From Gammaproteobacteria bacterium (lineage in GTDB: Bacteria > Pseudomonadota > Gammaproteobacteria > Pseudomonadales > Pseudohongiellaceae), in the NCBI GenBank assembly GCA_030831165.1, contig JAURLP010000021.1:1-64000 (forward strand): DNA of 64,000 bases, in the 5' to 3' direction. A model generated the notes under the pieces. The model was not told where the DNA came from, did no database searches, and saw nothing but the letters and a program-made list of their open reading frames with translations. Positions 1 to 64,000 of this stretch are shown in pieces. The stretch's first letter is position 1, and each line of letters opens with the position of its first letter. The translations under genes and the position numbers were made by a program.

Positions 1-321
1 AACCTTAACAAACCATAACAGGTGTTTATTGATGCAAGACTAGGGTATTTTCCCAACCAGAAAAGATAAAGCCTGTTACTTTGAGACAATTATTTTTTTA
101 ATAGAGGGTAGTAACTAAGAAAACTCTTGAAAATTAATTTCTAACTAATCCCTAACAATCGATAAGGGCTCTTATCGGCGATCAGATAAAGCATCATTTC
201 AATAATAAAGGGACTAAAACTATTTTAATAAAAAATACATATTCACAAAGAATCAATATTAAATTGGAATATTGTTAGTTGTTATTCTGATGATTCCTAT
301 AGGTTTTAAATTAATGCAACA
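1..321. other. AT-rich non-coding stretch left of the chain-length gene
   Basis: No convincing open reading frame is seen here. It lies 3' of the Wzz-type gene, which reads leftward. Two short perfect inverted repeats are visible: CGATAAG/CTTATCG at 160-177 (4-base loop) and CAATATT/AATATTG at 254-274 (7-base loop). Neither is followed by a clear T-run in the direction of transcription, so neither is called a terminator. Whether the polysaccharide operon continues leftward beyond the window cannot be judged. Confidence 0.5.
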
Positions 322-1278
322 TTAAGCTAATTCTTCTTTTTCTTTAGAAGCATAATGCTTTAGCAATACAAAAAGCACCACTAGCATGCCACCTAATAGT
401 GTCCCAAGGATGCAGATGAGGGCGCGACTAGGCGCTGATTTTTTCTCTGGAACAACGGCAGGATCCAGTATCTCAAACGCATACTCTTCTCGCACATCAG
501 CCAGCATCACCTTTTGTGTCTGCTGTTCGATGAGATTAAAAAACACATTCCGCATGTCAACTAATGAGGTTTTCTGAAGTTGTTCCGTTAAGTAGTTAAT
601 TGAGTTCTGCGATTCCAATAAATCATCTTCTCGCATATAGCTGTTGAGATCATCGACTAACCACTCCATCCAGGTTTTTATTTGGATTGGGTCATACCAT
701 TCCAGGGAAATCCTTATTAATCCCGTTAAATCATCCTCTGTGACTTCCAAAAGCATAGAAAACGCTTCATACACTTCCTCATCTGAGGGAGTTGCTGTTT
801 TCGGTGGCGACATTTCTCTCACCCATCGCTGGTTAGCCACATCATACAATTTAGGGTCGATCTCTACGGTGCCTGTCACTGCCCCCGGCTTTGACCCCAT
901 AAAGGGGACGACTAATTGGTGTCGATCAAAAAAGTCTTTAATGAAAAAACGTGACTGCATAATAGCCAAGGCACGGTCTTTTTGTGAAACACTAGTGGAA
1001 CTTCCTAGGTCAATGCCTGCTAAGCCAGCCAAGCCCCCTAATTGACTTAATCCCGCAGCAAGACCTCCACCGGCTGAGCCCTCATCACTAGCCGGCGAAA
1101 GCAACACTTCGGTTCGATAAATATCCGGCAGCCACAAAGCATACGCTACTGAGCCAATAGCAAACACAGTAGTGATAGCAATAATAAGCCACTTACCGTT
1201 CCAGAGTACATTCCATAACTCTAAAAGATCAATTTCATCATCCATGACCTGTCTTTGCGGAGAATTATTATTTTCCAT
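322..1278 (-). CDS. Wzz-type polysaccharide chain-length determinant / co-polymerase
   Basis: Inner-membrane protein expected to control the chain length of an exported polysaccharide or lipopolysaccharide O-chain. A short cytoplasmic N-terminus carrying the family's typical DEIDLLELWNVLW stretch leads into a first membrane segment (about residues 30-50). A glycine-rich part (about 68-95) and a long periplasmic part follow, then a second membrane segment near the C-terminus (about 284-307, with a GTLLGGMLVVLFVLL core). This is the two-membrane-segment plan of Wzz proteins, at normal length and without a C-terminal tyrosine kinase domain. I chose the ATG at 1278; a TTG one codon upstream is also open. 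The start lies three bases after the stop of the exporter gene, so the two are surely cotranscribed. Which polysaccharide is made is unknown, because the sugar-assembly genes are not in the window. Confidence 0.88.
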   Translation of the reverse strand: MENNNSPQRQVMDDEIDLLELWNVLWNGKWLIIAITTVFAIGSVAYALWLPDIYRTEVLLSPASDEGSAGGGLAAGLSQLGGLAGLAGIDLGSSTSVSQKDRALAIMQSRFFIKDFFDRHQLVVPFMGSKPGAVTGTVEIDPKLYDVANQRWVREMSPPKTATPSDEEVYEAFSMLLEVTEDDLTGLIRISLEWYDPIQIKTWMEWLVDDLNSYMREDDLLESQNSINYLTEQLQKTSLVDMRNVFFNLIEQQTQKVMLADVREEYAFEILDPAVVPEKKSAPSRALICILGTLLGGMLVVLFVLLKHYASKEKEELA

Positions 1279-1281
1279 CAA

Positions 1282-4218
1282 TCAATTACCCACGCTTTCT
1301 ATGGCTAAAACAGTGGTCGCTAGATTGAATAAAACGGTTGAAATATTCATCCAGGTGACGAGCGGGTTATTTAGTCGTGCAAAATATGGAATAACAATAC
1401 TATCACCTGGTTCTAGCTGAGAAGATGAATCTTGAGCAAAAGAGAAAAGTGATTGATTTCGAGAATATGGAATAACTGCCCCATTAGACTTGATAACAAA
1501 AATATTATCTTCATCAGCATTTCTAGTGAAACCACCACTACGATTAATATAATCACTTACAGTGTCTTCAGGATTGTATAGATGCGATGTTGGTAGTTGC
1601 ACCTCTCCTACTACACCAATTTCTTGCCGAGTCCTTGGTATCACCAACTCATCTCCATCTCTCAGTATCACATCTTCGCTTGGGTCCAGGCCACTTAGAA
1701 GGGCCGGTAAATCTATGACTAATCGCCCAGTCGGGACTGCTGATTCAATTTGAGCCAGCAAGGCATTCATCACTTCAACGTTAACCTGAGGCTGCTGAAT
1801 TTGACCTCCTCCTTGGGTAAGACTTTGATTGAGCAAATCACGGGTTAAGCGCTCATTAAAATCATCCAATAGTCTTTGCTCATTTCTTCTTAATTCCTCT
1901 CTGAGGAAAATGCCAGCCTTGGGATCAGCATATTCCGTTAAACCACCGGCGCGAGCAATTAAATCACCAAGCGTGTCATCCCTCCCAATCACATAAATAC
2001 CGGGAGAACGAACTTCGCCATTAATTGATACGGTTTCAATCTCACTCCAATTTGGAAGTTTCCTGATAGTCACCCGGTCAGTTGGCTCCAGAGCTGCGTT
2101 CATATCTAGACTATTGGTTAAATCCAACTGCAAGTTTTGCGTGACCATGCCAACTTCGGGTGTATTAACTCTTCTGAATAATTCTGACTGCTTGAAATCA
2201 GCACTTTCAGCGGCACCGCCGGCAGCCAACAGTAAGTCGCTGATGGTCATGTTATCAACTAATGGATAATCTCCAGGCGCGGTCACTTCACCACTAATAC
2301 TTACAACTTTACGTAAACCGCCTAGATTAGATTGGTAGCGCAAATTCTGCACAACAGGATGGATTAATAAACGCCGATCAAGTCTGTTTTCCAGGGTATT
2401 CTCTCCAAAAATAAGCAAGCGATCTCTAGGTTGCAAAACAAGGTCATCCATAGATCCAGGCGCATTTAATGCCTCGCCCAACTTAACTTGATGTACTTGA
2501 ATATTTCTTGATGGCAATACTTCCCTCACCAGCATTACATAATTGAAATCTGGATTGGGTAAAAAATCTTCGTATCTTAATAAATCCGAAATCCGCACAC
2601 CTTCAAACCAGGCAAAATTTCCTGGACGGTTGACGTGCCCTTCTATATTGATGCCAGATTCAATTTGATCCAATACGGTGTCAACGTAAAGCAAATCGCC
2701 ATCACTGACAGTTACACTCAGACTTTCATCTTCAGCAAGATTTAGATCTATAATTGTTCGCTGGCCCAGGTTGTTAATTCTTTCGAGATGAGCAACTAGA
2801 GGATACGCTGTTGGGAGTAGCCCACCAGCAAGCGATAATATATCTGAAATATTTTGTTCTTCCTTTAGCTCGAATAATCCGGGCCTGCGGACTTGTCCAG
2901 ATACTCCTATTGTGCTGCCGACTGTATCAATAAAAATCACATCGTTAGGCTGTAAGCGGCCATCATTACTGATGTCTCCTCTTAATAGAAGATCATAAAG
3001 ATCCAGCTCATTGACGATATCTCCATCTCTGAGCAACTGAATATTTCTCAAAGAACCTAAATTAGAAATTCCTCCGCTGAAAAATAAAGCATTCGTCATG
3101 GTTGACAAAGAACTGACCGTGTAAACACCTGGCCTGTATGCTTCCCCCAAGACAAAAATCTGAATAGATCTTAATGCGCCCATGGTTACACTGACTTCCT
3201 GGCCGATTAAAGAAGCTTGCACTGTTGCCTGAACGAGCTCTCGCATATCTTCAAAACTTAACCCTGAAACACTCAAGGGACCAACTTCAGGAAACTGAAT
3301 TATCCCTTCACGAGACACAGCCAACTCATAACGATCATTCTGTTGACCATATAGTTGCAATACAATCGTATCGCCAGGACCAACCACATAGTTTGCTGGA
3401 ACAGGTATATCAGTAGCTGGCGCAAAAGTAGATGGGCTTCCTGAAAACAGGTTGTATCCAAATGGCCTTAATTGATCTTCTTCTTCTTCTTCTTCTTCAT
3501 TTTCAAAACCTTCTAAGCCGACTAGGCTGCCAAATCCAAACTGCCCCTGAGGTGAAGAGCCAAACTGCCACTGAGGTGAAGAGCTAAACTGCTCCTGAGG
3601 TGAAGATACAAAATTGGAAAAGTTATTCGGGTATTGTGCCATTAGCCTAATTTGTTCTTGCCTTTGCTCTTGTGTAGCCAGGCTCGCAGCATATTCGGCT
3701 GGAGTTACTAATTCCTCTAAAATTCCCATTTGAGCAAGCTCGCCATAAACATCCAACTCCGTCAAATTTATCCCTAAGTTAAATAATTCCTGCGCTTTTC
3801 TCTTAATTCTATCTCTATCGGTCTCTTCTCTACCTTGAGAGTTATTTCTTCTGCTACTCCTGGCGTCTATATCTGATTGCAGCTGATTCAAATCTTCTTG
3901 AGGTCTAGAAGTTCCTGATTGCGTCTCCCTTGTGGTAACAGTCTGAGGCTGGGTAACTGGCTGTTCGAATCCAGAGGTGGATCCCAGTTGCAGTTGACTT
4001 AACAGTGCCTGGCGTTGTGCGGGAGGGAGCTGATTAAATTGGGCCAGCTGTTCGGGTGTGAGGTTACTTAATATATCCGCCTGAGCAAAGGCGACCGGCT
4101 GAAAAGCAAGCCCGGCCATCGTAACTGTTGCCAGCAGTAAAAACGCTCTCACCACTATCTTAATGTCTATAAGATTTAGTATCGAAAAAGGGTGTGTTTG
4201 ATGGAAATTTTCTTTCAT
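1282..4218 (-). CDS. Large Wza-like SLBB-domain polysaccharide export protein
   Basis: Predicted periplasmic/outer-membrane channel component for polysaccharide export. An N-terminal signal sequence ends near AFAQA (about residue 46) without a lipobox cysteine, so unlike classical Wza it is probably not lipidated. A low-complexity Q/S/E-rich part (about 85-250) contains a run of seven glutamates and three near-identical SSPQxQF units. A Poly_export domain (around NYVVGPGDTIVLQLYG) follows, then at least four or five SLBB-type repeats recognisable by motifs such as GQVRRPG, GHVNRPG, GEVTAPG and GEVRSPG. The C-terminus has a hydrophobic segment. At 978 residues it is far longer than E. coli Wza (about 380) and resembles the long multi-SLBB exporters of marine gammaproteobacteria. 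It sits in an operon between the MarR-like regulator and the Wzz gene. Confidence 0.87.
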   Translation of the reverse strand: MKENFHQTHPFSILNLIDIKIVVRAFLLLATVTMAGLAFQPVAFAQADILSNLTPEQLAQFNQLPPAQRQALLSQLQLGSTSGFEQPVTQPQTVTTRETQSGTSRPQEDLNQLQSDIDARSSRRNNSQGREETDRDRIKRKAQELFNLGINLTELDVYGELAQMGILEELVTPAEYAASLATQEQRQEQIRLMAQYPNNFSNFVSSPQEQFSSSPQWQFGSSPQGQFGFGSLVGLEGFENEEEEEEEDQLRPFGYNLFSGSPSTFAPATDIPVPANYVVGPGDTIVLQLYGQQNDRYELAVSREGIIQFPEVGPLSVSGLSFEDMRELVQATVQASLIGQEVSVTMGALRSIQIFVLGEAYRPGVYTVSSLSTMTNALFFSGGISNLGSLRNIQLLRDGDIVNELDLYDLLLRGDISNDGRLQPNDVIFIDTVGSTIGVSGQVRRPGLFELKEEQNISDILSLAGGLLPTAYPLVAHLERINNLGQRTIIDLNLAEDESLSVTVSDGDLLYVDTVLDQIESGINIEGHVNRPGNFAWFEGVRISDLLRYEDFLPNPDFNYVMLVREVLPSRNIQVHQVKLGEALNAPGSMDDLVLQPRDRLLIFGENTLENRLDRRLLIHPVVQNLRYQSNLGGLRKVVSISGEVTAPGDYPLVDNMTISDLLLAAGGAAESADFKQSELFRRVNTPEVGMVTQNLQLDLTNSLDMNAALEPTDRVTIRKLPNWSEIETVSINGEVRSPGIYVIGRDDTLGDLIARAGGLTEYADPKAGIFLREELRRNEQRLLDDFNERLTRDLLNQSLTQGGGQIQQPQVNVEVMNALLAQIESAVPTGRLVIDLPALLSGLDPSEDVILRDGDELVIPRTRQEIGVVGEVQLPTSHLYNPEDTVSDYINRSGGFTRNADEDNIFVIKSNGAVIPYSRNQSLFSFAQDSSSQLEPGDSIVIPYFARLNNPLVTWMNISTVLFNLATTVLAIESVGN
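3476..3498 (-). repeat. In-frame TTC trinucleotide run in the exporter gene
   Basis: Seven consecutive TTC units on the plus strand encode seven consecutive glutamates in the SLBB exporter. The unit is three bases, so slippage would change the length of the acidic run without breaking the reading frame. Confidence 0.85.
3538..3609 (-). repeat. Three tandem 24-bp repeats in the exporter gene
   Basis: Three head-to-tail 24-bp units (3538-3561, 3562-3585, 3586-3609) differ at only a few bases and encode three copies of an eight-residue unit of the form SSPQxQFx. They lie in the linker between the N-terminal region and the Poly_export domain. Like the adjacent TTC run, they keep the frame whatever the copy number. 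Confidence 0.85.
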
Positions 4219-4390
4219 GTTTCTACTCAGGATGTTTTGCTTTATTTAATGGCTGACGATTCTTTTTCTTATTTTCAAGACCAAGGTATAAGTGAGGTCT
4301 AAGTACTTAATTTTACTTGCAATCAGCAATGGCGGAATGATACATGAGCGCGTTTAAATCATCCACTTTTAATGCCTTGGCGTAATTGAC

Positions 4391-4723
4391 TTATTTAAGG
4401 GCCCTAGCTTCCCTTTTTAGTTCACTAATCTCTTGTTTTAAAGCGTCGTATTCCTTTTGCTTTTTAGCCAAAAAGCGTAGGGTTACCCTCGCCTTTTCTT
4501 CAATCCCTTTTGGGGTTAAAAGATAAACGTAGCCCTTTTTATTGGGGCTATGGCTAAAGTTAGCTAGCTTGACTGAGCCAACTTCGATTAGGGCACGCAA
4601 GCAGAAGTTCACCTTACCCAAGCTGACACCCAAAGCAGCCGCTATCTGGCGCTGGCTCAGCTCCGGGTTTTCTTCAAGTAATTTTAAAATTTGATAGCGA
4701 TTTTCATCGCTTAGAATTAACAT
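4391..4723 (-). CDS. MarR-like EPS-associated winged-helix regulator
   Basis: A 110-residue winged-helix DNA-binding protein. Residues 1-75 form the helix-turn-helix and wing (core QRQIAAALGVSLGKVNFCL, then a GYVYLLTPKGIEEKA wing segment), and the last 35 residues are a charged coiled-coil tail. The layout and wording match the 'EPS-associated MarR family' (TIGR04176), whose members lie next to exopolysaccharide operons, as here. It is the first gene after an ops-type element, and 172 bases separate it from the exporter gene. No Shine-Dalgarno sequence is visible before its ATG, which fits RfaH-assisted translation. It probably regulates this polysaccharide operon; the inverted repeats at 4800-4830 are candidate sites. 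The effector is unknown. Confidence 0.82.
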   Translation of the reverse strand: MLILSDENRYQILKLLEENPELSQRQIAAALGVSLGKVNFCLRALIEVGSVKLANFSHSPNKKGYVYLLTPKGIEEKARVTLRFLAKKQKEYDALKQEISELKREARALK

Positions 4724-4748
4724 AAAAGAGGGTTTATTAAACGTTAAA

Positions 4749-4760
4749 GACGCTACCGCC
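4749..4760 (-). promoter_or_regulatory. ops element (RfaH recruitment site) in the leader of the polysaccharide operon
   Basis: The minus strand reads GGCGGTAGCGTC, matching 11 of 12 positions of the E. coli ops sequence GGCGGTAGCGTG. It lies 25 bases upstream of the MarR-like gene and about 140 bases downstream of rfaH, in the right orientation to pause RNA polymerase and load RfaH for the export operon. Confidence 0.8.
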
Positions 4761-4799
4761 CTACTCTGGAGAGCATAGATATACGGCAGATGAACAAGG

Positions 4800-4830
4800 C
4801 GTTCATTCGATGAACGATAATATCATTATC
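4800..4830. promoter_or_regulatory. Two abutting inverted repeats upstream of the MarR-like gene
   Basis: CGTTCAT/ATGAACG with a 3-base spacer (4800-4816) runs straight into GATAAT/ATTATC with a 3-base spacer (4816-4830). A further half-site ATGAAC occurs at about 4792. The position, 77-107 bases upstream of the MarR-like start, suits a dimeric winged-helix repressor. Binding is an inference; no -35/-10 pair could be fixed with confidence. Confidence 0.4.
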
Positions 4831-4896
4831 ATTGGCATGAAAGAAGCCAAGAGAATAAATAAGTTATTTAATTTCCGGTCCCAGAAATAAACGGGA

Positions 4897-5403
4897 TTAG
4901 ATTGGCGCTACCGCCGATAGGGGTAGCTTTATGCTTTGTTGTCGGCCCAGCATGCTGATTAATATTTTAACCCGCTGCTCGCCATCCTGCTCCTTAACGA
5001 TAGCCTCTAGACCAACAAAGCTGCCCTCAGTAATAGTCACCAGGTCGCCGGCCTTGAAAATCGTTTTGAACTCCCCTGTCTTATCGATGATGCCGTCTAG
5101 GTTACCTTGATTCTTTAACTGATTGATCAGTTCTTCAGGCACTTCAGCAGGGAACTCTGAAAAACGCACCAAGCCACTGACGCCACGAGTTGAATGGATT
5201 TTATGCCAGGCACTAGAGGTTTCATTAAGCTGTATGAATAGGTATCTGGGGAATAATGGTTCTATTGCCTTCTCCTGCTTACCCTTTTTTAACTTGAAAA
5301 TCTGTAATTGCGGAAGGTAAACCTCAAAGCCCTGATTACCCAGATGCTCAAAGGCCCTGTATTCTTGCTTGGGCTTACTATGAATCAAGTACCATTTAGA
5401 CAT
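4897..5403 (-). CDS. rfaH: Transcription antitermination protein RfaH
   Basis: A specialised NusG paralogue that loads onto RNA polymerase at ops sites and suppresses pausing and termination in long cell-surface operons. Residues 1-100 form the NusG N-terminal domain (opening KWYLIHSKPKQEYRAFEHL, with the FPRYLFI segment near 50). Residues from about 115 form the KOW domain (GDLVTITEGSFVGLEAIV). At 168 residues it has typical RfaH length; E. coli RfaH is 162. It lies directly upstream of a polysaccharide operon whose leader carries an ops element, so regulator and target are adjacent. Its last codons, encoding SAVAPI, themselves contain GGCGGTAGCG. No strong ribosome binding site is visible. 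NusG itself is an unlikely alternative, because that gene normally sits between secE and rplK. Confidence 0.9.
   Translation of the reverse strand: MSKWYLIHSKPKQEYRAFEHLGNQGFEVYLPQLQIFKLKKGKQEKAIEPLFPRYLFIQLNETSSAWHKIHSTRGVSGLVRFSEFPAEVPEELINQLKNQGNLDGIIDKTGEFKTIFKAGDLVTITEGSFVGLEAIVKEQDGEQRVKILISMLGRQQSIKLPLSAVAPI
4904..4915 (-). promoter_or_regulatory. Second ops-like sequence inside the 3' end of rfaH
   Basis: The minus strand reads GGCGGTAGCGCC, with the first ten bases identical to the ops core and 10 of 12 positions matching overall. It overlaps the codons for Ala-Val-Ala-Pro near the end of rfaH, 155 bases upstream of the leader ops element. It could be coincidental coding sequence or a second loading site. 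Confidence 0.4.
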
Positions 5404-5630
5404 ATCTGGTGACTGGCTATAAAAAAGAACGGCGAATTGTACGTTATTTGGAGAGACTTTGTCAGAGAATAGCGCTTAATAACGCAACAAGCAGTAGAAA
5501 TCACCCCGTCTGTATACCTAAGTTCGGTGTCTGGCGGAGTCAACATCGGCAGGCGCTATCTGAATAGATCAGAAAATTATAAAAATTTAATTTATATATA
5601 TTTCAGTTAGTTATATTATAATCTTAAATT
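5404..5630. other. AT-rich gap between recX and rfaH
   Basis: This 227-base region is the 5' flank of rfaH on the minus strand. The half nearest recX is very AT-rich (5570-5630). It presumably holds the rfaH promoter, but no box pair is distinct enough to place, and no gene or terminator is seen. Confidence 0.4.
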
Positions 5631-6083
5631 TTAATCTAGATTAATTGCGGCCCTTATCAGCTCATGAGAAAAGCCTCTTTGCATCAGAAAACGCTCACAT
5701 TTCGCCTTTTCTTTGGGGTTAGTCTTATTGAGTGCTGGAAATCGTTTTTCCAGGGCCTGTCGGCATAGATCAAGCCAGCCATTCTCCTCATCATAGAGAC
5801 AGCGTCTTATTTGCTCTGAATCGAGACCTTTGGGATAAAGCTCCGCCTCGATCTTTAGGGGCCCAAAACCCTTGTTGCGCCGAAAGCGAATATACGCTTC
5901 GAGATAGCGCTGATCCGACTGCAGGTTTTCATCCCTTAATCGCTCAAGGGGAGACTGAATATCCTCATCCGGGAACCTGGATGATAATTTCTGTGTTAGC
6001 TCTTTGAAGGAGTGTTCCCGCCGTGCCAGCAGATCCATTGCGGCACGACGGATGGCGATCTCAGGCTTTTCGGTGTGTTCCAT
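5631..6083 (-). CDS. recX: Regulatory protein RecX
   Basis: RecX binds RecA and its filaments and limits their recombinase and coprotease activity. The 150-residue, mostly helical, charged protein contains the family's three-helix repeats, with recognisable stretches AAMDLLARREHSFKELTQKL, SDQRYLEAYIRFRRNKGFGPLKI and the C-terminal CERFLMQRGFSHELI. It lies 17 bases downstream of recA on the same strand, the usual arrangement, and is probably made by readthrough of recA transcripts. The 227 bases between it and rfaH are AT-rich and hold no recognised gene. Confidence 0.93.
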   Translation of the reverse strand: MEHTEKPEIAIRRAAMDLLARREHSFKELTQKLSSRFPDEDIQSPLERLRDENLQSDQRYLEAYIRFRRNKGFGPLKIEAELYPKGLDSEQIRRCLYDEENGWLDLCRQALEKRFPALNKTNPKEKAKCERFLMQRGFSHELIRAAINLD

Positions 6084-6100
6084 ACATAAAGCCTGCGTAT

Positions 6101-7168
6101 TTATTCGTCGGCGACCAGAGCCTCATCACTATCACTTTCAATTACTTCTTCATTACTGGTTGGCTGGCCAGACTTGCCAAGCAGCTGCTCACGCAGGGTT
6201 GCCTCAATCTCATTAGCGATATCCGGGTTTTCTTCCAGATATTGGATGGCGTTCTTCTTGCCCTGGCCAATCTTCTCGCCTTTGTAGGCATACCAGGCGC
6301 CGGATTTTTCGACCAGGTCATGTTTTACGCCCAAATCAATCACTTCACCTAGACGCGAAATACCCTTGCCGTAATAAATCTGGAATTCGACCTGCTTGAA
6401 TGGTGGTGCGACCTTGTTCTTCACCACCTTAACGCGAGTCTCATTACCGACCACCTCATCACCATCCTTGATGGCACCGATACGGCGAATATCCAGACGC
6501 ACTGAGGCGTAGAATTTCAGCGCGTTGCCACCAGTGGTTGTTTCCGGAGAACCAAACATGACACCAATCTTCATGCGGATCTGGTTAATGAAAATCACCA
6601 GGGTATTGGAGTTTTTGATGTTACCGGTCATTTTGCGCAGGGCTTGCGACATCAAGCGAGCCTGAAGGCCCATGTGACTGTCACCCATATCCCCTTCTAT
6701 CTCTGCGCGTGGCGTCAATGCGGCGACCGAGTCGATGACGACAACGTCGACAGCCCCTGAACGCACTACCATGTCGCAAATCTCCAAGGCCTGTTCGCCG
6801 GTATCCGGCTGACTCACCAATAGATTATCAACATCCACACCGAGGTTCCCGGCATAAATAGGATCAAGCGCATGCTCTGCATCGATGAATGCACAGGTAC
6901 CGCCGGCTTTTTGGGATTCCGCGATCACCTGTAGGGCAAGCGTGGTTTTACCGGATGATTCCGGGCCATACACTTCCACCACCCGTCCTTTTGGCAGACC
7001 ACCTATCCCCAAGGCAATATCCAGCCCTAAAGAGCCTGTCGAAATGGCAGGAATCGCAATTCGCTCGGTGTCCCCCATGCGCATCATCGAGCCTTTACCA
7101 AACTGTCTTTCAATTTGTGCTAACGCAGCACTGAGCGCTTTTTCTCTGTTGTTGTCCTGATCTGCCAT
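6101..7168 (-). CDS. recA: Recombinase RecA
   Basis: ATP-dependent strand-exchange protein and coprotease for LexA cleavage in the cytoplasm. The Walker A motif [13 protein letters not shown] lies at about residues 69-81, followed by the usual [10 protein letters not shown] Walker B segment, the L1/L2 loop region ([19 protein letters not shown]) and the [22 protein letters not shown] stretch. The C-terminus is acidic ([15 protein letters not shown]). At 355 residues it has family length. It is followed by recX and divergent from mutS. No CTGT-N8-ACAG LexA box could be found upstream by eye, so SOS control, if present, uses a divergent site. Confidence 0.97.
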
Positions 7169-7501
7169 TTAATTACCTATTGATTTAGCTATGTATATAA
7201 CTATCTATAAAACTACTCATAACACTACGATTTAGGGTTATTTGTACTATTAAGATGCTTATTGATTTTACGTTCTCAATACAGAAGAAAGCAGCAATTT
7301 TTTGAGAAAAAAACACGCTGCTGATGAGTAATTATTAAAGCAGATAAAGTGTACTTATTCAAAAGAGATTTTTGTATGATAAGAATGAATCACGTAGAAT
7401 CTTTGCCACTCAATTTTGGGTGTTTTCAGCGTCAAAAAAACACCCAACAAGCAACCTTTGCAGATTATTAGCAAGCACTTAAGAGCTAACTAGCAGGTAA
7501 G
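7169..7501. other. recA-mutS divergent intergenic region
   Basis: AT-rich region of 333 bases with no gene. It should carry divergent promoters, but no pair of boxes stands out enough to call, and no canonical LexA site is visible. The one distinct element is a perfect 11-bp inverted repeat close to mutS, listed separately. Confidence 0.5.
7416..7447. repeat. 11-bp inverted repeat upstream of mutS
   Basis: TTGGGTGTTTT (7416-7426) and its exact reverse complement (7437-7447) are separated by 10 bases and end 54 bases before the mutS ATG. It would form a hairpin in the mutS leader RNA. It has no T-run directly after it on the plus strand, so it is unlikely to be a simple terminator; a leader structure or binding site is possible. 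Confidence 0.5.
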
Positions 7502-10063
7502 ATGAACAACCCAGCCTCAGTCCACACCCCCATGATGCAGCAATACCTGAAAGTAAAGGCAGAGCACCATGACGAACTGCTTTTTTATCGCATGGGGGAC
7601 TTCTATGAGCTCTTCTACTCGGACGCTGAAAAAGCAGCAAAATTACTCGACATTACCCTGACAGCGCGTGGCAAGTCTGGCGGCAACCCTATTCCAATGT
7701 GCGGCATCCCCTATCACGCCGCAGACCGTTATCTGGCCAAGCTGGTTGATCATGGCATTTCAGTCGCGATATGCGAGCAAATTGGTGACCCCGCGACCAG
7801 CAAGGGTCCGGTTGAACGCAAGGTCGTCAAGTTGATCACCCCTGGAACCCTTAGCGATGAAGCCTTGCTGGAAGACACCCAGGACCGACTCCTGTCAGCC
7901 TTGTATTTTGATGGCGCTAAATATGGCCTGGCATCTCTGGATTTAAGCGCGGGCAGATTCTCAATTTTGGAAGTCGACTCAGAAGATGCCCTGCAAACCG
8001 AAATAGACAGGGTTAATTGCGCCGAGCTGCTCATCAGTGAGAGCAGTCACTGGCCCAAAGCGATTAGCGAGCGTGCCGGCATTCGTAAACGCCCTGACTG
8101 GGACTTCGACCTGGACAGCGCCCTGCGCTCATTAAAACAGCAACTGCAAACCGATAGCCTCGACGGCTTTGGCTGCCAAAACCTCAGCAGCGCGATACGT
8201 GCAGCCGGTTGCTTGCTGCACTACGCCAAGGAAACCCAATTTTCAGAGCTGCCTCACTGCCAGAGCTTGCGGGTAGAACAAAACGAAGACAGCCTGATTC
8301 TGGATAGCATTAGCCGCCGCAACCTGGAAATTGACAGTAACCTGAACGGGGGCAAAACCAATACCTTAAGCGCCGTATTTGATCAGTGCTCCACGGCCAT
8401 GGGCTCGCGTTTATTAAGGCGATGGTTACACCGCCCTATCTGCGACATCCAGCAACTAAAGCTGCGCCAGCACGCTATCACCAACCTGATTGATGACTAT
8501 CACTATGAAAGCCTGCAAGCCATCCTTGAGCCAATAGGCGATATAGAACGCATCGTTGCTCGCATCGGCCTGCGCTCCGCCAGACCTCGTGACTTGGTTA
8601 AGCTGCGAGAAGCACTTGGCCAGCTGCCCGCCTTACAAGCTATTTTGAAAAAAATCGATTCACCCCAACTGCAAACACTGGCCCAAGGCATCAGCGAGCA
8701 CCCCACATTGCATGAAAAATTGGCACACGCCATTGAAGAAAATCCACCAGTGGTAATCCGCGAGGGTGGTGTCATTGCCACTGGTTATGATGCTGAGCTG
8801 GATGAACTCAGAAGTTTAAGCGGCACTGCCGGGGATTATCTAACCAAACTTGAGCAGGATGAAAAAGCGCGCTCCGGCATCAGTACTTTAAAAGTCGGCT
8901 ATAACCGCGTGCACGGCTACTATATTGAAATCAGCAGGCTGCAATCTGATCAGGCCCCCGCTGATTACATACGCCGCCAAACCTTGAAAAATGCTGAGCG
9001 CTTTATCACCCCTCAGCTGAAAGAATTTGAAGACAAGGTGCTGAGCGCCAAGAGCAAATCGCTGGCCCGGGAAAAACAGCTTTATGATGAGTTACTGGAT
9101 CACCTGGGTGAACAGATAAAAGCCTTACAGGAAAACGCCTATAGCCTAGCAGAACTCGACGTATTAACTAATTTTGCAGAGCGCGCTCAAGCTTTGAATC
9201 TTTGCTGCCCGGAATTGACTAACGAACCGGGCATATGCATTAAACAAGGCCGTCACCCGGTGGTTGAACAGGTCATGGATGAGGCCTTTGTTGCCAATGA
9301 TCTGCTATTAAGCCCGGAAGCTAACATGCTGATCATTACCGGGCCAAACATGGGTGGTAAATCCACCTATATGCGCCAAACCGCCATCATTGTCTTATTG
9401 GCCTATACCGGCTGTTTTGTGCCTGCAGAGCAAGCCGTTATCGGGCCGGTTGATCGTATATTTACCCGCATCGGCTCGTCAGATGACCTGGCCGGTGGTC
9501 GCTCTACCTTTATGGTGGAAATGACCGAAACAGCCAATATTCTGAATAATGCAACTTCTTCAAGCCTGGTCTTGATGGATGAAATTGGTCGCGGCACCAG
9601 CACCTTTGACGGTTTATCCTTAGCCTGGGCTTGTGCGGTCAACATTGCTTCCGACATAAAAGCGCCGACCCTGTTTGCCACACACTATTTTGAATTAACG
9701 GGCTTGGCCGAGCTCTTTCCCTCCGTTAAGAACGTACATCTCAATGCCACCGAGCATGATAATGGCATTGTGTTTTTACACAGTGTCGAAGACGGACCCG
9801 CCAGTCAGAGCTATGGCTTACAGGTTGCTCAGTTAGCAGGCATCCCTAAAAGTGTCGTGCAACAGGCCAAATCAAAATTAAAGCAACTGGAAAGTGAAGA
9901 ATATAAACACAAACCCCCTTCCGCTAATCAGGCAGACTTGTTTACGATCAGTGAACCCCATCCGGCTATTGATAAGCTGCTGGAAATTGATCCTGATGAG
10001 TTGAGCCCTAAACAGGCGCAGGACTTGTTATATCAATTGAATAAACTAGTGCGTGATAAGTAA
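7502..10063 (+). CDS. mutS: DNA mismatch repair protein MutS
   Basis: Recognises mismatches and small insertion/deletion loops and starts methyl-directed repair with MutL. The N-terminal domain carries the mismatch-wedge motif in MGDFYELF (Phe-x-Glu, about residues 32-39). The clamp and lever domains follow, and the C-terminal ABC-type ATPase has Walker [14 protein letters not shown] (about 618-630), Walker [17 protein letters not shown] and the ATHYFELT histidine. The 853-residue length matches E. coli MutS (853). It starts at ATG 7502, is divergent from recA, and is followed 45 bases later by fdxA, a Pseudomonas-like arrangement. Confidence 0.97.
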
Positions 10064-10108
10064 TTCTTGTTAAAATGCTGCACTTAAATTGTATTTGGGA
10101 GATTTAGG

Positions 10109-10432
10109 ATGACCTTTGTAGTTGGTGAGAACTGTATCCGTTGCAAACATACTGACTGTGTGGAAGTTTGCCCTGTAGATTGCTTTTATGAAGGGCCTAA
10201 TATGTTGGTCATCAATCCTGACGAATGTATTGACTGTGCACTCTGCGAACCTGAATGTCCTGTCGATGCTATTTATGCTGAAGATGAACTCCCCGAGGAT
10301 CAGGCTGAATTTCTGGAGCTTAATGCCGAGCTTAGTGAGCAGTGGCCTAACATCTCGGAAATGAAAGATGCCTTACCTGATGCTGAGGAATGGGCCGATA
10401 AGACCGGCAAGAAAAAATACCTGGAACGCTAA
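10109..10432 (+). CDS. fdxA: Seven-iron ferredoxin FdxA
   Basis: Small cytoplasmic electron carrier with one [3Fe-4S] and one [4Fe-4S] cluster. Two cysteine motifs are visible: [14 protein letters not shown] near the N-terminus and [12 protein letters not shown] at about residues 39-50. The roughly 50-residue acidic C-terminal extension is typical of the 107-residue FdxA of Pseudomonas and Azotobacter. A clear ribosome binding site (GGGAG) precedes the ATG. Its redox partner is not known from the context. It ends 8 bases from the end of rpoS, tail to tail, with no terminator visible between them. Confidence 0.95.
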
Positions 10433-10440
10433 GTTCGTTG

Positions 10441-11460
10441 CTAGTAATTTTCTTCACTAAAATAGTCAATACTAAGCCTTTCCCGCTTCAGGTAACGACG
10501 CAGATGGGATAAGGCGTCTATCTGTATCTGTCTGACCCGTTCACGGGTCAGGCCAACCTGTAAGCCTACTTCATCAAGCGTGCTGGATTCATAGCCATAT
10601 AAACAGAAACGTCGAGCGACTATTTCAGACTCCCGTGCAGAAAGCTGATCAACCCATTTCTCAAGTTTTTGCCTCAGATCTTCTTTTTCCAGAATCCGCT
10701 CAGGATCTGCATCTGCATCGTCAGGAAACACATCCAGCAAACTACTTTCACTATCATTAGGCAGAGGAACATCTGTGGAACAGACTTTAATCTCCCTTTT
10801 CGTCAATTTTGTGATTTGTTTAACCGATAATTGCATTCGTTCAGCCAGCTCTTCATCACTTAGTATCCTGCCTAACTCGGCAGCCAAACGTCGGAGTGCA
10901 CGAGTACAGGCATTAATGTCTTTAATCACATGAATCGGCATACGAATAGTCTGCCCATTATTCATGATGGCGCGATCAATACTCTGCTTAATCCACCAGG
11001 TTGCGTAGGTTGAAAATCGAAAACCCAACTCCGGATCAAATTTCTCTACGGCTCGCATCAAACCTAAATTACCCTCTTCAATAAGATCTAAAAAAGACAA
11101 GCCACGATTTAAACAGCGCTTGGCCAAGGTCACTACCAAACGTAAATTCGACTCGATCATTTGTTTTCTGGAATTATCGTTACCCTGGGCTATTTCTCTT
11201 GCCAAGCGGATTTCTTCATTGGCTGAAAGCAAGGGTGTATGCCCTATCTCGTTAAGGTACATTGTCGTTGGATCACGCGAGGACTGTGAGCCATCTTCGC
11301 TATAAGCACTCTCATAGCAAGCGCCCTCGAAATTGAACTTTTCATTAATTCTTTTAGTTTTATTCTTAGATGATGGCGCTTTTGAAAGGTTATCAATCGG
11401 GAAATGCCGTTTTTCTTTGCTTTTAGAAGGAGTTGATTGGGGATCTTCCGTTTTATCCAT
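10441..11460 (-). CDS. rpoS: Stationary-phase sigma factor RpoS (sigma-38)
   Basis: Sigma-70 family factor for the general stress and stationary-phase response. Region 1.2 (DPTTMYLNEIGHTPLLSANEE) begins near residue 63. Region 2 includes NLRLVVTLAKRCLNRGLSFLDLIEEGNLGLMRAVEKFD and the -10-binding FRFSTYATWWIKQSIDRAI. Region 3 follows, and region 4 has the helix-turn-helix SSTLDEVGLQVGLTRERVRQIQ. At 339 residues it matches Pseudomonas RpoS (about 334). It lies downstream of nlpD, as in other gammaproteobacteria, so a promoter inside nlpD is likely. The 168-base AT-rich gap upstream probably forms part of its leader. Confidence 0.96.
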   Translation of the reverse strand: MDKTEDPQSTPSKSKEKRHFPIDNLSKAPSSKNKTKRINEKFNFEGACYESAYSEDGSQSSRDPTTMYLNEIGHTPLLSANEEIRLAREIAQGNDNSRKQMIESNLRLVVTLAKRCLNRGLSFLDLIEEGNLGLMRAVEKFDPELGFRFSTYATWWIKQSIDRAIMNNGQTIRMPIHVIKDINACTRALRRLAAELGRILSDEELAERMQLSVKQITKLTKREIKVCSTDVPLPNDSESSLLDVFPDDADADPERILEKEDLRQKLEKWVDQLSARESEIVARRFCLYGYESSTLDEVGLQVGLTRERVRQIQIDALSHLRRYLKRERLSIDYFSEENY

Positions 11461-11628
11461 ATCGAAATTCCTTTTATTTTTTTCGTGCTCTTTTTTATTG
11501 ATTATTTTATTTGCTATTTTATTTATTGTTTAGCAGAAAGCGTAATCACATCTGGCTACCTTTAAGTATAGTACAGCTTTTTTCAGCTGCTAGTAATTTT
11601 ACAAGATTTGGAATAAATTATTAAAAAC

Positions 11629-12468
11629 TTAGCGTGGCGGCAAATAACTTGTTGGATCGACTGGTTGCCCAGCCAGTCTTATTTCAAAGTGCAGCATGTT
11701 TCTATCAATACCTGTAGAGCCTAGACTGGCTATTTGCTGACCTCGGCGAACAACATCTCCCTCACTGACAATAATTGAATTATTGTGCGCATAGGCACTT
11801 AGAAACTGGTCGTTATGTTTAATAATCACCAACTCCCCATAGCGTAACAAACCATTACCCGCATAAACCACCTCACCTGCTTCTGCGGCGACAACGGGAT
11901 CACCAGAGTTCCCCGCGATATCAACTCCTTTATTTTCGTTTTCCGCACTGGAAAAACCTGCAATAACATTGCCTTGTGCAGGCCAAACCCATCGCAGCAG
12001 TGAATTATTTGGACCTGCAGGTCTTGTCTGTGCATTGCCACTGGTATTGCTGGTAACAACAGGAGTTGTTTGCGTTGGGTTTCCGGAAGCTGTAGGCCGT
12101 GGACTAGCCGGAATATTGTTAACATTTAATGTTAATTCCTGTCCGGGGAAAATCACATAAGGATCCTGAATATTATTAGCAAGCGCGAGAGCCTTGTAAT
12201 CCAGGTTATACATCCAGGCAATGGCATACAAACTTTCGCCTTCATTAACACGATGTTGCCTGCCATTTCCTAGCACGACGGTTGTTCTTTCTGACACGAC
12301 AGCTTGCTGTCCAATTTCCACGACAGGAGCACGATAGGTTCCGCTTCCACTTGAACAAGCAGTGATTAGCAAAAACAATATGCCGATCAAAAAAACTTTC
12401 AAGCGCCCTGACTTTATCAGAGCATATTTTGTGTTAGTTTTAATGACGCTTATCATCGTGCTTTTCAT
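11629..12468 (-). CDS. nlpD: Murein hydrolase activator lipoprotein NlpD
   Basis: Outer-membrane lipoprotein that activates amidase AmiC during cell separation. A hydrophobic signal ends in a lipobox (LLITAC, cysteine near residue 38). A LysM domain follows (HRVNEGESLYAIAWMYNLDY to PYVIFPGQELTL, about 72-115), then a Pro/Thr/Ser-rich linker and a C-terminal LytM/M23-like domain (from KGVDIAGNSGDPVVAAEAGEVV). The first zinc-ligand histidine of active LytM enzymes is missing (NKGVD), as expected for an activator rather than a hydrolase. It is 279 residues long and sits upstream of rpoS. Confidence 0.93.
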   Translation of the reverse strand: MKSTMISVIKTNTKYALIKSGRLKVFLIGILFLLITACSSGSGTYRAPVVEIGQQAVVSERTTVVLGNGRQHRVNEGESLYAIAWMYNLDYKALALANNIQDPYVIFPGQELTLNVNNIPASPRPTASGNPTQTTPVVTSNTSGNAQTRPAGPNNSLLRWVWPAQGNVIAGFSSAENENKGVDIAGNSGDPVVAAEAGEVVYAGNGLLRYGELVIIKHNDQFLSAYAHNNSIIVSEGDVVRRGQQIASLGSTGIDRNMLHFEIRLAGQPVDPTSYLPPR

Positions 12469-12530
12469 GACTGTTGATATAAGAAAATATAAATAATTTA
12501 ATGGTTAGCAAAACAGTATAGCCTTTCTAA
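12469..12530. other. Short gap between popT and nlpD
   Basis: AT-rich gap of 62 bases with no recognised element. With the 168-base gap before rpoS it marks the only spacing of note in the popT-nlpD-rpoS end of the minus-strand run. Confidence 0.4.
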
Positions 12531-13418
12531 CTATTCTGCAGGTTTAACTTTTTGCTCAAGCACATATACCAGTAAAAACCCAAAAAGCGCTAACAAAATA
12601 AAAGCGCCAAAAAATGCGAATGAAAAATCTTCAGTGTTCAGCTGAGTAGGCCAAATCGTATAAAGAGATCCAAGTAACACACCTAATAAAAAAGTAAGGG
12701 TTTGTTGTCGCCAATGAGCCAGCATGTAGGCCAGAAAATTTGAAAAACTGATCAAGCCCGCTATGCAGCCTGTAATAAAAGCTAATAGTATTGTGATATC
12801 GAAGGTTCTCACCGCTTCCAGAACAGTCTCATAAGCACCTAACAATAATAAAATAAAGGCCCCTGAAATACCCGGCAGAATCATTGCGCAAATGGCTATG
12901 GCCCCGCTAAAAAAGATATAAAAAATACTCTCCTGACTTTGTCCTTGGGGAATAAAATTTAACAAGACTGCTAACAGAACTCCACCAAGAAAAAGTAAAT
13001 AACTTAGCCAGCCACTGGCATGAATTTGTTTCCAGATATACAAACTTGAAGCCAAAATCAAACCAACAAAAAAAGACATAACATAGCCTTCATAATTTTC
13101 CAGCAAAAAAACCACGATGTTGGCAAAAAGAATGGCACTACTGATTATTCCAATTAAGAGTGTTAATAAGAAAGTGCCATTGATTTTTTTCCACGCAGCT
13201 TTTATTCCTTCTTTAAATAAAATTTTTAAAGCATTCAGGTTGCAGGCCTGAATAGAAAAAATAAGCTCTTCATAGATATTCGTAATAAACGCTATCGTGC
13301 CACCAGAAATGCCGGGCACTGTATCCGCGGCCCCCATTGCCATGCCTTTTAAAAACAGCATCAAACTCTTGCGGTTGAAGAATTTTTCACTTTCCCTTTT
13401 TGCCCCATCTTTTGGCAT
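12531..13418 (-). CDS. popT: DUF368 polyprenyl-phosphate translocase (PopT family)
   Basis: Polytopic inner-membrane protein of the DUF368 family. Members have been shown to recycle undecaprenyl phosphate across the membrane in Vibrio cholerae and Staphylococcus aureus, where the family is named PopT. The signature MAMGAADTVPGISGGTIAF lies near the N-terminus, a second copy of the motif (MILPGISGAFILLLLG) sits in the middle, and about eight hydrophobic segments are visible. A longer reading frame exists from 13490, but it would overlap pcm by 71 bases. The ATG at 13418 begins one base after the pcm stop and is preferred. It is interesting beside uppS and cell-envelope genes in the same run. 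Confidence 0.85.
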   Translation of the reverse strand: MPKDGAKRESEKFFNRKSLMLFLKGMAMGAADTVPGISGGTIAFITNIYEELIFSIQACNLNALKILFKEGIKAAWKKINGTFLLTLLIGIISSAILFANIVVFLLENYEGYVMSFFVGLILASSLYIWKQIHASGWLSYLLFLGGVLLAVLLNFIPQGQSQESIFYIFFSGAIAICAMILPGISGAFILLLLGAYETVLEAVRTFDITILLAFITGCIAGLISFSNFLAYMLAHWRQQTLTFLLGVLLGSLYTIWPTQLNTEDFSFAFFGAFILLALFGFLLVYVLEQKVKPAE

Positions 13419-13419
13419 G

Positions 13420-14106
13420 CTAGCGCACAACTCCTTCCAATAAAGGAACAAACACAACGGGCTCAATACTCTCAACTTCCACTTCCCCATTTATTTTTCT
13501 GCAAACTTGCAGTTCTTGCTGGCGGGAATCGCCAACGGGGATAACGATCACGCCACCTTCAGCAAGCTGTTCGACTAATGCTTTGGGTATAGCAGGTGCC
13601 ACCGCAGTTGTAATGATGGCATCGAATGGCGCATGCTGTGGCCAACCATAACGTCCGTCGGCACATTTTAATTGAATATTATTGATACCCAGCTGTAAGA
13701 GTCGCTCTTTGGTTTTTTGTAATAAAGCACTAATGCGTTCAATGCTATACACCCTTTTGACCAACTGGGCCAGAATTGTTGTCTGATAACCACAGCCTGT
13801 TCCAAGTTCCAGCACTCTGGCATTATCCAAAGAGCCTCCCTTTGCCAATGCGCTCATTACGATCTCTGTCATTCTGGCGACAATATAGGGCTGGGAAATT
13901 GTTTGATCAAAACCTATTGGCAGAGATACATCTTCATAGGCCCGATGGGACAAGGCTTCTTCTATAAAAAGATGTCGCGGTGTTGTTCGTATGGCATCAA
14001 GCACCGCTATTTGTTGAATGCCCTGATCTATCAAGCGTTGCACTAAACGCTCTCTGGTACGCAGGGATGTCATGCCAATGCCTTCTTGCCGAATACTGCT
14101 ATTCAT
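13420..14106 (-). CDS. pcm: Protein-L-isoaspartate O-methyltransferase
   Basis: SAM-dependent repair of isoaspartyl residues in aged proteins. The sequence shows HLFIEEALSHRAYEDVSLPIGFDQTISQPYIVARMTE, the hallmark substrate and acceptor region of PCMT, followed by SAM motif I VLELGTGCGYQTTILAQL and the DAIITTAVAPAIP segment. The 228 residues include about ten more at the N-terminus than usual; a second ATG at codon 12 is possible. The start abuts the truD stop (TGAATG). In Pseudomonas and E. coli, surE lies between truD and pcm; here it is missing. Confidence 0.95.
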   Translation of the reverse strand: MNSSIRQEGIGMTSLRTRERLVQRLIDQGIQQIAVLDAIRTTPRHLFIEEALSHRAYEDVSLPIGFDQTISQPYIVARMTEIVMSALAKGGSLDNARVLELGTGCGYQTTILAQLVKRVYSIERISALLQKTKERLLQLGINNIQLKCADGRYGWPQHAPFDAIITTAVAPAIPKALVEQLAEGGVIVIPVGDSRQQELQVCRKINGEVEVESIEPVVFVPLLEGVVR

Positions 14107-15168
14107 TCAAAGGCCTCCGGCTGACTTGGCCGCATCATTGTTTAAAGGCCTTAACTTGACCAATTCTCGCAATAGAGCCGTAGCATAAGCGCCTTTGGAC
14201 AAACTGAACTCAATCAAAATGGTCGAAGCATCCTCAATAGTATAGCTAAGATCTCGTGGCATACTGCGTAAGGCCCTTCTCTCCTGATCGAGCCCTATTT
14301 GCTCCAGACCCGATTTCAATGCTTTCTCATTTTTCACAACATCCATTTCCAGCGCCGCACATAAATCTTCTGACAACAAGACGCCAGATCCCCACATTGG
14401 GCCACTGGGGTGTATATCTTTTTTATCCAGCCTGGCTGCCAGTACCTGATCCCATTTATCCGGTTTAAAACTGGATGAAGTCCCATCAAGGCTCATAAGA
14501 TCTCCTGACAAATAAGTATTCCAGCTTCCATCCTCAACACGTCGTGATAGTACCTGGTTAAACAAATAGGCACGAGCAGCAGAAATATAAATACCCTGCT
14601 GATAGCGACTTTTAAATTTCAGTGTTCCATCAAAAAGCTGTATTGCTTTCTCTACATTATCCTGATTTTTGCCAAAACGCTGCTCACCAAAGTAATTTGG
14701 AAAGCCTTCCTGGCTTATCCGGTTTATGCGCTCAATTAGCCCACTAGGATTGGCGCTTAAATCTCGCAGTCGAATTGAAAATTGATTGCTGCGATGGCTG
14801 CCACGTTTCAGTTTTCGCTTGTTTCGAATAGCACGCTGAACCGTTAATTGCTTTGAATTCAATTCGCGAGTTTCTGGGACTTCTTTACTCTCCTGCTTAA
14901 CACTAAACCATTGTTGGGTAAGTGCCTGTTTATCTTTCATGCCTGAAAAAGAAACATCTTTGGCTGGCAGATTAAAATATTGCATAAGTTGCGCTTGAAC
15001 GTCCTGTGTTGTCAGGCCGTTTTTTTCCAGATATAAAAACAGATGGTCACCTTTCCCGTCGGGTTCAAAACTTAAAACTTCCTGGACCTGGAAATCTTCA
15101 TTGCTTACTTTGTAACTGGCTAAAATATCAGGCTCGAAGTATGCATAAGCAAGATAAGGCAAAGTCAT
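14107..15168 (-). CDS. truD: tRNA pseudouridine-13 synthase TruD
   Basis: Makes pseudouridine 13 in tRNA-Glu. The catalytic aspartate lies in SFSGMKDKQALTQQWFSVK (about residues 73-91), and the NYFGEQRFGKNQDNVEKA segment typical of TruD follows. The 353 residues match family length. It starts two bases after the ispF stop and abuts pcm, so it belongs to the ftsB-ispD-ispF-truD-pcm-popT cluster. Confidence 0.95.
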   Translation of the reverse strand: MTLPYLAYAYFEPDILASYKVSNEDFQVQEVLSFEPDGKGDHLFLYLEKNGLTTQDVQAQLMQYFNLPAKDVSFSGMKDKQALTQQWFSVKQESKEVPETRELNSKQLTVQRAIRNKRKLKRGSHRSNQFSIRLRDLSANPSGLIERINRISQEGFPNYFGEQRFGKNQDNVEKAIQLFDGTLKFKSRYQQGIYISAARAYLFNQVLSRRVEDGSWNTYLSGDLMSLDGTSSSFKPDKWDQVLAARLDKKDIHPSGPMWGSGVLLSEDLCAALEMDVVKNEKALKSGLEQIGLDQERRALRSMPRDLSYTIEDASTILIEFSLSKGAYATALLRELVKLRPLNNDAAKSAGGL

Positions 15169-15170
15169 GC

Positions 15171-15662
15171 TTATGCGTCCTGTTCAATTAATACAACTGC
15201 CTGTACTGCAATCCCCTCACCACGCCCGGTAAAACCCAGGCCTTCACTGGTTGTCGCCTTGATGCTGAATTGATTGATTGCAAGCCCCAACGTATCGGCC
15301 AGAGACTGACGCATCTGTTGCTGATAGGGCAATATCCTGGGCTTCTCGGCTATTATCGTGATATCAGCATTTAGCAGATGCCAATGTTCATTAAGGATTA
15401 ACTGATAGCTTTGTTGCAATAACAACAAACTGCTGATGTTTTTAAATTGCGAATCGGTATCGGGAAAATGCTGGCCTATATCACCCAGAGCCAGCGACCC
15501 CAGTAAGGCATCGCAAAGTGCATGGCTTAACACGTCTCCATCGGAATGTGCTTGCAGGGTATGAGTGTGGGGAATCTCTATACCTGCAAGAATAATACTT
15601 GCATCGTCTTCAGTCTCACTGGAAAAACGATGCACATCAAAACCACTGCCTATTCTAAGCAT
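15171..15662 (-). CDS. ispF: 2-C-methyl-D-erythritol 2,4-cyclodiphosphate synthase
   Basis: Fifth step of the MEP isoprenoid pathway, converting CDP-ME 2-phosphate to the cyclic diphosphate. Metal- and substrate-binding motifs GSGFDVHRF at the N-terminus and AHSDGDVLSHALCDALLG (about 37-54) are intact, as is the C-terminal TTSEGLGFTGRGEGIAVQA. At 163 residues it has family length. It overlaps ispD by 8 bases, suggesting translational coupling. Confidence 0.96.
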   Translation of the reverse strand: MLRIGSGFDVHRFSSETEDDASIILAGIEIPHTHTLQAHSDGDVLSHALCDALLGSLALGDIGQHFPDTDSQFKNISSLLLLQQSYQLILNEHWHLLNADITIIAEKPRILPYQQQMRQSLADTLGLAINQFSIKATTSEGLGFTGRGEGIAVQAVVLIEQDA

Positions 15663-16392
15663 GTATTTTCCCTAACTTCTGTAATAAGAATTCTGCAAGC
15701 GCTAAATCTTCTTGAGACGTTATTTTTAAATTATCACTCCGGCCTTCAACAATTGTAACCGGCAAACCCATGGCTTCAATCGCGGCAGCTTCATCGGTCG
15801 CAATAAAGCCGGCTTCCTTCGCGCTATTTAAGGCTTCGCATAATAAACTGAAGCGGAACATTTGTGGCGTTGCTGCGAGCCAATATTCATTGCGTTTCAG
15901 GGTATCCAGCACTTTGCAAGATTCGTCAGAATGTTTCAGCGTATCCTTAACCTGACTAGCAAGAATCCCTCCGACTGCATCTTCTTTTAAGTGATTGACC
16001 AGCTTGGTTAGATCCTCAAGCAAGAGGCAAGGTCGAGCAGCATCATGCACTAGCACCCAGTCATCATTCTTCGCAAGGCCTTTTAAAAATGCCAGACCAT
16101 TAGCCACTGAATCCTGACGCTCCTCGCCTCCCGGGACCACCAGAACATCAGGAAATTTTTGCGCAAGATGGCCGGCAAAGTAGTTATCATCCGGATGCAA
16201 TACAAGCACAATTTTTTCTATAAAATCTGCCGCTGCTAAAGTTTGAAGCGTCCAGGCCAGCACTTCCTGACCATGTAGTTTTAAATATTGCTTGGGTATT
16301 TTAGAGCCTAGACGTTTGCCGATACCTGCTGCTGGAACAAGCGCCCAATATTTATTGATTGTTTGTTCTGATTGGGTGGGCAAATCTGGCAA
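15655..16392 (-). CDS. ispD: 2-C-methyl-D-erythritol 4-phosphate cytidylyltransferase
   Basis: Third step of the MEP pathway, joining CTP and MEP. The nucleotide-binding start LVPAAGIGKRLGSKIPKQYL (about residues 18-37) and the VLVHDAARP motif are present, and the 245 residues suit the family. No ATG is available upstream of the conserved core: the frame is closed by a TGA about 45 bases upstream, so the start must be the TTG at 16392, or a rarer codon just before it. A weak GAG ribosome site lies six bases before that TTG. It is preceded by ftsB and overlaps ispF. Confidence 0.94.
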   Translation of the reverse strand: MPDLPTQSEQTINKYWALVPAAGIGKRLGSKIPKQYLKLHGQEVLAWTLQTLAAADFIEKIVLVLHPDDNYFAGHLAQKFPDVLVVPGGEERQDSVANGLAFLKGLAKNDDWVLVHDAARPCLLLEDLTKLVNHLKEDAVGGILASQVKDTLKHSDESCKVLDTLKRNEYWLAATPQMFRFSLLCEALNSAKEAGFIATDEAAAIEAMGLPVTIVEGRSDNLKITSQEDLALAEFLLQKLGKIHA

Positions 16393-16446
16393 GTTATTCT
16401 CAATATTGTTATTAGATGATGGGGCTACAGGTCAATCTTTTTTCAG

Positions 16447-16779
16447 TCATTCTGTTTGTTCAGAATAATTAATATCTGGTGACAAGTTGGCATTCTCAGT
16501 GGCTTGATCTTCTTCAATAATCAGAAAAAAGGTTTCACCTTCTTTTATTAAGCCCAACTCGTTACGGGCATGCTCTTCTATGGCATCCATACCCGTCTGC
16601 AATTCTTCAACCTCACGGACCAATGCATCATTCCGTTGTTCGAGCTCCGCATTTTCACTTTCTTGCACACTGACCTGCTGTTCTAAGCGATTAATATCTG
16701 CAAAGCTGCCATCGCCTACCCATAAGCGATATTGCAAACCGATAAAAATCAGTATCAGTACAGCTATCAGTATTTTCAA
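16447..16779 (-). CDS. ftsB: Cell division protein FtsB
   Basis: Bitopic division protein that forms the FtsQLB complex activating septal peptidoglycan synthesis. One N-terminal membrane helix (about residues 3-18) is followed by a leucine-zipper-like coiled coil (about 28-72) and the family motif ARNELGLIKEGETFF. The 110 residues include an acidic tail slightly longer than in E. coli (103). It lies in the usual place between eno and ispD. Confidence 0.92.
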   Translation of the reverse strand: MKILIAVLILIFIGLQYRLWVGDGSFADINRLEQQVSVQESENAELEQRNDALVREVEELQTGMDAIEEHARNELGLIKEGETFFLIIEEDQATENANLSPDINYSEQTE

Positions 16780-16856
16780 AGCTGTCCCCTATCACCTTGG
16801 CCTCTGCTGGCCAGACTGTCATCAAACGCTCAACTCAATCTCAGTTGATCTTTATG

Positions 16857-18197
<1,341 letters not shown>

Positions 18198-18212
18198 TTA
18201 GAATCCGGCTGA

Positions 18213-19067
18213 TTAAGCCGTATCGATCTCCTGTTGAGACTTTATCAGATCGTCCAGTGCCTTTACTTGCCTTAAAAATGGCTCTAGTTTATCCAATCGC
18301 AAAGCACAGGGGCCATCACATAAGGCTTTACTGGGATCTGGATGGGCTTCCAGAAACAAACCGGCGATGCCCTGTGCAATGCCCGATTTGGCCAGTGCTG
18401 TCACATCCTTGCGTCGACCATCGGCGCTATCAGCACGCCCACCAGGCATCTGTAATGCATGGGTCACATCAAATAAAACCGGATAAGAAAAGCTTTTCAG
18501 GATCGGAAAACCAAGCATGTCTACCACCAGATTGTTATACCCAAAACTGCTGCCACGCTCACATAGCATCAGTTTTTCATTACCTGCCTCCAGGAATTTA
18601 TTGATGATGTGTTTCATTTCTGCAGGGGCAAGAAATTGTGCTTTCTTAATGTTGATATAGGCGCGGGTCTCAGCCATCGCCACAACCAAATCAGTTTGGC
18701 GGGAAAGAAAAGCGGGTAGTTGAATAATATCGACTACCTCAGCAACAGGAGCAGCCTGAGCAGGTTCATGCACATCAGTTAATAGCGGCACCTTGTACTT
18801 TTGTTTGACCGCATCAAGTATTTTAAGCCCCTTCTCAAGGCCCGGGCCACGATAGGAATCTTTTGACGATCGATTGGCTTTATCAAAAGAGGCCTTGAAG
18901 ATATAAGGGATACCCAAACTCGCACAGCAGCTAGAGAAAGCATCTGCGGTTTCCATGGCCAAAGCCTCTGATTCCAGCACATTTAATCCACCCACCAAAA
19001 TCATGGGCGCCGCATTTGAAATGGTAATTTCACCTAGCTGTAATGCTTTTTGCATAACCTTTTGCAT
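18213..19067 (-). CDS. kdsA: 3-deoxy-D-manno-octulosonate 8-phosphate synthase
   Basis: Condenses arabinose 5-phosphate with PEP to make KDO 8-phosphate for the lipopolysaccharide inner core. Typical stretches are [59 protein letters not shown] and [13 protein letters not shown] longer frame begins at a TTG at 19079, but the ATG at 19067 fits the normal N-terminus better. It lies between pyrG and eno, the usual gammaproteobacterial order. Confidence 0.95.
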
Positions 19068-19090
19068 CTGTATTACCAATAAATGACTAA

Positions 19091-20719
<1,629 letters not shown>

Positions 20720-20771
20720 TTACAGCCCATCTTGGAGGAATACAGATGGAGTTACAGGTTACCAGAACACT

Positions 20772-22133
20772 CTAGTAACCACAATAAACATCTGCTCTTT
20801 GCCAGTTAATTTTCAGTTGTGTTTGTCCACTTTTTGCTGCCAGATTTTGACAAACAAACAAATCGCCGACAGCCGCCAATTTTTGATTGACAAAAAGCAA
20901 AGGAATACGATCTCGCAGCCAGGGCGGCACGCCATAATCCTGGAATATTTTCTTAAAGCTGCGTGTTTTTCTGCCCGCTGGTTTAGCCTCAGACTGGGTG
21001 CAGTCAAAACGGATTTCAAGCTCATCTCCTTCTTGATATAGAACTCCACCAGTGCTGGTTTCTTCCAATGTGACCTTGCCAAGATTGAAGCCCAATTCAA
21101 TGGCCATGCCCGGTATTACAGGATGAAGAGTCGGCTTGAAGTCTCTTGGGAAGTTTTTAAGCACAAACAGTTTATTCGCAAAACGTCTCAGATCAATGGT
21201 CGTTTCATCCTGTCTCCAGCTGATTAAAGGTTTGGCATCTGCAGGCGCCGGAATCATTTCTTCTACAATGCACCTGAGCTCTTCAAAGCCAGGCATCGGA
21301 ATAGCATAGGCTTCCAAAAGACTTTGAAACCAGAATCGCAACACGTTTCGCTGCCGAGGAAGGTCTTTACCTGCCATCAGCTCCAGAGGGAAATCCGTCT
21401 TCTGTGTCGCGATAAAATCACCGGCATCCATCATTGCCAAAGCATGTAAAAGCTGTTCGGACTCTGCCAGAAGCTCGGCACTGCGTTGAATACTTTTACC
21501 AGCCGACGGCCAACGCGTTTTTATACTTGGGATAATTACCTGTCTTAACAAATTTCTATCAAAACTAATATCGCTGTTGCTTTCATCTTCAACCCAAAAG
21601 AGACCTGCCTGTTTGGCATATTCCGTTAATTCAACTTTAGTATAGGCCAGCAAGGGTCTTAACAAAGTTCCCTTCACCAGAGCTCGCTTGGCAGGAATGC
21701 CTGCAAGTCCTTTTGGACCACTGCCACGCAACAGACGGTAAAGGACCGTTTCCATCTGATCATCCTGATGGTGAGCCATTAAAATACAATCGCCTTCCCT
21801 GACCAAGGATGAGAACACCTCATAACGGGCCTGTCTTGCCTGTAATTCCAGATTGCCGTCAGAATGGCTTATCTTGACTTTTCTGGTTTCGAACTCAATA
21901 TTATGCAGCGTGCAATAGTCCTGACAATGCTTTTGCCAGGCATCGGCTTTTGGACTTAAGGCATGATTGATATGAATCGCACGCAATCGTGCTGAGGGAA
22001 GCGCTTTTTGACAGAAGTGAAGTAAAAGCTGAGAGTCCAGACCACCACTATAGGCTACCCAGAATAAGCCCTTAGCAGAGGCGGATAAATCAGCTAACTG
22101 TCGCAGAATAGCCTGCTCAGCTAGACGAGCCAT
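20772..22133 (-). CDS. tilS: tRNA(Ile)-lysidine synthase TilS
   Basis: Modifies C34 of the AUA-reading tRNA-Ile to lysidine, an essential function. The PP-loop motif is visible in [14 protein letters not shown] (about residues 26-39), with [21 protein letters not shown] and the TilS substrate-binding and C-terminal domains after it ([25 protein letters not shown]). The 453 residues are typical. It overlaps the end of accA by 17 bases, as if translationally coupled. Confidence 0.94.
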
Positions 22134-23070
22134 GCCTCATCAAACGCTTGTAACGTCTTTCTAGTAAAGCATCAACATCCATATTTTTGAGCTGCCTAAT
22201 TTGTTCGAGCAAGGTCTCTTTTAAACGAGTGGCTGTTAATTGCATGTCGCGGTGTGCACCACCCAATGGCTCTGGAACGGTTCTGTCGACAATACCTAAT
22301 TCTTCCAGTCGACTGGAGGTTACGCCCATCGCTTCAGCAGCATCGGCTTTGTAGTCTGCCGATTTCCAGAGAATGGTGGCGCAACCCTCTGGTGAAATCA
22401 CATAGTAAGTGGAATATTCAAGCATATTCAGATAATCACACACACCGATCGCAATAGCCCCGCCTGAATTTCCTTCCCCCGTGACAGTTGCAATAATAGG
22501 CACTTTCAAGCGCGACATGATTGCCATATTTTCAGCAATGGCTTCATTAATACCACGTGCTTCTGAGTCAACGCCAGGGTAGGCTCCCAGAGTATCAATA
22601 AATGTCAGCACAGGCATTTTATAGCGTTCTGCCAGCAGCATCAGCCGACGTGCTTTGCGATATCCTTCGGGTTTGGGCATGCCAAAATTTCGTCTGACTT
22701 TTTCCTCGGTACTACGTCCTTTTTGATGGCCGATTATCATCACCGGGATATCGTCGAGATAGGCAACGCCACCTAAAATAGACTGATCATCTGCAAACAT
22801 GCGGTCACCATGCAACTCCTCAAACTCAGTGCACATGTAACGAATATAGTCTTCAGTCTGAGGTCTTAATGGGTGCCTAGCCAACATGGAAATTTGCCAA
22901 GGACTTAAAGAAGAGAAAATCTTGGTAGTCAGTTTGTGGCTTTTCTCCTGAAGATTATCGATTTCTTCAGAGATATTCATATTATTATCAGCACCAACCA
23001 GACGCAGCTCGTTAATCTTTACTTCCAGATCTGCAATTGGCTGTTCAAAATCAAGATAATCAGGATTCAT
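22117..23070 (-). CDS. accA: Acetyl-CoA carboxylase carboxyltransferase subunit alpha
   Basis: With AccD, transfers carboxyl from carboxybiotin to acetyl-CoA to form malonyl-CoA, the first step of fatty acid synthesis. The crotonase-type domain contains [37 protein letters not shown] and [15 protein letters not shown]. The 317 residues match E. coli (319). It follows dnaE and overlaps tilS. Confidence 0.96.
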
Positions 23071-23114
23071 AACTTATTTAATAAATTCCGTAACAGTTTG
23101 TTCGATTTATAGGG

Positions 23115-23131
23115 TCTATAGGGCCTATAGA
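23115..23131. repeat. 17-bp palindrome between dnaE and accA
   Basis: TCTATAGG and its reverse complement CCTATAGA flank a single G. AGGG and CCCT flank this core, so a longer bulged hairpin is possible. It lies in the 76-base gap between the dnaE stop and the accA start. No T-run follows on the minus strand, so it is not called a terminator. Confidence 0.4.
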
Positions 23132-23146
23132 GTTCCCTGACCAGGC

Positions 23147-26100
23147 TTAATAACTGAGACTAACACCTTGCTCACCGTAATGCTCCTTTAAACGATGTAG
23201 CAATTCATCATCAGGTTTAACCTGCCAGGACTTACCGAATGCGATTTTACCCTGCACGCCTTCTCTTGCATAGTTAACAACGACTTTACATACCTTACCG
23301 GCATCACTTGCCGTCTCCGGAGAAGAAACATAATCCGCCAGTATATGTTCTAGTTCTTGTAAAGCATCGGCACAAAGTGATTCCTGCTGGAGGTTTAGGC
23401 TTATATGACGCAGATAGGCTTCCCTGGCCTCTTGAAAACTCATGATACTTTTTGCACGCACCTGCAGACTACCATCACCCGCGTATTCATTTTGGCTGAC
23501 CGATCCTTCCACCAGTACAATCTCGTCCTTGGTCAGCACTTCCCTGACTGATTCGTAGACTTCGCCAAATAATGATACCTCTATGCGACCGCTTTGATCG
23601 TCGAGGGTTAGAATCGCAATATTATCACCACGTTTACTTTTTATGACACGCATATCATGCACCAGTCCAATGAGGATTTGTGGTGCATTATTGGGCCTTA
23701 AATTAACAATGCGATTTTTGGTAATTCTGGCAATTTCCGGTAAATAGGCTTCAATAGGATGGCCCGATAAATACAGCCCAAGACTATCCTTTTCTTCTTG
23801 CAGCCTTCTTTTTTCGCTCCATGATCGGACATGTCGAAAATTCGCATAAACATCCACTTCCGTTTCATCCGTCGGAACCAATTCACCAAAAAGATCATCG
23901 ACACCGCTTTCCTGAATACGGGCAGTCTGGGCAGCTGTTTGTATTGCTTCACCCATACTAGCCAGCAATATAGCTCGATCAACATCCCGACTGATAGAGT
24001 CGAAAGCGCCAGAACGGATTAAGGCTTCTAAGGAACGTTTATTGATAATGGTTAAATCAACACGCTGACAAAAATCAAACAAATTACGAAACGGGCCACT
24101 TGCTTGACGGGTTTTGATAATATTTTCTATTGGGCCTTCGCCCAGACCTTTTATCGCACCAAGTCCATAAATAACATGGGCTTCACCCGCATCGTTATAG
24201 TCAACAGTAAAACCGTAACTTCCTATATTGACATCCGGAGGGTTAAGCGGAAGATTCATTCGGCGGCATTCATCCGCAAGTATCACAATTTTGTCAGTAT
24301 TCTGCATGTCCGCCGACAATACTGAAGCCATAAAGTGCGCAGGATAATGCTTTTTCAACCAGGCTGTTTGGTAGGAAACCAAAGCATAAGCCGCAGAGTG
24401 AGACTTGTTAAAGCCGTATCCTGCGAATTTTTCCATCAGATTAAAGATAGATTCAGCTGTTTTTTGATCGATATTATTTTTAGCGGCTCCCGCTAAAAAT
24501 ATTTCACTCTGTTTCTGCATCTCTTCCGGTTTTTTCTTGCCCATTGCGCGGCGCAACATATCTGCACCACCCAGACTATAGTCCGCTAGCACCTGGGCTA
24601 TTTTCATAACCTGCTCCTGGTACAGAATAACGCCATAGGTATTTTTTAAAATGGGCTCAAGTAAAGGATGGGCATAGGCGACTTCAGCACCATGTTTTCG
24701 ATTGATAAAGTCATCTACCATGCCCGAACCAAGTGGACCTGGCCGGTACAAAGCAACCAGAGCAACAATATCTTCAAAGGTATTGGGTTTAAGCCGCTTG
24801 ATTAATTCCTTCATTCCTTTTGATTCAAGCTGAAATATTGCCGTTGTCTCTCCGCTGATTAACAGCTGGTAGACCGACATGTCATCCAGGGGGATATGAC
24901 TAATATCCAGTTGTTTAGAGCCTTTTGAAGCAGCGTTGCGCTCAGCATTGATCATCCTGACTGCGCCATTGATAATGGTAAGCGTGCGTAGACCAAGGAA
25001 ATCAAATTTGACCAGACCTGCTTTCTCGACATCACTCATATCATACTGAGTGACCAGATTAGATCCCGTTTCATCACAGTAAAGCGGGGTAAAATCAGTC
25101 AATTTTCCAGGTGCAATGACAACTCCGCCGGCATGCTTTCCGACATTACGTACAATGCCCTCCAGTTTAAATGCCATTTCCATGATTTCTTCAGCTTCTT
25201 CATCATTTGCGACAAGAGAGGCTAACTGAGGCTCTTCGCTCATGGCTTTTTCCAGAGTCATCCCTATCTCAAATGGAACGAGCTTGGATAGTTTGTCGGC
25301 CAGGGCATAAGACTTTCCCTGAACTCGTGCAACGTCTCTGATCACACCCTTTGCTGCCATGGTGCCAAACGTAATAATCTGGGACACCGCATCCCGTCCA
25401 TATAACTCTGCAACATGTTCTATAACCCTGTCACGGCCATCCATACAAAAATCCACGTCAAAGTCAGGCATGGATATACGTTCCGGGTTCAGAAATCTTT
25501 CAAATAGGAGATCGTACTGAAGCGGATCCAGATCCGTAATTTTAAGTGAATAGGCAACCAGTGAGCCCGCTCCAGAGCCCCTGCCTGGGCCAACAGGCAC
25601 ACCGTTGTCTTTTGCCCATTGAATGAATTCCATCACAATTAAAAAATAACCGGGAAAACCCATCTGAATAATGATATCCAGCTCAAAATTGAGACGATCC
25701 TGATACAGCTGACGCTTTTCTGGGCTAACATTTTCACCCAAATCCATTAAACGCTTATTTAAACCTTCCTCACTCAGGCATCGTAGATAAACATCAACAC
25801 TCAAATTTTCGGGAACCGGATAATCAGGCAGACATGGTGTTCCCAGAGATAATTCAAGATTACAGCGTTTGGCAATCTCAACAGTATTCTGCAGCGCCTC
25901 CGGGATATCCCTGAAGAGGTCCTGCATTTCTTCGGTACTACGTAAATATTGAGTCTCTAAGTAAAGTCTTGGCCGTCTGGGATCATCCAGAGTTCTTCGA
26001 TCATTAATACACACTCTGGCTTCATGGGCTTCAAATTCGTCAGGCCTTAAAAACCTCACATCATTGGTTGCCACCACTGGGCAATCAAACTCCAGTCCAA

Positions 26101-26665
26101 GATCGATTGCGCCATGTATATATTCTTCTTCTCTGGGACGCCCAGTACGTTGCAATTCCAGATAAAAGCTATCTGGAAATATTTTCATCCAATGCTTTAG
26201 TTTGGATTTTGCGAGATCCAAATCCTGATTTAATAAAGCTTGTCCTATAGTGCCTTCTCTTGCGCCGGAAAGCACAATCAGCCCAGCACTGTACTGCTCG
26301 ATCCAATGCTCTTGTGTAAAGACCTTTCCACGACGCTGACCTTCTTTATATGATTTCGAGATTAACTTTATAAGATTTTGATATCCTTTACTATTTTTTA
26401 TTAAAAAAGTTAAAATTGTCGCGTTTTCATCGCCTCTTTCATCTGCTACCAGCAAGTCACAACCACATAGCGGTTTTACACCTTTAGCAATGGCACTCGA
26501 GTAAAATTTAATTAAGGCATAAAAATTAGAAAGGTCTGTCAGAGCAATTGCAGGCTGTCCAAGTTCCAGTGCTTTGTTCACTAAATCAGGGATTTTGGTC
26601 AGCCCATCGACTAGCGAGTATTCAGAATGAACTTTTAAGTGTATGAATGAGGGTGTATCTGTCAT
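23147..26665 (-). CDS. dnaE: DNA polymerase III subunit alpha
   Basis: Catalytic subunit of the replicative polymerase. The N-terminal PHP domain opens with FIHLKVHSEYSLVDG. The palm domain contains GPGRGSGAGSLVAYSL and the catalytic aspartates in MPDFDVDFCMDGRD (about residues 395-408). Further on are the fingers, HhH and OB-fold (QILIGLVHDMRVIKSKRG) regions and a C-terminal tau-binding region. About 1,172 residues match E. coli DnaE (1,160). The ATG at 26665 is preferred over a TTG two codons upstream. It lies between rnhB and accA as in E. coli and Pseudomonas. Confidence 0.96.
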   Translation of the reverse strand: MTDTPSFIHLKVHSEYSLVDGLTKIPDLVNKALELGQPAIALTDLSNFYALIKFYSSAIAKGVKPLCGCDLLVADERGDENATILTFLIKNSKGYQNLIKLISKSYKEGQRRGKVFTQEHWIEQYSAGLIVLSGAREGTIGQALLNQDLDLAKSKLKHWMKIFPDSFYLELQRTGRPREEEYIHGAIDLGLEFDCPVVATNDVRFLRPDEFEAHEARVCINDRRTLDDPRRPRLYLETQYLRSTEEMQDLFRDIPEALQNTVEIAKRCNLELSLGTPCLPDYPVPENLSVDVYLRCLSEEGLNKRLMDLGENVSPEKRQLYQDRLNFELDIIIQMGFPGYFLIVMEFIQWAKDNGVPVGPGRGSGAGSLVAYSLKITDLDPLQYDLLFERFLNPERISMPDFDVDFCMDGRDRVIEHVAELYGRDAVSQIITFGTMAAKGVIRDVARVQGKSYALADKLSKLVPFEIGMTLEKAMSEEPQLASLVANDEEAEEIMEMAFKLEGIVRNVGKHAGGVVIAPGKLTDFTPLYCDETGSNLVTQYDMSDVEKAGLVKFDFLGLRTLTIINGAVRMINAERNAASKGSKQLDISHIPLDDMSVYQLLISGETTAIFQLESKGMKELIKRLKPNTFEDIVALVALYRPGPLGSGMVDDFINRKHGAEVAYAHPLLEPILKNTYGVILYQEQVMKIAQVLADYSLGGADMLRRAMGKKKPEEMQKQSEIFLAGAAKNNIDQKTAESIFNLMEKFAGYGFNKSHSAAYALVSYQTAWLKKHYPAHFMASVLSADMQNTDKIVILADECRRMNLPLNPPDVNIGSYGFTVDYNDAGEAHVIYGLGAIKGLGEGPIENIIKTRQASGPFRNLFDFCQRVDLTIINKRSLEALIRSGAFDSISRDVDRAILLASMGEAIQTAAQTARIQESGVDDLFGELVPTDETEVDVYANFRHVRSWSEKRRLQEEKDSLGLYLSGHPIEAYLPEIARITKNRIVNLRPNNAPQILIGLVHDMRVIKSKRGDNIAILTLDDQSGRIEVSLFGEVYESVREVLTKDEIVLVEGSVSQNEYAGDGSLQVRAKSIMSFQEAREAYLRHISLNLQQESLCADALQELEHILADYVSSPETASDAGKVCKVVVNYAREGVQGKIAFGKSWQVKPDDELLHRLKEHYGEQGVSLSY

Positions 26666-26711
26666 ATCCAATGCTGCATTTAATAAATTGAGTGTAAAGC
26701 TATTATCTATA

Positions 26712-27311
26712 TTATTTAATATCCAACACGGCTTTTACCGGTCCATAACTCAACCGATGTTCAGGGCAAGGGCCCAGCTCTCTTAAAACAGCTAAATGTT
26801 CAGACGTCGGATACCCTTTGTGCTTGGCAAAGCCGTAAGCAGGAAATTGTTCATGTAATCTCAGCAAACACTGATCCCGATGGACTTTGGCCAGAATTGA
26901 AGCCGCTGCAATCGATTGTATACGCTGATCACCCTTTATAAGCGCTTTACTCAGGTAATTCCAGACAGGCATGCAATTGCCATCAACATAAATAAACTCT
27001 GGCTCCAGCGTTAAGGCACTAACAGCGCGTTGCATAGCCAGCATCGTGGCCTGCAGAATGTTGATGCTATCAATCTCCCTTACATCGGCTTCTGCGATGG
27101 CGTAAGCCAAGGCCTCCTGTCTAATTTGAACACTCAGGGATTCTCGAGTGTTAGCACTTAATTTTTTTGAATCATTGAGGCCGGGAATATTTTTTTCCTT
27201 ATCCAGAATGACTACAGCTGCAACCACATTGCCAGCTAGAGGACCCCTGCCCGCCTCATCTACACCAGCGACCAAACGATATTTTGATTCATCTTCTTCA
27301 CAGAACAACAA
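26712..27311 (-). CDS. rnhB: Ribonuclease HII
   Basis: Cleaves RNA in RNA-DNA hybrids and removes single ribonucleotides from DNA. The acidic active site is intact: VAGVDEAGRGPLAGNVVAA (Asp-Glu near the N-terminus), FIYVDGN and the later AASILAKVHRDQ. There is no ATG before the conserved core, so the start is probably the TTG at 27311. An AGGAG ribosome site formed by the last codons of lpxB lies upstream, with a second AGG closer to the TTG. The 199 residues suit the family. Confidence 0.94.
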   Translation of the reverse strand: MLFCEEDESKYRLVAGVDEAGRGPLAGNVVAAVVILDKEKNIPGLNDSKKLSANTRESLSVQIRQEALAYAIAEADVREIDSINILQATMLAMQRAVSALTLEPEFIYVDGNCMPVWNYLSKALIKGDQRIQSIAAASILAKVHRDQCLLRLHEQFPAYGFAKHKGYPTSEHLAVLRELGPCPEHRLSYGPVKAVLDIK

Positions 27312-27318
27312 AGCCTTT

Positions 27319-28470
27319 TTACTCCTGCTGGCTAATTAATTTTAATACCGACTCAGCCGCTGTTGCATTCGCATTTTTACGTAGTACCTGATGAATTTTA
27401 TGAAAATCAGCGTTCAATTGTTCCTGCTTTTCTTTATCTTCCAATAACAGTTTAATACTTTGAAATAGTGCTGAGGCATTGACTTCATTTTGCACTCTTT
27501 CTTCCACTAGAGGTTTCCCGGCTAACAAATTGGGTAAAGAAAAATAAGGCACTTTAAGCATTCTGGAAATAAGTGCATAGGACAAAGCAGACATTTTGTA
27601 ACAAACCAGCATGGGCTTTTTCAATAGCGCTGCCTCCAGAGTCGCTGTGCCCGAAGCAATTAACAGCACATCGGCAGCTGCCATCACCTCTCGAGCGTAA
27701 CCATCAGTTAAGGTGACATCCAGGCCAGGAAACTGGTCTTTAAGCAAGGTTTCGATCTGGACCCACCTTGCCGCATTGGCGCAGGGAATAAGTACTTGTA
27801 ATTCTGGCCAATGCTTTAAACATAGATCAGCACATTTCAGAAATTCCGGGGCCAACCTGCTTACTTCACCTTGTCTGCTCCCTGGGAGCAGAGCCAATAT
27901 TGGCCCGGCAGTATTTAGCCCTAGCTCTAGTCTGGCTGATGCTTTATCGACTTCCATAGGAATAAGATCGGCAAGAGGATGTCCCACGCATCGAACAGCA
28001 ACATTGTGCTTCTCATAAAAAGGGACTTCAAAAGGAAATAGCGTCAGCATTAAGTCGACAGAGCGTGCAATTTTATGGATGCGCTTGCTACGCCAGGCCC
28101 AGACCGAAGGGCTGACATAATGTATGGTATGGATACCAGCCTGCTTTAATTTTTTTTCGATGTTTAAATTAAAATCCGGTGAATCGATACCGATGAAAAC
28201 ATCCGGCTTTTGTCTCAAAAAATGATCTACCACGCCCCTTCTGATCCTTAGCAATTCTGGTAAACGCTTGAGTGGCTCAATTAACCCCATTACTGACAAA
28301 CGCTCCATAGGCACCATGGAATGCAAACCTTGAGCCATCATAAGGGGACCACCAATACCTTCAAAAGTTAGCTGGGGGTGTTGGGATTTAAGTGCTTGCA
28401 TAAGCCCGGCACCCAGTATATCGCCGGAACTTTCTCCAGCTAATATTCCAATGCAGAGAGTTTTACTCAT
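27319..28470 (-). CDS. lpxB: Lipid-A-disaccharide synthase
   Basis: Glycosyltransferase (family 19) that joins UDP-diacylglucosamine and lipid X into the lipid A disaccharide at the inner membrane. Signature stretches are GILAGESSGDILGAGLMQAL, FIGIDSPDFN, IHYVSPSVWAWR and LLPGSRQGEVSRL. The 383 residues match E. coli (382). The ATG at 28470 is preferred over a TTG two codons upstream. Confidence 0.96.
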   Translation of the reverse strand: MSKTLCIGILAGESSGDILGAGLMQALKSQHPQLTFEGIGGPLMMAQGLHSMVPMERLSVMGLIEPLKRLPELLRIRRGVVDHFLRQKPDVFIGIDSPDFNLNIEKKLKQAGIHTIHYVSPSVWAWRSKRIHKIARSVDLMLTLFPFEVPFYEKHNVAVRCVGHPLADLIPMEVDKASARLELGLNTAGPILALLPGSRQGEVSRLAPEFLKCADLCLKHWPELQVLIPCANAARWVQIETLLKDQFPGLDVTLTDGYAREVMAAADVLLIASGTATLEAALLKKPMLVCYKMSALSYALISRMLKVPYFSLPNLLAGKPLVEERVQNEVNASALFQSIKLLLEDKEKQEQLNADFHKIHQVLRKNANATAAESVLKLISQQE

Positions 28471-28478
28471 GTGCAATC

Positions 28479-29261
28479 TTATCGAGTGATGCCTTTGGTA
28501 GATACTCGCACGGAATCAACCATCAACTGTATTTCAGGATGCTCCTCAACCATCTGTTGCATTTCTGATAAAGCCTGGTCAGTTGTCTTTCCATCGCGAT
28601 AAAGAACTTTATAGGCTTGGCGAATAGCCCTGATTGCTTCTTTGCTGAAGCCTCTACGCTCTAGTCCGGTACTATTTACGCCTCTTGCAGTAGGTGGTGT
28701 TCCATTAACAATGACGTAAGCTGGAACATCCATGTTGACATGCGTTAAGCCTCCAATGAAGCTGTGAGCCCCTATTTTGAGGAACTGATAGACACCGGAA
28801 AACCCTGCAAGAATTGCCCAGTCATCGACCTCTACATGGCCGCTGACAGCAGCATTGTTAGAAAAAATAATGTGATTCCCAATGATGCAATCATGCGCCA
28901 CATGGGTATAGGGCATAAATAAATTATCGGAGCCAATACGTGTTATCCCGCCGCCGACTTCTGTACCACGATGGATAGTAGCGCCTTCTCGAATAGTGTT
29001 GTTATCACCTATCTCCAAGAGACTTGCCTCACCTTTATATTTCAAATCAGAGGGGTCTTCACCAACAGAAGAAAATTGAAAAATCTGATTTCCCTTGCCT
29101 AACTTAGTGTGAGATCTGATGACTACGTGGGAGCCAATTTTACAATCATCGCCTATAACGACTTCTGGACCAATAATGCTCCAGGGACCAATTTCAACAT
29201 TACTACCTATGGTAGCTGTCGGATGAATGATCGGGTCATTAGATCCTGCATTAGCACTCAT
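28479..29261 (-). CDS. lpxA: UDP-N-acetylglucosamine O-acyltransferase
   Basis: First step of lipid A synthesis, placing a hydroxyacyl chain from ACP on UDP-GlcNAc. The protein is a left-handed beta-helix of hexapeptide repeats (for example IHPTATIGSNVEIGPWSIIG), with the catalytic histidine in the LFMPYTHVAHDCIIGNH region, and a helical C-terminus. The 260 residues match E. coli (262). It is flanked by fabZ and lpxB. Confidence 0.96.
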   Translation of the reverse strand: MSANAGSNDPIIHPTATIGSNVEIGPWSIIGPEVVIGDDCKIGSHVVIRSHTKLGKGNQIFQFSSVGEDPSDLKYKGEASLLEIGDNNTIREGATIHRGTEVGGGITRIGSDNLFMPYTHVAHDCIIGNHIIFSNNAAVSGHVEVDDWAILAGFSGVYQFLKIGAHSFIGGLTHVNMDVPAYVIVNGTPPTARGVNSTGLERRGFSKEAIRAIRQAYKVLYRDGKTTDQALSEMQQMVEEHPEIQLMVDSVRVSTKGITR

Positions 29262-29278
29262 AGTTATACCGATAAAAA

Positions 29279-29716
29279 TTATTCTTGTCGTTCAGCACAA
29301 AGTATTACAGCTTCACTGGCAATTTTACCATCCACACTTGCCTTGCACTGAAACTTATATATACCTCTTTTCACCGTTAAAATCTCGGCTTCAAGAATCA
29401 ACTGATCTCCTGGTACGACTGGCCTTTTAAAGCGCACTGCGTCTGCGCCCACAAAATAGTAAAGATAGCCATCTCGGGGTTTTTTCTCCTGGCTTTTAAA
29501 GCCGAGGACACCAGAAGCCTGAGCCATGGCTTCGATTATTAAGACACCGGGCATAATGGGTTTACTGGGGAAATGCCCCAGGAAGAACTCTTCATTAGTC
29601 GTGACATTCTTGTAGGCCTTGATATATTTATTAGGCTCTAATTCCAAGACTCTATCCACCAGCAAGAAAGGATAGCGCTGTGGCAAGTATTCTTTTACAT
29701 CTTCAATAAACATCAT
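29279..29716 (-). CDS. fabZ: 3-hydroxyacyl-[acyl-carrier-protein] dehydratase FabZ
   Basis: Dehydrates hydroxyacyl-ACP in fatty acid elongation and competes with LpxA for hydroxyacyl-ACP. The hot-dog fold has its catalytic pair in [19 protein letters not shown] (His and Glu about residues 48-66). It begins with the usual [14 protein letters not shown]. It is 145 residues long and lies between lpxD and lpxA as usual. Confidence 0.96.
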
Positions 29717-29740
29717 AATATTACTACCTGAACGAGCGAA

Positions 29741-30766
29741 TTATTCGCTTCCATTTTTTGTCTTTATGAAACGCTTGGTCAGTTTATCAAGTTGACGAAA
29801 ACGCACTATATTTTTTTTCCATAAATCGGTGCTGGATAGACCGGTACCTGAAGAGTAGCTACCAGCTTCTCTTATGGATTGATTAACTAATGACATCGCT
29901 GTCACCGTCACACCGTCAACGATCTCTACATGGTTGATAATCCCAACAGCGCCTGCAATCACGCAATTTTTACCAATCTTTACACTGCCGGCTATGGCGC
30001 TACAGCCACAAATAACAGTGTCATCTCCGATGATGACATTGTGAGCTATCTGTACCTGATTATCTATCTTTACCCCATTACCAATGAGAGTATCTTCAAG
30101 CGCCCCTCTATCGATACAGGTATTTGCCCCTATATCAACATCATCCCCAATTATAACCTTGCCAAGCTGGGCAATTTTTATGTACTTGCCGCCTTCCTGT
30201 GCAAAACCAAAACCGTCGCTACCAATAACAACACCTGGATAAATATGAGCACGTTTGCCTATTATTGTATCGTGGGCGATGTTTACATTAGTATCAATTC
30301 GACAGGCTTCTCCTATTTCCACACCGGCTTCTATAATAGTATTCGCCGCAATACACACATCATTCGCGATGATTACATTAGCCGCAATGACAACATTGTC
30401 ACCAATACTTACATTACTACCCAATTTTGCAGAAGAATCAATTTTCGCAGTGCCTGAAATTCCTTTTTGCCGGAATGAGTCCATTTTAAATAAGTGAGAC
30501 GCACGCGCATAACAAACGTAAGGATTATCTGAGATAAGCATATTCCCGGAATAACCTTCAGCCATTTTTTTTGACAGGATCAATGCAGAGGCCTTGGTAT
30601 TGAGGAAATCGTTAAAATAGCGAGGATTATGATAAAAACTTAAATCCCCAGCACCGGCTGATTTCAATGTAGCTAAAGCATGTATTTCAGTACTTGGATC
30701 TCCAATCATCTCTGCATTAAGCAAAGAGGCCAGAGTAGCTAGTTCATAAGGCGGGAAATTAGACAC
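29741..30766 (-). CDS. lpxD: UDP-3-O-(3-hydroxyacyl)glucosamine N-acyltransferase
   Basis: Third step of lipid A synthesis. An N-terminal uridine-binding domain (about 1-100, with [20 protein letters not shown]) is followed by a long hexapeptide-repeat helix and the motif [17 protein letters not shown], which holds the catalytic histidine. The 341 residues match E. coli (341). The repeat structure gives rise to long spurious frames on the opposite strand. Confidence 0.96.
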
Positions 30767-30796
30767 ACTTTTTCATTAAAGGCTGTTATAGAAAAG

Positions 30797-31321
30797 CTAT
30801 TGCTGTTCATTTAGTTTTGCAGTCACCTTTGCTGTGATATCCAAGGCTCCTTTAAAAAACAGTGCTACTTCGGCTCTTAGCACGACGTCATAATCTTCTT
30901 CTTCTACAACATCACTAATCGCCTGAATCAAGTCAGAAGAATAAGTTTGTTCGAAGATTTCACGCCTTTGTTGAACGATTGATTCTACACGCTGCTCCAG
31001 ATATTGATATTGCACGCCAATCTCTTCAAGCTCTTCTATGATCTCTCTTTGCTCGGCATCACTTAGAACCTCTGCATCCACAGACAAACGCTGTTGAAGA
31101 GCTGAACCCTCTTGTGCCAATTCTCTGATCCTGACCGAATCATCTTCTGTTTCTAAAGACAACTGATCCTGCACAGCGGCGGCTAATTCAGAATTATATA
31201 AAGCAGCTGCCATGTCCAGGATGGCGATCTTTGGACCACCTGCCGAATCCGCCTGTGCAAATACATTACCGGAAACACTAAAACCAAACGCTGCTATAAA
31301 AAATATAATACTTTTCTTCAT
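30797..31321 (-). CDS. skp: Periplasmic chaperone Skp (OmpH family)
   Basis: Trimeric periplasmic chaperone that carries unfolded outer-membrane proteins to the BAM complex. A signal peptide ending near NVFAQA is followed by the OmpH core (KIAILDMAAALYNSELAAAV) and a long helical, charged middle that forms the tentacles. I chose the ATG at 31321 because an AGGTG site lies eight bases upstream; the frame is open to 31363. It is directly downstream of bamA, as in E. coli. Confidence 0.9.
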   Translation of the reverse strand: MKKSIIFFIAAFGFSVSGNVFAQADSAGGPKIAILDMAAALYNSELAAAVQDQLSLETEDDSVRIRELAQEGSALQQRLSVDAEVLSDAEQREIIEELEEIGVQYQYLEQRVESIVQQRREIFEQTYSSDLIQAISDVVEEEDYDVVLRAEVALFFKGALDITAKVTAKLNEQQ

Positions 31322-31383
31322 TTTCATCACACCTAAAATAAATACACTAAACGTGTACATCAATGAATCTTTATTCCCTTGTT

Positions 31384-34116
31384 CTAGAAAGTTCCACCAA
31401 TATCAAACTGGAATGCTTCCCGCTCGTCAATGATACTGCTATTAAAAGGTTTAGCAAGACTAAAGGTCATGAGACCCAAATACCCTGTGAACCAGCTGAC
31501 CGATATCCCTGCTGAATATCTAACCTCATCGAAGGCAAAATTAGAACAATTATTATTGGCTATTTGCCTGTCGGTACAATAACTTGAAAACACATTACCC
31601 GCATCGATAAATACACTTGATCTAAGTGTGTTTCTAGCTTCCAAGGGCCCTAATGGAAATATGAGTTCTGCCGTACCAGTCGCCTGAACATTGCCACCAA
31701 AGGGCTGGGGGCGACCAAAAAACAGGGGCTGTACTGCCAGTTCGTTCTCATAAACTGGCTGACCAGCAGCATCAAAAACCAGATTCCCATCGGCATCTCT
31801 AGCCTGAGCAAGTTTGTATGCTCTTTCCGAGTCAAATTTAAATTGTGCATTGCCAAAAAAATCCAATATCAGATTCCCATTAATGTCACGTAATAATTCA
31901 CTTGGCTCGTCACGATACAGCAGAGCATCTGTACTTCTTGGGCCCAAGGTGTTTCTTTCAAAACCCCGAATCGTGCCTTGCCCACCGGCATAGAAGTTCC
32001 TGAAAAAAGGCAGCTGTTCTGTTCCGCCATAACCATCTCCATAGCCTAAAGTACCTTCAAAATGCAGAATCCAGGACGGAGATAAAAATGACAAAAATCT
32101 ATTCAGAGGAGTATAGGATTCACCAAACAAACGCAGCTTATAAAAAGACAATTGGCTTCCTGGCACAGCAAACTCAACAGAAAGCGATTGTTGACTGCCT
32201 CCAGTGGCGAAAATACCTGGCTGAAGCAAATTATTCCTTCTCCAGTCAGCTGTTAATGTAACGTCAATAAATGAATTGCCTTCACGGTCGATAAAACCGG
32301 GTGTTATTTCCCTGAATGCAGTCGAAGGAAGCGATGAAAGCGGTGCAATCACGGCAGCAGAAATTGGAAATACAGTCCCAGTACCAGGATCAGTAAACTC
32401 TCTTAAGCGAGCTGGTTGCACCAAATAACTTTTAATAGTTGAATCTAATCTAGGGCTGCCAGCTATCTCCTGAACCGGACCAAAACCAGTTTCAATTTCA
32501 GTATTAGTCATAGACAAAGAAAAATTCAAAAATTGACTTTCACCAATAGGATAACCAAAATTTACGTTGGCATTAGTCTGATTAGTACTATAAGCGGCAA
32601 GATTAAGCTCTGCGTAATCGGATGTAACATAAGACAATCCAAACCCTCGACTGACGCCATCTACTGTATAAAATGGATCCAGATAGTTGAATGCATATCT
32701 TGTCGAAAACGCATTAGTATTCACACCAACACTCACTTGCTTTCCGGTACCAAGGAAGTTTCTTTCCTGCAGATCGGCACTTAGACTCAAACCCTGTACT
32801 TGTGCATAACCAATAGAAAAGTTAATTGACCCTGAGAGCTGTTCTTCGACAGAAAAATCCACATTAATCTGGTCTGTAACACCTCCAACCTCTGAAGTTT
32901 CATATTCAACTGATGAAAAATAACCTAACCTTTCCAGCCTTACCTTGGATTGTTCTATTGCATTTGCAGAAGCTGGAGCGCCTTCCATTTGCCGCATTTC
33001 CTGCCTTAATACTTCATCTGTTGTTCTGGTATTTCCATTAAAGCTAACTCTGTTTACATAGGTTCTGTTGCCTGGAACAACAAAAAATGTCACATCAACT
33101 GTTCCATCATCTTCATTAACAATCGGCACACCATTAACTTCTGCAAAAAAGTATCCTCTATTGCTTAATGTCGTGGTCATGGCTTCGGCTATTTGCGTGA
33201 TAAGGATTTGAGAAAAGACTTGCCCTGGCTGTATAAAACCCATTAATTGATTTAAAAATATTTCTGTACCAACCAAATCACCCGCAAGAGAAACATCGTT
33301 AATTCTGTATATTTCACCCTCATCAACATTGATAGTGATATAAACTTGATCTCGATTAGGTGAAAGTGAAACCACAGGTAAAGTGACAGCAAAGTTGACA
33401 TAGCCCTGATCCATATAAAACGACTGCAAGTTCTCGAGATCCCCCGTAATGGCTTCGCGGGAATAACGGTCATCACTCGTAATGAAAGAAATAAAGTGCG
33501 TCTCCTTTAACTCAAATAAATCTAGTAACTCTTCATCACTGAAGGCTTCATTTCCTACGATGTTGATGTGTATGATTTTGGATGGATCACCCTCTGTAAT
33601 ATTTATTTGCAGTGCAACTCGATTCCGTTCCTGCTCTTCAACCTGAAGTTCAACTACAGCACCGTAAAGTCCTTGGGCGACATATTGCCCCTCCATTGCT
33701 ATTTGCAATCCTTCCAGCACTGATGGATCAAATAATTCACCCACAGATAAGCCAAGGGTTTCAATGTTCTCCATTAGGATATCTTCAGGAATGGCTTTAC
33801 TACCTTCAATCACCACACTACTAATGGATGGTCTTTCAGTAACGCTGATGATTAATTCGTTATTTGCACCTTGTCTCACTTCAACATCTTCAAAAGAGCT
33901 TGTTGCCATCAGGTTACGAATTATCTCTGCTATATCAGCTTGAGTAATTTCATCACCTATATTTACGTCTAAAACACTAAAAATAGTGGTAGAAGAAACA
34001 CGCTGAAGGTTTTCCAGATATATTTCTGAAACTGTAAAGCTTTGTGCAAAAACGGATATGGGTAAAGTACAAAGGAACAATACACAGAATAAAAAATGGC
34101 GAACAAATCTAAGCAT
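31384..34116 (-). CDS. bamA: Outer membrane protein assembly factor BamA
   Basis: Central subunit of the BAM complex that inserts beta-barrel proteins into the outer membrane. A signal peptide ends at SVFAQS. Five POTRA domains follow (about 25-425), then a 16-strand barrel ending in phenylalanine (FQFDIGGTF). The loop-6 motif appears as GTIRGFERNTLGPRS near residue 715. At 910 residues it is about 100 longer than E. coli BamA. The extra length lies mainly in presumed surface loops, including a stretch after the RGF motif with two Asp/Gly/Asn-rich units (DINGNLILD and DADGNLVFD). Confidence 0.95.
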   Translation of the reverse strand: MLRFVRHFLFCVLFLCTLPISVFAQSFTVSEIYLENLQRVSSTTIFSVLDVNIGDEITQADIAEIIRNLMATSSFEDVEVRQGANNELIISVTERPSISSVVIEGSKAIPEDILMENIETLGLSVGELFDPSVLEGLQIAMEGQYVAQGLYGAVVELQVEEQERNRVALQINITEGDPSKIIHINIVGNEAFSDEELLDLFELKETHFISFITSDDRYSREAITGDLENLQSFYMDQGYVNFAVTLPVVSLSPNRDQVYITINVDEGEIYRINDVSLAGDLVGTEIFLNQLMGFIQPGQVFSQILITQIAEAMTTTLSNRGYFFAEVNGVPIVNEDDGTVDVTFFVVPGNRTYVNRVSFNGNTRTTDEVLRQEMRQMEGAPASANAIEQSKVRLERLGYFSSVEYETSEVGGVTDQINVDFSVEEQLSGSINFSIGYAQVQGLSLSADLQERNFLGTGKQVSVGVNTNAFSTRYAFNYLDPFYTVDGVSRGFGLSYVTSDYAELNLAAYSTNQTNANVNFGYPIGESQFLNFSLSMTNTEIETGFGPVQEIAGSPRLDSTIKSYLVQPARLREFTDPGTGTVFPISAAVIAPLSSLPSTAFREITPGFIDREGNSFIDVTLTADWRRNNLLQPGIFATGGSQQSLSVEFAVPGSQLSFYKLRLFGESYTPLNRFLSFLSPSWILHFEGTLGYGDGYGGTEQLPFFRNFYAGGQGTIRGFERNTLGPRSTDALLYRDEPSELLRDINGNLILDFFGNAQFKFDSERAYKLAQARDADGNLVFDAAGQPVYENELAVQPLFFGRPQPFGGNVQATGTAELIFPLGPLEARNTLRSSVFIDAGNVFSSYCTDRQIANNNCSNFAFDEVRYSAGISVSWFTGYLGLMTFSLAKPFNSSIIDEREAFQFDIGGTF

Positions 34117-34147
34117 AATTAAAAATTCAATATCCAGATAACTACTA

Positions 34148-35527
34148 TTAAAGCAACCGATTTATATCGTTGTAGAATGCGATAAACATGACAGAAACAA
34201 TTAAAAATATTCCTAATTGCATTCCCATTGCTTGAACTTTTTCAGGAACAGGACGGCGTATTACAGCCTCAATCAAGTAGTACAATAAATGCCCTCCATC
34301 TAAGACAGGAATTGGCAACAAATTCAAAATACCCAAACTAATACTCAAAACCGCAAGAAAGCTTAGATAGTATTCAAGCCCAAAAGTTGCAGTTTGCCCT
34401 GCAACTTGTGCAATTGTGATTGGGCCACTTAAATTTTCTACCGAAATCAAGCCGACAATCATTTTTTTGATTGAATCAAGAATGAAGATGCCGTTATCCC
34501 ATGTTTCTGCAAAAGCATAAGGCAAAGCCACAAAAGCAGAATAACTTACTGCTCTATTCATATCCTCAGGCAAGGTTGGCATCACTTCTGGCACAGCAAC
34601 TCCTGCACCAATATAGCCTATTTGATCGCCATTGTTATCAACACCTAGCTCTGGCCTTAGAGTCAAATCCAATAATTGACCTTGCCTGCGAACCTGAATG
34701 AACAAATCCTGCTCCGGGTTATTTCTAACGATGTCCACCCAGTGTAACCAGCCTGTAACTTCAATTTGGTTAACTTTAAGAATTTCGTCTTGAGATAACA
34801 GACCAGCTTGTTCAGCCTTGCCTTCAGAAACAAGCTCCCCAATCACCGCCGGAATATCCAAACGATAGGGAATAATACCCAAGGCTCCCAACACATCAGG
34901 TTCAGCTTCATTAATTAACCAGCGCTCAATAGGAATGCTGGCATTATTAATTAAATCACTACCAGGAGAAAGATAGCTCAAGTCAACATTTCCACTTTCT
35001 CCCAACCGTTCAAGTAAGGCTATTCTTACTTCCTGCCAGGTTCTGGTTTGATCACCATCGACACTGACAATCTCATCGCCACGTTGCAATCCAACTAAAG
35101 CCACAGAAGAATCTGCTTCAATATTGCCAATAACCGGTGCAATACCACTTACGCCTGTCATAAACATTAACCAGTAAAGCAGAACTGCCAGCATCAAATT
35201 AGCTATTGGGCCGGCAGAGACTATTGCCGTTTTTTGAGCTAAAGATTTATGATTAAACGCCAGGGATTTTTCACTCTCACTAATTTCGACATCCCGCTCA
35301 CCAAACATTTTCACATAACCGCCCAGAGGCAACATGGCAATACGATATTCAGTATCCCCTCTGTACCAGCTATAAAGCGATTTTCCAAAACCAATAGAAA
35401 AACATTCTATTTTTACGCCACAACGTTTAGCAACCCAATAATGACCAAATTCATGAATAGTCACCAGAATGCCTAAAGTAACCAGCATGGCCAAAAGGTT
35501 TATTGAAACTGTCTGTAACATTTCCAT
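34148..35527 (-). CDS. rseP: Regulated intramembrane zinc protease RseP
   Basis: Site-2 protease of the inner membrane that cleaves anti-sigma-E factor RseA and leftover signal peptides. The zinc motif HEFGH lies in the first membrane segment (LVTIHEFGHYWVAKRCGV, about 18-35), two PDZ domains sit in the middle, and the LPIPVLDGGHLLYYLIEA motif near the C-terminus supplies the third ligand. The 459 residues match the family. It lies between dxr and bamA. Confidence 0.95.
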   Translation of the reverse strand: MEMLQTVSINLLAMLVTLGILVTIHEFGHYWVAKRCGVKIECFSIGFGKSLYSWYRGDTEYRIAMLPLGGYVKMFGERDVEISESEKSLAFNHKSLAQKTAIVSAGPIANLMLAVLLYWLMFMTGVSGIAPVIGNIEADSSVALVGLQRGDEIVSVDGDQTRTWQEVRIALLERLGESGNVDLSYLSPGSDLINNASIPIERWLINEAEPDVLGALGIIPYRLDIPAVIGELVSEGKAEQAGLLSQDEILKVNQIEVTGWLHWVDIVRNNPEQDLFIQVRRQGQLLDLTLRPELGVDNNGDQIGYIGAGVAVPEVMPTLPEDMNRAVSYSAFVALPYAFAETWDNGIFILDSIKKMIVGLISVENLSGPITIAQVAGQTATFGLEYYLSFLAVLSISLGILNLLPIPVLDGGHLLYYLIEAVIRRPVPEKVQAMGMQLGIFLIVSVMFIAFYNDINRLL

Positions 35528-35598
35528 TAGTATTGCATTAAGACCGTTGTGTCGTTGTCGTATTTCATTTTATGCAAGGTATTAGCAAAGTGAAAAAA

Positions 35599-36801
35599 TC
35601 ACTTTTCATTCGTTAACTTTTTAGCTAAAGATCTAGCCTTGCTATCTTCTTCCAGTATCTCTTCAATACTCTTAACTGTCCGGCGTTCCTGTTTATTCAA
35701 AACCTCTTCTATAATAACAGGAATTTGCATGAATCTGATCTCTCTTTGCAGAAATGCTGCAACGGCAATTTCGTTCGCCGCATTCAGAATTATGGGGGCA
35801 GAATCTCCCGATAAGGCTGATTCTCGACCAAGACGTAAACACGGGAAACGTTCCTCATCCGGCTGCTGGAAATTTAATTGTCCTATTTCAGCAAGATTCA
35901 ATGATTCTACGCCAGCTACTATCCTGTTCGGCCAGGCTAGTCCATGTGCAATTGGCGTTCTCATATCAGGATTACCCAATTGAGCTAATACAGAACCATC
36001 CAAATAATACACCATGGAATGTATGATGCTTTGAGGGTGAATTAACACATCGATCTGCTCTGCAGGCAGATCAAATAAGATACTGGCTTCAATCAATTCC
36101 AGCGCCTTATTTAACATCGTAGCGGAATCGACTGATATTTTTGGGCCCATGCTCCAATTAGGATGATTGCATGCCTGTTCCGGGCTGACTTCCTTTAATT
36201 CAGATAAAGTATTATTCAGGAAGGGTCCGCCAGAAGCGGTTAAGACAATCTTCTTTACCCCTTGCCCTGAATGACTTGTGAACCTTGCATGATCATCAAT
36301 AGGTAAACACTGAAAAATTGCATTATGTTCACTATCGATCGGAATCACTTTTGCCCCGGATTGTTTAACCAGTCGCATAAACAATTTTCCAGCCATCACC
36401 AGTGCTTCTTTATTAGCCAGCAGCAACTTTTTACCTGTTTCAGCTGCTCGAAGAGTGGGCAGTAGACCCGCACCTCCGACAATTGCTGCCATCACACAAT
36501 CGACATCATCATGGCCAGCAACAAAATTAAGACCACTCATTCCATCCAGCACTTCAGTGGAAGATTCAGCAAGAGATAGTTTAGTCCGTAATTCTTCAGC
36601 AGCTTCGCTATCAAGCATAACTGCGTAGCTTGGACGAAATTCCATACACTGTTTGAATAACAAATCCACCTGGGATTTAGCCGTAAGTGCAAACGCTTCA
36701 TATTGCTCAGCATTTCCCCTGATGACATTAAGTGTATTGACACCTATTGAGCCCGTGGAACCCAGGATGCATACTTTCTGTTTATTTTTTTCAGGCGCCA
36801 T
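35599..36801 (-). CDS. dxr: 1-deoxy-D-xylulose 5-phosphate reductoisomerase
   Basis: Second step of the MEP pathway, making MEP with NADPH. The NADPH-binding start is VCILGSTGSIGVNTLNVI. The metal and substrate residues are in IPIDSEHNAIFQCL, TASGGPFLNN and NHPNWSMGPKISVDSATMLNKALELIEA. The 400 residues match E. coli (398). With ispD and ispF it is one of three MEP-pathway genes in the same run. Confidence 0.96.
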   Translation of the reverse strand: MAPEKNKQKVCILGSTGSIGVNTLNVIRGNAEQYEAFALTAKSQVDLLFKQCMEFRPSYAVMLDSEAAEELRTKLSLAESSTEVLDGMSGLNFVAGHDDVDCVMAAIVGGAGLLPTLRAAETGKKLLLANKEALVMAGKLFMRLVKQSGAKVIPIDSEHNAIFQCLPIDDHARFTSHSGQGVKKIVLTASGGPFLNNTLSELKEVSPEQACNHPNWSMGPKISVDSATMLNKALELIEASILFDLPAEQIDVLIHPQSIIHSMVYYLDGSVLAQLGNPDMRTPIAHGLAWPNRIVAGVESLNLAEIGQLNFQQPDEERFPCLRLGRESALSGDSAPIILNAANEIAVAAFLQREIRFMQIPVIIEEVLNKQERRTVKSIEEILEEDSKARSLAKKLTNEK

Positions 36802-36807
36802 AGAAAT

Positions 36808-37623
36808 CTAATTCAAATAAATCAGCAGTAACATGTATATTGGTGCTGTAGAGACAATCCCATCAATTCTATCGAGAATCCCTCCGTGTCCTGGCAATAT
36901 ATTCCCGCTATCTTTCAAGCCTTTCACACGCTTTAACATACTTTCAAACAAATCACCCACCACACTAAATGAGGAGACGAGTAAGGGCAGGATGACGAGC
37001 AAGAACCCACTAATTGGCTCATCCTGTAAAAAACTCTTCAGTACAAAAATAATGATCGCAATCAAGAAAGAGGCAGCCAGACCGCCGAGCACTCCTTCCC
37101 AGGTTTTATTTGGGCTGACTAATACTGCGAGCTTGTTCTTACCAAACTTCCTGCCAGAAAAATAAGCACCCACATCAGCTGCAGCTACCAGGACAATTAA
37201 ACTTAAAAAATTAAATGCAAAATCATCCTGAGTTCTAAGATGAAGCATCACAATCCAGCAAGGAATTAAAACCAGGAAGCCCATAAGACTCAAAATACTT
37301 AATTTTTTCCAATAATTGTTATAGCGCGGGTATGTGCAAATCAAAAAGAATGCCAACAACCAGAAAAGCACACTTATGGTCAAGACAAGCAGAATACTGT
37401 CATCCAAGCTTATATAAACCAATGCACAAATAATTAAGAATGCGAAACAGTATAAACTTCGACCAAATATACTCCTGATGTCTGCAAGCCTGCTCCATTC
37501 CCAGGCGCCCATGAGAGTGACCAGAGTTAAAACCAATGAAAAAATTAATGCGTTAGTAAAAAAAACTATCAGCAAAAGTGCTGAAAGAAGCACAATGGCG
37601 GTAATGATTCTTTGACCTAACAT
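36808..37623 (-). CDS. cdsA: Phosphatidate cytidylyltransferase
   Basis: Integral membrane enzyme making CDP-diacylglycerol for phospholipid synthesis. Around seven or eight hydrophobic segments are visible. The family signature appears as SPNKTWEGVLGG followed by the C-terminal GDLFESMLKRVKGLKDSGNILPGHGGILDRIDG. It is 271 residues long and lies between uppS and dxr. Confidence 0.95.
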   Translation of the reverse strand: MLGQRIITAIVLLSALLLIVFFTNALIFSLVLTLVTLMGAWEWSRLADIRSIFGRSLYCFAFLIICALVYISLDDSILLVLTISVLFWLLAFFLICTYPRYNNYWKKLSILSLMGFLVLIPCWIVMLHLRTQDDFAFNFLSLIVLVAAADVGAYFSGRKFGKNKLAVLVSPNKTWEGVLGGLAASFLIAIIIFVLKSFLQDEPISGFLLVILPLLVSSFSVVGDLFESMLKRVKGLKDSGNILPGHGGILDRIDGIVSTAPIYMLLLIYLN

Positions 37624-37640
37624 TTCAGAAAGCTACCATA

Positions 37641-38375
37641 TCAGGATTCGACCTGTTCACTAACCATACCAAAACGTCTTTGTCTTTTGGCATAATTTTC
37701 CAGGGCAAGATCAAATTCATTTTCCGAAAAATCAGGCCAGAATGTGTCAGTGAAATACAACTCCGTATAAGCAAATTGCCAAAGCAAAAAATTGGAAATG
37801 CGTTTCTCACCTCCAGTTCTTATGCATAAATCAGGTTCGGGAATATCTCCAATTGAAATGTGTTTTTGCAACAACTCCTGGTTTATACCATCAGGCTCCA
37901 GACTTCCTTGTTTTACTTTCTCAGCGATATCTTTTGCTGCATTAGCAATATCCCAGCGCCCGCCGTAATTTGCAGCAACATTAACCGTTAAGCCTGTATT
38001 ATTTTTCGTCAACTCTTTTACTATGTGCATTTTCTCTTGCAATTTTTTTGGAAAACGGCTGCTGTCACCAATAAAATTAATTTTTATATTGCGATCATGG
38101 AGTTTATTAACTTCTCGTTGCTGCAATACACTTAAAAAAAGCGCCATCAAACTGCTGACTTCTTTTTTAGGTCGTAGCCAGTTTTCACTGCTGAAAACAA
38201 ATAAAGTTAAATATTCAATCCCAAGATCTGCACAATAATTAGTAATAGTTCTGGACTGCAGTGCACCTTTGCGATGTCCGGATAATTGAGAATTATTATG
38301 CTGCTTGGACCAGCGATTATTACCATCCATGATAATCGCGATATGACGGGGTAATTTTTTATTGTCTGCTGACAC
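37641..38375 (-). CDS. uppS: Undecaprenyl diphosphate synthase
   Basis: cis-Prenyltransferase making the C55 carrier lipid for peptidoglycan and polysaccharide synthesis. The N-terminal motif reads HIAIIMDGNNRWSKQH, and the C-terminal substrate motif DLCIRTGGEKRISNFLLWQ with the following AYTELYFTDTFWPDF is intact. The normally near-invariant glycine of MDGNGRW is asparagine here. The 244 residues match the family. The enzyme is still very probably active and essential. Confidence 0.94.
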   Translation of the reverse strand: MSADNKKLPRHIAIIMDGNNRWSKQHNNSQLSGHRKGALQSRTITNYCADLGIEYLTLFVFSSENWLRPKKEVSSLMALFLSVLQQREVNKLHDRNIKINFIGDSSRFPKKLQEKMHIVKELTKNNTGLTVNVAANYGGRWDIANAAKDIAEKVKQGSLEPDGINQELLQKHISIGDIPEPDLCIRTGGEKRISNFLLWQFAYTELYFTDTFWPDFSENEFDLALENYAKRQRRFGMVSEQVES

Positions 38376-38399
38376 TAAGGTTCCACCTTAAAACTTAAA

Positions 38400-38957
38400 T
38401 CAGATTGCCAACAAATCAGTTTCTTTAGCGTTATATTTCTCTTCTACTTTAGCAATATAGCTATCTGTGAGTTTTTGTATATCCTGTTCGGCTTTTCTTT
38501 CGTCGTCTTCACTAATCTCTTTTTCTTTAAGCAGGTCCTTCACATGCTGGTTAGCGTCACGCCTGATATTTCTCAATGCAACACGAGCATTTTCAGCTTC
38601 GTGCTTAGCTTGTTTGGTATATTCTTTACGGGTTTCTTCAGTCAAGGCAGGCATCGGCACCCTGATGACATCACCATTATTGGAAGGGTTTATGCCCAAG
38701 TCTGAGCTCATGATTGCTTTTTCTATAGCGCCCAACATGTTTTTTTCCCAGGGCGTTATCAGTAATGAACGGCCGTCCTCTACAGTCACATTGGAAACTT
38801 GCTGTATGGGTGTTGGCGATCCGTAATAATCAACAAAAATATTATCAAGGATATTAGGATGAGCCCTACCGGTCCTTATTTTATTAAATGCAGAATCAAG
38901 ACTATTTAGGCTTTTTTCCATTCGTTCTTCTGCGTCTAACAATATTTCATCAATCAC
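38400..38957 (-). CDS. frr: Ribosome recycling factor
   Basis: Splits post-termination ribosomes together with EF-G. The 185-residue protein shows the usual FNKIRTGRAHPNILDNIFVDYYG, NDALGINPSNNG-like (here SSDLGINPSNNGDVIRVPMP) and LTEETRKEYTKQAKHEAENARVALRNIRRDAN segments in the three-helix bundle and hinge. It sits in the conserved order rpsB-tsf-pyrH-frr-uppS. Confidence 0.96.
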   Translation of the reverse strand: MIDEILLDAEERMEKSLNSLDSAFNKIRTGRAHPNILDNIFVDYYGSPTPIQQVSNVTVEDGRSLLITPWEKNMLGAIEKAIMSSDLGINPSNNGDVIRVPMPALTEETRKEYTKQAKHEAENARVALRNIRRDANQHVKDLLKEKEISEDDERKAEQDIQKLTDSYIAKVEEKYNAKETDLLAI

Positions 38958-39012
38958 CAGCTTCCTCCTTCATCAATATTTCAACAACAATATTTTAAGT
39001 GAGCTTAAATTT

Positions 39013-39741
39013 CTAGGAACCAGACTCGATTAGTGTGCCTTCTTCTTCTCCAACCATAATATTGAAGAGCGCTTTTGTCTTGTTCATATTAAACACTCTG
39101 ACGGGTAAATTATGATCGCGACTCAAACAAATGGCTGTTAAATCCATCACACCCAATTTCTTATCAAGAATCTCATCAAAGGTCAGCCTGTCATATTTAA
39201 CCGCATCAGGATATTTAATCGGATCCGCAGAGTAGACACCATCAACCTTCGTTGCCTTGAGCACCAAATCTGCATCGATCTCAATACCCCGCAAGCAGGC
39301 AGCTGAATCTGTAGTAAAAAATGGGTTCCCTGTTCCAGCAGAAAAAATAACAACGTCTCCCGCTTTTAAATGTCTGATTGCCGTGCGGCGATCATAATGC
39401 TCTACGACCCCGCTCATAGGTATGGCGGACATAACCCGGCTTGGGATGTTCGCTCTTTCCAGTGCATCACGCATGGCAAGTGCATTCATAACTGTCGCTA
39501 GCATTCCCATATGGTCGCCAGTGACTCTTTCCATACCAGCTTCATGCAAGGCGGCGCCTCTAAAAAGGTTGCCGCCGCCTATAACCACACCAACCTGAAC
39601 ACCGATTTCAACGAGTTGCCCTATTTCTAGCGCCATCCGATCTAGTACTTTAGGATCAATACCAAAGTCAGCACTGCCAGTCAGAGCTTCACCACTCAAC
39701 TTGAGTAAGATTCTGTCGTATTTCCTAATTTTAGTGCTCAT
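39013..39741 (-). CDS. pyrH: Uridylate kinase
   Basis: Hexameric UMP kinase of pyrimidine nucleotide synthesis. Visible family features are [13 protein letters not shown] at the N-terminus, [48 protein letters not shown], and the C-terminal [24 protein letters not shown]. It is 242 residues long and lies between tsf and frr. Confidence 0.96.
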
Positions 39742-39774
39742 TTTGTGGTTTTAATTCTTTATTCGAATCTATTT

Positions 39775-40656
39775 TTATTTATCCTTACCTGATTGCTTTA
39801 GCTGTTCAGCAACTTCAGCCGCAAAATCTACTTCAGCAACTTCAATTCCCTCACCTACTTCAAAGCGGGTAAAACTTATAATCTCGGCATTTGCGTCCTT
39901 GACCATTTTACCTACTTTTATATCGGGATCTTTGACGAAGGCTTGTTCTGTCAAAGAGACTTCCTCAATAAACTTTCTGAGGCGGCCACTAACCATTTTT
40001 TCCACGATGTCAGCTGGTTTGCTGCTTTCTGCTGCCTGAGCTGTATAAATTTCGCTTTCCTTGCTCAAGACCTCAGTTGGAACTTCTTCGGCATTAACAA
40101 CCATTGGGCTGGCTGCAGCAACATGCATGGCTACATCTTTCGCTAGAGCTTCATCGCCACCACGCAGACTCACTAAAACAGCTATTTTATTATTTGAATG
40201 GACATACGAACCGACAGTCTGCCCTTCTTCAGCAGCAACGGCAGCTCGTCTTACCGTGATATTCTCGCCAATCTTTTGGACCAGTCCAAGCCTTGCGGTC
40301 TCAAGTTCAGAATCCATCAACTTGCTTAAATCAGACTCTTTTGTATCAAATACGGTCTCCAGTACATGATTAGCAAATTTTCCAAAATTTTCTTCTTTGG
40401 CCGCAAAATCTGTTTCACTGTTGACTTCAACCATGACCCCATAACTATTATCACTGGCCGTTTTTACCAGAACTACGCCTTCTGCTGCGGTGCGACCGGC
40501 TTTTTTGGCCGCCTTCATTCCACTGGCTTTTCTTAATAATTCAATGGCTTGGTCAATATCCCCATTGGACTCTACCAGCGCATTCTTGCACTCCATCATA
40601 CCTAGGCTGGTTCTTTCCCGTAATTCTTTAACTAATGCTGCTGAAATGTTAGCCAT
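39775..40656 (-). CDS. tsf: Elongation factor Ts
   Basis: Nucleotide exchange factor for EF-Tu. The N-terminal UBA-like part carries [21 protein letters not shown], and the core signature [15 protein letters not shown] is present. The 293 residues are normal. It follows rpsB, with which it is cotranscribed in most bacteria. Confidence 0.96.
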
Positions 40657-40798
40657 GCTTTTCGGCTCCTCTACTACAATTATTATGTCTCATCTTTTTT
40701 CACTCTCCTCTTAGATTGCGAAGAGTGAAAAAAGTTTAGGCGGTTAATTAAATGGGCTACATAGCCCCTTTTGATTGATCACTTAAGCAAAATTAAGC

Positions 40799-41845
40799 TT
40801 ATTTATCGCTTGCTTTAGCTTTTGGCGCTGCTTTGGCTTTGGCTTTTGCCTTGGCTTTTGGCGCTGCTTTAGCTTTTGGTGCTGCTTTAGCTTTTGCCTT
40901 GGCTTTTGGTGCTGCTTTAGCTTTAGCTTTTGCTTTTGGTTTGACCTCTTCTTTAACGGAATCTGTATCAGCAGTTTCCGCAACATCTTCTGAAGCGCTG
41001 GTTTCAGCTGCAGCTGAAGTTTCTTGTGATTCAGTTGCGTCTTCTGGTTCTATTTCGACTTTAGCTTTGGCTTTGGCCTTAACTGTCACTTTTGCTCCAC
41101 TTTTAGTGGTGCTTGAGTCTGTTTCTTCAACAAATTCATTTTTGGCAGCTGCTTCTATGTCAGAATCACCACGGCCTTCTATGCAGGCGTCTGCGGCTGA
41201 AGAAACATAAAGATGTATGGCTCTAATTGCATCATCATTGCCTGGAATCACTATGTCTACACCATCCGGATCGCTGTTTGTATCAACGATACCGATGACT
41301 GGGATACCGATTTTATTAGCCTCGGTTACAGCAATGCGCTCATGATCTACATCAATCACAAAAAGAGCATCTGGTAAGCCGCCCATATTTTTAATACCAC
41401 CGATACCCTTGTCTAATTTCTCGAGGTCTCTTCTGCGCATAAGAGCTTCTTTTTTGGTTAACTTTTCAAAGGTACCATCAGACGCCTGTGTTTCGAGGTC
41501 TTTCAGACGTTTTATAGAAGCGCGAATAGTCTTGTAATTTGTTAGCATACCGCCAAGCCAGCGTTGGTCAACGTAAGGCATTCCGGCACGACTTGCTTCT
41601 TCTTTGATAATTTTACTGGCGGCACGCTTAGTGCCTACAAATAAAACCTTCTGGCGACGCTCAGCCATTTGTTTAATTTGTGCCAGTGCTTGATTAAATG
41701 CGGGAACGGTATGTTCAAGATTTATAATATGGATTTTATTGCGGGCTCCGAAAATATATTGATCCATTTTCGGGTTCCAGTAGCGACATTGATGACCGAA
41801 GTGCACACCAGCCTTCAGCATGTCTTTCATGCTTGCAGTACTCAT
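40799..41845 (-). CDS. rpsB: 30S ribosomal protein S2 with long Ala/Lys/Pro-rich tail
   Basis: Residues 1-240 form an ordinary ribosomal S2 ([76 protein letters not shown]). Residues 241-348 are extra compared with E. coli S2 (241): a short basic [12 protein letters not shown] stretch, an acidic Ser/Thr/Ala/Glu stretch (about 264-300), then about 45 residues built only from Ala, Lys and Pro units (AKAKAAPK-like) ending SDK. The tail resembles bacterial histone H1-like and other low-complexity nucleic-acid-binding tails. The gene has a long leader with a strong extended -10 promoter. Its function in the ribosome is not in doubt; the tail's role is unknown. Confidence 0.95.
40802..40942 (-). 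repeat. Degenerate tandem repeats encoding the S2 tail
   Basis: Short repeated units of GCTTTAGCTTTTGG-like sequence on the plus strand, interspersed with GGTGCTGCTTTAGC- and GGCGCTGCTTT-like units, encode the Ala/Lys/Pro tail of RpsB. Many units are near-identical, so unequal exchange or slippage in multiples of three would vary the tail length. Confidence 0.75.
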
Positions 41846-42033
41846 AGATTTTCCTTTGGGTTAAGCCTCCATACATCCCATGACTCCAACCTAAAGGTTT
41901 TACCCTAAAAGCACCCGGAAACATGTGTCGACATATGTGTGACGTTAGTTTTAATTAATGCAGGCAAACTATTTTGCCTGAATTTTTACGTTTTTTTAGA
42001 GCCTTAGCCCTTAAAACGTGCGGCTTTATACCA
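41846..42033 (-). promoter_or_regulatory. rpsB promoter and long 5' leader
   Basis: On the minus strand an extended -10 (TGG then TATAAA, 42025-42033) lies upstream of rpsB and would give a leader of about 170 nucleotides, similar to the roughly 160-nt leader of E. coli rpsB through which S2 represses its own operon. The leader includes a perfect 8-bp hairpin at 41961-41980 (CAGGCAAA/TTTGCCTG, 4-base loop) and a strong AAAGGA site before the ATG. Autoregulation is inferred from the known gammaproteobacterial case. Confidence 0.5.
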
Positions 42034-42136
42034 TAATTTACAGGCAACTTAAAGTAATAATAAAAAGCCATACTTACCTATACTTTGAAGCCGCAGATGC
42101 ACTAAAATCAACCCCTTTGGACCTTCCACCAGATTT

Positions 42137-42910
42137 ATGGCTGTAACAATCAAAACTACTGAAGAAATCGCTTTAATGCGCGAAGCAGGCCGTCTTGCCT
42201 CTGAAGTGCTTGAAATGATAGAGCCTCATGTACAGGTCGGTGTCAGTACAGGTGAACTAGATCGCATATGCCATGATTATATTGTTAACACTCAAAAAGC
42301 CATCCCTGCCCCTCTAAATTACAATGGATTTCCAAAGTCTATCTGCACCTCGGTCAACCACGTCATTTGCCATGGCATTCCTAGCGACACTAAAATTTTA
42401 AAAGATGGTGACATTATCAATATTGATATAACTGTTATTAAAAATGGCTTTCATGGTGACACCAGTAAGATGTTCCTGCTTGGTAATGCGCCCATTCATG
42501 CTCAACGCCTTGTGAAGACTACTCAGGAGGCTTTATATCTTGCAATTGACATGGTTAAACCTGGTGTCCGTTTGGGTGATATCGGTCATGCAATACAGCA
42601 ATATGCTGAAAGCAGGCATTATTCTGTCGTCAGAGAATATTGCGGACATGGCATCGGACGAATTTTCCATGAAGAACCACAGGTTCTGCATTATGGCAAA
42701 CCCAATACCGGACTGGAACTTAAAACCGGCATGACGTTTACCATCGAACCAATGATTAACGCAGGGTCTCGTTACACGCGCTTATCCAAGTCTGATGGCT
42801 GGACTGTAACCACCAAAGATCGACGCCTTTCTGCGCAGTGGGAGCATACCCTGGCTGTTCTTGATGATGGCTGCGAAGTACTGACTAAACGCTCCGAAGA
42901 AAGGTTTTAA
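42137..42910 (+). CDS. map: Methionine aminopeptidase type I
   Basis: Removes initiator methionine from nascent proteins. The di-metal site residues are visible in INIDITVIKNGFHGDTSKMF (two Asp), EYCGHGIGRIFHEEPQVLHYG (His), and the C-terminal TIEPMIN and QWEHTLAV (Glu). The 257 residues match the family. It is divergent from rpsB, as in E. coli and Pseudomonas, and directly precedes glnD. Confidence 0.96.
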   Translation: MAVTIKTTEEIALMREAGRLASEVLEMIEPHVQVGVSTGELDRICHDYIVNTQKAIPAPLNYNGFPKSICTSVNHVICHGIPSDTKILKDGDIINIDITVIKNGFHGDTSKMFLLGNAPIHAQRLVKTTQEALYLAIDMVKPGVRLGDIGHAIQQYAESRHYSVVREYCGHGIGRIFHEEPQVLHYGKPNTGLELKTGMTFTIEPMINAGSRYTRLSKSDGWTVTTKDRRLSAQWEHTLAVLDDGCEVLTKRSEERF

Positions 42911-45589
42911 ATGCTTATGGAACCCTCAAGTTCTAACTTTTTTGACGTAAAAGCATTCAACCGACAATTAGCTAAAAGCAAATCCCCTATAAACTGCTTT
43001 CGTGATGCGATAAGTAATAATAGAGCCTTACTCGACGAACGCTTTAAATCAAAAGCCAATATTGAAGTCATCATTTCAGATCTAACCTGGTTTATTGATC
43101 AAATATTAATAGCCGCATGGAAACAATACGATTGGAAAGATGAGAAAGACATCAGTTTATTGGCCGTAGGCGGATATGGCCGCGGCGAATTACATCTCTA
43201 TTCCGATATAGATATTCAAATATTACTGGCCAGAAATAATCAGAAAAAGTACAAAGCAAATATAGAGTCATTCCTGACTTTTCTTTGGGATATTAATCTT
43301 GAAATAGGCCAGAGTGTTCGAACTATTGACGAAAACAAAAAGCAAGCGGCTAATGACATCACCATTGCAACCGCATTAATGGAATCAAGAACGGTTTACG
43401 GCAATCCAGAACTACACAAAAAACTTATTCTTGCGGTCAGCAAGAAAAAAATATGGGAAGCCAAAAGGTTTTTCACCGCCAAACGAAATGAACAAATTTC
43501 ACGTCACGCCAAATATGAAGATATCGAATATGCACTTGAACCCAATTTAAAAGTATCGCCTGGCGGGCTTAGAGATATTCAAACCATCGGCTGGATTTCA
43601 AAACGTTATTTTGGCGCATCAGACTTTCAGGAACTGGTTGATCGTGGATTCCTCCAAAAAAATGAATACCAGGATTTGATAAAAAGCCGGAATTTTCTAT
43701 GGTCCTTACGCTACGGCTTGCATATGCTAGCCGAACGAAGAGAAGACCGCCTGCTGTTTGAGCACCAAAGAAAACTAAGCGAAATATTCTCCTACGAAGA
43801 TGATAAAAACAGTCTTGGTATTGAAAAATTAATGAAAGAATATTATCGCAATGTGCAGACTCTTCGAGAGTTAAATGATGTGCTGCTGCAACTTTTTGAC
43901 GAGGAAATTATTCGCTCCAAAGAAAAAGTGAAAATTCTTACATTGAATGCACGCTTTCAAATCCGCAACAACTATATCGAAGCCATGCATTCAAGGGTTT
44001 TCAGGCAAACCCCCTTTGCTCTTATAGAGATTTTTGTATTACTTGCCCAGGATGAGAAAATTGCTGGGATCAGAGCAACGACAATTCGCCTGATCAGGAA
44101 TGGACGTCAGTTAATAGATGACAATTTTAGAAAAGACATTCGTAACACCACTTTATTCATGGAGCTATTGCGCTCACCTTATAAAATGGTTGCTCACTTA
44201 AGACAGATGAAACGATACGGTGTTCTTGGGGCTTATTTACCCGAGTTCGGAAACATTATCGGACAAATGCAGCATGACCTTTTCCATATTTATTCTGTTG
44301 ACGACCACACCTTGCAAGTTGTCGAAAATATGCGACGCCTGCACCATCCTGAAGCTCTCGAAAAATATCCACTCGCTGCCACCATTATAAAAACCTTACC
44401 TAAAATCGAATTGCTTTATATCGCTGGACTCTACCATGATATTGCCAAGGGTCGTGGTGGCGATCACTCTGTACTAGGTGTAAAAGATGCAGAGGATTTT
44501 TGTGTCAGGCATCATTTGGGGAAATGGGATACCGCATTAGTTGGATGGCTGGTAAAAAACCATTTGTTTATGTCCAGCATTGCTCAACGACAGGATATTC
44601 AAGACCCCGATGTTGTGAAAAGTTTTGCTTTAATCGTAGGCGATCAGACCCGCCTGGATTATCTCTATACATTGACAGTAGCTGATATTAACGCCACTAA
44701 CCCCAAACTCTGGAATGCATGGAAAGCATCCCTGCTAAGACAATTGTACCAGTCAACCAAACGCGCACTCAGTCTCGGCTTGGAAAAAGTGGTCGGCAAA
44801 AGCTCACGCATCAAAGAAAATCAAAATCTGGCACTTGCTTTACTCAAAGAGAAAGACATGAGTAAAAAAGAAGCTTTGGCGATCTGGGACAAACCTACAG
44901 AAGATTATTTTCTTCGAGAAAGCCCTGAAGATATCGCATGGCAAACGCTGGCAATATCCAAGCATAAGGAGCCTGAATCACCATTAATACTCATAAAAAA
45001 CAGCACTGAGCATCAATCAGAAGGCGCCACTCAGGTTTTTATTTATACTCAGAACTCTCATTTCCTGTTTGCAAATATAGCCAATGCTTTTGACAGGTTA
45101 AATCTCAATATCCAGAATGCCCGACTTTTCAATACCGCATCCAACAAAGCCTTATTGACCTTCATGATATTAGAGACCAATGGAACCCTGATTAAGAAGA
45201 ATTCACAACGAATGTATGAAATTGTTACTTTACTTAAGGAATATGCTCTGCCAGTAGAAAAACCCTCTAAAAACAAGCAGCACACACCAAGACAGTTAAG
45301 ACATTTTAGTCGGGCGACAGAAACCAGCTTTGCCAATCCAGAAAAATTTCCTTACTCAATATTAGAAGTTCTTTGCCCGGACAGACCTGGACTTTTAGCC
45401 AAAGTTGCTAATATATTTGTTGAAAAAAACATTATTTTACATAACGCAAAAATCACAACATTGGGTGAAAATGTAGAAGACGTTTTTTTTATCACCAACA
45501 AGAATAACAAGCCAATCAGTAAAAAAAATTCAGAGGAATTACAAGCGCTTATTAAAGAGAGGTTGAACGCAAGTTTGAATGGGGCTTGA
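42911..45589 (+). CDS. glnD: Bifunctional PII uridylyltransferase/uridylyl-removing enzyme
   Basis: Senses glutamine and modifies PII (GlnB/GlnK), controlling glutamine synthetase and nitrogen-regulated transcription. The nucleotidyltransferase motif AVGGYGRGELHLYSDIDIQIL lies at about residues 78-98. The HD hydrolase motif LYHDIAKGRGGDHS is at about 508-521, and two ACT domains (from about 710 and 815, the second with LEVLCPDRPGLLAKVANIF) form the C-terminus. The 892 residues match E. coli (890). The start codon immediately follows the map stop. Confidence 0.96.
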   Translation: MLMEPSSSNFFDVKAFNRQLAKSKSPINCFRDAISNNRALLDERFKSKANIEVIISDLTWFIDQILIAAWKQYDWKDEKDISLLAVGGYGRGELHLYSDIDIQILLARNNQKKYKANIESFLTFLWDINLEIGQSVRTIDENKKQAANDITIATALMESRTVYGNPELHKKLILAVSKKKIWEAKRFFTAKRNEQISRHAKYEDIEYALEPNLKVSPGGLRDIQTIGWISKRYFGASDFQELVDRGFLQKNEYQDLIKSRNFLWSLRYGLHMLAERREDRLLFEHQRKLSEIFSYEDDKNSLGIEKLMKEYYRNVQTLRELNDVLLQLFDEEIIRSKEKVKILTLNARFQIRNNYIEAMHSRVFRQTPFALIEIFVLLAQDEKIAGIRATTIRLIRNGRQLIDDNFRKDIRNTTLFMELLRSPYKMVAHLRQMKRYGVLGAYLPEFGNIIGQMQHDLFHIYSVDDHTLQVVENMRRLHHPEALEKYPLAATIIKTLPKIELLYIAGLYHDIAKGRGGDHSVLGVKDAEDFCVRHHLGKWDTALVGWLVKNHLFMSSIAQRQDIQDPDVVKSFALIVGDQTRLDYLYTLTVADINATNPKLWNAWKASLLRQLYQSTKRALSLGLEKVVGKSSRIKENQNLALALLKEKDMSKKEALAIWDKPTEDYFLRESPEDIAWQTLAISKHKEPESPLILIKNSTEHQSEGATQVFIYTQNSHFLFANIANAFDRLNLNIQNARLFNTASNKALLTFMILETNGTLIKKNSQRMYEIVTLLKEYALPVEKPSKNKQHTPRQLRHFSRATETSFANPEKFPYSILEVLCPDRPGLLAKVANIFVEKNIILHNAKITTLGENVEDVFFITNKNNKPISKKNSEELQALIKERLNASLNGA

Positions 45590-45597
45590 GAATTATT

Positions 45598-45936
45598 ATG
45601 ATTATATATGGCATCCCTAATTGCGACACTATAAAGAAAGCAAAGGCATTTCTGGACAGCAATAACATAAGCTATGAATTTCATGATTATAAAAAGCGTG
45701 GTGTTGATTCTGATTCACTGAAAAGTTGGTGCAATAAGCTTGGTTATGAAAATCTGTTAAATCGCCGAGGTACCACCTGGCGCAAACTTGATGAAGACAC
45801 GAAATCCAAGGTCAATGAAGAAACAGCCATTTTACTGATGCAGGAGTTTCCCTCTTTAATAAAACGCCCTCTCCTGGACACTGGTAAAAAACTTGTTCTC
45901 GGATTTGATAAAAGTGAATATGAAAGCCTGCTATAA
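45598..45936 (+). CDS. ArsC/Spx-family protein (YffB-like)
   Basis: A thioredoxin-fold ArsC-family protein of 112 residues (IYGIPNCDTIKKAKAFLDSNNI, then LLNRRGTTWRKL and FPSLIKRPLLD). A single active-site cysteine is seen in PNCDT; the CxxC of Spx is absent. It matches the YffB group, which lies next to dapE in E. coli and beside the dap genes in Pseudomonas. Arsenate reductase activity is doubtful for this group, and no arsenic genes are nearby. The ATG at 45598 is preferred over a TTG at 45586 that overlaps the glnD stop. Confidence 0.85.
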   Translation: MIIYGIPNCDTIKKAKAFLDSNNISYEFHDYKKRGVDSDSLKSWCNKLGYENLLNRRGTTWRKLDEDTKSKVNEETAILLMQEFPSLIKRPLLDTGKKLVLGFDKSEYESLL

Positions 45937-45937
45937 T
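45929..45937 (+). promoter_or_regulatory. Candidate extended -10 promoter for dapD
   Basis: TGCTATAAT is a perfect -10 hexamer with the TGn extension and overlaps the stop codon of the YffB-like gene, 54 bases before the dapD ATG. No -35 box is found at the proper distance, as is common for extended -10 promoters. Confidence 0.4.
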
Positions 45938-45961
45938 AGGGCCTGTTTTTTTCAACTCGGA

Positions 45962-45983
45962 ACTCAATTCGGACTCAATTCGG
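45962..45983 (+). repeat. Tandem 11-bp repeat in the dapD leader
   Basis: ACTCAATTCGG occurs twice in direct tandem, preceded by a shortened copy (ACTCGG) and ending seven bases before the dapD ATG. Each copy supplies a CGGA stretch that could act as a weak ribosome site. Confidence 0.6.
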
Positions 45984-45990
45984 AACTACA

Positions 45991-47022
45991 ATGAACTTAT
46001 TTAGCCTCGCTTTTGGGGTCGGCAGCAAAGACTCTGCGGGTAATTGGCTTGAATGCTATTACCCAGATCCCCTATTAAATCCAGATTTAAACACTCAAAA
46101 AGCTATATTGCCTGTGCTTGAATACACTGCGGGCAATCAGGCAATTGAACTTGACCAGCAACAGATCAATCAGATACTGGATAACTTTGGTGCTTTACAA
46201 AACCAGGCACAAATTAAATTACTTTCAAGCCTCACGCTAAGTAAAAAACCACTTGTGATTTGTTTGCTTGAATCAGACTCTGCTCCCAGCTCTGTCCCGG
46301 AGGTTTATCTTAAATTGCATTTGCTATCCCATCGCCTGGTAAAACCTCACGGTCTAAATCTTGACGGAATGTTTGGGCTTTTGCCAAATGTTGCATGGAC
46401 CAGCCAAGGTGCAATCGCTATTAATGAACTCCCTCAGCATCAACTGGAAGCCAAACTCAGCAATCAAACTTTATCAGTAAATTCGGTCGACAAATTCCCA
46501 AAAATGACCGATTACGTTGTCCCCTCAGGTGTGCGAATTGCCGACACCTCGAGAGTGAGGCTTGGGGCCTATATTGGTGAAGGCACCACCATCATGCATG
46601 AAGGCTTTGTAAACTTTAATGCTGGTACTGAAGGTGAAGCCATGATTGAAGGCCGTATCAGCGCCGGTGTTTTTGTCGGCAGAGGCAGCGATCTCGGAGG
46701 CGGCTGCAGCATATTGGGCACCCTATCCGGGGGCAATAAAGAAGTTATTTCTATTGGAGAAAACTGCTTGATTGGCGCTAATGCCGGTCTCGGCATTTCG
46801 CTTGGCAATGGCTGCACAATTGAAGCTGGCCTTTACCTAACAGCCGGCACTAAAGTAACGGTTCTGGATATTGACAAGAACCCCGTTGAAATCATTAAAG
46901 CCAGTGAGCTGACGGGCAAAAACAATCTTTTATATAGACGGAATTCAACATCCGGAACTGTAGAATGCCTCACCAACCAGAGTAGTATTGAGCTAAATGC
47001 AGAATTGCATTCTCATAATTAA
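45991..47022 (+). CDS. dapD: 2,3,4,5-tetrahydropyridine-2,6-dicarboxylate N-succinyltransferase
   Basis: Adds succinyl-CoA to tetrahydrodipicolinate in lysine and diaminopimelate synthesis. An N-terminal alpha/beta domain is followed by a left-handed beta-helix (YVVPSGVRIADTSRVRLGAYIGEGTTIMHEGFVNFNAG, then GRGSDLGGGCSILGTLSGG). At 343 residues it is the longer Pseudomonas-type enzyme, not the 274-residue E. coli type. It lies directly before dapE. Confidence 0.95.
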   Translation: MNLFSLAFGVGSKDSAGNWLECYYPDPLLNPDLNTQKAILPVLEYTAGNQAIELDQQQINQILDNFGALQNQAQIKLLSSLTLSKKPLVICLLESDSAPSSVPEVYLKLHLLSHRLVKPHGLNLDGMFGLLPNVAWTSQGAIAINELPQHQLEAKLSNQTLSVNSVDKFPKMTDYVVPSGVRIADTSRVRLGAYIGEGTTIMHEGFVNFNAGTEGEAMIEGRISAGVFVGRGSDLGGGCSILGTLSGGNKEVISIGENCLIGANAGLGISLGNGCTIEAGLYLTAGTKVTVLDIDKNPVEIIKASELTGKNNLLYRRNSTSGTVECLTNQSSIELNAELHSHN

Positions 47023-47064
47023 TAAACCAAGCAAACTGCCTACTAAACAAACCTGAGGTCTGCC

Positions 47065-48192
47065 ATGTCATCAACAAGCGACTTATGCAGTGAACTAATC
47101 TCTCGACCATCTGTTAGTCCTGATGATCAGGGCTGTCAGGAAATACTAGCTGTGCGTCTTGAAAAACTCGGATTTAACATTGAACACCTGCCCTTTGCTG
47201 ATGTTAAAAATCTATGGGCCAGGCGTGGTGAAGCAGCACCGTTATTTTGTTTTGCCGGGCATACCGATGTTGTACCCGCAGGCAATATAGCTGACTGGCA
47301 GTCTGACCCCTTCAGCCCGACAATAAGAGACGGTTTACTTTACGGGCGTGGTAGTGCTGATATGAAAGGTAGCCTTGCCGCAATGATCACAGCCTGTGAG
47401 AGTTTTCTGGAACAGAATTCTCAATTTAACGGCTCAATAGCTTTCCTGATTACCAGTGATGAAGAAAGTGTTGCCACTCATGGCACTGTTAAAGTCATCG
47501 AAGAGCTGCAAAAAAGAAATGAACAAATAGATTATTGCGTCATCGGCGAGCCTTCCAGTAACAAAAAACTTGGCGATATTGCCAGAAATGGAAGACGGGG
47601 TTCCTTAAATGGACGCTTGAAAGTTAAAGGCAAGGAAGGTCATGTCGCCTATCCTGAACTGGCGATAAATCCCATTCACGTTTTTTTACCGGCACTGGCT
47701 GAACTAAGTCAAATTGAATGGGATCAAGGCAATGATTATTTTCCGGCTACCAGCTTTCAGATATCGAACATATCTGCCGGCCAAGGCACCAATAATGTTA
47801 TTCCAGCTGAAATGTCCTTGTTGTTTAATTTCAGATTCTCAACCGAAGTAACAGCGGAAGGCTTGAAAGCGCAAGTGCACTCAATATTTGATCACCATTA
47901 CGAGGATTACGAGCTTGAATGGCAGCTGTCCGGCAATCCTTTTATTACCGAGGTCGGGGTACTAACAGATGCTGTCACAAAAAGTGTAAAAACGGTGACT
48001 GGCCTTAATTGCAGCTTATCCACAGGCGGGGGCACCAGTGATGGCCGCTTTATCGCCCCGACAGGCGCTCAGTTAGTTGAATTAGGTCCCGTTAATGCCA
48101 GTATTCATAAAAACAATGAGCATGTTTCGATTGCTGATCTTGATCAACTTGCACTTATTTATGAAGAAATTCTTAAAAAGATACTGCTTTAA
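47065..48192 (+). CDS. dapE: Succinyl-diaminopimelate desuccinylase
   Basis: M20-family di-zinc hydrolase releasing LL-diaminopimelate, used for peptidoglycan and lysine. Metal-binding motifs CFAGHTDVVPAG (about 67-78), YGRGSADMKGSLAAM (about 93-107), TSDEESVATHG and the C-terminal LGPVNASIHKNNEHV are intact. The 375 residues match the family. It overlaps rsmJ tail to tail by four bases. Confidence 0.96.
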   Translation: MSSTSDLCSELISRPSVSPDDQGCQEILAVRLEKLGFNIEHLPFADVKNLWARRGEAAPLFCFAGHTDVVPAGNIADWQSDPFSPTIRDGLLYGRGSADMKGSLAAMITACESFLEQNSQFNGSIAFLITSDEESVATHGTVKVIEELQKRNEQIDYCVIGEPSSNKKLGDIARNGRRGSLNGRLKVKGKEGHVAYPELAINPIHVFLPALAELSQIEWDQGNDYFPATSFQISNISAGQGTNNVIPAEMSLLFNFRFSTEVTAEGLKAQVHSIFDHHYEDYELEWQLSGNPFITEVGVLTDAVTKSVKTVTGLNCSLSTGGGTSDGRFIAPTGAQLVELGPVNASIHKNNEHVSIADLDQLALIYEEILKKILL

Positions 48193-48968
48193 ACAAACAC
48201 TTCAAAATGAGCCGTCTTACCTGGCACCACAAAGCTGGGTTTTATGCTACCTTTTCTAACCCTACTACCTGGCCGCTTGACCACAATCCTGTGTTTAGCA
48301 CAGCCTCTGGCTGCCTCAAGTAAACTATCACTGTCTTCATCAAAGCCAAGAACTTCCTGCAAAAGAGCGATATCCTTTTTTACACTGGCGTTTTTACTAC
48401 GTGGCGGGAACATCGGGTCCAAATAGATCACATCGGGTTTTGCCTGCTTGCCCTGTCTAATTTCCTCGAACCAATCCTGAGCTTTAGCATGATGTAAAGA
48501 CATCTTTTGCAATATATCATTTAAAGCCTGTTCACCTGTCTCAGCAGCTCTTTTTAAACCATCAAAAATCAGACTGTAAATGACAGGAGATTGTTCAATC
48601 ATCCTTATCTCGCAGCCCATACTGGCAAGTATAAAGGCATCACGGCCCAGACCAGCTGTCGCATCCAGAACATACATGGGTTCATGCTTGTTAAGACCAA
48701 CAGCTTTGGCCAGGCCCTGATGTTTACCAAAGCTGGCTTTGCGATATAGTAGTGAGGCATCCTGAAAATTTACACAGGTCGGCTGTTTATGAATCTCACC
48801 TGCTCTTAACTCCAGAGCACTCAGGGATAACCCTGCTTCATCAAGTTTTAATATATGGGTAAATTCAGCGTTCTGACTTGAATCGACTAAAGGCAATTGG
48901 GTGACTTGCTTGATGCTTTCACAATAAGCAGAATCAAGGTCGCCCTCAAAAACTAAGGCTATTTTCAT
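48189..48968 (-). CDS. rsmJ: 16S rRNA (guanine1516-N2)-methyltransferase RsmJ
   Basis: SAM-dependent methyltransferase for m2G1516 of 16S rRNA. Motif I VLDATAGLGRDAFILASMG (about residues 100-118), the catalytic-loop motif YLDPMFPPRSK and the KRPGSRV segment are diagnostic of RsmJ (YhiQ). I chose the ATG at 48968, with an AGGTG site nine bases upstream, over a GTG four codons earlier. The gene diverges from the GntR-PurM gene, and the 26-bp palindrome lies 18 bases upstream of its ATG. Confidence 0.93.
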   Translation of the reverse strand: MKIALVFEGDLDSAYCESIKQVTQLPLVDSSQNAEFTHILKLDEAGLSLSALELRAGEIHKQPTCVNFQDASLLYRKASFGKHQGLAKAVGLNKHEPMYVLDATAGLGRDAFILASMGCEIRMIEQSPVIYSLIFDGLKRAAETGEQALNDILQKMSLHHAKAQDWFEEIRQGKQAKPDVIYLDPMFPPRSKNASVKKDIALLQEVLGFDEDSDSLLEAARGCAKHRIVVKRPGSRVRKGSIKPSFVVPGKTAHFEVFV

Positions 48969-48985
48969 TGAGCTAAGCACCTGTA

Positions 48986-49011
48986 ATCTGTATCATGCGC
49001 ATGATACAGAT
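48986..49011. promoter_or_regulatory. Perfect 26-bp palindrome, candidate operator
   Basis: The half-site ATCTGTATCATGC (48986-48998) is followed with no spacer by its exact reverse complement (48999-49011). It lies in the short divergent region between rsmJ and the GntR-PurM gene, ending 38 bases before the latter's ATG. GntR-family proteins bind as dimers to palindromes and often control themselves, so this is the likely operator of the fusion protein. The pairing is inferred from position. Confidence 0.65.
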
Positions 49012-49049
49012 AATTTGCATTTCCAAGATAAACAACACATAGGTCAGCG

Positions 49050-50465
49050 ATGAAGCTTGAACTTGATAGCACCCTCTCCACCCCAATTTTCCAACAAATA
49101 GTTGATCAGATCCATTTTAAGGTTAACACAGGGGAACTTCAGCCTGGAGATAAATTACCCAGCATACGCAGTCTGGCAGAAGAGCACAGTCTCGCGGCCA
49201 ACACCGTGGTTAAGGCCTTCCGTCAACTCGAATTTCGGGGCCTGATTCAAGCAATGGACCGCAGTGGGTATATTGTTGCCAAACCGGATGAGAGCATAGG
49301 TCGTTATCAGGCCAGAGGCGTTTCATCAGACAAAAATGAAGTGCACCAGGTAGTCGACGGCCTGGATCACGGCCTTTTCTCCAATGCCTTTTGCAAAATA
49401 ACCGAAGACTATCTCACCGGCAATCCCGAGCAATGCAATGTCATCCATGCAGATGGCAGTGGGACCAAATCAATTATTGCCTACCTGGCCTATAAAGAAA
49501 GCAATGATACCAGTGTATTTCACGGTATTTCACAGGATTCCATTGTGATGAATCTGGATGATTTACTCTGCATTGGCGTCAATGGCCGCATTCTGCTTTC
49601 CAATACGGTTAATCGCAATGCCCTTAACTGCCCCGGTGAAGTGGTAGGAGCACTTATTCAAGGCAGTGAAAATTTTCTTAGCAAGCTACGCGAATTCGGT
49701 GTGAAAATTTATAGCGGTGGTGGTGAAACGGCAGATGTCGGGGACTTAACCGGGACTATAGTGGTTGATAGCTGCGCTGTTGCAGTGATGAAGAAGAAAG
49801 ACATCATCACTGGTGATTTAATAAAGCCTGGTTTAAGTATTGTCGGTCTCTCTTCAACCGGTCAAAGTTCCTACGAAAACAAAGCCAATAGCGGTATTGG
49901 CAGCAACGGATTGACCAGTGCAAGGCATGATATGCTAAGCAAATATTATGCAGAAAAATATCCGGAGACTTTCGATGCTAACGTATCAAGTGATCTGGTT
50001 TATTGCGGCCCCTACAAATTGGAAGACCCCCTCCCTGAATCAGATTTCACTGTCGGTGATGCGATTTTAAGTCCAACCAGAACCTATGCCCCGGTAATAT
50101 ACAAAATTCTTGAACAGCATCCCGGTCTTATTCAGGGTTTGATTCATTGCTCCGGCGGGGCACAGACAAAATGTTTAAAGTTTGCTGACAATGTTCACTT
50201 TATAAAAGACAACTTATTCCCTACTCCTCCAGTATTCAAGGCAATACAGAAGGCATCGAATACGCCTTGGAAGGAAATGTATAAGGTCTTTAACATGGGG
50301 CATCGTATGGAAGTGTTTTGCAAACCGGAGCATGCTGAAGTGGTCATGACGATAGCCAGCAGTTTTAATATAGACGCGCAGCTAATTGGCCGCACTGAAT
50401 CCAGTTCTGATGGTAACAAGCTTAGTTTATCGCATGCAGAAGAAGTCTTTGATTATAGGCCTTAG
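49050..50465 (+). CDS. GntR-type DNA-binding domain fused to a PurM-like (AIR synthase) protein
   Basis: One continuous reading frame of 471 residues. Residues 8-76 are a GntR winged helix of the YtrA-like type (GDKLPSIRSLAEEHSLAANT, then a GLIQAMDRSGYIVA wing). After a linker of about ten residues, positions 85-471 align from end to end with the Bacteroidetes-type phosphoribosylformylglycinamidine cyclo-ligase: RGVSSDKNEVHQ start, HADGSGTKS (136-141; counterpart of DGVGTK in E. coli PurM), GGGETADVGDL, SPTRTYAPV, HCSGGAQTK and YKVFNMGHRMEV. It could be an active enzyme that also binds DNA, or a repressor using the PurM fold to sense a purine intermediate such as FGAM, AIR or ATP. An AGGT ribosome site precedes the ATG. 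No other purine gene lies nearby. Confidence 0.9.
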   Translation: MKLELDSTLSTPIFQQIVDQIHFKVNTGELQPGDKLPSIRSLAEEHSLAANTVVKAFRQLEFRGLIQAMDRSGYIVAKPDESIGRYQARGVSSDKNEVHQVVDGLDHGLFSNAFCKITEDYLTGNPEQCNVIHADGSGTKSIIAYLAYKESNDTSVFHGISQDSIVMNLDDLLCIGVNGRILLSNTVNRNALNCPGEVVGALIQGSENFLSKLREFGVKIYSGGGETADVGDLTGTIVVDSCAVAVMKKKDIITGDLIKPGLSIVGLSSTGQSSYENKANSGIGSNGLTSARHDMLSKYYAEKYPETFDANVSSDLVYCGPYKLEDPLPESDFTVGDAILSPTRTYAPVIYKILEQHPGLIQGLIHCSGGAQTKCLKFADNVHFIKDNLFPTPPVFKAIQKASNTPWKEMYKVFNMGHRMEVFCKPEHAEVVMTIASSFNIDAQLIGRTESSSDGNKLSLSHAEEVFDYRP

Positions 50466-50559
50466 CTGCTCTATCTTAAGTAATTGATTACGGCGAAAGC
50501 GTCTATGGGCACTTATCAAACGGCTAGCACTATCTTGACTTAATCCAATGGGGTTCACC

Positions 50560-51579
50560 ATGCAGAGAGGAATTAAATATTTAACCTTATTAGTATTCTA
50601 TTTTGCATTTATCGCCAATACGCTGGCCCAAGCCCCCGCTAGAGGGGGCCCTGCGCAAAGAAGCATTACTGATCTCGGTGATGGCCTATATCAGGTCAAT
50701 ACAGGAGCGGGTGTTTCAGCAGTTTTTGTTTTTCTGGTGACGGATGCCGGCATTCTTATTGTTGACCCACCTAACCCGGCTATTGCTGAATGGTTGCAGG
50801 ATCAACTCTCTTCCCGCTTTCCTGACCAGGATGTTGTTTACGTTGTCGAAAGCCACTACCACTGGGACCACACTCGTGGTGCAAAAACATTTGCTGATAT
50901 TGCCAGCTTTATAGGCCATGAAAACCTGTTAAAAAATCTGAACGCATCGATTGCCGAAGCCCCACCTCCAGGCAACACCCGCGATAGCAATAATGATGGT
51001 TTGTTATCCAGAGAAGAAGCTCAGACCGGCACATTGGCTAATTTCGATGCCATGGATAGCAATGCCGATAACTATTTAAGCCAGGCGGAATTAACCGCTG
51101 ATACCGTCAGGCCCGATATTGTATTTTCAGACAGACTTGAATTGAACCTTGGGGGTAAGCGAGTCGTTTTGTTATGGTCACAAAATCGCCATACTGATGA
51201 CTTGATTGATGTGTATTTCCCGGATCATGGCGTCCTGCTTGCCAGCGATTATGTATGGATAAACCGCATGTGCTGCAACTTTCAATTTGATGAAAGACCT
51301 ATGCGTGTCTGGATAGAATCCATCAAAAATCTGGAGGCCTTGGACTTTGATATTCTTGTCAATTCACATTTTGATTCGGGCAACAAACAGGATTTAATCG
51401 CTTTTCGTCACTGGCTAGAGGATCTAGCAAACGAAGTTTCAACAGGGATCGCGAATGGTTTATCACTGGCGGAAATTCAAGCATCAGCAAAGCTCGACCA
51501 GTATTCTGGCTGGGCAGGTTATGATAACCAACTAAACAGCATGATTGAGTCAGCATATTACAGTCTTATGTTGCAATAA
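50560..51579 (+). CDS. Exported metallo-beta-lactamase-fold hydrolase with two EF-hand loops
   Basis: A signal peptide ends near TLAQA (residue 25). The MBL-fold domain has a full set of metal ligands: H99, H101, D103 and H104 in SHYHWDHTRG, H211, D230 and H270. Between strands of this fold is an insert holding two EF-hand calcium loops, DSNNDGLLSREE (142-153) and DSNADNYLSQAE (166-177). The substrate is unknown; overall it looks like the subclass B3/quinohemoprotein-type periplasmic MBL proteins. The ATG at 50560 has GGGG six bases upstream and is preferred over one at 50548. It is followed at 36 bases by the DUF4159 gene. Confidence 0.85.
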   Translation: MQRGIKYLTLLVFYFAFIANTLAQAPARGGPAQRSITDLGDGLYQVNTGAGVSAVFVFLVTDAGILIVDPPNPAIAEWLQDQLSSRFPDQDVVYVVESHYHWDHTRGAKTFADIASFIGHENLLKNLNASIAEAPPPGNTRDSNNDGLLSREEAQTGTLANFDAMDSNADNYLSQAELTADTVRPDIVFSDRLELNLGGKRVVLLWSQNRHTDDLIDVYFPDHGVLLASDYVWINRMCCNFQFDERPMRVWIESIKNLEALDFDILVNSHFDSGNKQDLIAFRHWLEDLANEVSTGIANGLSLAEIQASAKLDQYSGWAGYDNQLNSMIESAYYSLMLQ

Positions 51580-51615
51580 GTTCAGACAATTTAAACCAAT
51601 GACAATGTCGCCTGT

Positions 51616-52353
51616 ATGAGCAAATATATCCCGGTCTTCATTTTGTGCATTGCGGCTTTCGCTTCCAGCTACGCTTATTCTCAAATATTTCGTAGTAGAA
51701 GCATCAGCAATCAACCTGAGCCGCCGCAGACTGAATTTATCGCAGCCCGTTGGCACTTCGGCACCAATGGTGATATTGGCCATATGGGCTGGTCTCATAA
51801 CTATCCTGAATCTGATCTGCATTTAAATGATTTTCTGGAACGCACCACACGCATAGACCTTGAGGATACCTCCTTTCGAATAGTAGAACTGGAAAGTGAT
51901 GAAGTTTTTGACTACCCTTTTGCCTATGTGTCAGAACCGGGAGAAATGGAACTGACCGATCAGGAAGTGATCAATCTGCGAGAGTTTATACTTAAGGGCG
52001 GGTTTGTATTAATGGATGATTTCGACGGCCCCTGGCAATGGGCACAAATGGCTTCTCAGGTAAGACGGGCATTCCCTGAAAACAGTTTTGTTCCACTCTC
52101 AATAAACGAGCACGTTTTCCAGATAGTAAACTCCATGGATGATTTCCAGGATATGGCGAATTATGTGCCTGGCGGTACAATTACTTACTATGGCTTATAT
52201 AATCCTGATGGCAATCTCGGCATTCTGGCAGGACACAATAATGATCTGGCAAATTTCTGGGACTGGTATTCAGATGGCACCATGCCTCTGCTTCCTTCAA
52301 CAGATGCCTTCAGACTGGGTGCAAATGCTGTCATCTATGCCATGACACATTGA
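51616..52353 (+). CDS. DUF4159 family exported protein
   Basis: A 245-residue protein with an N-terminal signal sequence (about 1-22) and a DUF4159 domain, recognised by FIAARWHFGTNGDIGHMGWSHNYPESDLHLNDFL, a LREFILKGGFVLMDDFDGP centre and a DAFRLGANAVIYAM end. DUF4159 has a glutamine-amidotransferase-like fold without known catalytic activity, and its function is not established. It closely follows the MBL-fold gene and may be cotranscribed with it. Confidence 0.8.
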   Translation: MSKYIPVFILCIAAFASSYAYSQIFRSRSISNQPEPPQTEFIAARWHFGTNGDIGHMGWSHNYPESDLHLNDFLERTTRIDLEDTSFRIVELESDEVFDYPFAYVSEPGEMELTDQEVINLREFILKGGFVLMDDFDGPWQWAQMASQVRRAFPENSFVPLSINEHVFQIVNSMDDFQDMANYVPGGTITYYGLYNPDGNLGILAGHNNDLANFWDWYSDGTMPLLPSTDAFRLGANAVIYAMTH

Positions 52354-52530
52354 CATCAAACTAATCATAGTCCCCTATTGGTAGATCGCTAGCTCGATAA
52401 GTCACAATTACCATAAATTCTTTAGCTAATATGCTGTACTAGTTTTTATTAAATACATAAGATAAAGCCCTAGCAGTAAAAGAATCACTACCCATACAAA
52501 ATAAAATAATAAAAATCAGGTTTCTTTCTA
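52354..52530. other. Gap between the DUF4159 gene and the two-domain exported protein gene
   Basis: An AT-rich 177-base gap without a recognisable gene or terminator. Its size suggests a separate promoter for the two-domain exported protein gene and those after it, but none is clear by eye. Confidence 0.35.
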
Positions 52531-53598
52531 ATGTTGCAAAATAAAAAAAATATCAAGTTCATTGCCTCTGCACTCCTATTTTTCGCGACCCTTTGTTCTC
52601 AATCGGCCTTGTCACAAAACGATACTGCCTCCATCACAGGCAATCTCATTGACCCAAACGGATCTGTCATTACCGGTCTGAGCACCCCTGTTTTTATGAC
52701 CCACACTGAAAGCGGCGAAAACTTTCAGTCTAATGTTTCATTAGAAGGTCAGTATGAAATTTCAGGCCTGCCAGCAGGTACCTATGACCTGATTTTCCCC
52801 AGTTCCTGCTGTATGTACATGACATATAGCCAGGAAAGCGTAGAAATTCCTGAAGGTCAGGCAGTTCGACTAGATCTAAACCTGGGCTGGCATATTAATC
52901 TAGGCACCATCGGAGATGATCCAGGCATGTTGGCAGAAGATATGATCAACCAATCCGGGGATCTTTCGGGGCCAACACCCAGAATGCCGGATGGCAAACC
53001 AGACTTCTCCGGGCTTTGGTACAACCTTCCCGATACGCGTGGTTTTGGAGCCAGCCGGGCTCCCTTGCAGCCCTGGGCAGCAGATATTCAGGAGCAATTA
53101 AATGACCTGGGGCAACAAGGCTCAGCATCTTACTGTCTGCCACAAAGTGCCGTGTTGAGCACTCTCATATTTCCCTATAAATTTATACAGACTGATGATC
53201 TGATTGTGCAGCTGATTGAATTTGTGACACCGGGCTTTAGGCAAATCTTTCTTGACGGCAGGAGCAGACCAGACATATGGAACCCTTCCTGGTATGGCCA
53301 TTCCGTTGGTCATTGGGAAGGCGATACTCTGGTTGTCGAATCAACCGGTTTTAACGAAATCACCACTGGTTTCGGCATCCATACTGAAGCATTAACCATT
53401 ACCGAACGCTATACACGCCCGCAAAATAATGTATTGCTTATCGAAATTACTGCTGAAGACCCTGAGGCCTATACTGAGACCTGGACTCGTAATTATGAGG
53501 CTCGGCTTGTGAAAGGTCAGGAAATACTTGAATTTGTCTGTGCAGAAGGCAACGATACATCACTCTTTGCTCAACCCGTTTGGCGTGGCCGACCCTGA
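52531..53598 (+). CDS. Exported two-domain protein of unknown function (carboxypeptidase-regulatory-like plus PDGKPDFSGLW domain)
   Basis: A 355-residue protein with a signal peptide ending near ALSQN (about residue 29). Residues 33-125 look like a carboxypeptidase regulatory-like beta-sandwich (GNLIDPNGSVITG, YEISGLPAGTYDLIF). From about 148 comes a second domain beginning MPDGKPDFSGLWYNLPDTRG and containing NPSWYGHSVGHWEGDTLVVESTGFNE and a TITERYTRP stretch. This domain recurs in many exported proteins of marine gammaproteobacteria and acidobacteria, with no known function. The next gene encodes a DUF6152 protein, a common partner of such proteins in my recollection. Confidence 0.6.
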   Translation: MLQNKKNIKFIASALLFFATLCSQSALSQNDTASITGNLIDPNGSVITGLSTPVFMTHTESGENFQSNVSLEGQYEISGLPAGTYDLIFPSSCCMYMTYSQESVEIPEGQAVRLDLNLGWHINLGTIGDDPGMLAEDMINQSGDLSGPTPRMPDGKPDFSGLWYNLPDTRGFGASRAPLQPWAADIQEQLNDLGQQGSASYCLPQSAVLSTLIFPYKFIQTDDLIVQLIEFVTPGFRQIFLDGRSRPDIWNPSWYGHSVGHWEGDTLVVESTGFNEITTGFGIHTEALTITERYTRPQNNVLLIEITAEDPEAYTETWTRNYEARLVKGQEILEFVCAEGNDTSLFAQPVWRGRP

Positions 53599-53650
53599 TA
53601 TATTTTGATCATTCAACGGTAGCTAATTAAACTTTCCGAGGAACATGCTC

Positions 53651-54049
53651 ATGAAAAAAATAAGCAATCTTTTATTTTTATTACTGCTATCCTTTGTCCC
53701 TTTAAGCGGCTTCACACACCACTCCTTTGTCAGCCAGTTCGACCCTGCAAAAGAAGTGATAATGAGCGGCATGGTTGCTCGAGTTCGATGGACCAACCCT
53801 CACGCATTTTTTGATGTAGTCATTACTAATGAAAAAGGTGAAGAAGAATTATGGGCCTTTGAATTAGGTAGCCCTAACACCTTGATCCGCTATGGTTGGT
53901 ACCGAGACACTCTTAAAGAAGGTGATGCAATCACCGTTGATGGCTATCTTGCCAGAAGTGGCGCCAACCTTGCGAACGCCAAAATAGTCACTTTAGCTGA
54001 TGGTATGGTAATTCAGGCGGGCTCTTCTTATCTGGAAGAGACTCAATAA
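53651..54049 (+). CDS. DUF6152 family small exported protein
   Basis: A 132-residue protein with a signal peptide (about 1-22, ending FTHHSF). The body reads FDPAKEVIMSGMVARVRWTNPHAFFDVVI, ELWAFELGSPNTLIRYGWYRDTL and GDAITVDGYLARSGANLANAK, which is the DUF6152 pattern with an OB-like beta fold. The mature N-terminus begins close to a His-His pair that might bind metal. The ATG at 53651 is chosen because GAGGA lies eight bases upstream. Function unknown. Confidence 0.8.
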   Translation: MKKISNLLFLLLLSFVPLSGFTHHSFVSQFDPAKEVIMSGMVARVRWTNPHAFFDVVITNEKGEEELWAFELGSPNTLIRYGWYRDTLKEGDAITVDGYLARSGANLANAKIVTLADGMVIQAGSSYLEETQ

Positions 54050-54177
54050 ACATTGCAAAAAATATGATTTTTCTTTCTTCAGCCTTCTAATCGAAGTAAT
54101 CGCTTGAACTATAATGAGTTGAAGACTATTTTAAGTGTTCTTTATATAAAACCATCTATTTAATAATTGGAATAACA

Positions 54178-54900
54178 ATGAAAACCATAATTAAGAAAAT
54201 CAATTTTACACTTTGTATGCTTGCCACTCTGGCAATGGTTTCCGGAGCATATGCTCAGGCGCCAGACTTTGTCGACAAACTTAATGCTCGCCCTGAGGCA
54301 GATCGTGCCAGAGATGGCGCTCGACATCCTTATCAGGTAATGAACCTGCTGGGCGTTAAGGAAGGCATGACCGTCCTTGATGTTGGCTCACAAACAGGCT
54401 GGTGGACCCGGGTGTTTGATGCGGCTGTTGGGCCAACAGGAACCATCATTGCTCAGGGAGCTGACGGAGGAGTCCGTGGCGGTCCGCCTCCTGCAGACAT
54501 GGTCAGCATGAACAATATTGTTTTAGTAGACGGGATTGCTGATATTGAAGCTGGTTCTGTCGATGTCGCTGTTACCGCACTGAACACCCATCACGGCAAT
54601 GCGGAAAGATTTGTACCTTATTTTGAACAACTTAAAAATGCATTAAAAGTTGGTGGTGTACTGGCTGTAATTGATCATGTGGGCGATCCCAGCATAGACA
54701 ATTCACGTTTGCATAGAGTATCACCAGCTGATGTCAGGGAATGGATTGAGGCAGCCGGTCTGGAAGTCGTAGAAGAGTCCAACCTAATGAGAAATAATGC
54801 CGACGACCATACTCTTTCTGCCAATATGGGTGATCGTGATGCTATTTTGGGTCGAAATACAGACCGCTTCCTCTTTGTAGTCAGAAAACCAGCAATGTAA
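54178..54900 (+). CDS. Exported class I SAM-methyltransferase-like protein
   Basis: A 240-residue protein with a clear signal peptide (about 1-26, ending GAYAQA) in front of a Rossmann methyltransferase fold. Motif I reads VLDVGSQTGWWTRVF, where the usual GxGxG glycines are partly replaced. The later AVTALNTHHGNAERFVPYFEQLKNALKVGGVLAVIDH region matches methyltransferase strands 4 and 5. SAM is cytoplasmic, so a secreted methyltransferase is puzzling; such proteins recur in marine gammaproteobacteria and may bind another ligand. A bidirectional terminator follows. Confidence 0.8.
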   Translation: MKTIIKKINFTLCMLATLAMVSGAYAQAPDFVDKLNARPEADRARDGARHPYQVMNLLGVKEGMTVLDVGSQTGWWTRVFDAAVGPTGTIIAQGADGGVRGGPPPADMVSMNNIVLVDGIADIEAGSVDVAVTALNTHHGNAERFVPYFEQLKNALKVGGVLAVIDHVGDPSIDNSRLHRVSPADVREWIEAAGLEVVEESNLMRNNADDHTLSANMGDRDAILGRNTDRFLFVVRKPAM

Positions 54901-54964
54901 CTTGCAACTAGATTAATAACTAATTTGAGAGAAGCTCTTAAAATATTTCTCATCAGATAGAAAT

Positions 54965-54996
54965 AAAAAAGCCCCTTATCCCAGGGGTTTTTTTTT
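54965..54996. terminator. Bidirectional rho-independent terminator
   Basis: A CCCCT/AGGGG stem with a six-base loop is flanked by six A residues on the left and nine T residues on the right, so it can end transcription from both sides. It lies between the convergent methyltransferase-like gene and pdsS. Confidence 0.8.
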
Positions 54997-55039
54997 GAAT
55001 GAAATATTTTATGAATATTTTTTTCTCTTCTTGAAAAAA

Positions 55040-57232
55040 TCAGCGCAACAATGGAATTCTCAAAACCACTATTACACCTTCTTCTTCCAGCAAGTTATCC
55101 GCATAGATATAACCCTCATGATATTCACTAATCATTCTGGCGATATGCAAACCCATACCAAGATGTGGTTGTCGCTTTTTGCTTTCTGGACGTACAGAAA
55201 CCATTGAATCAAATATTCTATCTTTCATTTCTTCTGCCAAATATGGGCCAGAATTCGCAACTGAAATGACGGCTTCATTATCTTCACTATTACATTTGAT
55301 TTGAATAGGCTTTCCTTCATAAGAAAATTCAACAGCATTGGCAATCAGCTTATCCATTAATTGCACAATATAATCAGCGCTGCCTTTTATCATGACAGGT
55401 TCATTGGTGATATTTAGATTGAAATTAACGTGAGGATAAATTTGTGTGTAGCCCTTGGAACAGGCTGCAATAACTTTTGCCAGATCGAAAGTTTCTTTAT
55501 CCGATGTTTTGAGTATTTGCTCCATTCGTGAAGCTTCACTCATATTAGTAAGAATAAGATTTAATCGTGCTATACCTTCTTCCGCACGTTGAATGTACGT
55601 GTCGGCCTCCTTGTCATCTCCAGCCATACGCAAGTTTTCAAGAGAAGAACGAACCACTGTCACAGGTGTTCTTAACTCATGCGACAGTCGCGAAGACATG
55701 TTTTCAAGGTAATGCGTATACTGTGTCAGGCGGTCAAGAATATTTGAAAATGAACGACTCAAGTCGCCAATTTCGTCATTACTACGAGACGGTGTGATAG
55801 TGTTATGTATACGTCCACTGTCATCAATAATTTTTTCAGCCTGATTACGCAAGGAACGAATACGTGTAGAAAGACCTGAAGCAAATAAAAACAAAACCGT
55901 TATCACCAGCAGCATGATCCCCAACATGGTATCGAACAATGACTCCAGGGCCTGATTGCGGAATGTTCTAATCCCGTTCATATTTTGATCAACGACTACT
56001 ACTCCCAAAACCTGGCCATTTGCCATTATTGGAAATGCTGCTTCCAGAATTCTTGTTTCACCATTTTCCAGGGTTCTGAAATTAGTGTTAGGAACGCCGC
56101 TTAGTGCTGAAATAATATGCTCACCTTCTACTGTACCTTCCTGATAAAGCTCATCAAAAAAATTGTTAATTGGCTGACTTAGCACCTGATTATAAAGCGG
56201 CCTTAGTAAGGTGTTTTTGAGTTCATACCATAAACCCTGCCGCTCTTGTTGATCGCCTTCCAACATTAAGCCGGTGGCGCTTTGTATATCTCCTTCACTG
56301 AGCAAAATACGCTGACTACGATCAACCACCTGTACACGGGAATTGCTCTGCCCCATTCCTGCAACGATACGATCTATTTCAGGGGTTGGGCGACGCAAGG
56401 TCCCAAGCAGCTCAGGACTATTGATACTTGAGGTCGAGACTATTGCAGCAAGCCGACGCTCCTCAACATCATCAATATCAAAAATAGAGAGCGCCAGCCT
56501 GTCACCCAGCATTTCCAGAGGAAGCCGCAGTTCAACTTCATAACCTTCTGGTGTTTGATTCCAGCGACCTGTAATACGCGGCTCATATTGCAAGGAAGAA
56601 ATGTCATTAATATCGCCATCTATACGATAAGGGTAAATAAATTCATCTTCATAAGGCGCGATGACATAGTTTTCAAACACCCCTTCTTTATTAAGCAACG
56701 CCAGACGCAAATTATCACTACGATCAATACGCAAACTGTCACGATTTCGCAGCACCACGTTTTCATCAATTACTCTCAGATAGGCATAGAGTGAGCGATT
56801 ATACTCACCTAACATTAAGCGAAAACTTAAAGGGTCTCCCGATAAATTAGCATTACGAAAACTACTAAACTGATTAGCCGGATTGGGACTAGCACTACCT
56901 TCCTGGTAATGCTGTTCATACTGCTGATAATCCCGCCAATCCAGAATATTACCGTCATCTATTGCCAGGGGATAAAACACAGGATAAACATAAAGGTCTC
57001 TGCCCTCGGTAGCACGACTATAACTGCTATCATTAAACAATTCGGGCCGTTCACTAAGGGCCGCTGCAAGCGCACGAGCCGTTCCCAAAACTGTCTGCTC
57101 CTGTGCACGACTTAAATATTCTTCCATTTCCAGAATATAGAGATAACCCAGCCAGGGAATAACCAGCAAAAAACTCGAGGCAAAAACCAGTTTTGTTCTT
57201 ATGCCAAATATTTTTTTTGTAAATGCGACCAT
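55040..57232 (-). CDS. pdsS: PdsS-type sensor histidine kinase (proteobacterial dedicated sortase system)
   Basis: A 730-residue inner-membrane sensor kinase. The first membrane segment is at 13-31 (KLVFASSFLLVIPWLGYLYI). A large periplasmic domain of about 400 residues follows, with a beta-rich, carbohydrate-binding-like part (GRWNQTPEGYEVELRLPLEML). After a second membrane segment (about 435-453) and HAMP come a HisKA domain with H518 in SHELRTP and a HATPase domain (DKLIANAVEFS; NSGP in place of the usual DxGxG; HLGMGLHIA). The opening through ERPELF and the domain plan match PdsS (TIGR03785), normally found with a marine-type sortase. It immediately follows pdsR (TAAATG). The signal sensed is unknown. 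Confidence 0.83.
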   Translation of the reverse strand: MVAFTKKIFGIRTKLVFASSFLLVIPWLGYLYILEMEEYLSRAQEQTVLGTARALAAALSERPELFNDSSYSRATEGRDLYVYPVFYPLAIDDGNILDWRDYQQYEQHYQEGSASPNPANQFSSFRNANLSGDPLSFRLMLGEYNRSLYAYLRVIDENVVLRNRDSLRIDRSDNLRLALLNKEGVFENYVIAPYEDEFIYPYRIDGDINDISSLQYEPRITGRWNQTPEGYEVELRLPLEMLGDRLALSIFDIDDVEERRLAAIVSTSSINSPELLGTLRRPTPEIDRIVAGMGQSNSRVQVVDRSQRILLSEGDIQSATGLMLEGDQQERQGLWYELKNTLLRPLYNQVLSQPINNFFDELYQEGTVEGEHIISALSGVPNTNFRTLENGETRILEAAFPIMANGQVLGVVVVDQNMNGIRTFRNQALESLFDTMLGIMLLVITVLFLFASGLSTRIRSLRNQAEKIIDDSGRIHNTITPSRSNDEIGDLSRSFSNILDRLTQYTHYLENMSSRLSHELRTPVTVVRSSLENLRMAGDDKEADTYIQRAEEGIARLNLILTNMSEASRMEQILKTSDKETFDLAKVIAACSKGYTQIYPHVNFNLNITNEPVMIKGSADYIVQLMDKLIANAVEFSYEGKPIQIKCNSEDNEAVISVANSGPYLAEEMKDRIFDSMVSVRPESKKRQPHLGMGLHIARMISEYHEGYIYADNLLEEEGVIVVLRIPLLR

Positions 57233-57934
57233 TTAACCCTTGGTACCTATAGTCCAGCGATAACCCATACCGTAAACGGTGTCTATACAATCAAAATCTG
57301 GATCTGCTTGTATGAATTTTTTTCGAATCCTTTTTACATGGGAAGTAATGGTACTGTTATCAACAAATATTTTTGATTCCTGCATCAATGCATCGCGGCT
57401 TTTAACATGGCCTGGAAATTTAACCATGGCATGTAACATCCAGAACTCTGTTATGGTTAAGGTAATTGTTTGTTTTTTCCAGGTAACAGAAAGACGACTT
57501 AAATCCATTAACAGATCGCCTCGTTCCAATAAATTTTCAGGTTCAGTTGGTTTGTCCTGAACATCGAGACGCCTGAATAATGCTGCTATGCGAGCGCTAA
57601 GATGTGGCAAACTGATATCCTTGCTTAAATAATCATCAGCCCCCATACGCAAACCGCTGACAGTATCAAAATCATTGTCACGGGCAGTCAAAAAAATAAT
57701 TGGTAAAGTCTCTGACATGGAACGCAGCGACTGGCACAATTTAAAGCCACCATCAATTTCATCCTCAAGGCCTATATCAATCACGGCTAAATCAGGTAGC
57801 CGCAATTCAAAAGCCGCCATGGCCTTTTGGCGGTTAGGATAAGCTAATACTTCATAACCCTGCTTACGAAATACATCTGTATAGTTTTCGCGCAAAGCTG
57901 CTTCGTCTTCTACAATCGCAATTCGACGGCTCAT
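57233..57934 (-). CDS. pdsR: PdsR-type response regulator
   Basis: OmpR-class regulator of 233 residues, partner of the adjacent PdsS kinase. The receiver domain (1-120) has the acidic pocket IVEDE and the phospho-acceptor D53 in VIDIGLEDEIDGGF; that segment and SGLRMGADDYLSKDISLPHLSARIAALFRR are typical of PdsR (TIGR03787). A winged-helix DNA-binding domain follows from about 140. I chose the ATG at 57934, which has AGGA upstream, over a GTG five codons earlier. It is divergent from pdsO; the shared upstream region holds an 11-bp-spaced direct repeat. Confidence 0.85.
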   Translation of the reverse strand: MSRRIAIVEDEAALRENYTDVFRKQGYEVLAYPNRQKAMAAFELRLPDLAVIDIGLEDEIDGGFKLCQSLRSMSETLPIIFLTARDNDFDTVSGLRMGADDYLSKDISLPHLSARIAALFRRLDVQDKPTEPENLLERGDLLMDLSRLSVTWKKQTITLTITEFWMLHAMVKFPGHVKSRDALMQESKIFVDNSTITSHVKRIRKKFIQADPDFDCIDTVYGMGYRWTIGTKG

Positions 57935-58019
57935 ATTTTTCCTACACAACTAATTGATTTGCCTAAACTATACCCGAAACTTTTCACTAAAGGCAGCAAG
58001 GCGGAATCGCTATAGCTAA

Positions 58020-58038
58020 TTGCCATAATCTTGCCATA
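58020..58038. promoter_or_regulatory. Direct repeat TTGCCATA, candidate PdsR box
   Basis: TTGCCATA occurs at 58020-58027 and again at 58031-58038, an 11-base period. OmpR-family regulators typically bind tandem half-sites spaced 10-11 bases apart on one face of the helix. The position, about midway between divergent pdsR and pdsO, suits control of both. Binding is inferred. Confidence 0.45.
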
Positions 58039-58145
58039 TTTGATCAGTGGACTGCCCCTTTTATTCCCGCAAAAAGGACTAGACTCAGCTTTAAATACAC
58101 AGCCAGGACAAACAGTGCATCAACACATTTAATAGGAGAAAAACA

Positions 58146-58934
58146 ATGACGCATAAAAACATACTGTTACCTTTAATTCTGGCTTCCCTGGTGTTTACAG
58201 CAGTTAACACCGCTATAGCCAGCCCAGCAGAAGAAATCGCTGCACTTGAAAAAACGGGAACTCGCCATGAAGCCCTTGGCTTTTTTGGCGGCGCAATTTT
58301 GGGAGGCTTGGTTGCAGGTCCTCCTGGTGCTATTGGTGCCGCCATGCTTGGCCTGATTTCAACCAGCACTAAAAGCACTCAAGCTGAAAAACAAATATTG
58401 GCGAACCACCTAGACCAAACTCAAGAGGAATTAATAGCATTACAAAGCCAGCAAAGAGATTTGGAAAGTCGTTATCAAATTGCCATGCAAGAAATTGAAA
58501 ATTTCAGGCTGCAACGTGTCAGTCTGACTGATCAAAATTTAAACATGGATGACACGATGGCCTGCTGCACTGATACAGCTCTATCCATGCACTTCAGGAC
58601 TAACTCAACCAGTATTGAACAACACTATATACAAGAGCTTGGAGAATTAGCGCAAATAGCCAATGGTCATGAAAACATCATTGTTATGGTTAATGGATAT
58701 GCAGATGAACGCGGAACCAGCGCAGATAACCAGAGACTTTCAGAAGGAAGAGTTGATTCGGTTGTAAGAGCCCTTAAGGCACTGGGGATAAGCCCTGACA
58801 ATATTCAGTCGAATGCTTTTGGCGAGTCCAGAACTATAGGTAGAAGCGACAATCCTGAGTCATTATTTTACGACCGACGCGTGAACGTTATGCTTCGATC
58901 CAAGAATAACGAACTATTTACCTTAAGTGAATAA
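58146..58934 (+). CDS. pdsO: PdsO-type OmpA-family protein
   Basis: A 262-residue exported protein. A signal peptide ends at AIASP (about residue 26). A glycine-zipper-like hydrophobic stretch (GGAILGGLVAGPPGAIGAAMLG) and a coiled coil (about 80-120) follow, then a C-terminal OmpA peptidoglycan-binding domain (LSMHFRTNS, VNGYADERGTSADNQRLSEGR, FYDRRVNVML). The arrangement matches PdsO (TIGR03789) of the proteobacterial dedicated sortase system, and it stands opposite pdsRS as usual. The sortase and its LPXTG-type substrate, expected beside it, are not in the window; a GST-like gene follows instead. Confidence 0.82.
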   Translation: MTHKNILLPLILASLVFTAVNTAIASPAEEIAALEKTGTRHEALGFFGGAILGGLVAGPPGAIGAAMLGLISTSTKSTQAEKQILANHLDQTQEELIALQSQQRDLESRYQIAMQEIENFRLQRVSLTDQNLNMDDTMACCTDTALSMHFRTNSTSIEQHYIQELGELAQIANGHENIIVMVNGYADERGTSADNQRLSEGRVDSVVRALKALGISPDNIQSNAFGESRTIGRSDNPESLFYDRRVNVMLRSKNNELFTLSE

Positions 58935-58962
58935 CCAGCAATCTATTCAAGGGGAACTGCTA

Positions 58963-59634
58963 ATGAATACTAATAAACCCAGACTGATAAGTGGTGATCG
59001 TAATTATTCTTCCAGTTCTCTACGCGTTTGGCTTTTGCTAAATGAGTTTGAAATCCCTTTTGATGAAACGATTATTAAGCTTTTTCAAAGTGATTCTGTC
59101 GAAAAGATTGCGATGTTTTCACCTAGCCTGCAGTTGCCAGTACTCATTCACGATTCTATTAAGGTCTGGGATTCACTGGCTATTTGCGAATATATAAATG
59201 AAACCTTTTTAGAAGGACTGGCCTGGCCACAGCATGCCAAAAAGAGAGCGGCTGCGAGATCTATCGCGAATGAAATCCACGCCGATTTCCAGCACTTTAA
59301 AAAAGACTGGCCTATGAATTGCCAATTAAAAGCCAAAGTAAACGTTTCTGCAGTGATTGAAAAAGAAATAGCTCGATTAGATGCAATCATATATTGCTGT
59401 CGAAACAACTTTGGTGATGGTGGCGCTTATCTCTTTGGCCAATTTTCAATTGTTGATTGCCTATTAGCACCTATGGCCATTGCCTTAAATGCATATGGCG
59501 CAATTTTGTGTCAACAAAGCAAAGCCTATATTCAGACTCTGTTAAGCAACCCAAACCTAGAATGGTGGTTAGAACAAGCTGAATCAGAAATCACAAAAGA
59601 ATTGAAAGTTATTGACTGGGAACAAACAGCTTAA
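58963..59634 (+). CDS. Glutathione S-transferase-like protein
   Basis: A 223-residue cytoplasmic protein with an N-terminal thioredoxin-fold domain (LRVWLLLNEFEIPFDETII, then LQLPVLIHDSIKVWDSLAICEYI with the glutathione-binding turn) and a C-terminal helical domain (from about 95, FSIVDCLLAPMAIAL). It belongs to the GST family as found beside many proteobacterial genes. Its substrate is unknown. A longer frame starts at a GTG overlapping the pdsO stop, but the ATG at 58963 has a strong AAGGGGA site. A terminator follows, so it probably ends the pdsO transcript. Confidence 0.85.
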   Translation: MNTNKPRLISGDRNYSSSSLRVWLLLNEFEIPFDETIIKLFQSDSVEKIAMFSPSLQLPVLIHDSIKVWDSLAICEYINETFLEGLAWPQHAKKRAAARSIANEIHADFQHFKKDWPMNCQLKAKVNVSAVIEKEIARLDAIIYCCRNNFGDGGAYLFGQFSIVDCLLAPMAIALNAYGAILCQQSKAYIQTLLSNPNLEWWLEQAESEITKELKVIDWEQTA

Positions 59635-59660
59635 CGCTTTAAACCCTGAGAGCAATGCTT

Positions 59661-59687
59661 AGCCGGACTAAAAATCCGGCTTTTTTT
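59661..59687 (+). terminator. Rho-independent terminator after the GST-like gene
   Basis: AGCCGGA and TCCGGCT form a perfect 7-bp stem around a seven-base loop, followed by six T residues. It ends transcription of the pdsO-GST unit and lies in front of the convergent ABC permease gene. Confidence 0.88.
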
Positions 59688-59706
59688 GTATTTTAAAAAG
59701 CGATTT

Positions 59707-60975
59707 TTAGCTGTATCTCATCCACTTGTAGATTTCTTTCCATGAGGGACGCTTACCTGTCATAAGAATTGTAAAGCGATATATTTTGCCACATAAAACA
59801 ACTACAAAATAAAGAGTAATAAGATTGATTAAAGCCGCCATAGCAAATTGCCAAAGAGGCACGTCTATGAGAACCATACGAGCTGGCATGACTAATATGG
59901 AAAAAAACGGTAACAAGGAACCCGCGACACCTAATATACTCGTTGGGTTATTCACAACAGAAAATGCCAGAAAAAATGGCACAATAATTAAAAGCATGAC
60001 CGGAAACATACTTGATTGTGCATCCTGCGGATTATCAAACATGGCGCCGAAAGCAGAAAATATACTTAGAAATGTCAGCACCCCAATAAGATAATTCAGC
60101 AAAAAGTAAAGCAACATAAAAAAACCAAGCTGGATATCTAAATCACTAAAAGCTAACAATAAAGGCACTGAGCCGGATGCCACTAGCACTACCGGAATCA
60201 ACCAAATAAACATTTGAGTAAACCCGGCTATGGCGCTACCAACTATTTTTCCAGCCATAAGTTCTGAGGGAGTGACCGAGGATAAAAAAACTTCCACTAT
60301 ACGACTTACTTTTTCTTCATTAACTGCCGCCATGGCAGGTGCAGCAACCATAAGCAGACTGATATAGAGCAGTATGTTAAAAAATATGGCTACAGCCTGT
60401 TGTCCGCTCGCATCCCCCTCAGCAGTACCCGTATCAGTAATCCTCAAACTTTGAATTGAAACATTCATTCTGACAAATTCGATAATCTCATCATCTATAT
60501 TCCTGCTGTCAATATAGGCATTGATTACGACATTATTGACAAGGGTTCTGATACGATTAAGTAAAATCTGGTTACCAGCGTTATTTGAGTAAAAAAGGAC
60601 TTGTTTGTCTTCTAAAGCTGTTGCTGGCACAAACAAAACACCATTAATATTTCCTTCTAATATAGCCTCCCTGTTTTCTTCAATGAAAACCTCAAGCTCA
60701 TCTTTGCTCGAACGTTGGTATGTAAGCTGTAAATCGGCAGGATTATTGTTTTCCATTTCATTCAACTGGTTTCGCAAAAGGTCAAGAGTGCTTTGTTCTT
60801 CTGCGAATATCCTGAGCGAATCTCCACCACCTTCAAAGCTCATGAATAAAAACTGCAAGCCAAAAACAATCAGCATAAAAACAGGAAGAGACAAGGTCGC
60901 AAATATAAAGCGCTTGCTGAATATTTGCTGTATTACCTCTCGTTTAATAATTGCTTTGGTACGATAATTAATCAT
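59707..60975 (-). CDS. ABC-2 type transporter permease (NatB-like)
   Basis: A 422-residue inner-membrane permease. It has an N-terminal membrane segment (about 25-45), a large extracytoplasmic part of about 130 residues and five or six membrane segments in the C-terminal half. The motif VNEEKVSRIVEVFLSSVTPSELMAGKIVGSA marks the ABC-2/NatB export family. The ATG at 60975 overlaps the stop of the ATPase gene, so the two are coupled. Sodium or another exported compound may be the substrate; the sequence alone does not tell. Confidence 0.85.
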   Translation of the reverse strand: MINYRTKAIIKREVIQQIFSKRFIFATLSLPVFMLIVFGLQFLFMSFEGGGDSLRIFAEEQSTLDLLRNQLNEMENNNPADLQLTYQRSSKDELEVFIEENREAILEGNINGVLFVPATALEDKQVLFYSNNAGNQILLNRIRTLVNNVVINAYIDSRNIDDEIIEFVRMNVSIQSLRITDTGTAEGDASGQQAVAIFFNILLYISLLMVAAPAMAAVNEEKVSRIVEVFLSSVTPSELMAGKIVGSAIAGFTQMFIWLIPVVLVASGSVPLLLAFSDLDIQLGFFMLLYFLLNYLIGVLTFLSIFSAFGAMFDNPQDAQSSMFPVMLLIIVPFFLAFSVVNNPTSILGVAGSLLPFFSILVMPARMVLIDVPLWQFAMAALINLITLYFVVVLCGKIYRFTILMTGKRPSWKEIYKWMRYS

Positions 60976-61870
60976 CGCCACCTGCTACTTTCAGGAATAT
61001 TTCCTGCAGCGAAATTTCATTAGCATCAAATTTCTTAATGACAATCTGGCGCTCAATTAAAAGTCTAAGGACTTTTTGAATATCCTCAGCTTTATAAAGA
61101 GTGATGCCAGTAGCATTTCCATAATCGTTAACCGTTTCTACCATCGGGCTGGATGATAAAAAACTGATATCACCTTCATAAACCAGACTTATATTGCGTC
61201 CTGAAAACTGCTTTTTTATATCTTGCAAAGGACCATTAAGAATTAGCTCACCTTTATGAATTAATGCTATCTGGTCACACATCCTGTCAGCAAAGTCCAT
61301 CAAGTGAGTTGAGAAAATAATCATCTTCCCTTGCTGTTTTAAATCTATAATAATTTCTTTGAGTATATCGGTGTTAACCGGATCAAGTCCGCTAAAGGGC
61401 TCATCCAGTATTATGAACTCAGGGTCTGACAGAATGGCACTTATAAACTGAACTTTTTGTTGATTGCCTTTGGACAAGTCTTCAATTTTTGCGTCCTGCC
61501 GATCAAGTAGCTGAAACTTATCCAGATAATCCAGGGCCTTGTTTTTAACTGCTGATGGCTTGATACCTTTTATTTCCATAAAAAAATTCAGCACTTCCAT
61601 TACTTTCATTTTTTTATAAAGACCGCGCTCTTCAGGCAGGTAGGAAATTCGACGTCTGAAATCATTTTCGACAGCTTTACCGTCAACTAATATCTCACCA
61701 CTATCCGGACCAATGATATCCATCATCATTCTTATAGTAGTAGTCTTCCCCGCTCCGTTCCTGCCGATCAAACCAAAAATGGCACCTTCAGGGATTTTAA
61801 AAGACACGTCTTTTACGGCGTGCAACTGGCCAAAAGTCTTGTTTAGTTTGCGTACTTCTAGTTCACTCAT
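60968..61870 (-). CDS. ABC transporter ATP-binding protein (NatA-like)
   Basis: Cytoplasmic ATPase of 300 residues that drives the adjacent permease. Walker A is GLIGRNGAGKTTTIRMM (about 33-49), the signature is LSKGNQQKVQFISAIL, Walker B is FIILDEPFSGLDPV and the H-loop is STHLMDFAD. A C-terminal extension typical of drug/NatA-type exporters (DUF4162-like) is present. It stands four bases from the Yip1-like gene and overlaps the permease gene. Confidence 0.93.
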   Translation of the reverse strand: MSELEVRKLNKTFGQLHAVKDVSFKIPEGAIFGLIGRNGAGKTTTIRMMMDIIGPDSGEILVDGKAVENDFRRRISYLPEERGLYKKMKVMEVLNFFMEIKGIKPSAVKNKALDYLDKFQLLDRQDAKIEDLSKGNQQKVQFISAILSDPEFIILDEPFSGLDPVNTDILKEIIIDLKQQGKMIIFSTHLMDFADRMCDQIALIHKGELILNGPLQDIKKQFSGRNISLVYEGDISFLSSSPMVETVNDYGNATGITLYKAEDIQKVLRLLIERQIVIKKFDANEISLQEIFLKVAGGDD

Positions 61871-61873
61871 ATT

Positions 61874-62557
61874 TTAAAACACTATGATTATTGCCCAAAT
61901 CCCAAAAACAAGAACATAAGGAGTAAGCACAATAATTGAGGCTTTTGTTGTGCTGCAGGAAGTAAAACTCTGGTAACCCAGAATAGCCAGGACCAGAGCC
62001 CAAATAGCCATTAAATCTATGGCCCTTAACCAACTTGAAAAAACGCCTTCTCTATTTGCTGTCAAGTAATCCAGGTTTAGTGGATTGAGCGCAGTTATAT
62101 CTATCATTCCGCCAGAGCTAAGAATGACCAACCAGGCGGCTAATGCTGTAAAAATGCCTGGCACACTGCACCAGGCCACTAATGAATACCAACTTTTGTA
62201 GCTAATGGTCTTATCGGTTAATTTGGAAACCAAAAGGAAATAGGCGGCTTTAATTGCCATAATAAGCAACAAACCGATAAATACCCCCACCACAGAAGAA
62301 ACTATTAACAGGCTCTTGTTATCTACCTGAACTTGCAGAGTGGCACGTAAGTCTCTTTCTGCAATACCAGGTTGAAGACTCTGTTCTACCAACTGGTTCA
62401 GTAAATACTCTGAATCCACAAGACTGAAAAAACCTAACTGCACTGATGCTGTCATTAAAAAAACCAGCAACCAGGGTAAGAACCAGGCAGGTTTCTCTTT
62501 TAAGCGGCCAAACACTTGATTAGGAGCGATAAGAATATCGATGAGATTATTAAGCAT
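61874..62557 (-). CDS. Yip1-family membrane protein
   Basis: A 227-residue protein with five hydrophobic segments and an N-terminal LIDILIAPNQVFGRLKEKPAWFLPWLLVFL stretch, the pattern of bacterial YIP1-domain proteins. Its function is unknown. It lies four bases upstream of the ABC ATPase gene, so it is probably part of the exporter operon, perhaps as an accessory membrane component. Confidence 0.82.
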   Translation of the reverse strand: MLNNLIDILIAPNQVFGRLKEKPAWFLPWLLVFLMTASVQLGFFSLVDSEYLLNQLVEQSLQPGIAERDLRATLQVQVDNKSLLIVSSVVGVFIGLLLIMAIKAAYFLLVSKLTDKTISYKSWYSLVAWCSVPGIFTALAAWLVILSSGGMIDITALNPLNLDYLTANREGVFSSWLRAIDLMAIWALVLAILGYQSFTSCSTTKASIIVLTPYVLVFGIWAIIIVF

Positions 62558-62654
62558 ACCCTAATACTTTTGGTTAAGCCTTTGCCGACAAGATAGATCA
62601 GGGCCTATCCTGCTCATCAAACAAAGGCATCCCTGCCTTGGCAAGATAGTTAAA

Positions 62655-64000
62655 TCAGGCTTCTTGTCTGATGGCGGCTAAAGCCAGCCTTGCATCCTTG
62701 TTAGGATCATTCTCGGCCCGAACTTCATCCCCAAACATCATGGTTGGATAATTTTCAGTCGTGAAAGGTGCCCAGGTTGGCATATCAGCGTGGTTAGGAT
62801 CTCCAGTTCTGGCAAAAGCGGCCCAGGCAGCACTCATCACATGAGCCAGCTCATAACGAGAGCTGTCGGCTCCTGTCATGGAAGCGGCAACATCGACATT
62901 ATTGAAAACGAAAGGAATTTCCAGCGTGTGATAGGACCCCATACGATTGTCATGCACAGGCGAATGCCAGTCAAAAAGATATAAATAAGACGGCGCTGAA
63001 CCCTGCTCATATTTCATTCTATTTAAGTACTGGGCACTCCAACGTCGAGTGTTATCGGATTCAGCAGTCAACCACAACATCCTGTTTCTTCTGCCAGGGA
63101 ATTTACCCTGATAAAGCGAAATCAGCTCTCTGGCCTGCTGTTCATTGCCATTACTAATGCGATTTTTGAATAAATTCAGCATATCGCCATCTGACAACTC
63201 ATAAGGAGGCGGTCCTATCCAGCCATTTTCTGTTTCGACAGACCCTGCCATGAAAGGCACATCTGCAGTATACGCTGGTGCCGAAGGATCCCATGGGTGG
63301 CGCGGAATAAAATTACCGTCTATTACTGGCCCCATTGGGAAGCTGTTAAGGTCCGGATCACCATATAAGGCATCCTCAATCTGCTGGGGTGACAGTGCTT
63401 GCAAACGATCCAGCTGATTAGCATTAATACCCAGTTTGTTTAAGTATCTGCTAACACCCTCATTGGCATCATCAGCCGTCATGCCTCTTATTGTGGAGCC
63501 ACTTTGAGCGATAGCACGATGGAATAAAGTTGATGCAGTTGGCACTCCCATCAGTGAAGAAGTTTTACCCCCGCCTCCTGATTGGCCAAAAATAGTGACC
63601 CGATCAGGATCGCCGCCAAATTCTGCTATATTGTCATGCACCCATTGCAGGGCCGCCACCAGATCTTGAGTACCCAAATTCGTGGATTCTGCCCATTTTT
63701 CTCCGCCAATATCCGCCAAATGCATATATCCGAAGATATTCAAACGATGACTGACCGACACAACCACAACATCTTCTTTTTTAGCCAGTAAGGTGCCGTC
63801 ATACATCAAGTAATTACCCGAACCGTAACGATGACCACCACCATGCATCCAGACCATAACCGGACGAGAGCGGTTGTCAGCTGCAGGGGTGAAAACATTC
63901 AAATTAAGACAATCTTCACCTTCTTGTTCCTGTCGATTCATTGCCAGCACAACTGGAGAAGGTTCAAATGCATTCGGCCCCTGATAGCAACGATTCCCAA
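62655..64000 (-). CDS. Carboxylesterase type B family protein, cut at the right edge
   Basis: An alpha/beta-hydrolase of the COesterase family, open through the right edge of the window, so its N-terminus and any signal peptide are missing. The visible part includes the EGEDCLNLNVFTP signature, the oxyanion-hole MVWMHGGGHRYGSG, the nucleophile elbow GQSGGGGKTSSLMG (family usual GESAGG, so Glu to Gln and Ala to Gly) and SYHTLEIPFVFNN with the probable catalytic histidine. The frame continues upstream of the internal GTG at 63950 with CYQGPNAFEPSPVVLAM, typical of the family. The substrate is unknown. Confidence 0.9.
   Translation of the reverse strand, partial: GNRCYQGPNAFEPSPVVLAMNRQEQEGEDCLNLNVFTPAADNRSRPVMVWMHGGGHRYGSGNYLMYDGTLLAKKEDVVVVSVSHRLNIFGYMHLADIGGEKWAESTNLGTQDLVAALQWVHDNIAEFGGDPDRVTIFGQSGGGGKTSSLMGVPTASTLFHRAIAQSGSTIRGMTADDANEGVSRYLNKLGINANQLDRLQALSPQQIEDALYGDPDLNSFPMGPVIDGNFIPRHPWDPSAPAYTADVPFMAGSVETENGWIGPPPYELSDGDMLNLFKNRISNGNEQQARELISLYQGKFPGRRNRMLWLTAESDNTRRWSAQYLNRMKYEQGSAPSYLYLFDWHSPVHDNRMGSYHTLEIPFVFNNVDVAASMTGADSSRYELAHVMSAAWAAFARTGDPNHADMPTWAPFTTENYPTMMFGDEVRAENDPNKDARLALAAIRQEA

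Follow-up and report, generated by a model that had tools for sequence, protein, structure and literature searches.

A single gene in the DNA stretch analysed here (the window, 64,000 nucleotides in length) encodes a GntR-type winged-helix DNA-binding domain fused to a complete PurM, and we consider it likely that the product is a self-repressing AIR synthase, a bifunctional enzyme-repressor of the trigger enzyme kind. PurM is the AIR synthetase (EC 6.3.3.1), which uses FGAM and ATP to form AIR. The idea of a trigger enzyme or feedback repressor had been raised in the preliminary description of the locus, and it is strengthened by a conserved operator on the promoter of the fusion gene itself. 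The features of the locus are collected in Table 1.

Table 1. Features of the GntR-PurM locus. Positions refer to the window, except in the last row, where the locus is named.
Feature	Position	Strand	Basis or remark
GntR-PurM fusion gene	49050..50465	+	ATG start, single open frame, 471 aa
GntR-type winged-helix DNA-binding domain, residues about 8-76	49071..49277	+	Pfam GntR and AF2 model
Linker, residues 77-84 (8 residues)	49278..49301	+	Orthologue alignment; pLDDT about 71-80
Complete PurM/AIR synthetase, residues 85-471	49302..50462	+	phmmer, Foldseek, retained residues; Bacteroidota-Verrucomicrobiota type
Perfect 26-bp palindrome ATCTGTATCATGC/GCATGATACAGAT, predicted autorepressor operator	48986..49011	.	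Conservation, one per genome
Operator core CTGTATCA-N6-TGATACAG	48988-49009		
Predicted -35 hexamer TTGAGC	48968..48973	+	Promoter scan; spacing in orthologues
Predicted -10 hexamer TATCAT, within left operator arm	48991..48996	+	Promoter scan; spacing
RsmJ-like SAM methyltransferase, divergent neighbour	48189..48980	-	Pfam SAM_MT 213.6 bits
Divergent PurN-type formyltransferase (MKISFLASHGGSSA...)	L167 1495-2076 (G000:C25:90466-91041)		

The open reading frame, Pfam and phmmer agree with the original account of a GntR winged helix (residues 8-76) and a full-length PurM (85-471) in one frame. Pfam GntR matches residues 15-76 with 47.1 bits against a cut-off of 27 bits (E 1.8e-12), and AIRS (125-246) and AIRS_C (260-453) both exceed their gathering cut-offs. 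The best solved homologues retrieved by phmmer were two Bacteroidetes PurMs, each matched at full length: 3mdo from Parabacteroides (fusion residues 84-462, E 1e-138) and 3kiz from Cytophaga (residues 82-461, E 1e-135). An AlphaFold2 model built on 26 aligned sequences (mean pLDDT 88.7) begins with a winged helix, which a short linker joins to a PurM fold; the winged helix comprises helices at 13-26, 39-45 and 50-62 and a wing formed by strands 66-68 and 74-76, with pLDDT of about 80-90. When the model was compared with the PDB using Foldseek, 3mdo was the top match (TM 0.97 of target, rmsd 1.2 A), followed by further AIR synthetases. The C-terminal part thus has AIRS and AIRS_C over its full length and the PurM fold. 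Across fusion orthologues the helix-turn-helix residues are strongly conserved, and the linker differs in both length and sequence.

The GntR-PurM fusion forms a family that is conserved and patchy in its distribution, and it is not a one-off. It is present in 23 of 137 genomes of the source organism's family, with an open frame on a single contig in 22 of these (one truncated by the contig end) and a frame split across two contigs in 1. Among 392 genomes sampled from the order there were 3 additional fusion genomes, all in a second family; samples drawn from the class and the phylum yielded no more. When named genomes were scanned, the fusion turned up in other gammaproteobacterial MAGs, one of which was deposited as SAR86 cluster bacterium NORP41 (89%), and at full length in one Polyangiaceae (Myxococcota) MAG (59% identity). 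Because the contig of the latter has 70% GC and the gene a GC3 of 0.90, it does not resemble gammaproteobacterial contamination. A frameshift or sequencing error had been raised as a concern in the preliminary description; a chimeric contig or two adjacent genes read as one would be further artefacts of this kind. Nothing about the fusion gene favours such an artefact, and the same open fused frame recurs across many independent assemblies, among them 21 further family contigs on which it is free of stops at 66-93% identity; we therefore rejected this explanation, the probability of which is negligible. One MAG contains a second, C-terminally aberrant copy near a contig end (L179, G142:C94) in addition to a full copy elsewhere, and this extra copy is probably the result of an assembly or strain mixture.

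The PurM half had been described as being of Bacteroidetes type. Bacteroidetes do share this type, but among unfused PurMs those of Opitutales/Verrucomicrobiota are closest (54-66% identity), followed by Bacteroidota (53-58%). A maximum-likelihood tree built on the PurM part groups the gammaproteobacterial fusions together beside Opitutales and sets Bacteroidota apart in a clade of their own, and Bacteroidetes were rejected as the direct donor on this placement; the deepest splits of the tree are weakly supported (91/35). The Polyangiaceae fusion groups with Verrucomicrobiota (99/98). The AU test does not clearly reject a single clade of all fusions (p 0.057), and the shared operator favours a single origin of the fusion.

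A second, ordinary purM next to purN was looked for in the source organism's genome (2.3 Mb, 98% complete) and was not found. No PurM in this genome exceeded the cut-off of TIGR00878, the NCBIfam PurM equivalog model, and apart from the fusion there was one weak match only, which from reading its sequence we take to be a ThiL-like protein. The fusion is the only PurM found in 20 family genomes, including that of the source organism, so that in these a PurM of foreign type, as had been suggested, stands in place of the gammaproteobacterial enzyme. Every fusion genome of genera g1-g3 lacks canonical PurM, and both forms occur together in 3 of the 23 family genomes (G038, G039 and G072). The rest of the family genomes have canonical PurM only or no PurM, the latter being mostly incomplete assemblies. 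The fusion is likewise the sole PurM in the fusion genomes of the second family that were tested and in the Myxococcota genome. Canonical PurN is absent alongside canonical PurM in all 8 fusion-only genomes tested, which carry a divergent PurN-type formyltransferase instead, while genomes with canonical purM retain purMN. PurL and PurE were found in all 6 fusion genomes tested.

Because PurL, PurE and a PurN-type gene are present in the fusion genomes tested, the PurM step (step 5) is expected to be required in these organisms, and, as their sole PurM, the fused protein almost certainly catalyses AIR synthesis, which by genomic inference would make it a metabolically required enzyme. A comparison of residues among E. 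coli, canonical, Bacteroidota and fused PurMs showed that D65, G66, G68, T69, K70, D86, D94, E141, N192 and H247 (E. coli numbering), among others, are retained in the fusion. In the alignment, K27 and H190 of E. coli are replaced by H and G, respectively, throughout the Bacteroidota/Verrucomicrobiota type; since the whole type differs at these positions, we argue for activity from the fact that this type is the PurM of those phyla. The fusion scores 112.3 bits with TIGR00878, below its 236.35-bit cut-off, as do the PurMs of both unfused Verrucomicrobiota genomes tested and of 1 of 14 control genomes. The model misses this type of PurM, and we therefore do not read the low score as excluding a PurM function.

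The start codon of the fusion gene lies 38 bp past the palindrome. The locus has in common with GntR regulators both a winged helix above the Pfam cut-off and a palindrome near its own promoter. The operator core, with 0-1 mismatch, was found upstream of all 22 family orthologues for which upstream sequence was available, within about 85 bp of the start codon and with variable flanks. Each of 18 whole genomes contained exactly one site at 0-1 mismatch, always before the fusion, and a reversed-pattern control gave 0 sites at this stringency in the same 18 genomes. Sites with 2 mismatches occurred sporadically in these genomes and all 4 that were inspected fell within coding sequences (for 3 of the 4, a related gene in genus g1); a purine regulon controlled by the palindrome was rejected for this reason. 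Fusions outside the family also carry the operator, and in the Myxococcota copy it is nearly identical, reads CTGTATTA-N6-TGATACAG and abuts the start codon. In one divergent fusion (L177 / G372:C7) the left arm is degenerate and only the right arm is recognisable.

A promoter scan of the window, independent of the spacing count in orthologues, predicted TTGAGC-17-TATCAT. Among 27 orthologue promoters, TTG is found exactly 17 nt before the TATCAT of the operator in 13, with five of these promoters coming from close relatives and so not independent, and 18 nt before it in 3 more; other spacings were seen 0-2 times. The predicted -10 box lies within an operator arm, so that the operator covers the -10 box in the geometry of a blocking repressor, and the fusion probably represses its own gene.

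Natural variants of the locus tie the GntR domain to the palindromic site and suggest specific binding. In MED690/G489 (L069 / L176), both operator arms are altered symmetrically to CTGTACTA-N6-TAGTACAG, and the recognition-helix residue N51, which is invariant in 17 aligned family orthologues, is changed to D; this covariation comes from one genome. At the corresponding locus of G473, flanked by hisH-hisF and a PilT-like gene, PurM is unfused, and the operator is missing along with the GntR domain. In G072 and in the second family (L180, L181, L149, L068, L069, L084), hisH-hisF and the fusion are divergent, and the PilT-like ATPase gene, where found at these loci, is downstream of the fusion. 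The product of hisHF releases AICAR, a purine intermediate. The RsmJ-like neighbour in the window is not part of the system; in the second family hisH-hisF takes its place.

Under the self-repressing synthase that we propose, the C-terminal part would be the only AIR synthetase of the cell, and dimerisation through the PurM fold would set two N-terminal GntR winged helices on CTGTATCA-N6-TGATACAG. Surplus fusion protein on the operator would then cover the -10 box and block its own transcription. Catalysis, dimeric DNA binding and repression are all properties that we infer from the sequence, which gives autorepression good support. What the genomes offer in favour of a trigger enzyme is an enzyme that appears to be required (the sole PurM, with PurL and PurE present) and, on the same polypeptide, a DNA-binding domain with an operator. 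Occupancy of the PurM active site by FGAM and ATP, or by the product AIR, may in addition alter the affinity for DNA, which would match enzyme output to substrate supply. By analogy, control of DNA binding by FGAM, AIR or ATP is plausible, and this ligand control and its direction are the least certain part of the model.

Several other explanations bear on parts of this model. The preliminary description had also suggested a regulator in which the PurM part is a catalytically dead sensor, which would make the fusion a purine analogue of Bacillus PurR. A winged helix joined to an inactive purine-enzyme fold does have a precedent in Firmicutes PurR (PMC8789054), but the fusion is the only PurM in at least 20 genomes, PurL and PurE are present in those tested, the conserved PurM residues are intact, and no regulon was found past the fusion's own gene. 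Given the sole-PurM status and the retained residues the dead sensor is not supported, and we regard it as highly improbable. A GntR domain that is vestigial or structural, with a palindrome that serves something else, is just as doubtful. The PurMs of Verrucomicrobiota and Bacteroidota and the syntenic copy in G473 do without a GntR domain, but the operator tracks the fusion across families and even into another phylum, is missing at G473 and, in one genome, has changed together with the recognition helix, and the helix-turn-helix residues are highly conserved. A fusion that activates its own promoter would be in keeping with hexamers that depart from consensus (TTGAGC/TATCAT, 9/12), but the site spans the -10 box and the probable start region, where a blocking repressor is usually positioned, and activation is accordingly very unlikely. 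A function in defence was rejected, as PADLOC gave no defence-system match for the fusion.

If the self-repressing synthase is accepted, the remaining choice concerns what it senses. A one-gene homeostat, in which PurM senses the saturation of its own active site (FGAM/ATP or AIR) and sets its own transcription, is a tentative proposal that we hold at somewhat less than even chances. Rather unlikely, though a serious contender, is autoregulation that is blind to ligands, in which PurM is active and the GntR domain keeps the protein level constant through negative feedback, with neither substrate nor product being sensed. A single operator on the fusion's own promoter would suffice for such concentration homeostasis, and a linker that is variable in length and sequence is not suggestive of a rigid allosteric relay. 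However, as in trigger enzymes that depend on substrate (PMC8249747), the DNA-binding domain is part of the enzyme polypeptide and not a separate regulator.

Several known systems resemble the fusion in part. PutA, BirA, NadR and PepA of E. coli K-12 are trigger enzymes, which catalyse a reaction and also act as repressors; PutA targets the operator region of its own gene and is bound to DNA when its substrate is absent (PMC8249747). Like these proteins, the fusion appears to be an active metabolic enzyme with a DNA-binding, repressing role; unlike them, it involves a different enzyme, pathway and DNA-binding domain (a GntR winged helix), and its predicted target is its own promoter only. Firmicutes PurR consists of a winged helix-turn-helix and a PRT-like domain without enzymatic activity, and it controls a large purine regulon (PMC8789054). 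PurR and the fusion both pair a winged helix with the fold of a purine enzyme, but the enzyme part of the fusion is the sole PurM and is predicted to be active, and one operator was found. The fusion shares with MocR, GabR and PdxR an N-terminal GntR winged helix on a large enzyme fold, and PdxR and MocR profiles as well as GabR structures are among the matches of its GntR part. In those regulators the enzyme fold is aminotransferase-like and generally acts as a sensor, whereas in the fusion it is PurM and apparently required for catalysis. The DNA-binding domain also resembles YtrA-like short GntR regulators (best short-GntR matches 6sbs and 3by6), but PurM takes the place of their small C-terminal helical dimerisation domain. 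The PurMs of Bacteroidota (3mdo, 3kiz) and Opitutales are of the same type as the PurM half, to which they are about 52-66% identical, but they lack the GntR domain, and the operator was not found at six Verrucomicrobiota loci that were scanned.

No GntR-PurM protein or purine-synthesis trigger enzyme of such architecture was found in the open-access literature. The fusion offers an intact operator-domain pair for testing, with natural controls at hand in the genomes that have both enzymes, the unfused, operator-less syntenic copy and the covarying operator variant. Because TIGR00878 rejects the fused PurM, annotation pipelines may report purM as missing and miscall the hosts as purine auxotrophs. 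To our knowledge no purine-biosynthesis trigger enzyme has been described before, and the fusion, an acquired PurM joined to a GntR domain, would be the first. The routes to purines and thiamine part at AIR, and the homeostat, if true, would provide enzyme-intrinsic feedback at this node in lineages that have lost the ordinary purMN pair.
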